From contig JAMOPG010000136.1 in NCBI GenBank assembly GCA_027064715.1, positions 1-41,748 of the forward strand: DNA of 41,748 bases, written 5' to 3'. This document shows, one piece after another, positions 1-41,748 of this stretch. The DNA is from Desulfobacterales bacterium. GTDB lineage: Bacteria > Desulfobacterota > Desulfovibrionia > Desulfovibrionales > Desulfothermaceae. A program made the position numbers and the translations under genes. The notes below the pieces were generated by a model. The model did not search any database, was not told the DNA's origin, and worked only from the letters and a program-made list of their open reading frames with translations. Position 1 is the stretch's first letter. Every line of letters begins with the position of its first letter.

Positions 1-279
1 TTAGAAAGGGAGCTAAACAAGGGATTTGCAGATCTCTATCTAAAACCTTTTTATGAGAAAAACCAAAAAGTGAGATTTGGATATCTTATTGAGATAAAAT
101 ATATTCCACGTAGAGAAAAACTCACAGAGAACATTTTAAACAAAAAAAGGGCTGAGGCAAAAAAGCAGCTTTTAAAATATGCACAGGATGATGTTATCTC
201 CAAAAAATCTCATACAAAGCTAAAACTTATCTATCAGATATGGCATGGGTGGGAGCTTGTGGAGATGGAAGAGATATAG
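1..279 (+). CDS. PD-(D/E)XK nuclease-superfamily protein, C-terminal end (5' cut by window edge)
   Basis: The reading frame is open from base 1 and stops at 279, so only the last 92 residues are visible. They contain ELNKGFADLYLKPF followed by GYLIEIKYIPR. The spaced acidic residue and E-x-K arrangement is typical of the PD-(D/E)XK nuclease domain found at the C-terminus of AAA-ATPase-like proteins (PF08011). An in-frame GTG at 70 exists but falls inside the conserved domain, so it is not the real start. The usual N-terminal AAA domain would lie upstream of the window. The cellular role of this family is poorly defined. Family assignment is by motif reading only. Confidence 0.7.
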   Translation, partial: LERELNKGFADLYLKPFYEKNQKVRFGYLIEIKYIPRREKLTENILNKKRAEAKKQLLKYAQDDVISKKSHTKLKLIYQIWHGWELVEMEEI

Positions 280-356
280 TTAAAATATGCCTATACAAAT
301 TCCAATCCTTGTTAGTCATTATGTGTGGAGAATATTTATGTAATTGTGCTTATCAG

Positions 357-944
357 TTATAATCTATGGTCTAGCAATTCTTTATTTGTAATAACACTTG
401 GCATGAGTTCTCCTGTGGAAATTACAAAATCATAACTCGCAACAATAGTCTGATCAATTAAAGATACTATTTCTGAGTGGATATAGAATTTTTTGTTTAA
501 CACTGTATAATGTCCTGTTAAAACAAACGTTGCTCCTAGATTATTTTTTATTTTTTTATAATCCCTACTTAAAATAATTTCACCCAACCTTTTTTTTACT
601 AAAATATCTTTTTCCCTAACTCTGAGTTCCACAGGTTTATATCCCAGTTGTGCAAGTCTTGAAGCAATAAAATGAGGAACTAATCTTCCTATGGAATTGG
701 TTTTTTCTATATCATCATTATTGGGAAACGTAGTAACAATAATTTTTTTCTCAAAAGAATTGTCTAACAATTTTAATCTACTGTCTAAATATTCAGCAGC
801 CTTATAACTGGTTTTTATTATTTCGTCATCAAATGCAACTATGTGTGGCAGTTCTCTATTTATTTTTGTAGTTTTAGGATTGTTTGCTGCAGTACAAGAT
901 ACTAAAAAAAATAGAAATATTACTACAAAATTTCTTCTCATCAT
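357..944 (-). CDS. Lipoprotein with FlgO-like domain
   Basis: A 195-residue protein starting MMRRN with a short hydrophobic segment and a lipobox LVSC (Cys17), so probably a lipoprotein exported by Sec. The rest matches the pattern of the FlgO domain: a central IIVTTFPNNDD strand, a GRLVPHFIASRLAQLGY helix, then LGEIILSRDY and ATFVLTGHYTV. FlgO-domain proteins are outer-membrane lipoproteins, some linked to the flagellar base and many of unknown role. The start codon overlaps the stop of the upstream gene by 4 nt (ATGA), so the two are translationally coupled. No flagellar gene is visible nearby, so I do not assign a flagellar function. Confidence 0.75.
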   Translation of the reverse strand: MMRRNFVVIFLFFLVSCTAANNPKTTKINRELPHIVAFDDEIIKTSYKAAEYLDSRLKLLDNSFEKKIIVTTFPNNDDIEKTNSIGRLVPHFIASRLAQLGYKPVELRVREKDILVKKRLGEIILSRDYKKIKNNLGATFVLTGHYTVLNKKFYIHSEIVSLIDQTIVASYDFVISTGELMPSVITNKELLDHRL

Positions 945-1882
945 AGCTTTGTATCCTTAAAAAGGGCTATTTGTGTTTTTAAATCCCAAACATCATAAGG
1001 CCTTAATCCAATTACTTTTTTATAAATCTCTAAAGCCTTTTGAGTATATTTACCCCAAATCCCATCCACCTTTTTAGTATACAACCCCAATTCCTTTAAT
1101 CTCCTTTGTATAATTTTTATATCATCAGGATCATCTTTACTTAACACCTTGCTTCCACTACTAATGGGCCCTTTTTTCTCTTCTATTTTTTTTAATTGTC
1201 TTAGATTACTCTTTTTTACCTCTTCAATTGCTTGGTTTTTTATAAGTCTTTTATAGTAAGGTGGTATATGTATTATTATGTCTTTAGAAGATATACCGTA
1301 CCTATATTCACTAGAAACAATTTTCAAACTCAAAAAAAGCTCCTCATCAGATATCATGGAATATTTTCCAACAATCAAAAAATAAGGTGTATATTCTTTA
1401 AGCAACAATTTTATATCTCTAGTTAGAGCAAATTCTCCCTTCATTTTTTTTATAAGAATAGTGCTCTCTCTCACTGTGAGTTCTTTTACTGTATAACCTC
1501 TATTAGTAAAAAAATTAGATATACCTTCCTCTATTATTCGAGATAAAGGACATGTTATGTTGTAATTATCTAAATTTACTGGAGTAGTAACAACTATTGT
1601 TTTTCTTACATCAAGATATCTACTAATATTATCATATAATTGTAGTGATAATAAATATATTGCGTCATTTAAATGTAACGTATCTAAATCTACATAAGAT
1701 TTCTGAAATTCAGGATCTATATAAGTATTGGTCTCTATGTAATATTTGATCTCTTTATTGTCTTCGTGATATTTTATTTCTAGAGTGTTTTCTGAATTAT
1801 TTATGTCATAACCATATAGGTATGAAATATGACCACTTATTAAAATTAATATAAATGCTAAAATATATTTGTATCTACTCAT
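941..1882 (-). CDS. FlgO-like domain protein with C-terminal peptidoglycan-binding domain
   Basis: A 313-residue exported protein. It has an N-terminal hydrophobic segment (about residues 6-24) without a lipobox, and a FlgO-like domain around residues 60-200 (TIVVTTPVNLDN, GEFALTRDIK, FLIVGKYSM). A charged linker follows, then a PG_binding_1 domain near residues 250-310 (DIKIIQRRLKELGLY, VDGIWGKYTQKAL). This layout would tether the FlgO-like fold to the cell wall. AAAGGAGG lies 6 nt before the ATG. It is 26 nt downstream of the lipoprotein gene at 1909-2475 and overlaps the next gene by 4 nt, so the three form one unit. The PG-binding call is firmer than the FlgO call. Confidence 0.75.
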   Translation of the reverse strand: MSRYKYILAFILILISGHISYLYGYDINNSENTLEIKYHEDNKEIKYYIETNTYIDPEFQKSYVDLDTLHLNDAIYLLSLQLYDNISRYLDVRKTIVVTTPVNLDNYNITCPLSRIIEEGISNFFTNRGYTVKELTVRESTILIKKMKGEFALTRDIKLLLKEYTPYFLIVGKYSMISDEELFLSLKIVSSEYRYGISSKDIIIHIPPYYKRLIKNQAIEEVKKSNLRQLKKIEEKKGPISSGSKVLSKDDPDDIKIIQRRLKELGLYTKKVDGIWGKYTQKALEIYKKVIGLRPYDVWDLKTQIALFKDTKL

Positions 1883-1908
1883 ATGATTCCTCCTTTAAAT
1901 TATTTCAA

Positions 1909-2475
1909 TTATTTATCTACTATATGATATATTCTTTCCTGCTTCTTCAGCTGTTTTTGAGGTAATTTTATAAAATAATTATAAAAATCTTTATCATACA
2001 TAACATAGATAGTTGAGGAATCACTAAACAACACCTTTTCATTATCATATAAATAAGTTTCAACTATGACTTCTCTATTATCCTCTACCGTTACTGAATT
2101 ATATTTCATAATAAAAGCATCTCTAGGACTTGCAGAAACAACAAATCCATAATTACTCAATGAATGGGTTAATAATAATCTATATGTTCTTTCAAAAGGA
2201 GAATCTTTGCCTGGTATAATATAAATAGATTTAGATTTAATATATGGGAATAACTCCGCTTTTTTTGACAATTTCCGTGCTACATAATCAGCGAGCTTTG
2301 TCCAGCTCTTAAAAGTTGAGCTCCTCTTTGATGTTAATATGTATTTACCATTACTCAGAAGAGTTTCAGATATTGGTTGAAAATGTTTCGGGTGAGGGTC
2401 CTTATAACATCCACTCAACGAAATGGAAAAAAATATACAAACAAGCCAAAATATCCTACTTCTTGATGCTAGCAT
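1909..2475 (-). CDS. Lipoprotein, first gene of the FlgO-like cluster
   Basis: A 188-residue lipoprotein. I place the start at the ATG at 2475 because GGAGGTG lies just upstream; the longer reading from a GTG at 2493 would run through that ribosome site. The signal peptide ends in LSGC (Cys23). The mature part has a region (SIYIIPGKDSPFERTY, then LLTHSLSNYGF and EVIVETYLY) with the same strand-helix rhythm as the two FlgO-like proteins downstream, but too weak to assign. It probably forms a partner set with them. Upstream DNA (2500-2590) is very AT-rich, with a TATAAT hexamer and a TATATAATTATATA palindrome but no convincing -35 box. Confidence 0.65.
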   Translation of the reverse strand: MLASRSRIFWLVCIFFSISLSGCYKDPHPKHFQPISETLLSNGKYILTSKRSSTFKSWTKLADYVARKLSKKAELFPYIKSKSIYIIPGKDSPFERTYRLLLTHSLSNYGFVVSASPRDAFIMKYNSVTVEDNREVIVETYLYDNEKVLFSDSSTIYVMYDKDFYNYFIKLPQKQLKKQERIYHIVDK

Positions 2476-2588
2476 ATTCACCTCCATCCACACACTTTTT
2501 TACCCCAGACAACCAAAGATAGCCTTCAATCTAATATATCGGGTGATTATAAAAAAACTTTATATAATTATATAAAAAGTGGTGAAAT

Positions 2589-2797
2589 TTAATCTAAAGT
2601 TTTATTTTTTAACATAAAATACCTATTAATTAAACCCAGGGCACCAGTTAGAATCATATCTCCACAACGGGCTATGAATTTTACAGAATATCCCTTTGAC
2701 ATCTCCCTTTTTGGTCTAATAACATATATGGAAGAACATGTTAGTTCAGAAAAACCGTTATCCTCATAAAAGGCGCATCCATGCCCAATATCTTCAT
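2589..2797 (-). pseudogene. Small gene downstream of dedA, apparently frameshifted
   Basis: The end of dedA reads AAAGGAGGAGTTTATGA. This gives a strong ribosome site and an ATG at 2797 overlapping the dedA stop by 4 nt, the classic layout for a coupled downstream gene. That frame encodes [11 protein letters not shown]... but stops after 18 codons. The neighbouring frame is open across the same DNA and on to 2589 (CAFYEDNGFSELTCSS, then KGYSVKFIARCGDMILTGAL). The simplest reading is one gene with an indel near 2755-2785. The MKILGMD start resembles the first strand of ASKHA/RNase H-fold proteins such as TsaB or RuvC, but that is too short to name a family. It could also be a non-gene open stretch. 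Confidence 0.35.
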
Positions 2798-3405
2798 AAA
2801 CTCCTCCTTTGATTTTTTCTTCTAAAAAAAACATAAAGAAAAATTATCAAAGCAACAAACAAAATCATTAAAATAGTTACGCTATGTAATTTTTGTTTCA
2901 ATATATCTTCATGCATTCCAAAAAAATAACCCAACAGTGCCAAAACTATCACCCAAATCCCAGCCCCAATTAAGGTAAATAAACAAAACAAAAAAATATT
3001 CATTTTAGCTATACCTGCAGGAAGGGATATATATTGTCTTATACCAGGAAGTAATCTTCCAACAAATGTTGATATATGTCCATGTTTTTCAAAAAATCTT
3101 TCAGCACTATTTATAGATTTTTCTGTAATAAAAAAATATCTTCCATATTTAAGGAAAAATGGTCTACCTAAGTAAAGAGCAATATAATAGTTAAATATAG
3201 CGCCTAATAGACTACCAATAGTCCCACAGATTATCACAAGATAGAGATTCATCTCTCCCTTTGATGCAAGATAAGCAGCAGGTGGAATTACTACCTCACT
3301 TGGAAAAGGAAAAAATGAAGATTCCAAAAACATAAGTGCCACAATACCGCCATATCCCATCTTCCCTACTGTGGATACAATAAATTGAACAACTTCATAT
3401 AACAT
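2794..3405 (-). CDS. DedA-family (VTT domain) membrane protein
   Basis: A 203-residue polytopic membrane protein with at least four hydrophobic segments. It carries DedA hallmarks: [23 protein letters not shown] near the N-terminus, the [18 protein letters not shown] segment, and [22 protein letters not shown] with the conserved Arg and Pro. DedA proteins work in the inner membrane as undecaprenyl-phosphate or phospholipid translocases or scramblases. Length fits the family. The gene follows trmD after about 60 nt and its stop overlaps a possible downstream start by 4 nt. rplS would normally be found near this position after trmD. Confidence 0.9.
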
Positions 3406-3467
3406 TCGAACTTATCTCCATTTTCACTTTATCAAATTTCGTAACTTTGTGAGAAAATGTAGGACTT

Positions 3468-4745
3468 TTAATATACGTCTTTTAAGATTCTATCAATAAT
3501 TATAGAAGCTGCAGACCTTACAGAAAGATGCCTATATGGATCAAAGGCCCTGATTGGTTTCAAGATCCCATGAGCCATTTCCATAACCCTTTTGGAAAGT
3601 CCATGTCCTGTACCAAATAGCAGGAATACTGGCCTTTGTTTTAAGATTTTCCTTACAACAGAAAGTCCCAGCTCCCCTTCATCTCTGGCACTGGTGGTTA
3701 CAATAAATGGCTCCATACCTGTCTTTAATTTTATATCCTCTATAGCAGTTTCAATATAATCCACTATATGCACTAATCTAAGGGCCTTCTCTCTATCTGG
3801 ATTTATCCCCTTTGCAGGACCCTCCACCCAGTGATTAATAAGTCTTTTGGCCAAGTTTTGTTGATCAATAATAGGAGTTATAAGATAATAACCACCAATT
3901 CCGTAAGTTTTGCACACCCTTGCAATATCATGTATATCAAGATTTGTTAAAGATACTGCTGTTTCCTTTCCATCTTTTCTCAGCACAGGATAATGAACAA
4001 GCCCCACATAGAGGGACCTTCCCAAAAATTCATTTTTATATCTTCTCAAATACCCATAATCTTCAGGTAAAAGTTTTGCATCTTCTAATAGATCAGGCCT
4101 ATAATCAAAGGTCTCTTTTAGTGAGCTCTCTCTTCTCCATCTTTCGATTTCCCTGTGATTCCCTGACAACAACACTTGAGGCACTTTGATATTTTTATAT
4201 TCAGCAGGTCTTGTATAATGTGGGTGTTCTAATAATCCATTGGCAAAACTTTCACACCTTGTAGATTCTTCTTTGCCCATAAAACCAGGTATAAATCTTG
4301 CCACTGCTTCCACTACACAAAGTGCAGCTGCCTCTCCCCCATTTAAAACAAAATCTCCAATAGAGATGCGTTCAATATCATATAACTCTTCTATGCGCTC
4401 ATCGATTCCCTCATATCTTCCACAAATTAGAGTAATAGATTCCTCTTTACTCAACTCTTGAGCCTTGCTTTGATTAAACACCCTTCCTCTAGGGCTTAAA
4501 AGTAAAATCTTTCCTGGATTAGCAATAGATGATATTGCCTTATCCAATGGCTCAATCATCATCACCATCCCAGCACCGCCACCATAAGGACGATCATCTA
4601 CACTCCTATGGACATCATTAGTAAAATCTCGAGGATTTATAAAGGAAAAAGAAATCAAACTTGAGTCAATGGCCTTTTTTAAAAGTCCACACTCAAGGGG
4701 AGATTTGAAAAATTCTGGAAATATTGTGATAATATTAAATTGCAT
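3468..4745 (-). CDS. trmD: tRNA (guanine37-N1)-methyltransferase TrmD fused to a second RNA-methyltransferase domain
   Basis: A 425-residue protein. I start it at the ATG at 4745 (MQFNIITIFPEFF), the normal TrmD N-terminus; the open frame extends to 4808, into rimM, without family resemblance. Residues 1 to about 225 are TrmD, the SPOUT enzyme making m1G37 in tRNA: DDRPYGGGAGMVM, ICGRYEGIDER, SIGDFVLNGGEAA, GLLEHPHYTRP. From about residue 240 to the end (YVGLVHYPVLRKDG, VTTSARDEGE, LLFGTGHGLS) is a second SPOUT-like domain resembling PF09936, a predicted SAM-dependent RNA methyltransferase, here fused in one chain. No clear ribosome site precedes the ATG; it starts 19 nt after rimM and is probably coupled to it. 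Confidence 0.92.
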   Translation of the reverse strand: MQFNIITIFPEFFKSPLECGLLKKAIDSSLISFSFINPRDFTNDVHRSVDDRPYGGGAGMVMMIEPLDKAISSIANPGKILLLSPRGRVFNQSKAQELSKEESITLICGRYEGIDERIEELYDIERISIGDFVLNGGEAAALCVVEAVARFIPGFMGKEESTRCESFANGLLEHPHYTRPAEYKNIKVPQVLLSGNHREIERWRRESSLKETFDYRPDLLEDAKLLPEDYGYLRRYKNEFLGRSLYVGLVHYPVLRKDGKETAVSLTNLDIHDIARVCKTYGIGGYYLITPIIDQQNLAKRLINHWVEGPAKGINPDREKALRLVHIVDYIETAIEDIKLKTGMEPFIVTTSARDEGELGLSVVRKILKQRPVFLLFGTGHGLSKRVMEMAHGILKPIRAFDPYRHLSVRSAASIIIDRILKDVY

Positions 4746-4764
4746 AAAAAAACAACTAGTTAGA

Positions 4765-5301
4765 TCATTTTTTGCAATATATATCCAAAAGACCAGGAGG
4801 GGGGTCAATAATTATCTCTCGATTTTCTATATTTAGCTTTATTACAAATTCTTCAACTGCAGGGAAAAGGATCTCATTTTCTTCATTGTCTAAAATCTCC
4901 CATATCTCCTGCGGATATCTCTTTACATCCTTTACTACTCCCACATAAGTCATATCTGGAAGAAATACAGAACATCCAATTATATCTTCAAAAAAAATTT
5001 CATCTTCTTCTTTTGGAACTTCGTCTCTTAGTGCCAATATTTCAGCTCCTCTGAGCATCTCAGCCTGATCTCTATCTAACACATCTTTTAATCTTAATAG
5101 TACGAATTTGCCATGTTCACGGAATTTGAATATTTGATATTCTTTTGGTGGAAGGTTATTTAATCTGAGGAAAACTCTTTTTAATTTTTTAAAAATCAAA
5201 GGGGATTCAGCATAACTATTTATGCTGACCTCCCCTTTTAGTCCATGAGGTTTACGCACTCTTCCCAGAACCAAAAAATTGGATCTGGCCCTTTTTTTCA
5301 T
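4765..5301 (-). CDS. rimM: 16S rRNA processing protein RimM
   Basis: A 178-residue protein that binds ribosomal protein S19 and helps mature the 30S head. The N-terminal RimM domain shows LVLGRVRKPHGLKGEVSI and the central LRLKDVLDRDQAEMLRGAEI; the C-terminal PRC-barrel part shows DIIGCSVF and EILFPAVEEFVIKLNIENR ending in PPGLLDI. Length is normal. The ATG lies 3 nt after the khpA stop, inside the conserved rpsP-khpA-rimM-trmD order. Confidence 0.93.
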   Translation of the reverse strand: MKKRARSNFLVLGRVRKPHGLKGEVSINSYAESPLIFKKLKRVFLRLNNLPPKEYQIFKFREHGKFVLLRLKDVLDRDQAEMLRGAEILALRDEVPKEEDEIFFEDIIGCSVFLPDMTYVGVVKDVKRYPQEIWEILDNEENEILFPAVEEFVIKLNIENREIIIDPPPGLLDIYCKK

Positions 5302-5304
5302 CTG

Positions 5305-5538
5305 TTATTCCAATATCTCCAATACTACACGTTTTTGAACCTTTGTGGAAACAGCACCTAAAATAGTCCTGATTGCCCTTGCAGTACGTCCCTGTCTTCC
5401 AATTACCTTGCCAAGGTCCTCCTTGGCAACCCTCAATTCAATTACTGAGGTCTGTTCTCCCTCAATCTCGGTTACCTGTACTGCATCTGGATTGTCAACC
5501 AATGCCTTTGCAATGTACTCAACTAATTCTTTGAACAT
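5305..5538 (-). CDS. khpA: KH-domain RNA-binding protein KhpA (YlqC family)
   Basis: A 77-residue single KH-domain protein with the [18 protein letters not shown] loop, which carries the GxxG motif (GRQG) used for RNA binding. In other bacteria KhpA pairs with KhpB and binds many RNAs. It sits between rpsP and rimM as in most genomes. GGAGG lies 6 nt before the ATG. Length and position make the call secure, though its RNA targets here cannot be known. Confidence 0.92.
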
Positions 5539-5606
5539 ACCCTACCTCCACGTCTACTTCTGATTTTTAACATTGAATAAAAAAACCCAAAAACCAATTG
5601 TAATCC

Positions 5607-5858
5607 TTAGCTTTCTTTAAAAAAACCAGCCTTTCTAAGTAACGAAACCACGGTTTCAGTTGGTTGAGCCCCTTTGTTTATCCACTCTTTCACCCTATCT
5701 AAATCGATCTTAATTTCAGGAGGGTCCATCATGGGATTATAATGTCCTAGATATTCAAGTGCCCTACCCTCTCTTTTTCTCTGTGAATCAATTGCCACAA
5801 CCCTATAGAATGGTCTTTTTTTAGATCCAAATCTCGCTAGCCTAATCTTAACTGCCAT
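5607..5858 (-). CDS. rpsP: 30S ribosomal protein S16
   Basis: An 83-residue S16 with the signature start MAVKIRLARFGSKKRPFYR, then VAIDSQRKREGRALEYLGHYNP and the C-terminal VKEWINKGAQPTETV segment. Length is normal. It heads the rpsP-khpA-rimM-trmD group. A possible own promoter lies in the 83-nt gap after ffh (TTGCCT, 17 bp, TATATA), so it may be transcribed both from there and by read-through from ffh. Confidence 0.96.
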   Translation of the reverse strand: MAVKIRLARFGSKKRPFYRVVAIDSQRKREGRALEYLGHYNPMMDPPEIKIDLDRVKEWINKGAQPTETVVSLLRKAGFFKES

Positions 5859-5892
5859 ATCTTCTATACCCCCTACAAAATAGTGAAAAGTT

Positions 5893-5921
5893 TATATAAC
5901 AAGTTTATTAATAAAAGGCAA
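5893..5921 (-). promoter_or_regulatory. Possible sigma-70 promoter for rpsP operon
   Basis: On the minus strand TTGCCT (5921-5916) is followed after 17 bp by TATATA (5898-5893); each box matches 4 of 6 consensus bases. It lies 35 nt upstream of the rpsP start, in the only gap between ffh and rpsP. In AT-rich DNA this level of match can arise by chance. Confidence 0.35.
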
Positions 5922-5941
5922 CTCTTAACAACTAACTAGTG

Positions 5942-7393
5942 CTATTTTTTTCTCTTTCGCTTTTTCTTTTTTTTCCTTCTCACCTTTTTCTTTTTAGTAT
6001 AAAAACTCTTTGGAACCCCCCCTATAGCCTCATCTCCACCAAATGGGTTTCCAATCCCTGGAATATTTGGCAGCCGTGGTAATGCCCCTTTTTTCTTGGA
6101 AACCCCAGCAACCTTCTTGATCATCTTTTTCATTTGCTCAAAATTTTTAAGGAGCTTATTTACATCCTGTATAGTGGTTCCACTTCCTTTGGCAATCCTT
6201 TCTTTTCTTGATGTATTTATAATCTTAGGATTCTTACGCTCCTCTTTTGTCATTGAATTAATAATTGCCTCAACTTTCTTGAGCTCCTTCTCAGGCATGC
6301 TGGCCTGTTTTATCTGTTCTCTAATCTTCCCCATTCCAGGGATCAATTTCATGATTCCCTCTAATGATCCCAATTTTTTGATTTTTCTCAGCTGGTTTCT
6401 AAAATCTTCTAAATCAAATTTTGCTTCTAAAAACTTCTCTTCCAGATCTTCAACATCTTCTTCTCCAAAGGTCTGCTGGGCCTTTTCAATAAGAGTTAGC
6501 ACATCACCCATGCCCAAAATTCTTGAGGCAACCCTATCTGGATGAAAGATCTCAAGATCATCTAATTTCTCACCAACTCCAACAAATTTGATGGGCTTAC
6601 CTGTTATTGAACAAATAGATAGCGCAGCACCTCCCCGTGCATCACCTTCTAATTTTGTGAGAATTACCCCTGTTATATCAAGTTTTTCATTAAATGAACT
6701 GGCAATATTAACTGCATCCTGGCCAGTCATGGCATCAGCAACAAGCAATATTTCGTGAGGAGATACAGCCTTTTTTATATTAATAAGCTCATTCATTAAC
6801 TGCTCATCTATATGAAGACGACCAGCAGTGTCTATTATCACAACATCTAAAAGCGAAAGCTTAGCACTCTCAACTGCCTGTTTTGCTATGTCCACAGGAT
6901 CCATATCTGAATGAGATTGAAAACAAGGAACATCTACTTCTTTTGCCAATTTAGTAAGCTGTTCAATTGCAGCTGGACGATACACATCAGCGGGAACCAG
7001 ATAAGGTTTTTTTCTTATGGATTTTAAATAACGTGCAAGTTTTGCAGCTGTGGTGGTCTTACCAGAACCTTGAAGACCAACAAGCATTATAACAGTGGGA
7101 GACCCCACAAGGCTTAGCTCCCTTGCCTCTCCACCTAAGAGTTCTATTAATTCCTCATGTACTATCTTAACTATTTGTTGCCCAGGGGTAAGGCTTTTTA
7201 ATACCTCTTGCCCCAGGGCCTTTTCTTTTACTTTTTCTATAAAATCCTTTACAACCTTGTAATTGACATCAGCCTCTAATAATGCAAGCCGAATCTCCCT
7301 TAAACCCTCTTGAATATTTTTCTCATCTAATCTTCCCTGACCACGTAATTTTTGAAAAATCCCATCAAGTCTTTCTGATAAACTATCAAACAT
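5942..7393 (-). CDS. ffh: Signal recognition particle GTPase Ffh
   Basis: A 483-residue SRP54 protein. I use the ATG at 7393 (MFDSLSERLDGIF), preceded by GGAG at a good distance, rather than the in-frame start 30 nt upstream. It has the N domain, the G domain with GLQGSGKTTTAAKLA, DTAGRL and TKLEGDARGG, and a methionine-bearing M domain (GIMKLIPGMGKIREQ, then a GSGTTIQDVNKLLKNF helix) that binds signal peptides and 4.5S RNA. It delivers nascent membrane proteins to the SecYEG channel. The last ~20 residues are almost pure Lys/Arg, longer than most bacterial tails and plausibly RNA-contacting. No SRP RNA gene is seen in the window. Confidence 0.96.
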   Translation of the reverse strand: MFDSLSERLDGIFQKLRGQGRLDEKNIQEGLREIRLALLEADVNYKVVKDFIEKVKEKALGQEVLKSLTPGQQIVKIVHEELIELLGGEARELSLVGSPTVIMLVGLQGSGKTTTAAKLARYLKSIRKKPYLVPADVYRPAAIEQLTKLAKEVDVPCFQSHSDMDPVDIAKQAVESAKLSLLDVVIIDTAGRLHIDEQLMNELINIKKAVSPHEILLVADAMTGQDAVNIASSFNEKLDITGVILTKLEGDARGGAALSICSITGKPIKFVGVGEKLDDLEIFHPDRVASRILGMGDVLTLIEKAQQTFGEEDVEDLEEKFLEAKFDLEDFRNQLRKIKKLGSLEGIMKLIPGMGKIREQIKQASMPEKELKKVEAIINSMTKEERKNPKIINTSRKERIAKGSGTTIQDVNKLLKNFEQMKKMIKKVAGVSKKKGALPRLPNIPGIGNPFGGDEAIGGVPKSFYTKKKKVRRKKKKKRKRKK

Positions 7394-7514
7394 ATCTTCT
7401 CCACTTAATTTAATCTTTCTCACTCTAAGATTATTGGCAACACATCCTTTTGTAAAGATTGAATTGAAATACGATGCTTAAATCAAGAATAAGTCTTAGT
7501 CAATTGCTTAAAAC

Positions 7515-8705
7515 TTAGCTATCTACCCTTTCCCGTGCCCTTTTAAATCCATCTAAAGACTTTTCAATAACCCATTCTGGAACACTAAATGAGAGTCTAA
7601 AATGGCCTTTTCGTCCAAAACCAGACCCAGGCACTGCCAAGATCCTTTCTTCTTGCAAGATCTTTATAAATTTCACCTCATCCTCAATAGGAGATTTTGG
7701 GAAAAAGTAAAATGCTCCTTTTGGCATTACATAATTGTATCCTGCTTCATTTAACACATTAGCCATTAACTTTCTTCTTTTTTCATAAATAGACAGATCC
7801 ACACCCTCTCCAAGGGCATAATTTAAGATCTTCTGCCCTATAACAGGTGCATTTACATATCCTAAAATCCTATTCACAAAAATAAGGCCATTCATGATCT
7901 CTTGTTTTCCTTCCATTTCTGGGCATAGTGCAACATATCCTATCCTTTCACCAGCAAGAGAGAGATTTTTGGAAAAAGAACTTACCACAAAACTGTTTTC
8001 ATAAAAATTAAACACAGAAGGCACAACAGTATCATCGTAGGTCAAAAATCTATAAGGTTCATCAGATATTAAATAAATGGTTTTTGAAAACTTTTTTGAA
8101 TATTTTCTCAAAACATCCCTTAACTCCCTTAGTTCATCTTCGGAATACACCTGTCCAGTGGGATTATTAGGTGAGTTAATCAAAATTGCCCTCACATTTT
8201 CATCAATTGCCCTTTCTATTGCATCAATGTCCATTGAAAAATCTTCTTTTGTATCAACTAACCGCACCTTTGCCTTATGATTTGACAGGTAAAAACCATA
8301 TTCCACAAAATATGGGGCAAGGCAGATTACTTCTTCTCCTTGCTCTAAAATTGATCTAAATATACAATTTAATCCCCCTGCAGCGCCACATGTTAACATC
8401 ACATCATCTACATCTATTTGAACCCCTTGTTCTTGTGTAAGATATTTTGCCACCTTTTCCCTTATCTCAAAAATCCCAGCATTTGGCATATATCCAAAGA
8501 CATAAGGTCTGTCTGCCTCCTTGGCAATCTTTTCAAGTGCTACCTTTACCCCATAAGGTGGAGGGAGATCAGGATTTCCTAAACTAAAATCATACACATT
8601 TTCTTCACCATATTTTTTCTTAAGCTCAAGCCCTGCTTCAAACATCTTTCTTATCCAAGAACTTCTTTCCAAAAATCCTCTAATTTCTCTATTAAGATAT
8701 CCCAT
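7515..8705 (-). CDS. PLP-dependent class I/II aminotransferase
   Basis: A 396-residue fold-type I aminotransferase. Visible features are DFSLGNPDLPPP near the N-terminus, TCGAAGGLNCIF (cofactor phosphate region), NSPNNPTGQVYSEDEL, the ISDEPYRFL segment with the PLP-contacting Asp and Tyr, the Schiff-base Lys in SSFSKNLSLAGERIGY, and FRLSFSVPE near the C-terminus with the substrate-carboxylate Arg. It is related to aspartate/aromatic aminotransferases, but the donor and acceptor cannot be read from sequence. It lies 28 nt after the sigma-54 activator and 121 nt before ffh on the same strand. The regulator could control it; that is inference from position. Confidence 0.88.
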   Translation of the reverse strand: MGYLNREIRGFLERSSWIRKMFEAGLELKKKYGEENVYDFSLGNPDLPPPYGVKVALEKIAKEADRPYVFGYMPNAGIFEIREKVAKYLTQEQGVQIDVDDVMLTCGAAGGLNCIFRSILEQGEEVICLAPYFVEYGFYLSNHKAKVRLVDTKEDFSMDIDAIERAIDENVRAILINSPNNPTGQVYSEDELRELRDVLRKYSKKFSKTIYLISDEPYRFLTYDDTVVPSVFNFYENSFVVSSFSKNLSLAGERIGYVALCPEMEGKQEIMNGLIFVNRILGYVNAPVIGQKILNYALGEGVDLSIYEKRRKLMANVLNEAGYNYVMPKGAFYFFPKSPIEDEVKFIKILQEERILAVPGSGFGRKGHFRLSFSVPEWVIEKSLDGFKRARERVDS

Positions 8706-8733
8706 AAAATCTACTCCTATTAAAAGTCTTGAT

Positions 8734-10137
8734 TTACAAGGTTAACCCTTCTTCTCTTAATTTTGCCAATTTATTTCTCAGTGTCCTAACTGAGATCCCA
8801 AGGAGTTTTGCTGCCTTTGTTCTATTGCCATGGGTCTTTTCTAAACTCTTTATTATCATGTGCCGCTCAAGTTTTTCTAAAGGTATAATCTCATCAAATT
8901 CAATTTCAGACGCATTTAAATTATCTTTTTTTTCTTGTTCACATAAATCTTCTCTATCTCCATCTAACACTTCAATATCAAAGTCCGTATTGTCCAACAA
9001 AAAATGTTTGACCTCTATTTTAGACCCCTGAGATAATAACACTGCCCTTTCAACAAGATTTTCTAACTCCCTGATATTTCCTGGCCAGCTGTATTCCCTC
9101 ATCCAGTTAAGTGCCTCATTGGAAAATCCCAATGTATCAATACCATATTTTTTTGAAAACTTATTTAAAAAATATTCTGCTAGCAAAACAACATCATCTC
9201 CACGTTCCCTTAATGGAGGAAGATTAATTGGAATTACATTTAACCTAAAATACAAATCCTCTCTAAAATTTCCCTGTTCCACATATTCTTTTAAATTTCT
9301 ATTTGTTGTGGCAATTATCCTCACATCAACCTTAATGGAAGATATCCCTCCTAATCTATCAATCTCCTTTTCCTGGATTGCCCTTAAAAGCTTTGCCTGC
9401 AGAGCTATGTTTATCTCAGAGATCTCATCTAAAAGGAGTGTACCACCACTTGCTAATTCAAACTTGCCTGGTTTTGATTTATATGCACCAGTAAAGGCCC
9501 CTTTCTCATATCCAAACAACTCACTTTCCAGCAAATTTTCAGGTAGTGCAGCACAGTTCACTGCCACAAAAGGTCCATTTGCCCTTTTACTATTTATGTG
9601 AATATACTTTGCTATAAGCTCCTTACCTGTACCAGATTCGCCAGAGATAAGCACAGTTGCATCTGATGGAGCAACCTTTTTTGCAAGGGCCAGGGCAAAC
9701 TTAATCTTTTTATGCTCTCCAATTATCTTAACAGTATCAATCTTTTTCTCTATATCATCATAAGCATCATCTTTGACATTTGTCTTTTCCTCTTTTTCCA
9801 AAAACACATTTATCTTGGAAAACAAAAGTGGAGATATCCAAAAGTCCCATGCACCTAAATCCAGATATTTCTTTGCCCTCTCAACTGAGGCATTATCTGA
9901 AAAGACAATTAAATATTCATACCCTTTTTTAGATACTAATTCTTCTACCAGCCTTTCTCTTTCTGGATCATCTGGTTTGTCTTTGACTAACACCAGTGAC
10001 GGCCTTCTATTGTTTAAAATAGAATCTATCTCTTCTTTGTCTTCAGTAACCAAAAATTGAACATTGTTTTCTTTTAAATCCTTTGTCAAAGCAATTATAT
10101 CATTTATATGGCATATAAATAAAACAAAGTTTTCCAT
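8734..10137 (-). CDS. Sigma-54-dependent transcriptional activator with degenerate receiver domain
   Basis: A 467-residue NtrC-type activator. Residues ~1-115 have receiver-like spacing but lack the key residues: the phosphoacceptor position falls in SLVLVKDK, where Lys52 seems to replace the Asp; the usual acidic pair is absent; and the conserved Lys-Pro is ISP (Ser102). The AAA+ domain is intact, with Walker A GESGTGKE (166-173), the sigma-54 contact loop GAFTGA (212-217) and GGTLLLDEI. A Fis-type helix-turn-helix (NRTKAAKLLGISVRTLRNKL) ends the protein. It should remodel RpoN-polymerase, probably without phosphorylation control. Start chosen at the ATG at 10137; another lies 12 nt upstream and neither has a strong ribosome site. 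It is divergent from larB. Confidence 0.93.
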   Translation of the reverse strand: MENFVLFICHINDIIALTKDLKENNVQFLVTEDKEEIDSILNNRRPSLVLVKDKPDDPERERLVEELVSKKGYEYLIVFSDNASVERAKKYLDLGAWDFWISPLLFSKINVFLEKEEKTNVKDDAYDDIEKKIDTVKIIGEHKKIKFALALAKKVAPSDATVLISGESGTGKELIAKYIHINSKRANGPFVAVNCAALPENLLESELFGYEKGAFTGAYKSKPGKFELASGGTLLLDEISEINIALQAKLLRAIQEKEIDRLGGISSIKVDVRIIATTNRNLKEYVEQGNFREDLYFRLNVIPINLPPLRERGDDVVLLAEYFLNKFSKKYGIDTLGFSNEALNWMREYSWPGNIRELENLVERAVLLSQGSKIEVKHFLLDNTDFDIEVLDGDREDLCEQEKKDNLNASEIEFDEIIPLEKLERHMIIKSLEKTHGNRTKAAKLLGISVRTLRNKLAKLREEGLTL

Positions 10138-10257
10138 ACATCTGCCCATAACTTCTAAACAGAGATTAATGAAAATCCCTTGACTGGTCTTCAGTCCAAG
10201 GATACTTAAATATCCACTGAAAATTAAAAAAATTTTTTTCTATTTGGGTGTAAAAAG

Positions 10258-10280
10258 GTAAATTAATTTACTTCTATAAA
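10258..10280 (+). promoter_or_regulatory. 14-bp palindrome beside a -10-like box, upstream of larB
   Basis: GTAAATTAATTTAC (10258-10271) is a perfect palindrome, followed 3 nt later by TATAAA (10275-10280), in the divergent gap between the sigma-54 activator and larB. A weak stem (GGATA/TATCC flanked by CAGT/ACTG) lies about 50 nt further left. The palindrome could be an operator, but AT-only palindromes are common here and no good -35 box was found. Confidence 0.25.
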
Positions 10281-10301
10281 AAGAGTCAAGGAGTATTTAT
10301 A

Positions 10302-11063
10302 TTGGATATAAAAAAGCTATTGGAATTAGTTGCTCAAAAAGAGCTAGATATAGATGAAGCACTACAAAAACTCAAAGAACTTCCATTTAAAAAACTGGAA
10401 AATGGAATATTGATCGATTCCCATAGGGAAATCAGAACAGGACATAAAGAGGTAATATTTGGACAAGGAAAATCCTATGAACAATTAGAAACTATTATCA
10501 AATCCTTTTCCGAAGATGAATTGTTAATTACTAGAGTTTCAGAAGATATTGGCGAAAGATTAGAAAACCAATTTAAACAAGGTAGCTATTATGAGATTGC
10601 AAAAATTTTTTTAATGGGAAAGCATATTGATATAACGCCCCCATGGAAGGAAAAAGGTGAGCTCATAATAATTACAGCAGGTTCTTCAGATCTCCCTGTT
10701 GCCATGGAAGCATATATTTCTGCATGCTTTTTTGGCATAGATACTGGTCTTATTTGCGATGTGGGTGTTGCAGGAATTCACAGACTTTTCCAATATTTAA
10801 AAAATATAAACAAAGCAAAGGTATTGATTGTGGTTGCTGGAATGGAAGGGGCACTTCCAAGTGTTATTGCTGGACTTACAGGTAAACCTATCTTGGCAGT
10901 GCCCACTTCAGTTGGTTATGGTGCTAGCTTCAGTGGTATAAGTGCCCTTTTGGGCATGCTCAACTCATGTGCTGGAGGAGTTTGTGTATTAAATATTGAC
11001 AATGGGTTTGGAGCTGCATTGATGGCTGCAAAGCTCTTTAAATCCTTTAATATTCATAGTTAA
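10302..11063 (+). CDS. larB: LarB-type (AIR-carboxylase-like) pyridinium-3,5-biscarboxylic acid mononucleotide synthase
   Basis: A 253-residue protein. In the Lar pathway LarB carboxylates and hydrolyses nicotinic acid adenine dinucleotide, the first step to the nickel-pincer nucleotide cofactor. The N-terminus is helical (LDIDEALQKLKELPF). The C-terminal half is the PurE-like fold: ITAGSSDLPVAMEA, CDVGVAGIHR, VAGMEGALPSVIAGL, PTSVGYGASFSGISALLGML and a terminal NIDNGFGAA. The start is a TTG at 10302, supported by AAGGAG 8 nt upstream. No larC, larE or larA is in the window. In species without them, LarB-like proteins have no assigned task, so the nickel role is likely rather than shown. Confidence 0.88.
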   Translation: MDIKKLLELVAQKELDIDEALQKLKELPFKKLENGILIDSHREIRTGHKEVIFGQGKSYEQLETIIKSFSEDELLITRVSEDIGERLENQFKQGSYYEIAKIFLMGKHIDITPPWKEKGELIIITAGSSDLPVAMEAYISACFFGIDTGLICDVGVAGIHRLFQYLKNINKAKVLIVVAGMEGALPSVIAGLTGKPILAVPTSVGYGASFSGISALLGMLNSCAGGVCVLNIDNGFGAALMAAKLFKSFNIHS

Positions 11064-11442
11064 CTCTTTTTCTTTTCTATAAAGTGAAAAACCTACTCTA
11101 AATACATTTTATTGATAAAGTTAAAAAAGAAAAGATAGCCCTGATAATAAGACTTCTTCTTAAATTTTATATTTTTCGAACATACTTTACCTAACTCTTG
11201 ACTATTTCTTTTTTTATATTTAAATAAAATTTTTTGAAATTCTAATTTGTTATAACCTTATCAAAGGAAGAATTGATTTTCGTTTATTCGAAATAAATCC
11301 TTCCAATTTCTTGTGAGATTTAAAGTTTTGTGTTTAATCTTTTAAAGTTAATTTCAACCTGTTATAATCAAAGATCTTTTTCCTTATGCATTTGAAGGCT
11401 GAATAGAATGAAAAATATGTAACTAAAAAAAGGAGTAGATGT
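11064..11442 (+). other. AT-rich gap between larB and the inositol phosphate operon
   Basis: This stretch carries no open frame with gene-like features on either strand and no tRNA or rho-independent terminator that I can see. The only strong signal is the promoter at 11341-11368. TTGACT near 11200 has no acceptable -10 partner. Confidence 0.5.
11341..11368 (+). promoter_or_regulatory. Sigma-70-type promoter for the DIP operon
   Basis: TTTAAA (11341-11346, 4/6) and a perfect TATAAT (11363-11368) are separated by 16 bp. They lie about 75 nt before the inositol-phosphate synthase start, leaving a leader of roughly 65 nt that ends in AAGGAG. Confidence 0.55.
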
Positions 11443-12555
11443 ATGGCAGACAAAAAGATAAAGATAGGAATTGTTGGTGTAGGGAATTGTGCGAGTTCTT
11501 TGATTCAAGGAATCTATCACTATCAAAATGAAGAAAACTTGAAAAATGCAATAGGACTTATGTATCAAGAAATGGGTGGATATAAACCCGAAGATATTGA
11601 AGTAGTTGTTGCTTTTGATATTGATAAGAGAAAGGTGGGGAAAGATGTTAGTGAGGCAATCTTTTCTGAACCAAATTGCACCACTGTATTCTGTAAAGAT
11701 GTACCTAAAACAGGAACAAAGGTCCGAATGGGTAAAGTTTTGGATGGAGTTTCACAACATATGAAAGATTATGAGGATAAATATACTTTTAGCGTGGCAG
11801 ATGAACCTGAACCTTTAAAAGAAGATGTGGTTAAAGCCTTAAAAGATTCAGGAGTTGAGATCCTTTTAAATTATTTGCCAGTAGGTTCTGAAGAGGCCAC
11901 AAAATTTTATGCAGAATGTGCATTAGAAGCAAAAGTGGCTTTTATAAACAATATTCCAGTCTTTATCGCAAGCAATCCTGAATGGGCAAAGAAGTTTGAA
12001 GAAAAAAATATTCCCATATTGGGAGATGATATAAAATCCCAAGTAGGAGCAACCATAGTTCATAGAGTTTTGACAGATCTTTTTAAGAAAAGAGGCGTTA
12101 AGTTGGAAAGGACATATCAGCTTAACATAGGTGGAAATACGGATTTTCTCAATATGTTAAACCGAACAAGACTTGCTTCTAAAAAGGAATCTAAGACAGA
12201 GGCAGTTCAGGCAGTTACAGCAAAAAGATTAGTTAATGAAAACATCTATGTAGGACCTAGTGATTATGTGCCCTGGCTTAAAGACAATAAAGTATGTTTT
12301 ATAAGGATGGAAGGAAAACTTTTTGGTGATGTTCCAATGAATCTTGAACTGAGACTTTCTGTTGAAGATTCTCCAAACTCTGCGGGAGTAGTAATCGATG
12401 CAATAAGGTGTGCAAAGATTGCCCTAGATAGAGGAATAGGTGGTGTTTTATACTCTCCTTCTTCTTACTTCTTTAAACATCCTCCCAAACAATACACTGA
12501 TGATGAAGCTTATAAGTTGGTAGAAAAATATATAAAAGGAGAAGTGGAGAGATAA
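11443..12555 (+). CDS. ino1: L-myo-inositol-1-phosphate synthase
   Basis: A 370-residue enzyme turning glucose-6-phosphate into L-myo-inositol-1-phosphate with NAD. The N-terminal nucleotide-binding motif GIVGVGNCASSLIQGI and the inner segments VVAFDIDKRKVG, LLNYLPVGSEEA, GDDIKSQVGATIVHR, NIGGNTDFLNM and EDSPNSAGVVIDAIR match the prokaryotic short form found in archaea, actinobacteria and thermophiles. AAGGAG lies 7 nt before the ATG. Four nt separate it from the fused cytidylyltransferase/DIPP synthase, so the pair act in one pathway: this enzyme makes the inositol phosphate used twice in DIP synthesis. Confidence 0.95.
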   Translation: MADKKIKIGIVGVGNCASSLIQGIYHYQNEENLKNAIGLMYQEMGGYKPEDIEVVVAFDIDKRKVGKDVSEAIFSEPNCTTVFCKDVPKTGTKVRMGKVLDGVSQHMKDYEDKYTFSVADEPEPLKEDVVKALKDSGVEILLNYLPVGSEEATKFYAECALEAKVAFINNIPVFIASNPEWAKKFEEKNIPILGDDIKSQVGATIVHRVLTDLFKKRGVKLERTYQLNIGGNTDFLNMLNRTRLASKKESKTEAVQAVTAKRLVNENIYVGPSDYVPWLKDNKVCFIRMEGKLFGDVPMNLELRLSVEDSPNSAGVVIDAIRCAKIALDRGIGGVLYSPSSYFFKHPPKQYTDDEAYKLVEKYIKGEVER

Positions 12556-12559
12556 TAAA

Positions 12560-13894
12560 ATGAAATGTGTGATATTAGCTGCTGGCCAAGGCAAAAGGAT
12601 GAGCATAAGGGGTGAGATAAAGCCTCTTGTGCCCCTTTTGGGAGTGCCTTTAATAGAGAGGGTTATAAGAAGTGTTAAAGATCTTGTGGATGAAATATAT
12701 GTAGTTACAGGTTATAAAGAGGAAAGAGTAAAAGAATTCTTAACAGCTCTCTCTAAAAGAGAAAATATAAAAATCTCTACAATATCCAATCCTGATTGGA
12801 ATAAAGAAAATGGTTTTTCAGTTCTAAAGGCAAAAGATATAATAAAAGAACCTTTTTTGTTAGTTATGGGGGATCACCTTTTTGATTCCACTATAATCAA
12901 AGACCTTCTAAACACAAAGATAAAAGAAGATGAAGTAATATTGGCAGTTGATACATTTTTGGAAAATCCTCATGTAAATCTTGAGGATGTAACAAAGGTA
13001 AAGATAGACAAAGAGGGATATATTTTAAATATAGGGAAAAAAATAAAGGAATATAACTGTTATGATACAGGAATATTTTTGTGCACCCCTAAAATATTTT
13101 GGGCAATTGAAGAAAGTATTAAAAGGCACAATGATTATACTTTAAGCGGAGGGATAAAGATCCTTTCTGAAAAAAGACTTGCCAGATCTTTTGATATAAA
13201 AAAAAGATTCTGGATAGATGTTGACGATCCCTGGGCATATAAAAAAGCAGAAAATGCTATTTTAGATCAAATCAAAAACAAAGCCTCTGATGGACCTGTA
13301 TCCAGATATCTTAATAGATCTATTTCAATAAAAATCTCTAAATCATTGGCAAATTATCCCCTTACTCCAACTCAAATCTCTGTATTTTCCTTTTTTTTGT
13401 CTATTTTATCTTTTCTCTGTTTCTTTTACGGAACTAGTTATTTTTGGCTCCTTTTTGGCGGAATTTTGGCACAATTTTCTTCAATAATCGATGGATGTGA
13501 CGGAGAAATAGCAAGATTGAAATTTTTAAAAAGCGATTTTGGTGGTTGGTTCGATGCAGTTCTGGATAGATATGCAGATGGTATAATCCTTTTTGGCCTC
13601 AGCTGGTATGGATATAAAACCTTAAATGATCCTTTTCTATTTTTTATAGGTTTTTGGGCAATAGCAGGGTCTTATGCTCTTAGTTATACTGCTGATAAAT
13701 ATGACAGTCTTATGATAAAAAAACTCAAAAAAGGAAAATATGTAAGAATAGGAAGAGATTTAAGAATGTTTTTGGTATTTCTTCTATGTCTTTTGAATAA
13801 AGTAAAAATTGGACTCATCTTTATTGCTCTGATTATGAATTTAGAAACTTTTAGAAGGGTATGGGTATTTTATAAAGATGAAAAAAGAGGATGA
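12560..13894 (+). CDS. Bifunctional CTP:inositol-1-phosphate cytidylyltransferase / di-myo-inositol-phosphate-phosphate synthase (IPCT/DIPPS)
   Basis: A 444-residue fusion. Residues 1 to about 235 are a sugar-nucleotidyltransferase-like domain (CVILAAGQGKRMS, KPLVPLLGVPLIER, VMGDHLFD) that would make CDP-inositol. Residues ~250-440 are a membrane CDP-alcohol phosphotransferase: DGCDGEIARLKF followed by GGWFDAVLDRYAD, fitting the family motif DGx2ARx8Gx3Dx3D exactly, with several hydrophobic segments. The second domain joins CDP-inositol to inositol-1-phosphate, giving phosphorylated DIP. This fusion is known from hyperthermophiles such as Archaeoglobus and marks life at high temperature. A phosphatidylinositol-like lipid product is the main alternative, less likely given the fused N-domain. 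Confidence 0.92.
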   Translation: MKCVILAAGQGKRMSIRGEIKPLVPLLGVPLIERVIRSVKDLVDEIYVVTGYKEERVKEFLTALSKRENIKISTISNPDWNKENGFSVLKAKDIIKEPFLLVMGDHLFDSTIIKDLLNTKIKEDEVILAVDTFLENPHVNLEDVTKVKIDKEGYILNIGKKIKEYNCYDTGIFLCTPKIFWAIEESIKRHNDYTLSGGIKILSEKRLARSFDIKKRFWIDVDDPWAYKKAENAILDQIKNKASDGPVSRYLNRSISIKISKSLANYPLTPTQISVFSFFLSILSFLCFFYGTSYFWLLFGGILAQFSSIIDGCDGEIARLKFLKSDFGGWFDAVLDRYADGIILFGLSWYGYKTLNDPFLFFIGFWAIAGSYALSYTADKYDSLMIKKLKKGKYVRIGRDLRMFLVFLLCLLNKVKIGLIFIALIMNLETFRRVWVFYKDEKRG

Positions 13895-14468
13895 ATTTTT
13901 TAAAGATCCAAAATTAAAAAAGGCTCAAGAAATAATCTTAAATAGAATAAAACGATCCCTTGTTCCAGAAGATTATAATCATGCAATAAATACTTTAAAA
14001 TGGCTTGTAAAACTCTGTTCTTTTGCTGATGATAGGATGAAAATAGCTGCATTGGCTCATGATATTGAAAGGGCTTATAAGGATAAAAAAATAAAAAGAG
14101 AAAACTACTCTGATTTTAACGAATTCAAAAGAGCTCATGCAGAAAACAGTGCTAAAATAGTAAGATCTATTTTAACCGATTTGAATTTTTCAAAAGATTT
14201 TATTGATGATGTGTGTGAACTGATAAAACTTCATGAATTTGGTGGCAATAAAAGAGCTGATTGTATAAAGGATGCTGATTCAATTTCTTTTTTTGATACT
14301 AACCTTGTTTTATATTATCAACGAGAAGGCTTTGAGGAAACAAAAAGAAGAGCTATTTGGGGATATAAGAGACTCTCTGATAGAGCTAAAATGATGGTAA
14401 AAACTTTTACCTACCAAGATAAAAAACTCCAAGAATTAATAAATTCTCTACGTTATATAATTCACTGA
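13878..14468 (+). CDS. HD-domain phosphohydrolase in the DIP operon
   Basis: A 196-residue protein overlapping the IPCT/DIPPS end by 17 nt, so translated together with it. It has an HD-superfamily metal site: His in YNHAINTLKWL, the HD pair in IAALAHDIERAY, His in KRAHAENSAKIV and in IKLHEFGG, and the distal Asp in KDADSISFF. HD proteins hydrolyse phosphomonoesters or phosphodiesters. Nothing in the sequence gives the substrate. The position right after the synthase suggests removal of the phosphate from phosphorylated DIP, a step for which I know of no established enzyme; that is a hypothesis. A nucleotidase role is the plain alternative. Confidence 0.82.
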   Translation: MKKEDEFFKDPKLKKAQEIILNRIKRSLVPEDYNHAINTLKWLVKLCSFADDRMKIAALAHDIERAYKDKKIKRENYSDFNEFKRAHAENSAKIVRSILTDLNFSKDFIDDVCELIKLHEFGGNKRADCIKDADSISFFDTNLVLYYQREGFEETKRRAIWGYKRLSDRAKMMVKTFTYQDKKLQELINSLRYIIH

Positions 14469-14539
14469 AAATACTTGCTAATTTGTCTTAATTAATGTAA
14501 TATAATCTACCAGAAAGGGGGCATTACATGTAAAAACTG

Positions 14540-15937
14540 GTGGAAAAATATGAAAAAAGGATAGGTAGATTATATGCAGACGCGTTCTCCATACAAAACT
14601 TGTCATTTTTTCCTCTTGTTGTTAAAGCCATTTTTATGGCAAGTTCGAACAGATTAGTGGTTATTGGCCTAGATGGAATGTCTTTTTTTCAGGCAAGATT
14701 TGCTGCAAAAGAGTTTGGCCTTGATAATCTTAAGTATCTTACAGATTCAACTAATTGCAGGTCCATAACATCAGAGCTTCCAGAGCTATCTCCAGTAAAT
14801 TGGACTTCTTTTTTTACAGGAAAGGGTCCAGAAGAACATGGGGTATTTGGTTTTGTGAATATTGATCCAAAGACATATCAGATTTATCTTACTGATTTTA
14901 CAAAGGTAAAAACAAGGACCATTTTTAGTAAATTATCAGAAAAAAATGTTTTTAGTAAAGTAATTAATGTTCCAAATACATATCCTGCTCCTTATATAAA
15001 TGGTATTATTATCTCTGGTTTTGTTGCACGAGATTTAAACAATGCTGTTTTTCCTAAATTCTTTATCCCTATTTTAAAAGATATTAATTATAGGCTAGAG
15101 CCTGATACAATAAAGGGGATAAAAGATCCAGAATATCTGATTAGTGAAATATTTTTGACCATGGATTCCAGAAAAAGAGCATTTGATCTTCTGTGGCCTG
15201 ATCTTGCATGGGATCTATTTATCTTTGTAATAACAGAAATTGATAGAATAAATCATTTCATGTATCCAGCTATATTTGATAAAAAAAACAGATTTCATTC
15301 AATGGTAAAGGAATTTTTTAAGAAACTGGATCAGATAATTGGAGACATAATAGACAGGTATAATGCCCTTCCAGATCCAAAACGTATGATAGTAGTGGCT
15401 GATCATGGATTTTGTGAACTCATTACAGAGGTTGATATAAATGTAATATTAAAAAATGCAGGCTTTTTAAAGCTTGATGGAAAATCTAAAACAGAACTTG
15501 ATGCAAATGTAATTTCAGATAAATCCATAGCCTTTGCATTGGATCCAGGAAGGATATATATTCATAAAAAAGGTATATATTCCAAAGGCAAAGTGACTGA
15601 CAATGATTATCCAAAGGTAATAAATGATATAAAAGAGTTACTTAAAGAAATAACCTATAAAAATAAAAAGGTCTTTAAAGAAATTTACTTTAAAGAGGAA
15701 ATATATCCTGGTTCAAACCATATAGACACACCAGATATCTTATGTGTTCCAAATAAGGGATTTGATCTAAAGGCAAAGTTTAACAGGAACCATGTCTTCG
15801 GAAATTATGGGAGATTTGGTACCCATTTTTATGAGGATGCCATTTTCTTTGATAGCCAAGATGAAAAAAAGGCAAAAAAAGTTAGGGATGTAGGAAATAT
15901 TATAATTGAGCACTTTGAAAAGAGAATAATAAAATAA
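14540..15937 (+). CDS. Alkaline-phosphatase-superfamily phosphodiesterase/phosphatase
   Basis: A protein of 465 residues from the GTG at 14540, or 433 from the ATG at 14636, where the conserved part begins (LVVIGLDGMSFFQA). Metal and nucleophile positions of the AlkP/nucleotide pyrophosphatase group are visible: Asp in GLDGM, Thr/Ser in SPVNWTSFFTG, Asp and His in TEIDRINHFMYP, DH in VVADHGFCEL and His in RFGTHFYEDA. No signal peptide is clear, so it may be cytoplasmic. GTG is favoured by an AGGGGG tract upstream, but an ATG-TAA pair in the same frame lies between (14528-14533). It follows the HD gene by 71 nt and may be the DIP-phosphate phosphatase or a phosphoester enzyme of another pathway. 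Confidence 0.82.
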   Translation: MEKYEKRIGRLYADAFSIQNLSFFPLVVKAIFMASSNRLVVIGLDGMSFFQARFAAKEFGLDNLKYLTDSTNCRSITSELPELSPVNWTSFFTGKGPEEHGVFGFVNIDPKTYQIYLTDFTKVKTRTIFSKLSEKNVFSKVINVPNTYPAPYINGIIISGFVARDLNNAVFPKFFIPILKDINYRLEPDTIKGIKDPEYLISEIFLTMDSRKRAFDLLWPDLAWDLFIFVITEIDRINHFMYPAIFDKKNRFHSMVKEFFKKLDQIIGDIIDRYNALPDPKRMIVVADHGFCELITEVDINVILKNAGFLKLDGKSKTELDANVISDKSIAFALDPGRIYIHKKGIYSKGKVTDNDYPKVINDIKELLKEITYKNKKVFKEIYFKEEIYPGSNHIDTPDILCVPNKGFDLKAKFNRNHVFGNYGRFGTHFYEDAIFFDSQDEKKAKKVRDVGNIIIEHFEKRIIK

Positions 15938-15945
15938 AATCAGGA

Positions 15946-18021
15946 ATGAGTATGATTGATCTTGAAAAGGATCTAAATGAAGCACAATATGAGGCAGTTA
16001 CCACAATATATGGACCAGTTTTGGTTATAGCTGGTGCTGGAAGTGGAAAGACAAGGACAATAGTATATAGACTCGCCCATTTAATAGATCTAAAAGCAAA
16101 TCCCACATCAATTTTGCTTTTGACCTTCACCAAAAAAGCAGCACAAGAGATGTTGCTCAGGGCAGGACAGCTTATAGGTGCAAAGGTAGAAGGGGTTAGT
16201 GGTGGAACATTTCATTCTTTTGCTAATACAATTTTAAGGAGATTTGCAGGTGAGCTAGGTTATTCCAGAGAATTTACAATTTTAGATCAAGGAGATTCAG
16301 AAGACATTATAAAGCAGATAAGGGAGAGTCATAAAATAAGGGAAAAGGACAAGAGCTTTCCTAAAAAGAATACCATTTTCTCTTTAATATCTAGAATGAG
16401 AAATAAAGAGATATCGTTAGAAGATGCAATTTCAATGACCTCACCTCATCTACTCATGTATCTTGATGATATTGAAAAGATATATAAGGAATACACAAAA
16501 TTCAAAAAAGAACATAACTTAATGGATTATGACGATCTTTTGTTTAATTTAGAAGAACTTTTAAATATGCGACAGGATATTTTAGATTTTTTGAGGATCA
16601 GATATCAATTTATAATGGTTGATGAGTATCAAGATACAAATTTAGTTCAAGGCAGGCTTATATCCCTTTTAGGCGGAGTTGATGGAAATGTCATGGCTGT
16701 TGGAGATGATGCACAATCTATATATTCTTTTAGAGGTGCAACTGTAAGGAATATTTTGGATTTTCAAAAATATTTTCCAGAGACCAAGATTATTAAATTA
16801 GAACAAAACTATCGATCTACACAACCAATCTTGGATTTTAGTAATGAGATTTTAAAGAATGCAGAAGAAAAATATGAAAAAAAATTATTTGCAACCAAAA
16901 AAGGTGGATCACTCCCACAGATCATTTATACATTGTCAGATCAATCACAGGGTGCGCTAGTTGTGGATAAGATAGTTGAGCTATCTGACTATTACCCATT
17001 AAGTGAAATTGCTGTCTTATTCAGGGCAGGTTATCAATCATATCCTGTGGAATTACATTTAAATAAAAGGGGAATTAAGTATAAAAAATTTGGAGGAATA
17101 AAATTTCATGAGGCAGCGCATATCAAAGATGTAATAGCATATCTAAAATTAATACACAATCCAGCAGACATCCTTGCATGGCAAAGAGTATTCAATGTTA
17201 TACCAAAGATAGGACCAAAAACAATAAGCAAAATGTATGAGAGCTTTTTTTCAGATAGAAAATATATATTGAGACTGGCTGAGCAAAATGAAGATGTAAA
17301 AAAGATATTTGAATTAATAAATGATGCAAATTTAAAAAAAGAAAGTCCAGTAAATATCATAGATAAAGTTTTAAAGATATATGAACCATATTTTAAAGAA
17401 ATTTATCACGATGATTATCCAAAAAGGCAGATGGGACTGGAAGAAGTTTTGCAGATTGCTTCAGGATATAGTGAATTGGATACGTTTTTGTCAGATATTA
17501 CATTGGAAAGTACAGAGAACTTTTATGCCCATGATCCATTAGAACAATATGTCACACTCTCCACAATACATTCTGCAAAGGGGCTGGAATGGAGTGTTGT
17601 GATGATTATTGATATGGTGGAAGATAGGTTTCCATCCAGACTGTCTCAACAAGAGCCAGAGGGGTTGGAAGAGGAGAGAAGACTATTTTACGTTGCGTGC
17701 ACCAGGGCTAAGGAAAGGCTTATCATCTTTTGTCCAAAGACCTTATCTACAAAATATGGAGACCCATATCCTACCAGGCCTAGCCTTTTTATAGAAGAGA
17801 TGTCTCCTTCTGTTTATGAAGAGCTTTATGAGAATTACACAGGGGCTATAAAAAGAGTAACACATCAGAAAAAGAAAAATAAAGAAACTGGAAAATGGTG
17901 TAATCACAAGATATTTGGTAAAGGAAAGATCCTGGAAGAATTGGGTCCTGATAAATTAAAGGTGTATTTTTCAGGATTTGGGGTGAAGATAATGCTAAGA
18001 CAATATCTTGATATTGAATAA
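15946..18021 (+). CDS. UvrD/PcrA-type superfamily 1A DNA helicase
   Basis: A 691-residue 3'-5' helicase with all SF1A motifs: Q-motif NEAQYEAV, Walker A GAGSGKTRT, motif II DEYQDTN, motif III VGDDAQSIYSFRGA, YRSTQPIL, motif V TIHSAKGLEW and motif VI LFYVACTRAKERL. A C-terminal Tudor-like segment follows (HKIFGKGKILEELG), as in PcrA/UvrD, where it contacts RNA polymerase. The likely role is repair and clearing of replication-transcription conflicts. Two Mets, at 15946 and 15952, share one weak AGGA site; the second is better spaced. It follows the AlkP-like gene by 8 nt, probably by co-transcription rather than shared function. Confidence 0.92.
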   Translation: MSMIDLEKDLNEAQYEAVTTIYGPVLVIAGAGSGKTRTIVYRLAHLIDLKANPTSILLLTFTKKAAQEMLLRAGQLIGAKVEGVSGGTFHSFANTILRRFAGELGYSREFTILDQGDSEDIIKQIRESHKIREKDKSFPKKNTIFSLISRMRNKEISLEDAISMTSPHLLMYLDDIEKIYKEYTKFKKEHNLMDYDDLLFNLEELLNMRQDILDFLRIRYQFIMVDEYQDTNLVQGRLISLLGGVDGNVMAVGDDAQSIYSFRGATVRNILDFQKYFPETKIIKLEQNYRSTQPILDFSNEILKNAEEKYEKKLFATKKGGSLPQIIYTLSDQSQGALVVDKIVELSDYYPLSEIAVLFRAGYQSYPVELHLNKRGIKYKKFGGIKFHEAAHIKDVIAYLKLIHNPADILAWQRVFNVIPKIGPKTISKMYESFFSDRKYILRLAEQNEDVKKIFELINDANLKKESPVNIIDKVLKIYEPYFKEIYHDDYPKRQMGLEEVLQIASGYSELDTFLSDITLESTENFYAHDPLEQYVTLSTIHSAKGLEWSVVMIIDMVEDRFPSRLSQQEPEGLEEERRLFYVACTRAKERLIIFCPKTLSTKYGDPYPTRPSLFIEEMSPSVYEELYENYTGAIKRVTHQKKKNKETGKWCNHKIFGKGKILEELGPDKLKVYFSGFGVKIMLRQYLDIE

Positions 18022-18148
18022 AAACATAACCTCAGTTATTGAGAAACATATTTTGAGGGTATATATTGTTATATAGCGATTGTAAAGGATACATCTAAAA
18101 TAAAAAGAGTTATAAAAGTAATGAGAGCGATGTCTTAGCTAAACAGGC

Positions 18149-18337
18149 TCAATAGAGATAAGCTGAAGAGACCTCATCTTCTATATAGCCCAACTCCATG
18201 GATAATAAAAGGAAATATCTTACTTTCTCAACTGAATCTCTGGCATTATCGTTAGGCGGAAACTTATCTGTAAGCTTATAAATCTTCAATACCAACACAT
18301 GTGCCTTCTTCCAAACCTCCAAATCCTTCCAATGCAG
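18149..18337 (-). pseudogene. Remnant of a four-helix-bundle (23S rRNA intervening-sequence-type, S23) protein gene
   Basis: An in-frame stretch of 62 codons reads HWKDLEVWKKAHVLVLKIYK, then LTDKFP, and later VRYFLLLSMELGYIEDE before a TGA. The first part matches the start of the small four-helix-bundle family (normally about 115-125 residues) and the second matches its third helix region. The 50 or so residues expected between (the IRRAAVSIPSNIAEG part) are gone, and the C-terminal helix is missing. The start position carries CTG instead of ATG. An internal deletion plus end loss makes this a pseudogene. Members of this family are often found inside rRNA introns or as mobile-like orphan genes. 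Confidence 0.75.
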
Positions 18338-18493
18338 TCCCCTACCCCCTTAATCCATAATCCTTAATCCTTCACCCTCATAACTCAAGAACTTGCAATG
18401 AGTTAAACTCTTCTAAAAAACGTAAATTTTTTTCACGTTTTTAAAGAGAAAAGCTTAGAAATATTATCCTTTCTTTTTAATGCACTATCTCTC

Positions 18494-18521
18494 TTGCATT
18501 TATTAAAAAATTCTATAAAAT
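18494..18521 (+). promoter_or_regulatory. Possible promoter for amrS-rarA
   Basis: TTGCAT (18494-18499) is followed after 16 bp by TAAAAT (18516-18521), about 30 nt before the amrS start and just ahead of its AAAAGGAG site. The -10 matches 5 of 6 bases but the -35 only 3. Confidence 0.3.
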
Positions 18522-18552
18522 TTTTAAACAAACATTAAAAGGAGTTTTAATT

Positions 18553-19572
18553 ATGTTTAAAGCAAGGCTTTGGAAAAAGGTAGATGAAAATAGAGTGCAA
18601 TGTCAATTGTGTAATCATTTTTGCATCTTAAAGGAAGGAGAGACAGGAAGGTGTGGAGTCAGGGTTAACCAAAATAATGAGCTGTATACTTTAGTATATG
18701 ATAAGGTTGCTGCTATAAATATTGATCCAATAGAAAAAAAACCCTTATATCACTTTTTGCCTGGCACAAAGACCTTTTCTTCAGGGACTGTTGGTTGTAA
18801 TTTTTCATGTATATTTTGCCAAAATCACTCACTCTCTCAATATCCCAAAAAACACAAAGAGATAGTAGGAGAAAGGGTTACTCCAGAGATAATTGTAGAG
18901 GCATGTATTAAATACAATTGTGAGTCCATATCATACACCTATTCAGAACCTACTATCTTTTTTGAACTTATGCAGGATACTGCAAGGATCGCAGTTAAGA
19001 AAAATTTAAAAAACGTAATAGTTTCAAATGGATTTATGAGTTCTAAATGCTTAGATGAATTAGAAGGGTTAATCCACGCTGCAAATATAGATCTTAAGTC
19101 ATTTTCAGATGAGTTTTATAAAAAAATGTGTGATGGGAAATTAAAACCTGTGCTTAACAATCTTATATCTTTAAAAAAGATGGGAATATGGCTTGAGATA
19201 ACTACGCTACTTATCCCTGGAAAGAACGATCAAGAAAAGGAACTAAGAGACATTGCAAGATTTATAAAAAATGAACTTGGAGAAGATGTCCCCTGGCATA
19301 TTAGTAGATTCCATCCAGATTACCAGCTTTTAGATTCAACGGTAACTCCACTTAGTTCACTTGAAATGGCATATGAGATTGGTGTAAGCGAAGGCCTAAA
19401 ATATGTGTATATTGGTAATGTCCCAGGTACCACAAGAGAAAATACCTATTGCCCTGTGTGCGGAAGCATCCTTATCAAACGCACTGGTTTTCACGCTGAA
19501 ATATTAAACCTGAAGAATGGACAATGCAAAAAGTGCAAGACTTCTATTCCTGGCTATTGGGAAAATAAGTAA
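18553..19572 (+). CDS. amrS: AmmeMemoRadiSam-system radical SAM enzyme
   Basis: A 339-residue protein. An N-terminal cysteine region (CQLCNHFCILKEGETGRCG) precedes the radical-SAM cluster motif GCNFSCIFCQN (CxxxCxxC) and YTYSEPTIFFE. The pattern CPVCGSILI...CKKC near the C-terminus is typical of the AmrS/PflA-like family. The family is named for co-occurrence with AMMECR1 and Memo domains; neither partner is in this window, and the substrate is not firmly known. AAAAGGAG lies 7 nt before the ATG. The stop TAA shares its last base with the rarA ATG (TAATG), so translation is coupled. Confidence 0.9.
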   Translation: MFKARLWKKVDENRVQCQLCNHFCILKEGETGRCGVRVNQNNELYTLVYDKVAAINIDPIEKKPLYHFLPGTKTFSSGTVGCNFSCIFCQNHSLSQYPKKHKEIVGERVTPEIIVEACIKYNCESISYTYSEPTIFFELMQDTARIAVKKNLKNVIVSNGFMSSKCLDELEGLIHAANIDLKSFSDEFYKKMCDGKLKPVLNNLISLKKMGIWLEITTLLIPGKNDQEKELRDIARFIKNELGEDVPWHISRFHPDYQLLDSTVTPLSSLEMAYEIGVSEGLKYVYIGNVPGTTRENTYCPVCGSILIKRTGFHAEILNLKNGQCKKCKTSIPGYWENK

Positions 19573-20786
19573 TGAAAAAGAACAATCCTCCTTTATACGA
19601 ACAAATTAGACCCAAAACTTTTGATGAATTTATTGGTCAGGCCCACATAAAAAATACCATTGAAACCATATTAAAGGCAAAACATCCCCCTAATATCTTA
19701 TTTTTTGGTCCACCAGGTTGTGGCAAAACCACCCTTGCACTCCTTTGTGCAAAAGAATTTCACATGGAATACATCCATCTAAGTGCGCCTGAGACATCTG
19801 TTTCAGAGATAAAAAAATATACAAATAGTAATAAGATCTTAATCTTGGATGAGATACATAGATTTTCAAAAGCACAACAGGATCTATTTCTGCCGCTACT
19901 TGAAAAAGGAAAGCTCATTTTATTTGCCACTACCACAGAAAACCCATCTTTTTCAATTACAAGACAACTTTTATCTAGGATCCACGTTATAAAACTAAAG
20001 AGATTGGGTGAAGAAGAGTTATCTCAAATATTAACTAGGACTTTAAAATACTTAAACTTTGAATTATCAGAAGATATTACTGATTTTTTGGTTAAAATGA
20101 GTGGTGGAGATGCAAGATCTCTTTTAAATTTATTAGAATTTATACAAAATGTTGATATTGAAGATCTCACTTTAGATAAGCTAAAAAATATCATACCTCA
20201 AAAAATAATAAGTGGCGATAGAAAAGGAGACAGCCACTATCAGTTGGCATCTGCCTTTATAAAGTCCATTAGAGGATCTGATCCTGATGCTGCTATATAT
20301 TATCTTGCCTGTATGTTGGAATCAGGAGAAGATCCCAAATTTATATGTAGAAGACTCATTTTATCTGCATCAGAAGATGTTGGACTTGCTGATCCCTATG
20401 CACTTACTTTAGCTGTCTCATGTGCCCAGGCTGTTGAGATGATTGGCATGCCTGAGGGATTTATCCCTTTGGCTGAAACTACTATTTATCTGGCACTAGC
20501 ACCTAAAAGCAATTCTTCATACAGGGCATATCTTGAAGCAAAAAGAGAAGTAATAAATAATGGAATACAAGAGGTTCCTCTCCACCTTCGAAATCCTGTG
20601 ACAAAGTTAGACAGAGAACAGAACTTTGGTCAAGGCTATAAATATCCACATGACTATCCGCAAGCATGGGTAGCTCAACAATATCTCCCAGATAAATTAA
20701 AAAATAAAAAATTCTATATTCCGAAAAATCAAGGCAAAGAACCACATCTTCATCAATGGATAAAAAAAAGAAAAAATAACATCTAA
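19572..20786 (+). CDS. rarA: Replication-associated recombination protein RarA (MgsA), AAA+ ATPase
   Basis: A 404-residue clamp-loader-like ATPase acting at stalled replication forks. It shows the RarA start PLYEQIRPKTFDEFIGQAHI, Walker A GPPGCGKTT, Walker B LILDEIHRFSK, sensor ATTENPSFSI and GGDARSLLNLLEF. The MgsA C-terminal half follows (DPDAAIYYLACMLESGEDP, SAEDVGLADPYAL-like text, ending KYPHDYPQAWVAQQYLPD). Length is slightly short of 430 but complete. It is translationally coupled to amrS, and its end overlaps the convergent TPR gene by 4 nt, leaving no space for a separate terminator. Confidence 0.95.
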   Translation: MKKNNPPLYEQIRPKTFDEFIGQAHIKNTIETILKAKHPPNILFFGPPGCGKTTLALLCAKEFHMEYIHLSAPETSVSEIKKYTNSNKILILDEIHRFSKAQQDLFLPLLEKGKLILFATTTENPSFSITRQLLSRIHVIKLKRLGEEELSQILTRTLKYLNFELSEDITDFLVKMSGGDARSLLNLLEFIQNVDIEDLTLDKLKNIIPQKIISGDRKGDSHYQLASAFIKSIRGSDPDAAIYYLACMLESGEDPKFICRRLILSASEDVGLADPYALTLAVSCAQAVEMIGMPEGFIPLAETTIYLALAPKSNSSYRAYLEAKREVINNGIQEVPLHLRNPVTKLDREQNFGQGYKYPHDYPQAWVAQQYLPDKLKNKKFYIPKNQGKEPHLHQWIKKRKNNI

Positions 20787-22129
20787 GAAAGTCTTTGTAA
20801 CATCTGTTGCGCAAGGGTATAATCTGGATTTGTCTGAAGCGACCTCTTAAAAAATTCCTTTGCCTTGTCAAACTCTTGAGCCTTATAATAGATCATTCCA
20901 ATATTATATAACACCACTTCATTATCAGTTCCAAAATCAGGATTTCTCCTAAGCATCACATTTATCAAATCCCTTGCTTTTTCCACCTCTTTTGCTTCCA
21001 GGTACGCCAGAGCCATATTGTACATGATCCTTTCATTATAAGGATCTAATTTTAGGGCCTTTTTGTATTCCTCAATTGCAAGTAACGGTTTTTTCTGCTG
21101 TCTTAGACAAATTCCAAGTCTGTTAAAGGTCTCAATATCACTTACATCCCATTTCTTCTTTATATCTAGTGCCTTTCTATAAAATTTTTCAGCAAGAGAT
21201 GCGTCAATATCTATTAATCCATCCGCAATTTTTAATGCCAAATTACCAAGCTCTTCCTTTGCATGTTTTGCTGCAATCTTTATTGCCTCATCTAGATATT
21301 GCTCTCCTTCTTCTTTTTTCCCAAGCTCAACAGCTGTAGTACCAATTTCTACTTTTCTATCAATATTTAAAGGACTTAACTTATCCAATTTTTTCAATAC
21401 TTCTAACAGCTCTTCTTTATTTCCTTGTTCTTTAGCAAGCTCAGCCAATTTTTTCAAAGGATCTAAAAAAAGTTGCCAATTATGGTGAGCCTTTAGATAA
21501 AACTCCTTTGCCTTTTCAACATCTCCCATTACTTTGTATATATCACCTTTAAGTATATAGACTGCTGCACTGTTTGGCTTAACCTTCAATATCTCATCAC
21601 ATTTCTTTAATGCCGCCTTATACTGTCCTTTTTGTAAAAGCCTTCTTGCTTCCTCTATCTTTTCACCCAACTTTGAAGGAGGTTTAAGAGTAAATGCTAT
21701 CTTTTCTATTAAAGTATTTACACTTAAAGGCTTTGTAATAAAATTATTAACACCCAATTCAAAAAACTTTATCAAAATCTCTTTTTCCACCTCAGTAGTC
21801 AACATGATTATTAAGATCTTATTTTTAAATGTCTCTTTTAGCGTAGTAATCAAATTAGTTGTCTGTATCCCATCAATAACACGTTCTAAAAATAAGACCA
21901 CCCTGTTTCCTACTTTTAACTCAGATGCAATCTTTGAAAGCAGATCTTTTTGGGAAGAGGCAGTTATAACACATGGCTTTTGAATTCCCAATTGTTTTAC
22001 AACCATCCTGGTCAATAATTTTATGAACATATTGTCCTTGGTGTATGTGATAAATACACCCTTCTTATCAATAAAATCTAATATTATCTTTTCATATTTA
22101 GAATACTTTATCCTGTCTTTTAGTGCCAT
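20783..22129 (-). CDS. Receiver-like domain fused to tetratricopeptide repeats
   Basis: A 448-residue cytoplasmic protein. Residues ~20-148 follow the receiver fold (VFITYTKDNMFI, VVLFLERVIDG, LIIMLTTEV, NNFITKPLS). The signalling Thr111 and the Lys133-Pro134 pair are kept, but the phosphoacceptor Asp appears as Glu82. From residue ~160 there are several TPR units (YKAALKKCDEILKVKPNSA, PLLAIEEYKKALKLDPYNE, FDKAKEFFKRSLQTNPDYT), a protein-binding scaffold. A Glu at the Asp position can mimic a phosphorylated state. No DNA-binding or enzymatic domain is seen, so it should act through protein contacts; partners are unknown. It lies 77 nt after icd on the same strand. Confidence 0.88.
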   Translation of the reverse strand: MALKDRIKYSKYEKIILDFIDKKGVFITYTKDNMFIKLLTRMVVKQLGIQKPCVITASSQKDLLSKIASELKVGNRVVLFLERVIDGIQTTNLITTLKETFKNKILIIMLTTEVEKEILIKFFELGVNNFITKPLSVNTLIEKIAFTLKPPSKLGEKIEEARRLLQKGQYKAALKKCDEILKVKPNSAAVYILKGDIYKVMGDVEKAKEFYLKAHHNWQLFLDPLKKLAELAKEQGNKEELLEVLKKLDKLSPLNIDRKVEIGTTAVELGKKEEGEQYLDEAIKIAAKHAKEELGNLALKIADGLIDIDASLAEKFYRKALDIKKKWDVSDIETFNRLGICLRQQKKPLLAIEEYKKALKLDPYNERIMYNMALAYLEAKEVEKARDLINVMLRRNPDFGTDNEVVLYNIGMIYYKAQEFDKAKEFFKRSLQTNPDYTLAQQMLQRLS

Positions 22130-22206
22130 CTCGTCGCCTTTTTAATAACAATTTTCTACTAACTCATTTGAGAGGCTTGCTATGTTAGAGCCGCCTGTTT
22201 ACCTAG

Positions 22207-23364
22207 TTACAAGTTTTCTGCAATTATTTCTCCAAATCTTTTACACCCAACACTCTTTGCACCTGGCATTAACCTGGCTAAATCTTGTGTTACTTCCTTT
22301 TTTGCTATGGCCTTTTCAATGGCATCCTCTATCCTTTTTCCAGCACCTTTCCACCCCATATATTCCAACATCATTGCCCCAGAAAGTATCAAACTGCATG
22401 GATTTGCAGTATCAGTACCTGCCCTTTTTGGTACAGAGCCATGTGTTGGTTCGAAAAGGGCCAAATTATCTCCAATATTAGCACCTGGAGCAAGCCCCAA
22501 TCCTCCCACTTGAGCTGCCAGGGCATCTGAGATGTAATCTCCATTTAAGTTAGTTGTTGCAATCACATCATATTCAGCAGGTCTTGTTAATACTTGCTGA
22601 AACATGTTATCTGCTATTCTGTCTTTTATAATAATTCTTTTTTCATCTAAAGAAGCATCCTCTTCTTTTACGCATTTGTCTTTAAATTCATCTTCTTCCA
22701 TCACCTCATAACCCCAATTGCGAAATGCCCCTTCAGTAAATTTCATTATATTCCCTTTGTGCATCAAGGTAACACTCTTTCTATTATTCTCAATTGCATA
22801 TCTTATGGCCTTTCTAATTAGTCTCTTTGATCCAAATTCTGTTATGGGTTTTATTCCAATTGCAGCTTTTTCATCAATATTTACACCAAGTTCACTTTTC
22901 ATAAAATCAATAATCTTTTTGGCCTCGGAGGACAGGGCTTCCCACTCTATTCCTGCATAAACATCTTCTGTATTTTCTCTAAAAATCACCATATTAACAA
23001 GTTCAGGATGTTTTACTGGAGTTTCCAATCCGTTAAAATATCTGACTGGTCTAATACAGGCATACAGATCAAATGTCTGGCGTAGGGTTACATTTAAACT
23101 TCTAAACCCAGTGCCCACAGGGGTTGTAAGTGGACCTTTTATTGCTATTTCTGCCTCCTCTTTTAAGGTCTTTAAAGTATCTTCTGGAAGATATGATCCA
23201 GTTTCTTTATATGCCTTTTCTCCAGCTAATACCTCTATCCATTCAATCTTTTTCTCTCCATTAAACTCCTTTTCAACTGCCCTATCTATTACCATTTTTG
23301 CTGCACTAAATATCTCAGGGCCAATTCCATCACCTTCAATATAATAGACCTTTTTAATTTCCAT
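22207..23364 (-). CDS. icd: Isocitrate dehydrogenase (isopropylmalate/isocitrate dehydrogenase family)
   Basis: A 385-residue decarboxylating dehydrogenase. [21 protein letters not shown] (substrate site Ser/Asn/Arg/Arg), [14 protein letters not shown] and [23 protein letters not shown] are isocitrate-type rather than isopropylmalate-type. The coenzyme region reads [16 protein letters not shown]. It keeps the Lys seen in E. coli NADP-enzymes but has Arg for the Tyr and Ala for the Val, so coenzyme choice is unclear. It serves the TCA cycle or 2-oxoglutarate supply for glutamate. It begins 14 nt after the DUF3786 gene, so the two are probably co-transcribed. Confidence 0.93.
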
Positions 23365-23378
23365 TAACCGTCCTCCAG

Positions 23379-23999
23379 TTATAGGGTTTTAGCTATTTCA
23401 ATTAGTTTATAAATCGTCATGCCTGAGAGCCAAGCTACATCTTCTGGTGATAAGATAGAAGATATGGATACGTCAAACAAAATATTTCCAGAGGGATCAA
23501 ACTCATCATCTCCTTCCCAGAGTATGAGTCTGATTGGCACAAATGGAAAGACATAATACTCAAAACCAACATCACCTTCCTCTATTTCCAGAGCACCTAA
23601 TACCCCACATGCCCTTTTAAAAAGATCTAGATTTTTCCCAAAAACATTTACCATTGGAGTTATAACCCTGGCACTAAAGGGTCCAAAATAAAAGGTTGCT
23701 CCTGGTATTTCTCTATAAGATATCCACTTGTCATAAACAGAAAGAGGTTTTTTACCTTGTAGATAGTGTAAGATTAATACCTGTTCTGTTAATGGAACCT
23801 CTTGTTTAGGATTGTCTTTGTTTTTAAATTCAAAATATGGATACGTTACATGATATTTACTTCCCAAAAAAGAAATCTCCATTCTATTTTCAGAAACTTT
23901 CTTAAATCCACTTCTATTTACAATATATTTGAATGTTTCATTCTTCAGTTCTTCAATGGCCTTGGCCTTGGCCATTCTATAATCATCTATCCTTGGCAT
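23379..23999 (-). CDS. DUF3786-type protein
   Basis: A 206-residue soluble protein of unknown function that I recognise as resembling DUF3786. It shows [57 protein letters not shown] and a C-terminal [20 protein letters not shown] start it at the ATG at 23999, preceded by AAGGAT; the open frame reaches 24110, but that part is rich in hydrophobic and Cys residues and crosses the untranslated stretch after the acsE terminator. This family is often found close to corrinoid and acetyl-CoA pathway genes in anaerobes, as here after acsE. No catalytic residues can be named. Confidence 0.75.
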
Positions 24000-24083
24000 A
24001 AAACTGATCCTTAAAATAAGGAGTAATATGGTTTCAAAAATGTGGGGATACCATATTATAAATGCGCAAAGAAATCCAGTATT

Positions 24084-24123
24084 AAAAATGCAAAAACCCT
24101 GGGAAGACAAAAATGACCCAAGG
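24084..24123 (-). terminator. Rho-independent terminator after acsE
   Basis: Read on the minus strand, CCTTGGG (24123-24117) pairs with CCCAGGG (24103-24097), a 7-bp stem with one G-U pair around a 13-nt loop. It is followed by TTTTTGCATTTTT. It lies about 30 nt after the acsE stop and marks the end of the acs operon, with DUF3786-icd beyond it. Confidence 0.7.
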
Positions 24124-24151
24124 CATTAGATATTTTTGCAAAAAAATTAAT

Positions 24152-25048
24152 TTACAATTCTAACCAGGAATCAGAATATAAGGTCTTACCTAACAACACA
24201 TTAGTAGTCTTTACATAATCTTGTAATTCTTTTGGCAGGCTATTTAGATCAGGCTGATTACCTTCCATTGTCTGATAAATTACATCAACTATATCCTGGC
24301 GCTGGCCTTTAGCAATAGCATTCAATGTATCATCTTTTGGATCAGTGATAATGGACTGCATTCCATATTTCATTAACATTACTCCATATGTTCGGTTGAG
24401 TATTGGACGAAGGTGGCGAGGGACTCCATTGGATACATTGGAAAGACCACACGTAGATCTAACACCTGGAAACATCTCTATCAGCTCACCATACAACATC
24501 TCATAGAACTTGAGAAGTATTACTGCTTGATCTTGTTGCACATTAACAGGGGTTACAACTCCATCCACCCATATCTTTTCATTAGGAATACCAGCTGAAT
24601 TTGCTGCTGTTAAAAGTTCAACACAAAGGGCTATCCTTTCATGCTCATCCCTTGGAAGACCTTCAGGTCCCCACATGAGGGCCACAAAATCTGCATTATA
24701 TTCAACAGCCAGAGGCAACATCTTTTCATATCTCTCAGGTCTGCACGCAATAGAATTTATTATTGGAGGTTTGTCACATACTTTAAGACCAGCTTTAATT
24801 GCATCTATATTCGTTGTGTCTAGAAGCAAGGGCAGGTCCACAACTTCTTGAACAGTCTCAATCACCCACTGCATAAGATCTGGACCATCTTTTTTGGCTG
24901 GTCCAATATTTAGATCAATATAATCCATGCCTTTTTCTTTTTGAAAAAGCGCCTCCTCCTGAATGGGCTTTTTGTCCCTTTCTTTAAAGGCCCTGTTTAT
25001 TCTCTTTACCATTACATTTAAACTTTCTCCAAAAAGCAACATTGTCAT
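24152..25048 (-). CDS. acsE: Methyltetrahydrofolate:corrinoid/iron-sulfur protein methyltransferase
   Basis: A 298-residue pterin-binding enzyme that moves the methyl group from methyl-H4folate to the cobalt of the corrinoid protein AcsCD. The TIM-barrel motifs are visible: DYIDLNIGPAKKDGPDLMQW, LPLLLDTTNIDAI, INSIACRPERYE, ADFVALMWGPEGLP, IWVDGVVTPVN and RSTCGLSNVSNGVP. It is about 35 residues longer than the Moorella enzyme, mainly at the C-terminus (QTMEGNQPDL onward). GGGAG lies 6 nt before the ATG. It is the last gene of the acs operon, 65 nt after acsC, and a hairpin terminator follows. Confidence 0.95.
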   Translation of the reverse strand: MTMLLFGESLNVMVKRINRAFKERDKKPIQEEALFQKEKGMDYIDLNIGPAKKDGPDLMQWVIETVQEVVDLPLLLDTTNIDAIKAGLKVCDKPPIINSIACRPERYEKMLPLAVEYNADFVALMWGPEGLPRDEHERIALCVELLTAANSAGIPNEKIWVDGVVTPVNVQQDQAVILLKFYEMLYGELIEMFPGVRSTCGLSNVSNGVPRHLRPILNRTYGVMLMKYGMQSIITDPKDDTLNAIAKGQRQDIVDVIYQTMEGNQPDLNSLPKELQDYVKTTNVLLGKTLYSDSWLEL

Positions 25049-25113
25049 AATTTTCTCCCTTTTTGGTTTGTTAATTACCTACAATCCATTTAATAAAAAA
25101 TACAATTCCAATT

Positions 25114-26457
25114 CTATTTTCTTGCCCTTAAAAAGGCAGGTAAGTGAGCAGCTTCTCTTGGTCCAACAATTATTTTCCAATCTGGCAGCTCTTCTTCTAA
25201 TTCACCAACTATTGCTGCAGCATATCCAGGGATAATGAGCTCTTTATGTTTTATCTTATCAGCTATCCCACACCTTTTTACAAAGAGCCCCACATCATCT
25301 CCAGAAAACTTTCCAGCAGCCCATGCTGTAAGCACAGACAACCCTTCTGTATCCTTAATAAGCAGCCAGGTAGGTACTTTTGAAGCCTCTATTTCCCCAG
25401 ATACTATAAAATATGTAAGTGCAAAGTTGGCTGTAACAATTACTGGAGAATTCTCATCAGGCTTACCTATCTCGTAAATTCCTTCACTTACTGTCATTGG
25501 CCTTTGGGGATCAGTAAAAATATTCAGTCTTTCAATCAATAATGGGAATAGAGATTCTGGTTGAAAATCTGATAAAACCACTATTCCACCATATTTTGCA
25601 ATAAAAGTAGCAGCTAGCAATGTTTCTACATCCAAATTGGAGGCCATCTCGCAGGGGAATAGAATTGTTGGATATCCCACTGCCCTATTTTTCTGCCTTA
25701 CTGCCGCACGTCTGATTGCCACCTGATCTATAAATGCCTGTTTTGGTTCCCTTGAACCAGGATCAATCACTATATTTTTCAGTCCCATTTCTGCAAGTTT
25801 TTCTGTAAGAGGAATGAGTTTTTCCACTGATTCTGCCTTTACAGCTATTGGAAGATCGTTGTCCTTTGCCAACTTTCCAAAATCATCAATATTTGCTTCT
25901 GTGGCTGCATAAATCAAAGGATTTTTAAACTTTGTCACTTTAATAGCAGCTTCCATTACATCTTTGTTTTCAGACATAAGTATTAAATTAAATTCTGATA
26001 GCTCTGCGATTAGCTTGGCCTTGGCAGCAAATTCATCTCTGTTTCTATTTACGTCTTTTAAGGCAATCAATTCTGGACGCAGATTAAGGCCTACCCTCTC
26101 ATATTGAAAGGCATTCCAAACCCTTAATTTATTTTTAAGCTCATCCTCTCCAATATCAGAATTTACCAGGGCTGCAATTGCAGTTGGTCCTACAAATGTC
26201 TTTTCATGCCTATATTCTACTGTTTCACCACCAATCTTTACTGCCCTTACCCCTTTACCAATCATTACTGGACGTACTGGAGGTGCTGATGCTTCAGCCA
26301 ATTTTTTTCTAGCCTCATCAGACACATATGGACACTGATCCAATTCAGCCTTACCAGCTGCCAGATTCATAGCAAAGGCAAGACATGTAGGATATCCACA
26401 TTCCTTACAGTTTGTTCCCGGAAGCAATTTAAATATTTGAATTCCCGTTAGACCCAT
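25114..26457 (-). CDS. acsC: Corrinoid/iron-sulfur protein large subunit
   Basis: A 447-residue subunit that carries the [4Fe-4S] cluster used to reduce cobalt in the corrinoid methyl carrier. The N-terminal motif is Cys17-x2-Cys20-x4-Cys25-x16-Cys42 (NCKECGYPTCLAFAM...DQCPY), the normal spacing. A TIM-barrel region follows (YERVGLNLRPELIALKDVNR, KNPLIYAATEANIDDF, NIVIDPGSREPKQAF) and a C-terminal cobalamin-binding part (VLTAWAAGKFSGDDV, IIPGYAAAIVGELEEELPDW). Length is the family norm. AGGAG lies 6 nt before the ATG. It pairs with AcsD. Confidence 0.96.
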   Translation of the reverse strand: MGLTGIQIFKLLPGTNCKECGYPTCLAFAMNLAAGKAELDQCPYVSDEARKKLAEASAPPVRPVMIGKGVRAVKIGGETVEYRHEKTFVGPTAIAALVNSDIGEDELKNKLRVWNAFQYERVGLNLRPELIALKDVNRNRDEFAAKAKLIAELSEFNLILMSENKDVMEAAIKVTKFKNPLIYAATEANIDDFGKLAKDNDLPIAVKAESVEKLIPLTEKLAEMGLKNIVIDPGSREPKQAFIDQVAIRRAAVRQKNRAVGYPTILFPCEMASNLDVETLLAATFIAKYGGIVVLSDFQPESLFPLLIERLNIFTDPQRPMTVSEGIYEIGKPDENSPVIVTANFALTYFIVSGEIEASKVPTWLLIKDTEGLSVLTAWAAGKFSGDDVGLFVKRCGIADKIKHKELIIPGYAAAIVGELEEELPDWKIIVGPREAAHLPAFLRARK

Positions 26458-26540
26458 TTTACTCTCCTATAAAAGCACGATTCTACCCTTTTATTTTTTT
26501 CAGTCTATAATTTTAAAAGACTAGTTGGTATTCTTTCAAC

Positions 26541-28781
26541 CTATTTACCAGCAACCATTGGCTCAAGCTCTAAAGCTGGATGTTTCTTTTCCTTTAAAAA
26601 TAGAAGAATCTCTTCCTCTGTTACACCAACCGTCTCATCTGCAATTCTATCAATTAGATCAGGAATGCCCAATTCTTCTCCTCTTTTAATAAGCCTTTCC
26701 CTTAATTCTTCCTTTAACATCTTTGGCATCCATACAAGTCTCAAGAGACCGCCGTCTGGCCTATGTTTTGGACCCTCTGCACGTAAGAACTTCCTCTGAG
26801 TAATATTGAACTTAGAATGACCTAAAAAACCTGGGGTCTGAGTTCCACCACCTATTGTGCCTGCAAGTGTGGTAAATGTCATACCACATGGGGTTGGCCC
26901 CTGATACTCCCTGTTTACTGTCATCACTCCATTACACCGTGGCAACACTGCAGCAATACACTCACAACAACCACATGTAGTCATTGGTCTGTCTAATATT
27001 GAATAAAAGGTATAACTGGAAACACCACCTTTGGATGCCTTGTGTACAAATTCATTTACACCTTTCCACTCACCTTTCCATGGATCTAAACATTCACCTT
27101 TTTCAATTGGCTGATTTGGACCATTTGGATTGATTTCATAAGATGCCTTACAATCCATCCAATTATAAGCTCCGCAAAGACCTGTTCTCTCTGGAGATAT
27201 TGTACATACATGGTTAGGTGCAAAAGATTGACAAAGTGTACAGGAATAGAAGATTTCCACGTCCTCGTCCCTCATGTTCTCAACACGCTCATCACGATAT
27301 TTGTAAACTGCCCTTGCTTTAGCAGTTAATTCATCTACGTCTTTCTCATTTGTATATAAGGTAACTTGGACCTTGTTTAAGATCTTACCAAAATCTTGAT
27401 GAAATTTTGCGTGAAGCACCACACCTATATGTTTTAAAGTAAATCCCTTTTCAACTGCTGCCTTTGATACCCTTATCCAGCAGATATCCCTTTGTCCTAT
27501 ATGCATTACACCCTGTATATAATTTACAAGATGGTGGATCTGTCTTTCTAAGATTGGCTCAAAGTCTTCCTGAAATTCCCTACCAGCAACCAGAACCAAA
27601 ATTCCAAGTGGAATTACATCCCCCTCTTTGAGATCAGGAATATCTTTTCCAATAACTTCTACTTTACCATCTTCAATCTCATTCATATTAGCCATTTTTA
27701 CAAGCTCTGTACACTGGGTCTTACCACCACCCATCTGACAGAACATATCACCTTTTCTTACCCTCTCACCTTCATATGCAGGACCAAATGCACATGGGAT
27801 ATCAATCTTTGTTACCTGAACCTTAAGGCCTCTTACCTCAATGGACTTCTGGACAATTTGATCATAAGCAACATTGGCTACAATGTGCTCATAAGTACAC
27901 ACACCATATGGGCATATCTCAGGTATATCTGTATCAGCTATTGTTGGAAATCCCCAGTTAATTGCTCCACCTGCTGCTGCTGCCCATTCTGCATTTACAT
28001 CTCCAAGGGCATTAATAAATGCAAACACACGGTTTTTATTATAAAGCAAGACCCTCTTATACTGGCCAGGCTCTATGCCACCAAATGCCATGGCTATCCT
28101 ATTGGCAAAACCAAGGGCAAAAACTGCTGCAGAGATCTCTGGTCCAAATGGGACAATCCGTGTGTTCCATCCAATTTGAACACCAGCCTGAAGTAGCTGT
28201 TCTGCTACTGTGGTCCCATTTTGATTTGCAGCCAAAAAGATATAAAGGTTCTTTTGCTGATAATCTTCAACAATCATCTTAGCGAGTTCTGGAGTTGGAG
28301 CAGCACCAACTATAACTGCAAAACCAGGTGCAGAACCGTCAACAAACTCAACACTCCTTTTCCTGAAGATAATATCATCCGCTGCACCTAGCCATATCTT
28401 CCCATTTTCCTCATCAATTTCCTCTGAATGCAAATAAAAATCTGGTTTTTCTAAATAAGTTAAAGCCTCATCTATCTCACACGCAAATATTGCAGCCATA
28501 CCTGCATCCAGTAGTGGACCTAGGTAAGGAAGATGATGATATGCTTTTACATGTGGAGGCAAAAGCTGCCTTGCATATTCTAAAGGCCTTTTCATATCTT
28601 CTAAGGTTTCTACCTTATGACCTGTTAATGAATATATAACAGGAAGATAATAAGCAGTATTTGGAAAACCAACCTTTGTGGAAGCAGGATAGGTTTCCAA
28701 TATCCTTTTATATCTTCCCTCAACCTTTGATACTATATTATATGCCCCCTGTATTACAGCAAAGGCTATTAATTTGGACAT
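26541..28781 (-). CDS. acsB: Acetyl-CoA synthase catalytic subunit (bacterial type)
   Basis: A 746-residue enzyme joining the corrinoid methyl group, CO and CoA into acetyl-CoA. The A-cluster ligands are all present: Cys514-x2-Cys517-x8-Cys526-x9-Cys536 binds the [4Fe-4S] part, and Cys603-Gly-Cys605 (TTCGCCECI) with Cys517 holds the two nickels, matching Moorella spacing. The N-terminal ~300 residues are present, so this is the long bacterial form able to bind a CO dehydrogenase partner, unlike the short archaeal CdhC. AGGAG lies 6 nt before the ATG. No acsA/cooS lies beside it; the CODH partner must be encoded elsewhere. Confidence 0.97.
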   Translation of the reverse strand: MSKLIAFAVIQGAYNIVSKVEGRYKRILETYPASTKVGFPNTAYYLPVIYSLTGHKVETLEDMKRPLEYARQLLPPHVKAYHHLPYLGPLLDAGMAAIFACEIDEALTYLEKPDFYLHSEEIDEENGKIWLGAADDIIFRKRSVEFVDGSAPGFAVIVGAAPTPELAKMIVEDYQQKNLYIFLAANQNGTTVAEQLLQAGVQIGWNTRIVPFGPEISAAVFALGFANRIAMAFGGIEPGQYKRVLLYNKNRVFAFINALGDVNAEWAAAAGGAINWGFPTIADTDIPEICPYGVCTYEHIVANVAYDQIVQKSIEVRGLKVQVTKIDIPCAFGPAYEGERVRKGDMFCQMGGGKTQCTELVKMANMNEIEDGKVEVIGKDIPDLKEGDVIPLGILVLVAGREFQEDFEPILERQIHHLVNYIQGVMHIGQRDICWIRVSKAAVEKGFTLKHIGVVLHAKFHQDFGKILNKVQVTLYTNEKDVDELTAKARAVYKYRDERVENMRDEDVEIFYSCTLCQSFAPNHVCTISPERTGLCGAYNWMDCKASYEINPNGPNQPIEKGECLDPWKGEWKGVNEFVHKASKGGVSSYTFYSILDRPMTTCGCCECIAAVLPRCNGVMTVNREYQGPTPCGMTFTTLAGTIGGGTQTPGFLGHSKFNITQRKFLRAEGPKHRPDGGLLRLVWMPKMLKEELRERLIKRGEELGIPDLIDRIADETVGVTEEEILLFLKEKKHPALELEPMVAGK

Positions 28782-28811
28782 GTTTTACTCCTAGGAAAAA
28801 TTTCTCTTAAC

Positions 28812-30365
28812 CTACCTTTTTTTATGGATTAAGTTAAGCTTATAGAGCTGCCTTTCAATACCTTCAGATGGAACGTCTGGATATGCGCTACCACCTTCTT
28901 TAAGAGGATATTTTTTCCTCAGTGTTTCAACCTTTTTCTTTACCTCTTCAATATCCGTTTGAATCTTTTTCTTAAGTTCTTCTTTATGCTTTGCTTCTTC
29001 TTTTGGCTTTTCTTCAGCTAGTTTTTTGGCCTTATCCTCTTGTCCAGACTCTTTTTCTTTCTTTACAATCTCAAGCTCTTCCAATACAGCCTTAACACCT
29101 TCTTTTATCATTGCTGCCAATTTTGCCTCATCAATTGCAACTCCAGCTACTTTAGCATCTTCAGGTGCTTCCCCTACCTTCTCTTCCTTCTTCTTTTCAA
29201 CCTTTTCTTCCTTCTTATCTTCTACCTTTGGGCCTTTTTTCTTTAGATCTACCTTTTTCTCTTCTTTTGAAGCAGCAGCTTTTGTTTTTTCCTCTTTCTT
29301 TGGTGCAACTTTTTTTTCTTGTTCTTCAATCTTGAGATCTGGCTCTGGGGAATAGGCAGTGTAATCAACATTTACCTCGAGCAGTAGCTTCTTAATTGGA
29401 GCAACATCCTGTGCCGTGCCACCATCTATCATAAAATCTATATAAGATTTAACCAGTCTTATTGCCTCTGGATGTCTCATAATTAAAAGAGATGAACCAG
29501 CTAGTAGATATGCCACTGCTGCCACAGCCTCCATTAGGATTCCTCTTTTCTCAGGATCCCCTAAAAGTGGAGCTGTATCAACACTATCTTTCGCTTCCTT
29601 ACACTTCCATACCTCAAATGAAAGATTATTTATTATAGGATTCTGCAATTTATTATCACCAAATGTCATGGCAGCAAGCATAATCCTTTCCATGACTGAG
29701 TAAGTATATTCCAGACCATAACCCAAGCCACCAGTTGTTGGATCAATCACTACCCTGTCAAGGGGTAAGCCCAAATTTTCCAACAAGATATTGATCTGTT
29801 TGGCAAGATTAATATCAATTGGAGAAGATGCAATAGCTGTGTGCCCAAATCCCATTACACCAGCACCAATCTGTTTGTGATTGGCATCTTCAATTGGACC
29901 TATTGCCAGATTCTTTCCTTCGCACTCTTCAGCGATCTTTTTTAAAACTTCAGCATCCTTTTCCACATTTGCACAGCCCCATACAATTACTGGAACATCA
30001 ACTGCGTCAAGCACCTTTTTCACAGTGGCTACTGCTTCCTCTGCAGATGCATTTTTCCCGTTAGGATCAATTGAACAAAGTTGTAAGGCAATTGCTTCTG
30101 CGCCATATTCTTCCACACACTTTTTTGCCCATTTTGCAGGATCATTTAAACAATCTTTAAATGGTTCCTTTGCTGCATCAGGCCAGTCTGGGGGCTCCAT
30201 ATCCCAAACTTCCATTGCTATCTTAGGCTTATTTGGAATCTCTCCCTCAAAGGTGCAAAAGGGCAGACATGTCTGTCCCCCAAGTTTTAAGGCCTTATCA
30301 CCAGTACCAATTGTGACTTCTTTAATATATCCAGAATATTTTTCTTTAATGATCTCAAAGCCCAT
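28812..30365 (-). CDS. acsD: Corrinoid/iron-sulfur protein small subunit with long charged C-terminal extension
   Basis: A 517-residue protein; I prefer the ATG at 30365, with AAGGAG 5 nt upstream, over the GTG at 30371. Residues 1 to about 335 are the TIM-barrel small subunit that binds the corrinoid with AcsC (VDVPVIVWGCANVEKDAEVL, GPIEDANHKQIGAGVMGFGH, VVIDPTTGGLGYGLEY, LLAGSSLLIMRHPEAI). Residues ~342-400 are nearly all Lys, Glu and Ala. They are followed by a predicted helix (405-435), a Lys/Glu-rich probable coiled coil (440-485) and a non-charged tail. The family norm is near 320 residues, so this extension may tether the subunit to the complex. Confidence 0.93.
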   Translation of the reverse strand: MGFEIIKEKYSGYIKEVTIGTGDKALKLGGQTCLPFCTFEGEIPNKPKIAMEVWDMEPPDWPDAAKEPFKDCLNDPAKWAKKCVEEYGAEAIALQLCSIDPNGKNASAEEAVATVKKVLDAVDVPVIVWGCANVEKDAEVLKKIAEECEGKNLAIGPIEDANHKQIGAGVMGFGHTAIASSPIDINLAKQINILLENLGLPLDRVVIDPTTGGLGYGLEYTYSVMERIMLAAMTFGDNKLQNPIINNLSFEVWKCKEAKDSVDTAPLLGDPEKRGILMEAVAAVAYLLAGSSLLIMRHPEAIRLVKSYIDFMIDGGTAQDVAPIKKLLLEVNVDYTAYSPEPDLKIEEQEKKVAPKKEEKTKAAASKEEKKVDLKKKGPKVEDKKEEKVEKKKEEKVGEAPEDAKVAGVAIDEAKLAAMIKEGVKAVLEELEIVKKEKESGQEDKAKKLAEEKPKEEAKHKEELKKKIQTDIEEVKKKVETLRKKYPLKEGGSAYPDVPSEGIERQLYKLNLIHKKR

Positions 30366-30388
30366 ACCCACTCCTTAAATAACATTTT

Positions 30389-32353
30389 TCATCTTTGACC
30401 TTTTCTTATTTGTTCAATAATCCGTCTATTTTCTTTTATTCTCTGGCTCACCTTGGGGAATAGATTCATATCAGTATGAGGCAAAAATAATGAGGCAACA
30501 TAATTCTCCATATAAGATGGTGTCTCTGACAATTCAAAGTTAGTCATCTTTTTCACCACCTCAACCACATCTCTTCTGATTTGATTGTTCAAAGAACTCA
30601 TCTTTGCACCAAGCAAAGATCCATTTCCCAGATAACTAATCTTGCTGGTATCCATCTCAGGGAGAAGCCCAATGGTTATTGCCTTTTCTAAGTCAATGTA
30701 GCTTCCAAACCCTCCAGCAATAATGATCCTATCAAGATCATTTATTGTTAATCCAACTTCTTTAAGCAGGGTCATGCATCCACTATAAATTGCTCCCTTA
30801 GCCCTGATCAAATTGTCTATATCAGGCTCCTGCAAGGTAATATCCCTCTCTATTCCACTTTCTTCTGCCCATACCAAAACATATTCCCATACTCCATCTT
30901 GTTCTCTAATCCTGGGAGTATTTAGGTCTCTATTAAATTTTCCTCTATTATCAATCACCCCCACTTCAAAAAGTGTTGCCACAATCGTAATCAAACCTGA
31001 GCCACAAATCCCAATGGGCCTTGAATTACCAATGGTGAAGACCATGGGCTCAAACGTTATTGGATCAATGGAAAAATCCTCAATTGCTCCTTTCTCTGCC
31101 CTTACACCAAATTTTATTCCACCACCCTCAAAAGCAGGCCCAGCAGAGCAGGCTGCACATACCATCCAATCTTTATTCCCAATAACAATCTCTGCATTTG
31201 TCCCTATGTCCACATAGAGTGTAAGCTCATCTTCTTTATAAACCAAAGAACCCATTATACCAGCAACTATATCTCCGCCTACATAACTGGAAACAGAAGG
31301 TAAGAAAAGAGCCACTGTGTGTTCACCAAGATCAATCCCTAACATCTTGGCATTTAAAGGTGGATATAGGTTACAAGTAGGAACATAAGGGGACCGTCTT
31401 ATATATCTGGGATCTAATTTTAAAAAAAGATGTGTCATTGTGGTATTGCCAGCTAATGTAATTGTGGATACCTCATCCTTAGAGACACCAGATTCTTTTA
31501 ATATCTTCCCTATGACTTTATTTGTAGTGTTCAGTACTGCTTGATTTAGTTCCTTTAATCCATTTCCCTTTTCTGCGTAAACGATTCTATTTATAACATC
31601 TTCTCCATAGCTCATCTGTGCATTAAAATCTCCATATTCAGCCAAAACCTCTCCTGTGTTTAAATCTAACACCTGCCCATAAATAGTTGTTGTCCCAATA
31701 TCCATAGCTATTGCAAAATTTCTATTGCTAGTATCGCCAGGCTCTATATTTAATATCTTGGTCTTTCCATCTTCTCTTATTGATCTTTGTAAAGTAACAG
31801 TGACTTTAAAATCAGCTTCTCTTAGCACTTTTGAAATCTTCTTAATAACAGAAAAATCCACCTCAAGTCTATGTTCGTTGTATTTTAATTTTAGGAAATT
31901 TACTAACCTTGTGACATCAGCAGAATTGTCCTCATGGCTTGGTGGAGGTAATTCTAAATAACGCTTTTCCACTGGGGGCAAAAACACCCCCTTTTCTTTG
32001 AAATCTATTAGGTCCAGTTGCTTGATCTTGGCCCTTTTTCTAGGTGAGGCCTGGAGATTTAATACACTTTCATCAAGTTCAGATTCAACAGGGATCCTGA
32101 CAACAATATCTTCTGTCACCTCACTTATACACGCAAGGCGATATCCTTTATCTATATCCTCTTTTGATAACCTTTCACTTACACCCCCTTCAACTGCTCC
32201 CTGTTCTATTTTCACCCTGCACTTTCCACATACCCCATTACCTCCACAAGAGGCATTTATATGCACTCCAGCATTTAATGCTGCTCTGATCAAAGATGTC
32301 CCCTTCTCTACTTCTACCTCCCTGCCATGTGGAAGAAATTTTACCTTAGGCAT
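30389..32353 (-). CDS. RACo-type corrinoid-protein reductive activator with [2Fe-2S] domain
   Basis: A 654-residue protein resembling RACo, which uses ATP to return inactive Co(II) corrinoid protein to Co(I). The N-terminal plant-type ferredoxin has Cys36-x5-Cys42-x2-Cys45-x29-Cys75. A linker and middle domain follow. From about residue 210 there is an ASKHA ATPase-like domain (AIAMDIGTTTIYGQVLDL, VDIGTNAEIVIGN, CSAGPAFEGGG, GICGSGLITIVATLF, IAGGFGSYIDLEKAI). AAAGGAG lies 6 nt before the ATG. It overlaps the second RACo-like gene by 8 nt and sits 23 nt upstream of acsD, so it matches its substrate in the operon. Confidence 0.92.
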   Translation of the reverse strand: MPKVKFLPHGREVEVEKGTSLIRAALNAGVHINASCGGNGVCGKCRVKIEQGAVEGGVSERLSKEDIDKGYRLACISEVTEDIVVRIPVESELDESVLNLQASPRKRAKIKQLDLIDFKEKGVFLPPVEKRYLELPPPSHEDNSADVTRLVNFLKLKYNEHRLEVDFSVIKKISKVLREADFKVTVTLQRSIREDGKTKILNIEPGDTSNRNFAIAMDIGTTTIYGQVLDLNTGEVLAEYGDFNAQMSYGEDVINRIVYAEKGNGLKELNQAVLNTTNKVIGKILKESGVSKDEVSTITLAGNTTMTHLFLKLDPRYIRRSPYVPTCNLYPPLNAKMLGIDLGEHTVALFLPSVSSYVGGDIVAGIMGSLVYKEDELTLYVDIGTNAEIVIGNKDWMVCAACSAGPAFEGGGIKFGVRAEKGAIEDFSIDPITFEPMVFTIGNSRPIGICGSGLITIVATLFEVGVIDNRGKFNRDLNTPRIREQDGVWEYVLVWAEESGIERDITLQEPDIDNLIRAKGAIYSGCMTLLKEVGLTINDLDRIIIAGGFGSYIDLEKAITIGLLPEMDTSKISYLGNGSLLGAKMSSLNNQIRRDVVEVVKKMTNFELSETPSYMENYVASLFLPHTDMNLFPKVSQRIKENRRIIEQIRKGQR

Positions 32354-33917
32354 TTTGATCTCCTTTGGGGATTAATGTTTCATTTACCTTTACTGAGGGA
32401 AATTTTGTGAGATCAGTGTGGGGCAAAAATTTTGCTCCATTAAATCTATTCATAAATTCCTGATTAACATTTAGTTCTAAATAAGTTATCTTTTTTTCTA
32501 ATTCACAGATCTCTTCAAAGCATTTTGGTTCAAAAAGAAGCTTAATTGCCCCTTTTAAAGAGGTATTTCCCAGGGGAATAAATCTTTGTTTGGGCAGATC
32601 TGGAAGCATTCCAATGGTTATTGCAGATTCTGGATTTATGAAGCTTCCAAATGTTCCTCCAATAAAAAAATTGGAAATATCATTGAGTGTAATCCCCACT
32701 GTCTCAGCAATTGTCTCAATTATAGTATACATCGCAGCTTTTGATCTAATCAAACTGTCTATTTCTGGTTGAGATATAAGCAGATCTTGTTTTGTGCCTG
32801 AGTGATCCCTTTTTACTAATATAAGGCAAATTGTATCATCCTTTGTTGTGAATAAGTCTGGTGCCCTATCTGGAACAAATTTGCCCCTTATATCCAAAAA
32901 TCCATGTCTAAAAAGCTCTGCTGCAAGATCAATCATGCCTGAGCCACAAATCCCAACAGGAGGCAAGTTTTCAATGGTGGTATATAAAAATCTATTTTTT
33001 TCTGGATCATACTTTACTCTGTCAATTACTCCAGGACCAGCTTGTTTACCAATCTTGCTAACTCCACCTTCTAAAGCAGGACCTGCTGCGCCTGCGCATG
33101 CCACTAACCAGTGTTTATTTCCCAATATTACTTCTGCATTTGTGCCAACATCAACAAATATAGAAATCTCTTCTTTTTTGTGTATCTCACATTCTAAAAG
33201 ACCTGAAATCAAATCGCCACCCAAATAACTACCAATATTTGGAAAGAAAAACACTTTAGCACTTTTTGACACCTCAATTCCCAGGTCTCTGGCTGAAAAT
33301 AGATCCAATGTGTTTATAGGTGGGATGTATGGTTCTCTTATGATCCAGTTTGGAACTATCCCCAAAAATAGATGGGTCATTGCAGTGTTACCTGCAATTG
33401 CAATATTTACTATATCATCGAGATTTAGATTGTAAAGAGAACAGAGCTCCTTAAGATTCTTATTAAGATCATCAATAATCAATTTCTTTAATTCTTCTCT
33501 TCCAGAAGGTGTCTCTGCATAATGTATTCGCATTAATATATCTGGCCCAATCTTCACTTGAGGATTTGGATAATTGCCCTCACACAAGATCTTTTTTTGT
33601 TCTAAATCCAAAATAGAGATAACATATCTGGTTGTTCCTAAATCAACAGCAACTCCTAAAAAATTACTCTGCCTTTGACCTCTTAGTCCTGTCAAAAAAT
33701 AACCGCATCTATCTCTAAAAATGGAGGCCTTTATAGAAAAGTCATTCTTTCTCAAAATAGTAGGCAACTCTTTTAACAAAAAGATATCGCCCTCAACTCT
33801 TGCAATATTGGTCTGTTTTTTTAAGGCCTTTATTAATCTATCAAAATCACCACTATTATCTTTTAAAGAAGGTCTCAAAACTTCTAATTCTATACTCCAT
33901 GAGGTAAGCTCAGCCAT
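32346..33917 (-). CDS. RACo-like ASKHA protein lacking the [2Fe-2S] domain
   Basis: A 523-residue paralogue of the next gene. Residues ~1-80 resemble its middle domain (ELEVLRPSLKDN..., LPTILRKNDFSIKA against VLREADFKVTV), and the ASKHA ATPase-like part starts near residue 88 (VAVDLGTTRYVISILDL, GSYLGGDLISGLL, VDVGTNAEVILGN, CAGAAGPALEGG, GICGSGMIDLAAELF, IGGTFGSFINPESAI). The ferredoxin domain is absent and no Cys cluster replaces it. The start has GAGG 11 nt upstream. A same-operon partner with the cluster lies directly downstream, so a heterodimeric or regulatory form is possible. Confidence 0.88.
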   Translation of the reverse strand: MAELTSWSIELEVLRPSLKDNSGDFDRLIKALKKQTNIARVEGDIFLLKELPTILRKNDFSIKASIFRDRCGYFLTGLRGQRQSNFLGVAVDLGTTRYVISILDLEQKKILCEGNYPNPQVKIGPDILMRIHYAETPSGREELKKLIIDDLNKNLKELCSLYNLNLDDIVNIAIAGNTAMTHLFLGIVPNWIIREPYIPPINTLDLFSARDLGIEVSKSAKVFFFPNIGSYLGGDLISGLLECEIHKKEEISIFVDVGTNAEVILGNKHWLVACAGAAGPALEGGVSKIGKQAGPGVIDRVKYDPEKNRFLYTTIENLPPVGICGSGMIDLAAELFRHGFLDIRGKFVPDRAPDLFTTKDDTICLILVKRDHSGTKQDLLISQPEIDSLIRSKAAMYTIIETIAETVGITLNDISNFFIGGTFGSFINPESAITIGMLPDLPKQRFIPLGNTSLKGAIKLLFEPKCFEEICELEKKITYLELNVNQEFMNRFNGAKFLPHTDLTKFPSVKVNETLIPKGDQNA

Positions 33918-33961
33918 GTTATCTTGAACCTCTTTGAAATCTCTTTAATGCAATGCAAGTT

Positions 33962-34768
33962 TTATCTAGAACTCGCCATGATAGTTGGCCATCCACTTTC
34001 TTGTCCTATTATCTCTACAATACTTACACCGCGACCCTTTAATATATTTTCAATTTCAGGAACTTGATGTAAGAATAAGCCAGAAAAGATTAACCACCTG
34101 TATTTCTTTAGGTTAAATATATTCACGATAACGCTTATTACGTCAAAAACCATATTGGCAACCAAAACATCTGTATAAATTCCAAAAAAATCTTGTGCCC
34201 TTCCCCAAATGGGCAATATCTTTTCTTCTAATAAATTTAATTTGGCATTCTTTTTTGTAGCCTTTACAGCAAGGGGATTTAAATCCACAGAAAATATCTT
34301 ATTTGCTCCTTTTTTTGCACAAAACAAAGAAAGTATTCCAGTTCCACACCCTAAATCTAAAACACTATCTAAGTCTTTTTCTTTTTCATAGATATAGTCC
34401 AGTGCAACAAGACAATTGTATGTTGTGTTGTGTGTTCCTGAGCCAAAGACTACTGATGGATCTAATAAGATATCTTTGTCCCTGAGTTTTTTGGGTTTAT
34501 CCCATACAGGAATTATTCTTATATCTCCTATACCAAAGGTCTCAATCTTTCCACCAATCCAATCAAAATAATCCACCTCAAATATGTCTTTTAATTCAAG
34601 TCTGTTGTCAGAAGCAACAAGCTCATCCACTATATGATCGCTTTTTTTTTGAAAAAATAAAAAACTATCCCCTGCCTCATGCCAACATCCAATATAATCT
34701 TCAGAAATAATATCTTGTTTTAGTTTCCCTTTTAAATAATATATGTACAATTTATCTGGTATACACAT
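33962..34768 (-). CDS. PrmA-like SAM-dependent protein methyltransferase
   Basis: A 268-residue class I methyltransferase resembling ribosomal protein L11 methyltransferase. It has DPSVVFGSGTHNTTYNCL (PrmA: DPGxAFGTGTHxTT), the SAM motif VLDLGCGTGILSLFCAKKGA, SVDLNPLAVKATKKNAKLN and DVLVANMVFDVI. The N-terminal ~100 residues differ from the usual PrmA substrate-binding domain. Only 2 nt separate it from the upstream CooC-like gene and 44 nt from the next RACo-like gene, so it belongs to the acs operon. It may be the general L11 methyltransferase or may modify a protein of the acetyl-CoA synthase complex. Its substrate is not visible in the sequence. Confidence 0.78.
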   Translation of the reverse strand: MCIPDKLYIYYLKGKLKQDIISEDYIGCWHEAGDSFLFFQKKSDHIVDELVASDNRLELKDIFEVDYFDWIGGKIETFGIGDIRIIPVWDKPKKLRDKDILLDPSVVFGSGTHNTTYNCLVALDYIYEKEKDLDSVLDLGCGTGILSLFCAKKGANKIFSVDLNPLAVKATKKNAKLNLLEEKILPIWGRAQDFFGIYTDVLVANMVFDVISVIVNIFNLKKYRWLIFSGLFLHQVPEIENILKGRGVSIVEIIGQESGWPTIMASSR

Positions 34769-34770
34769 GA

Positions 34771-35517
34771 CTACACTATCCTTTTAAAAATTTCATATGC
34801 ACTCTTAACAGCTACAGAATCAGCAGGTAATTCAAAGGTTGGCTTGCCCATCATATCATATTGCTGGATCTTAGGATCTTTCATAACGCATCCCAAAAAT
34901 TCCAGTCCTGTATCATCAATATATTTTTTTACACCATCTGATAGTTCTCCTTCCACATTATTCAGTACAAGATATCCCCTACCTATTACCACATGTAGAG
35001 ATCTTGCAAGTTCATTGATCCTCTTTGCTGCCTGGAGCCCCCTTTTTGATATGTCTGATACTATGATCAGAGCATCAACGTCCTTGGTGGTGAGCCTGCT
35101 TATGTGCTCCATTCCTGCCTCATTGTCTATTACAATATAATCATAATTTCCTACTAACCTGGTCAAAAAATTGGTAAGCAAAGTATTTGCAGCACAATAA
35201 CATCCTGGACCTTCAGGCCTGCCCATAACTAGGAGGTCAAATTTATCTGTCTCTATTAAGGCCTCTTCTGATTTGGTGTCTATGAATCTGTCTTTTGTCA
35301 TACCAGGGGGAACTTCACCCTTTTTCATCTGTTCCCTAATCTCTCCTAAGGTAGTTTCCACTTCAAGCCCAAGCACCTCATTGAGGTTATAATTTGAGTC
35401 TGCATCCACTGCCAAGATTGGATATCTGTCGTTTTCCACCATATATCTTATAAGTAGCCCACACAAAGTAGTCTTGCCCACTCCACCTTTGCCTGAAAAG
35501 GCAATAGTAAATGCCAT
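34771..35517 (-). CDS. cooC: CooC-type nickel-insertion ATPase, first copy (CYC motif)
   Basis: A 248-residue P-loop protein of the MinD/CooC group. From the ATG at 35517 (AGGAG 9 nt upstream) it has the deviant Walker A FSGKGGVGKTTL, VDADSN, then CYC in PGCYCAANTLL, the Ni-binding CxC motif of CooC (about residues 106-108), DYIVIDNEAGMEHISR and VVSDISKRGLQAA. CooC dimers bind nickel and use ATP for maturation of CO dehydrogenase or, for the AcsF form, of acetyl-CoA synthase. It lies 13 nt after its paralogue. Which target each serves is not known from sequence. Confidence 0.9.
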   Translation of the reverse strand: MAFTIAFSGKGGVGKTTLCGLLIRYMVENDRYPILAVDADSNYNLNEVLGLEVETTLGEIREQMKKGEVPPGMTKDRFIDTKSEEALIETDKFDLLVMGRPEGPGCYCAANTLLTNFLTRLVGNYDYIVIDNEAGMEHISRLTTKDVDALIIVSDISKRGLQAAKRINELARSLHVVIGRGYLVLNNVEGELSDGVKKYIDDTGLEFLGCVMKDPKIQQYDMMGKPTFELPADSVAVKSAYEIFKRIV

Positions 35518-35530
35518 GGTCAAATTCTCC

Positions 35531-36274
35531 TTATTTTCTCATCTCTTTAATTATTTTTTCACAAATGTTATCTATTATATCTACTTCTGGAAGGTCCAAA
35601 ACACATGAAGATGATTTTTGACGCTCTGCTAAGGACTCAAGATAAGGGACCTTTGCAACCAGTTTTGGAAGGGGTATATCCTGTGGCAACTTAAAATCAT
35701 CGTCTGTCCTATTTAAAACCAACACCTGTTTTTTAAGACCCAACTCTTTTGCTAGCCTAGCTATGTTAGAAGCGATCTGAAGTCCTCTAATGCTTGGTTC
35801 ACTCACCACAACCAGACCATCAACACTGCTAACTGTGCCTCTTCCCAGATGTTCTACCCCAGCTTCTAAATCCACTATCATCCATTGAGAACTTCTCAAG
35901 ATCATATATGCCAAAAGGGCTTTTAAAATGGCATTTGCAGCACAGCCACACCCAGCACCAGCTCCAGCTATTGTACCCATTACCAAAAGTTTCATCCCTC
36001 TCACCTCTTTGGCAAGTTTCTGAGGCAGGTCCTCAACATGTGGATTTAGATTAATAAATACCCCACTGCCCACCCTCTCTTGAATCAACTTTTTATTGTT
36101 AACAAGTGGTGTGGGCACTTCATCTAAAGATAGCCCAAGCGCAGGACCTAAAGAAATAGCTGTGTCTGCGTCAATCATCCACACTTGCATACCCTTTCTA
36201 TTCAAATAATCTCCAAGCCATGCAGCTATTGTAGTCTTCCCTACACCTCCTTTTCCTGCTACAGCGATCTTCAT
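35531..36274 (-). CDS. cooC: CooC-type nickel-insertion ATPase, second copy (CGC motif), first gene of the acs operon
   Basis: A 247-residue paralogue of the next gene: Walker A VAGKGGVGKTTIA, DADTAISLGPALG, the CxC motif Cys109-Gly-Cys111 in GAGCGCAANAIL, and MIVDLEAGVEHLGRGT. The two copies are clearly divergent, which suggests one for CO dehydrogenase (CooC) and one for acetyl-CoA synthase (AcsF), but I cannot tell which. The ribosome site AAGGGGTGATGAG precedes the ATG. A good sigma-70-type promoter lies about 40-65 nt upstream, and this gene heads the operon that runs to acsE. Confidence 0.9.
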   Translation of the reverse strand: MKIAVAGKGGVGKTTIAAWLGDYLNRKGMQVWMIDADTAISLGPALGLSLDEVPTPLVNNKKLIQERVGSGVFINLNPHVEDLPQKLAKEVRGMKLLVMGTIAGAGAGCGCAANAILKALLAYMILRSSQWMIVDLEAGVEHLGRGTVSSVDGLVVVSEPSIRGLQIASNIARLAKELGLKKQVLVLNRTDDDFKLPQDIPLPKLVAKVPYLESLAERQKSSSCVLDLPEVDIIDNICEKIIKEMRK

Positions 36275-36312
36275 AACAACTCATCACCCCTTATTTTTTA
36301 AATTGGGTTTCT

Positions 36313-36340
36313 ACTATATAAAGAGATCTTAAGATGTCAA
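36313..36340 (-). promoter_or_regulatory. Promoter of the acs operon
   Basis: On the minus strand the perfect -35 box TTGACA (36340-36335) is followed after 16 bp by TATAGT (36318-36313, 5 of 6). Transcription would start near 36305, giving a leader of about 30 nt before the CooC-type start with AAGGGGTGATGAG as ribosome site. It is the best promoter match in the window and implies high, housekeeping-sigma expression of the whole acs unit. Confidence 0.75.
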
Positions 36341-36492
36341 TTTAATTACTCAAAAGGCCAAACCTGAGAAAATAAAGGGCAACTTATAGGTCTTATGGTA
36401 TCTCATAATACAAAACCAGAAGAAATTGAGAACGAGAAACAGGGAAATTTTGTAAAAAATAATAGGAAAGAAATTTTTAACAGATAACCATA

Positions 36493-36537
36493 GAGTATAA
36501 ATTAAAAAGGCCACCTGGCTCTCCCAGGCGGCCTTTT
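36493..36537 (-). terminator. Rho-independent terminator of the RRM gene
   Basis: A 14-position stem pairs 36505-36518 (AAAAGGCCACCTGG) with 36524-36537 (CCAGGCGGCCTTTT), with a single A/C mismatch and a 5-nt loop CTCTC. On the minus strand it is followed by TTTTTAATTTAT, 25 nt after the RRM stop at 36562. Its flanks also give a T-rich tract on the plus strand, so it could work both ways. Confidence 0.85.
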
Positions 36538-36561
36538 ATTATCTTTTTTTAGAGAAGGTTA

Positions 36562-36816
36562 TTACCATCTTTTAGGTCTAGGCCTTGCCTCATTCACTCT
36601 AAGCCGTCTGCCTTCAAATTCCTTTCCATCCAAGGCTTCAATAGCCTTTTGGGCACTTTCAGCCTCCATCATAACAAAACCAAACCCTCTGGACCTTCCA
36701 GTCTCACGATCCCTGATGATGTTCAAGGATTGAACTTCACCAAACTGTGAAAAAAGGTCCACCAACTGCTCTTCCTTTGCACTGTAAGGGATGTTTCCCA
36801 CATACAAATTTTTCAT
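36562..36816 (-). CDS. Single-RRM RNA-binding protein
   Basis: An 84-residue protein that is one RNA-recognition motif, with RNP2 LYVGNIPY near the start, RNP1 RGFGFVMM at about residues 44-51 and a short basic tail (ARPRPKRW). It resembles the cold-induced Rbp proteins of cyanobacteria and homologues in other bacteria, which bind RNA as chaperones. GCGAGGAG lies just before the ATG. A 12-bp palindrome, TACACATGTGTA, sits about 35 nt upstream (36852-36863). A strong terminator follows, so it is a monocistronic unit. RNA targets are unknown. Confidence 0.93.
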   Translation of the reverse strand: MKNLYVGNIPYSAKEEQLVDLFSQFGEVQSLNIIRDRETGRSRGFGFVMMEAESAQKAIEALDGKEFEGRRLRVNEARPRPKRW

Positions 36817-36851
36817 AAAAAACTCCTCGCAAATAAAATAAATTTAAAGGT

Positions 36852-36863
36852 TACACATGTGTA
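36852..36863. promoter_or_regulatory. 12-bp palindrome between the RRM and glycosyltransferase genes
   Basis: TACACATGTGTA is perfectly self-complementary and lies in the divergent intergenic region, 36 nt before the RRM start. It is GC-richer than chance AT palindromes here and could be an operator for the RRM gene. No second copy was noticed. Confidence 0.3.
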
Positions 36864-36970
36864 CCCTTCCGTTGCATAAGACGCTCTCATGTTTTTATTA
36901 TAAAGTCAACTACTATTTTAAATTTTTTTGTTTATTGACAAATACACTCAAAAAAAACACAAATAAATTC

Positions 36971-37888
36971 ATGGTTATTCATAAACACAAGATCATATTT
37001 GTTCACAAAGGGGCTTTTGGTGATTTCTTGCAGACATGGCCATCTATTTTTAGTGTGTATAATCAATTTAAAGATAAAAAAGAATTCTACTTTGCAGGTA
37101 GAAAAGTTTTTTATCCATGGCTTTCTCCATTAAATATCAAATTGTTAGATAAAAGAAAAAAGATGGCCTTAGATAGGGTATATGGTGATCTTGATCTGCC
37201 CCATGAAATGAGAGATTTTTTGATTATTTGGTTTGTCTTAAAAAAGATTCCTACAACAAGAACATATGAAAATATATTTTTTTTAAAAGGTATAGGGAAT
37301 AAAAAAATCAAGGTATGGCAAAACTATTTAAATCATATTGGATCATTAGGTATAACTGGTTGTGATAATTGGCATAAGGCCTGGTTAAGATTTTTTGTTG
37401 GAGATAGAGCCCATCCTCAAAAGATAATTATATTCCCAGGATCAGGTCATAGATTAAAAAATTGGCCTATCTCAAGATATATTGAACTTGCAGAAAGAAT
37501 AAAAGGCTTGGGTGAGAAGGTCAGTTTTGTTTTAGGCCCTGTTGAATATGAAAGGGGTTTTTCGCTCCCAGATTCGTTTGAGACCATTTATAGCTTTGGC
37601 TTTGAAGAGTTACAAAATATTATGCTTAAGGCCAAGTTGATAATTGGAAATGACAGTGGTCCTATGCATCTTGCTGGGTTTAATGGAATCCCAAATATAA
37701 CCATCTTTGGCCCAACAGATCCACACCTATGGGCACCAATTGGATCAAACGTCATTAGACTGGGGCTTCCCTGTTCTCCTTGTACGTCTACCATCAATAT
37801 AAAGTGCAACACAGTGGCGTGTATAGATCAAATAGGGATAGATTTAGTGTATGAGGCGGTTCTCAAATGTTTAGCTAAACATGAGTAA
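36971..37888 (+). CDS. Glycosyltransferase family 9 (heptosyltransferase-like) protein
   Basis: A 305-residue protein. I start it at the ATG at 36971 (MVIHKHKIIFVHKGAFGDFL), the normal GT9 N-terminus; the open frame begins at 36857 without family resemblance. The nucleotide-sugar half shows IIIFPGSGHRLKNWPISRY and the GT9 hallmark GNDSGPMHLAGFNGIPNI followed by TIFGPTDPHLWAP. GT9 enzymes add heptose or related sugars to lipopolysaccharide core or other surface glycans at the cytoplasmic face of the membrane. The acceptor is unknown. No ribosome site is obvious. TTGACA at 36935-36940 lacks a good -10 partner. A terminator follows at 37901. Confidence 0.88.
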   Translation: MVIHKHKIIFVHKGAFGDFLQTWPSIFSVYNQFKDKKEFYFAGRKVFYPWLSPLNIKLLDKRKKMALDRVYGDLDLPHEMRDFLIIWFVLKKIPTTRTYENIFFLKGIGNKKIKVWQNYLNHIGSLGITGCDNWHKAWLRFFVGDRAHPQKIIIFPGSGHRLKNWPISRYIELAERIKGLGEKVSFVLGPVEYERGFSLPDSFETIYSFGFEELQNIMLKAKLIIGNDSGPMHLAGFNGIPNITIFGPTDPHLWAPIGSNVIRLGLPCSPCTSTINIKCNTVACIDQIGIDLVYEAVLKCLAKHE

Positions 37889-37900
37889 TTTGAAAGTGTT

Positions 37901-37927
37901 AAGGCGACCGTTTAAGACCGCCTTTTT
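37901..37927 (+). terminator. Terminator of the glycosyltransferase gene
   Basis: AAGGCG (37901-37906) pairs with CGCCTT around a 12-nt loop and is followed by a run of T on the plus strand, starting 12 nt after the GT9 stop. The convergent folD ends at 37942, but in its direction the hairpin is not followed by a U-tract, so it serves mainly the plus-strand gene. Confidence 0.6.
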
Positions 37928-37941
37928 TCAACAATCAAAAC

Positions 37942-38853
37942 CTAGGCTATTCCAAGTTTGAATTTTAGGGCACGGAGGGTATTTCTCATAAGCATGGCAA
38001 TAGTCATTGGTCCAACACCACCAGGGACAGGGGTGATCCATCCAGCTATCTCTTTTACAGCCTCAAAATCTACATCTCCTCTAAGTATTGGCACCATCTT
38101 GTTTGGATCTTTCTTACTGGGTTTTTCACCAACCCTGTTTACACCAACGTCAATTACACAAGCACCTGGTTTGATCCATTCTGGTTTTACAAGTCCAGGA
38201 ACTCCAGCAGCAACAATCAAGATATCTGCGCGTTTGCAGTGAGATGCCAAATCCTTTGTGGCTGTATGGCAAACAGTAACAGTGGCATTTGCACCTCTTC
38301 CTTTTTGCATCATCATAACAGCTATTGGTTTTCCAACTATATTTGATCTACCAACAACTACCACTTCTGCACCTTTTGTTTCCACTCCTGCTCTCACTAT
38401 AAGCTCTTGGATTGCTGCAGGGGTACATGGTGGAAATTTCACCTCCTCTCCACCAATCATTAGCCTACCTACATTTAGTGGGTGGAATCCATCCACGTCT
38501 TTATCAGGATCTATTGCATTAATTACCTTTTTCTCGTCAATGTGTTTGGGAAGTGGTAGCTGTACCAATATTCCATGTATCAAGTCGTCTTTGTTGTATT
38601 TATCAATTAAATCCAACAATTCTTTTTCAGAGATATCAGCTGGTCTTGTCTCTTGAACCTCATGAAAGCCAAGTCTTTTAGCTGTTTTTATCTTCAAAGT
38701 TACATAAGATACAGATGCAGGATTGTCTCCAACTAAAATTGTTACAAGACCAGGAATAACACCATGCTGTTTTTTAATCTCCTTTACTTCTTCTTCAATT
38801 TCTTTTAAGATTTCTTCTCTAATTTCAGTACCTTTAATTAGTTTTGCTGTCAT
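37942..38853 (-). CDS. folD: Methylenetetrahydrofolate dehydrogenase / methenyltetrahydrofolate cyclohydrolase
   Basis: A 303-residue bifunctional folate enzyme interconverting methylene-, methenyl- and formyl-tetrahydrofolate, part of the methyl branch of the Wood-Ljungdahl pathway here. Starting at the ATG at 38853 (GGGAG upstream), it shows SYVTLKIKTAKRLGF with the catalytic Lys, VQLPLPKHID, KDVDGFHPLNVGRL, PPCTPAAIQEL, the NADP-binding VVVGRSNIVGKP and PVPGGVGPMTIAML. Length is normal. The right end of a decayed IS200/IS605 element lies about 20 nt upstream, so the native promoter may have been displaced. Confidence 0.96.
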   Translation of the reverse strand: MTAKLIKGTEIREEILKEIEEEVKEIKKQHGVIPGLVTILVGDNPASVSYVTLKIKTAKRLGFHEVQETRPADISEKELLDLIDKYNKDDLIHGILVQLPLPKHIDEKKVINAIDPDKDVDGFHPLNVGRLMIGGEEVKFPPCTPAAIQELIVRAGVETKGAEVVVVGRSNIVGKPIAVMMMQKGRGANATVTVCHTATKDLASHCKRADILIVAAGVPGLVKPEWIKPGACVIDVGVNRVGEKPSKKDPNKMVPILRGDVDFEAVKEIAGWITPVPGGVGPMTIAMLMRNTLRALKFKLGIA

Positions 38854-38873
38854 AAAAATTCTCCCAACGATTT

Positions 38874-38910
38874 TTGACATCCTCCCCTTCCTGAAGAAAG
38901 GGGATTCCCT
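38874..38910 (-). mobile_element. IS200/IS605-type right-end hairpin
   Basis: The plus-strand run from TGACATCC (38875) through CCCCTT (38884-38889), a loop and AAGGGG (38898-38903), then ATTCCC, has the form repeatedly seen at the tnpB-side ends of IS200/IS605 elements. It lies just after the tnpB remnant and ends about 20 nt before the folD ATG. In intact elements this end forms the scaffold of the TnpB guide RNA (omega RNA/reRNA). Confidence 0.7.
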
Positions 38911-38913
38911 CTT

Positions 38914-39461
38914 TTATACAGGGAGCGGTACTTCCTTACAGGTTCCCGCTAGTTCCTGCTTCATCATATGCACCCTGGCATACTCCACAGGCTTAACTTC
39001 CCGCATGCCCTGCGGTACATAGCCTCTTGAAAGAATATTTATTGAGGCTACATGATCAACATTATCTTTATAGCCACAACTTTCACATACAAACAAACAT
39101 TGGCTCTTTCTGTTATTTTTATGTACATGACCACATATATTCAAAATCCTGCTTTTTATTTAACCTTATGCCCTGGATTATCTATAGGTACCCCTGGCTG
39201 ATTTTGTCATGTTTTTTATCCTCAAATCCTCCATCACCACTATCCCGTGGTTCTTGGCAATAGTGGTGGTGAGTTTGTGGAGGGAATCATATCTTTTATA
39301 TCCTTATACCATAAGATAGGTCTATGGTGGACAAGTCTATATTTTATTAACTCTAATGCCTTATTCCATACAAACCTACAACATCCTGCAAAATGAACTA
39401 GCTTTTGTTCTATATTTGAATTAGTCTTTAATCTGAATTTATAAATTTGATATATAATCAT
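38914..39461 (-). pseudogene. tnpB: Decayed tnpB (OrfB, IS200/IS605 family)
   Basis: Pieces of TnpB lie in order on the minus strand but in different frames, with gaps. From 39461 comes the N-terminal OrfB region (YKFRLKTNSNIEQKLVHFAG, CCRFVWNKALELIKYR). In another frame from about 39289, HKLTTTIAKNHGIVVMEDL carries the RuvC-II Glu. DNPGHKVK follows, and from 39144 the zinc-finger and RuvC-III region (ICGHVHKNNRKSQCLFVCES, CGYKDNVDHVASINIL) and the tail KQELAGTCKEVPLPV. About 190 residues with the RuvC-I Asp are missing. The protein is dead; no tnpA is present. Confidence 0.85.
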
Positions 39462-39514
39462 TATTTAAATTATATACTTAGCCTATGAAAAAATCAAGTA
39501 AAATAGAGGGAGAC

Positions 39515-39649
39515 CAGCAAATCTCGGTGAGAAATAATTTGTTTTTAGGGATTTATTTTGGTATAAGAGATAGTTATGGAATTTCATTTTATTTATTTTT
39601 TCGTATTACCTTGTAGATCCTAGGTTTACAAACTCACCGAGAATTGCTG
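39515..39649. repeat. Element with 17-bp terminal inverted repeats (MITE-like)
   Basis: CAGCAAATCTCGGTGAG (39515-39531) and CTCACCGAGAATTGCTG (39633-39649) are inverted repeats with one mismatch, enclosing about 100 bp of very AT-rich DNA with no open frame. Total length is 135 bp. No target-site duplication is visible. It may be a miniature transposable element or the stem of a long hairpin. Confidence 0.55.
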
Positions 39650-39653
39650 TTAT

Positions 39654-39775
39654 GCAGGGCGGGGCCTTGACACTGAAAGCCAGATCGGTTATCTAAAAAA
39701 TGGGTGTAAAAAACGAATCTAGCTTTAGGCCAAGGGGGTGCCTGCCTGCAAAGGATTTGGCAGCCTATTTTTTTT
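39654..39775 (+). ncRNA. Candidate structured RNA (GC-rich foldable segment)
   Basis: Three nested helices can be drawn: GCAGG (39654-39658) with CCTGC (39741-39745 or 39745-39749), CCTTG (39665-39669) with CAAGG (39731-39735), and CTGAAAGCCAGAT (39673-39685) with ATCTAGCTTTAGG (39717-39729; 11 of 13 paired). A CTGCC/GGCAG stem (39742-39763) and a run of eight T follow, as for a plus-strand terminator. The segment is GC-rich in an AT-rich region, often a sign of RNA structure in thermophiles. I do not recognise it as 6S, SRP, tmRNA or RNase P RNA. It could also be an IS end. Confidence 0.35.
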
Positions 39776-39872
39776 GTTTTAACAATGAGAAATATTAAAG
39801 AGTTAGCCAGTTTTAGTTGAAAAGGCATTTAAACTAATGAATCTAAGCTGATATTGTCAAAAAACATGGATT

Positions 39873-40241
39873 CTAAAGAGCGTACTCCCCGTCCCAATTT
39901 GCCTTGTCCTCATCAAATAAGGCTTTTGCACGTTTGGCATCCCTTATAGATAACTCTGCATTTCGACCAGTAACTTTTATATATTTTCTATAGTCTGCAC
40001 TTATTCTCTTATTATATAATCGACTAATTAATATATATAATTCACGATTGCACTCCTGTAGATATATCATTATTTTTTTATGCGAACCTAGCTTGTTTCC
40101 TAATTCATCTCTATAATATGCTCTGCTACATATTGTTCTATACACAGTCTCTTTATTGCATCTTGCTGAAGTTATCTCCTCTAATAGTTTTTCACTAAAA
40201 TTAATAAAATTATTCCAATCGTAATTATGAGTTGAGTTCAT
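39873..40241 (-). CDS. HEPN-like domain protein
   Basis: A 122-residue, all-helical small protein. It shows TVYRTICSRAYY, GSHKKIMIYLQECNREL and KRISADYRKYIKV, similar to a family of small HEPN-like proteins with SRAYY and RNxADY segments. HEPN proteins are often RNases in toxin-antitoxin or defence units. The usual RxxxxH catalytic pair is not clear, and the helix that normally follows SRAYY looks short, so activity is uncertain. The ATG shares one base with the upstream stop (TAATG), so it is coupled to the 177-residue gene before it. No MNT-type antitoxin is nearby. Confidence 0.5.
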   Translation of the reverse strand: MNSTHNYDWNNFINFSEKLLEEITSARCNKETVYRTICSRAYYRDELGNKLGSHKKIMIYLQECNRELYILISRLYNKRISADYRKYIKVTGRNAELSIRDAKRAKALFDEDKANWDGEYAL

Positions 40242-40774
40242 TATCCTTCGAAATCCTCTCCAATATTTATAAAGGCAGAAATCTCTTTTCTTAATAAGTT
40301 ATAAGCTTCATTTATAGTTGCATCTATATCAGAAGTAGATTCACTATCCCTAAAAACTATGTAAATACAAATTTGATCATTATGTACATAAATTCTTGCT
40401 TTTCTTTCGTTCTTTTTTAAGAATTTTTCAAGATTAATGAAAAACTCATATAAATATTCGTGTTGTCCTAGCGACAAATCATTTAAACAATCGATAAAAT
40501 CTTTCTCATTTTCTAAAGCAATATTTTTTTGTTTTTTTATAAATTCTATTATCTTATTTTTCTTAACTTCTGGTCTTAAATTTACACGGGAGATATAACC
40601 CTCTCTTCCTAATATAGTATAAGATGATAGGTTAATTGAATAGTAAAAATTCAAATTTCTGGATGGGGTATGTGAAATATTTTGGATAAAATGTCGTTTT
40701 TTTTCTATTTCATCAATGTAATTAGTAGTTCTTATATCACCATAATCTAAGTTTAGTTTATTTAATTGAGCCAT
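40241..40774 (-). CDS. Unknown 177-residue protein of the HEPN-like cassette
   Basis: I do not recognise a family. The start is the ATG at 40774 (MAQLNKLNLDYGD), with GAGG 9 nt upstream; the longer reading begins with a TTG that is part of that ribosome site. The protein is soluble and mixed alpha/beta: an N-terminal strand-rich part (NLNFYYSINLSSYTILGREG), a charged helical middle (NKIIEFIKKQKNIALENEKDF) and a C-terminal strand-helix (ARIYVHNDQICIYIVFRD, then YNLLRKEISAF). It overlaps the HEPN-like start by 1 nt and follows the frameshifted gene by about 11 nt, so the three were one operon. Confidence 0.55.
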   Translation of the reverse strand: MAQLNKLNLDYGDIRTTNYIDEIEKKRHFIQNISHTPSRNLNFYYSINLSSYTILGREGYISRVNLRPEVKKNKIIEFIKKQKNIALENEKDFIDCLNDLSLGQHEYLYEFFINLEKFLKKNERKARIYVHNDQICIYIVFRDSESTSDIDATINEAYNLLRKEISAFINIGEDFEG

Positions 40775-40785
40775 AAATAAAAACC

Positions 40786-41459
40786 TCAATGCTTTATTAA
40801 TTTAGATATATATTCCAAACCATTCATTAAATACTGCTCTAGTCTTTCACAATGCTTATCTTTTTCATTATTTAATGCTTCCTTGGATAAAATTGTATTG
40901 GAGTCTACTAATGTACTAAACATCATAATAGTAGTATTATTTGGATCATTTTTTTCTAAAACTTTAGCCCCAATGAACAAATTATAAAAATCGTCAAATC
41001 GTTTTATTATCTCATGAGTAAAACCTATCAGTTCATTTTCTTGTTTATTGCAAAAATTAGCATATAATTTAGTAATAGAATCTTTTTCTATTTTTTTATT
41101 TTCACCCCAAGCATAACCTATTTTTAGGATGTTTAGGTTAAAATTTTTAACAATGTCATCTAAAACTTCGAGTAATTCTTTTAGATTAAAATCTTGCGAT
41201 TCAACATATTGTTTTGTTAGATCAAGTTTATTGGAAAAAATAGTTAATAATTTTTAAGTTTTGACAGAAGGATAGGAGGTTCTCCAATAATTACATTCAC
41301 GCTCCCATCTCTGGACTGACCAAGGGGAACATCTTTTGGTGTAGATATAGAGATATCCTCATATTGTTTATATAAGTATTTTATAAAATCCTCTTTAAGA
41401 GGATCAAGCATGTTTTTAACCGTATAGGATGCAATTAATAATTGTTTTTCTGTATTCAT
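40786..41459 (-). pseudogene. Frameshifted gene, first of the HEPN-like cassette
   Basis: The first part starts at the ATG at 41459 (MNTEKQLLIASYTVKNMLD, with IGEPPILLSKLKN) and stops at 41244. In the neighbouring frame the reading is open from there to 40786 with no proper start codon in its first ~85 codons: FSNKLDLTKQYVESQDF, IVKNFNLNILKIGYAWGE, FTHEIIKRFDDFYNLFIGAK and CERLEQYLMNGLEYISKL. A single-base deletion (or equivalent) near 41244, in an A-rich run, explains both halves as one protein of about 223 residues. No slippery heptamer in the right phase is present, so programmed frameshifting is unlikely. A sequencing error is possible. Family unknown. Confidence 0.6.
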
Positions 41460-41526
41460 TTTAAAATCTCTCTTCTTTTTCTGGCTTAACTATTTTTAAA
41501 AGCTTATACTTATTTTCTATCTCAAG

Positions 41527-41748
41527 TCAATCCCGAAAAAGATTAAACAGCAAAGAATCTTTTTGTATAAGCATTGCTTTCCCAAGTCCTGTGCCAGCTC
41601 CAATTATGCTTATAATAGTGGTATCTTTAGGATTCGGACCACTTAATTTTGTTGCATCCCTTCCAGCAGGAGTTAAAATTGAATATGCCTGGGCAACAAA
41701 GTCATTTATAAGATATGAATTTTTTAATATCCCTTTACTAACTACTGT
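41527..41748 (-). pseudogene. Glucokinase-like fragment (5' cut by window edge, C-terminus lost)
   Basis: From the window edge, 73 codons on the minus strand read YLINDFVAQAYSIL and later IISIIGAGTGLGKAML before a TGA. NDFxAQA and GxGTGLG are hallmarks of the bacterial glucokinase family (PF02685), where the Asp is catalytic and the glycines bind ATP. In the family about 150 more residues should follow GTGLG, including the substrate-binding EGGH part. Here only LIQKDSLLFNLFRD remains, so the protein appears truncated. The frame continues after the TGA for 21 codons (LEIENKYKLLKIVKPEKEER) without family resemblance. An ATPase of the same fold with another role cannot be excluded. Confidence 0.6.

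Follow-up and report, generated by a model that had tools for sequence, protein, structure and literature searches.

ATP hydrolysis could power the uphill electron transfer to the cobalamin of the corrinoid iron-sulfur protein (CoFeSP) in one of three ways: by moving the electron, by changing the cobalt ligand or by shifting the potential. In the complex of CoFeSP with its reductive activator RACo (AcsV), the cobalt of Co(II)-cobalamin is bound by Ser398 of RACo, which stabilizes Co(II) (PMC4934906). Binding of RACo alone takes the CoFeSP potential from -450 to below -600 mV, a drop that fits this stabilization (PMC6739815, PMC4934906). For the O-demethylase, activator plus ATP brings the potential of the corrinoid up from -530 to -250 mV, also when an external chelate is the reductant (PMC6739815). 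Here we describe a RACo paralogue, R2, that has neither the iron-sulfur domain nor the cobalt ligand of RACo.

The tandem RACo-type genes of the window

The window, i.e., the whole stretch of 41,748 nucleotides analysed, carries on its minus strand the order cooC-like, cooC-like, prmA-like, R2, RACo, acsD, acsB, acsC, acsE and a DUF3786 gene (Table 1). Apart from R2 and RACo, this 2.1-Mb MAG encodes no RACo-type protein. The initial annotation had placed two overlapping ASKHA proteins upstream of acsD, the downstream one with a complete [2Fe-2S] motif and the upstream one with ATPase-like motifs and no iron-sulfur domain, and all of this was confirmed: both reading frames are present and overlap by 8 bases, the four cysteines of Fer2 are in place in the downstream RACo, and a domain search found no Fer2 in R2. 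The start codon of RACo and its AGGAG ribosome-binding site lie within the 3' end of R2, and the Fer2 domain of RACo is the sole Fer2 match in the window genome.

Table 1. Positions of the R2 and RACo genes, their key residues and the neighbouring CODH/ACS genes in the window
Feature	Coordinates	Strand	Remarks
R2, cluster-free RACo paralogue, 523 aa	32346..33917	(-)	domains RACo_linker, Raco_middle, RACo_C_ter; Fer2 absent
RACo/AcsV, reductive activator of CoFeSP, 654 aa	30389..32353	(-)	N-terminal [2Fe-2S] domain
Fer2 [2Fe-2S] domain of RACo	32117..32332	(-)	Cys36/42/45/75
Codon of Ala277 in R2	33087..33089	(-)	position of the cobalt-ligand serine of RACo; motif CAGAAGPALEGG
Codon of Ser403 in RACo	31145..31147	(-)	equivalent to Ser398 of C. 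hydrogenoformans RACo; cobalt ligand
Overlap of R2 end and RACo start	32346..32353	(-)	8 bases; translational coupling
PrmA-like methyltransferase	33962..34768	(-)	common but non-obligatory neighbour of R2
CooC-like P-loop ATPase	34771..35523	(-)	copy that goes with the PrmA-like gene and R2
CooC-like P-loop ATPase no. 2	35531..36274	(-)	
acsD, small CoFeSP subunit	28812..30371	(-)	long charged C-terminal extension
acsB, acetyl-CoA synthase	26541..28781	(-)	
acsC, large CoFeSP subunit	25114..26457	(-)	N-terminal [4Fe-4S] motif intact
acsE, methyltetrahydrofolate:CoFeSP methyltransferase	24152..25048	(-)	

The two window proteins are 37% identical. The linker, middle and C-terminal RACo domains score above the Pfam cut-offs in both, and R2 starts straight at the linker domain. 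R2 aligns over its full length with the solved RACo (3zyy/4c1n; E~1e-111), and its AlphaFold model (mean pLDDT, 83) has a TM-score of 0.88 to RACo 3zyy, well ahead of other folds, so R2 is not a chance ORF. Against the NCBIfam model NF040756 (cut-off, 800 bits), R2 scores 463 bits and the window's own RACo 700, likewise under the cut-off. The score of R2 against the RamA model TIGR04270 is 104 bits, under its cut-off of 500, and the iron-sulfur domain of RamA is also absent from R2. A Fer2 domain overlooked upstream of R2 because of a wrong start codon was ruled out by checking the upstream open frames; none of 112 R2 proteins showed the Cys motif.

Residue changes in R2

Ser398 of the C. hydrogenoformans RACo corresponds to Ser403 in the window RACo and to Ala277 in the window R2, a change of the cobalt ligand that the initial annotation had missed. 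The equivalents of positions 397-398 are Gly-Ala in all 112 R2 proteins, and none of the 112 has the cysteine motif of Fer2; R2 was first defined by its own Ala motif, which made this count circular, and the classes used here, set by overall similarity and not by the motif, gave the same result. The cobalt-ligand position is Ser in every one of the 25 RACo-clade proteins and Ala in about half of the other DUF4445 activators, so that Ala alone does not exclude a corrinoid client. Two Lachnospiraceae homologues (L192 and L193) score nearer to RACo, yet have the motif and the length of R2.

The ATP site is well preserved. The Asp and Gly of phosphate-1 are conserved in 100% of R2 proteins and the DxGTN of phosphate-2 in nearly 100%, as are CGSG and AGxFG; the Thr residues of phosphate-1 are found in 77-84%, with the remaining ASKHA motif positions nearly invariant. 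What R2 has lost, at the sequence level, is the [2Fe-2S] domain as electron cargo and, through the change of Ser398 to Ala, the cobalt ligand; the ATP motifs, the ASKHA core and the linker and middle regions have been kept.

Distribution of R2 and its link to CODH/ACS

R2 is monophyletic, widespread and tracks CODH/ACS. Of the 395 Thermodesulfobacteriota genomes sampled, 94, distributed over many families, encode it according to a scan of our collection together with a search of the phylum; outside the phylum it occurs in Nitrospirota, one anammox MAG and a few Lachnospiraceae. AcsB is encoded in 89 of the 94 genomes with R2 versus 140 of the 301 without it (Fisher P=4e-19, a value that overstates independence, as the genomes are related), and the carriers of R2 that were checked outside the phylum (Nitrospirota, the anammox MAG and Bilifractor) have both AcsB and RACo. 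R2, RACo and AcsB are also found together in two cultured organisms, Desulfatibacillum alkenivorans DSM 16219 and Desulfoluna limicola ASN36. In a maximum-likelihood tree, all R2 proteins form one clade (SH-aLRT, 100) that is sister to the AcsV-type RACo and nested in a family whose remaining members carry Fer2. Given this position, the simplest reading is that R2 would have originated by an old duplication followed by the loss of Fer2. A cluster-less form found only in this genome or degraded at its ATP site would, by the initial annotation, have spoken against its proposal; neither proved to be the case. The conservation across the phylum and beyond, the intact ATP motifs and the tie to CODH/ACS support R2 as a real, apparently functional cluster-free paralogue of RACo.

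The two proteins do not always go together. Most CODH/ACS genomes that have RACo are without R2. Among 50 R2 genomes examined, 41 have an AcsV-type RACo and nine do not: the four of family f43, G214, G158, G182, G230 and G225, the last only 62% complete. Restricted to genomes at least 85% complete, RACo is absent from 8 of 49. R2 and AcsB without RACo are found in all four sampled f43 genomes, G214, G158 and G182. The clearest case is family f43 (four genomes from three genera, 95-97% complete), where each genome has acsD-CODH-acsB-acsC-acsE and R2, with neither RACo nor a RACo-type Fer2 domain. We found no Fer2 match in G214 (99% complete), and no stand-alone Fer2 ferredoxin was evident as a substitute in this genome or in f43, where the Fer2 matches lie within frames of 229-909 aa. 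In the genomes that have R2 and AcsB but no RACo, AcsC retains its own [4Fe-4S] motif. Fifteen AcsB genomes, most of them from families f17, f45 and f74, showed no RACo and no R2 at the threshold applied. Other activators must therefore exist, and where an R2 genome has lost RACo, R2 has not necessarily taken its place.

The corrinoid cap domain PF02607 (B12-binding_2) was detected in the relative G002 and in control genomes, whereas a search of the window genome, the congeneric G018, the f43 genomes (all four) and G214 found none, so these genomes yielded no corrinoid protein of the MtaC, MtbC or MetH type. Because of this absence, together with the co-occurrence with AcsB and the CODH/ACS genomes that have R2 and no RACo, the client of R2 is likely CoFeSP (or ACS).

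Possible functions of R2 and comparison with known systems

The reading we prefer, and put forward tentatively, is that R2 could be an ancient, dedicated RACo paralogue and a non-redox ASKHA ATPase whose client is the CoFeSP (AcsCD) of CODH/ACS. R2 would dock on CoFeSP(CoII) leaving the cobalt unligated, and its binding and hydrolysis of ATP would bring about a conformational change and a higher Co(II)/Co(I) potential. The electron that restores Co(I) would come from elsewhere, either from the [4Fe-4S] cluster of CoFeSP itself, supplied by CODH/ferredoxin, or, where present, from RACo. In the window's family, R2 and RACo would be produced from one operon, while in several lineages R2 may replace RACo entirely. 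By analogy with the potentials of the O-demethylase activator and the effect of Ser398, a RACo-type protein devoid of both the serine and the cluster could do only the ATP-driven shift in potential or conformation. We regard it as improbable that some lineages activate CoFeSP solely by means of a cluster-free ASKHA ATPase with no cobalt ligand; if it were true, ATP-driven corrinoid activation would be fully separable from electron delivery: the ATPase would do no more than gate the Co(II)/Co(I) potential or shift it, and the CoFeSP [4Fe-4S] or CODH/ferredoxin would give the electron. With its ATPase kept and its electron carrier and cobalt ligand gone, R2 may be seen as a natural dissection of the role of ATP. 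We found no description of a cluster-free RACo paralogue in the open-access literature searched, and R2 adds an apparently undescribed component to the CODH/ACS of sulfate reducers and their relatives; the survey also reveals CODH/ACS lineages without RACo.

Alternatively, R2 and RACo could pair as a heterodimeric activator that takes in electrons through one [2Fe-2S] cluster only, with R2 as the non-redox, non-ligating subunit. R2 adjoins RACo in two lineages: in eight genomes of the window's family the order is cooC-prmA-R2-RACo-acsD, with R2 and RACo overlapping or closely spaced, and in five loci of a Desulfobacter/Desulfotignum-like group the order is the reverse (RACo-R2), with ATGA overlaps. 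That the genes became coupled twice independently, once in each order, argues for a process common to both proteins, and the linker and middle region that R2 retains before its ASKHA core would suit a RACo-like subunit. However, R2 is not beside RACo in the remaining sampled genomes, most genomes with RACo and CODH/ACS do without R2, and the R2 genomes that have no RACo disfavour an obligate heterodimer in those lineages. The heterodimer proposed in the initial annotation is not supported as a general function; it may exist in the tandem lineages, and overall we consider it doubtful.

About as doubtful is a role for R2 as a maturation or cofactor-exchange factor of CODH/ACS, that is, an ATP-driven remodeler that would help CoFeSP to take up or release its corrinoid, or aid nickel insertion with CooC. 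A protein that has lost both redox features and kept its ATPase core is compatible with such a role, and a known relative in function would be the diol dehydratase reactivase, which deals with damaged cobalamin. Within six genes of R2, a CooC-like ATPase is found in 30 loci and a PrmA-like methyltransferase in 26; in many Desulfobacterales, R2 is the last gene of a separate run (CooC-like, histone-deacetylase-like, CBS-domain, PrmA-like, metallo-beta-lactamase-like, sirtuin, R2). However, these neighbours are missing around R2 in f43, in Thermodesulfobacteria-like loci and elsewhere, some genomes that lack R2 also have the PrmA-like family, and the diol dehydratase reactivase is absent among the 50 fold matches listed for the R2 model. 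A strict CooC-PrmA-R2 module was rejected, as it is not general across loci and the PrmA-like gene is also found without R2.

Less probable still is a split activator, with R2 receiving electrons from a separate dedicated partner. A gene for a YkgJ-like CxxCxxCC protein with 10-15 Cys lies directly upstream of R2 in seven loci, among them those of the four f43 genomes, which have no RACo, and an FMN-reductase gene adjoins R2 in G032, of a second family of the window's order. The YkgJ match is, however, under the Pfam cut-off, and the candidate partners change between lineages: apart from AcsB, the neighbours of R2 vary by lineage, and none of CooC, PrmA, the YkgJ-like protein and FMN reductase is universal.

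The clients of other DUF4445 activators are methyltransferase corrinoid proteins, and proteins outside the RACo clade often have Ala in place of the cobalt ligand; both points would suit the suggestion of the initial annotation that the second protein might act on a different corrinoid protein. The missing PF02607 domain in the window genome and in five RACo-less R2 genomes, as well as the co-occurrence of R2 with AcsB, make an MtaC-, MtbC- or MetH-type client very unlikely. Finally, a decaying duplicate without function, to which the lost Fer2 and the faster divergence of R2 (52% identity between genera versus about 72% for RACo) could point, is hardly credible, and this degenerate-copy reading is rejected by the conservation and the tree, with deep monophyly, invariant motifs, presence in several phyla and reading frames intact in nearly all genomes.

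Among known systems, a precedent for ATP-dependent dimers with one cluster is given by the activators of 2-hydroxyacyl-CoA dehydratase and benzoyl-CoA reductase, which have two subunits, as a homo- or heterodimer (PMC6739815). Their single [4Fe-4S] cluster bridges the two subunits (PMC6739815), whereas R2 has no iron-sulfur domain. RamA and the O-demethylase activating enzymes (DUF4445) share the ASKHA core with R2, and part of the non-RACo DUF4445 group shares the Ala at the cobalt-ligand position, but they have iron-sulfur domains and R2 stands beside RACo in the tree. RACo/AcsV (C. hydrogenoformans; PDB 3zyy, 4c1n) has in common with R2 the linker, middle and ASKHA C-terminal domains, the fold, the ATP-site motifs, 38% identity in the structural match and, in the window's family, an operon with acsD/B/C/E. 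The differences are the [2Fe-2S] domain, the serine that in R2 is always Ala after an invariant Gly, and the location of the R2 gene, mostly away from that of RACo. Judged by its sequence, R2 is homologous to RACo yet lacks two of the features that define it.

Gene neighborhoods of R2

In Desulfobacterales, the cluster-free RACo paralogue R2 is the last gene of a multi-gene run that codes for CooC-like, histone-deacetylase-like, CBS-domain, PrmA-like, metallo-beta-lactamase-like, and sirtuin proteins, and similar R2-terminated runs were found at L053, L063, L070, L078, L114, and L117. The content of these runs suggests a protein-lysine (de)modification linked to CODH/ACS. At four loci from genomes lacking RACo, the reductive activator of AcsCD, a YkgJ-like cysteine-cluster protein is encoded immediately 5' of R2. 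At L042, the usual order of R2, RACo, PrmA-like, and CooC genes is kept, with the genes split into several frames; this locus comes from a metagenome-assembled genome (G047) that is 43% complete, and the splits are probably sequencing errors. Genomes of families f17, f45, and f74 contain CODH/ACS, with neither R2 nor RACo detected in them at an E value of 1e-60 (G160, G188, G197, G223, G232, G283, G305, G309, G333, G355, G394, and G486).

Locations of the features described
Feature	Location
R2-terminated run, Desulfobacterales	L060:3988-11542
YkgJ-like protein (10-11 Cys)	L163:7573-8310
YkgJ-like protein (10-11 Cys)	L164:7745-8458
YkgJ-like protein (10-11 Cys)	L165:9713-10432
YkgJ-like protein (10-11 Cys)	L166:4101-4856
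MetF/AcsD frame (1053 aa), G214	L172:4806-7967
AcsD	window 28812-30371
DUF3786	window 23379-24110
DUF3786	L039:10957-12429

AcsD variants

The RACo-less genome G214 has, as the first gene of an acs operon, a single frame that combines methylene-tetrahydrofolate reductase and CdhD/AcsD domains with a TPR repeat, an apparent MetF-AcsD fusion. AcsD of the window carries a charged, Lys/Glu-rich C-terminal extension of ~200 residues, which is missing from AcsD of the RACo-less family f43 and does not track with the presence of R2.

Composition of the acs clusters

DUF3786 genes lie next to acs clusters at two loci, one of them fused with a FeS domain that is shared with the AcsC N terminus. No CODH catalytic subunit was identified among the acs operon genes examined in the window (24152-36274), which differs in this from the f43 operon, where CODH is located between acsD and acsB.
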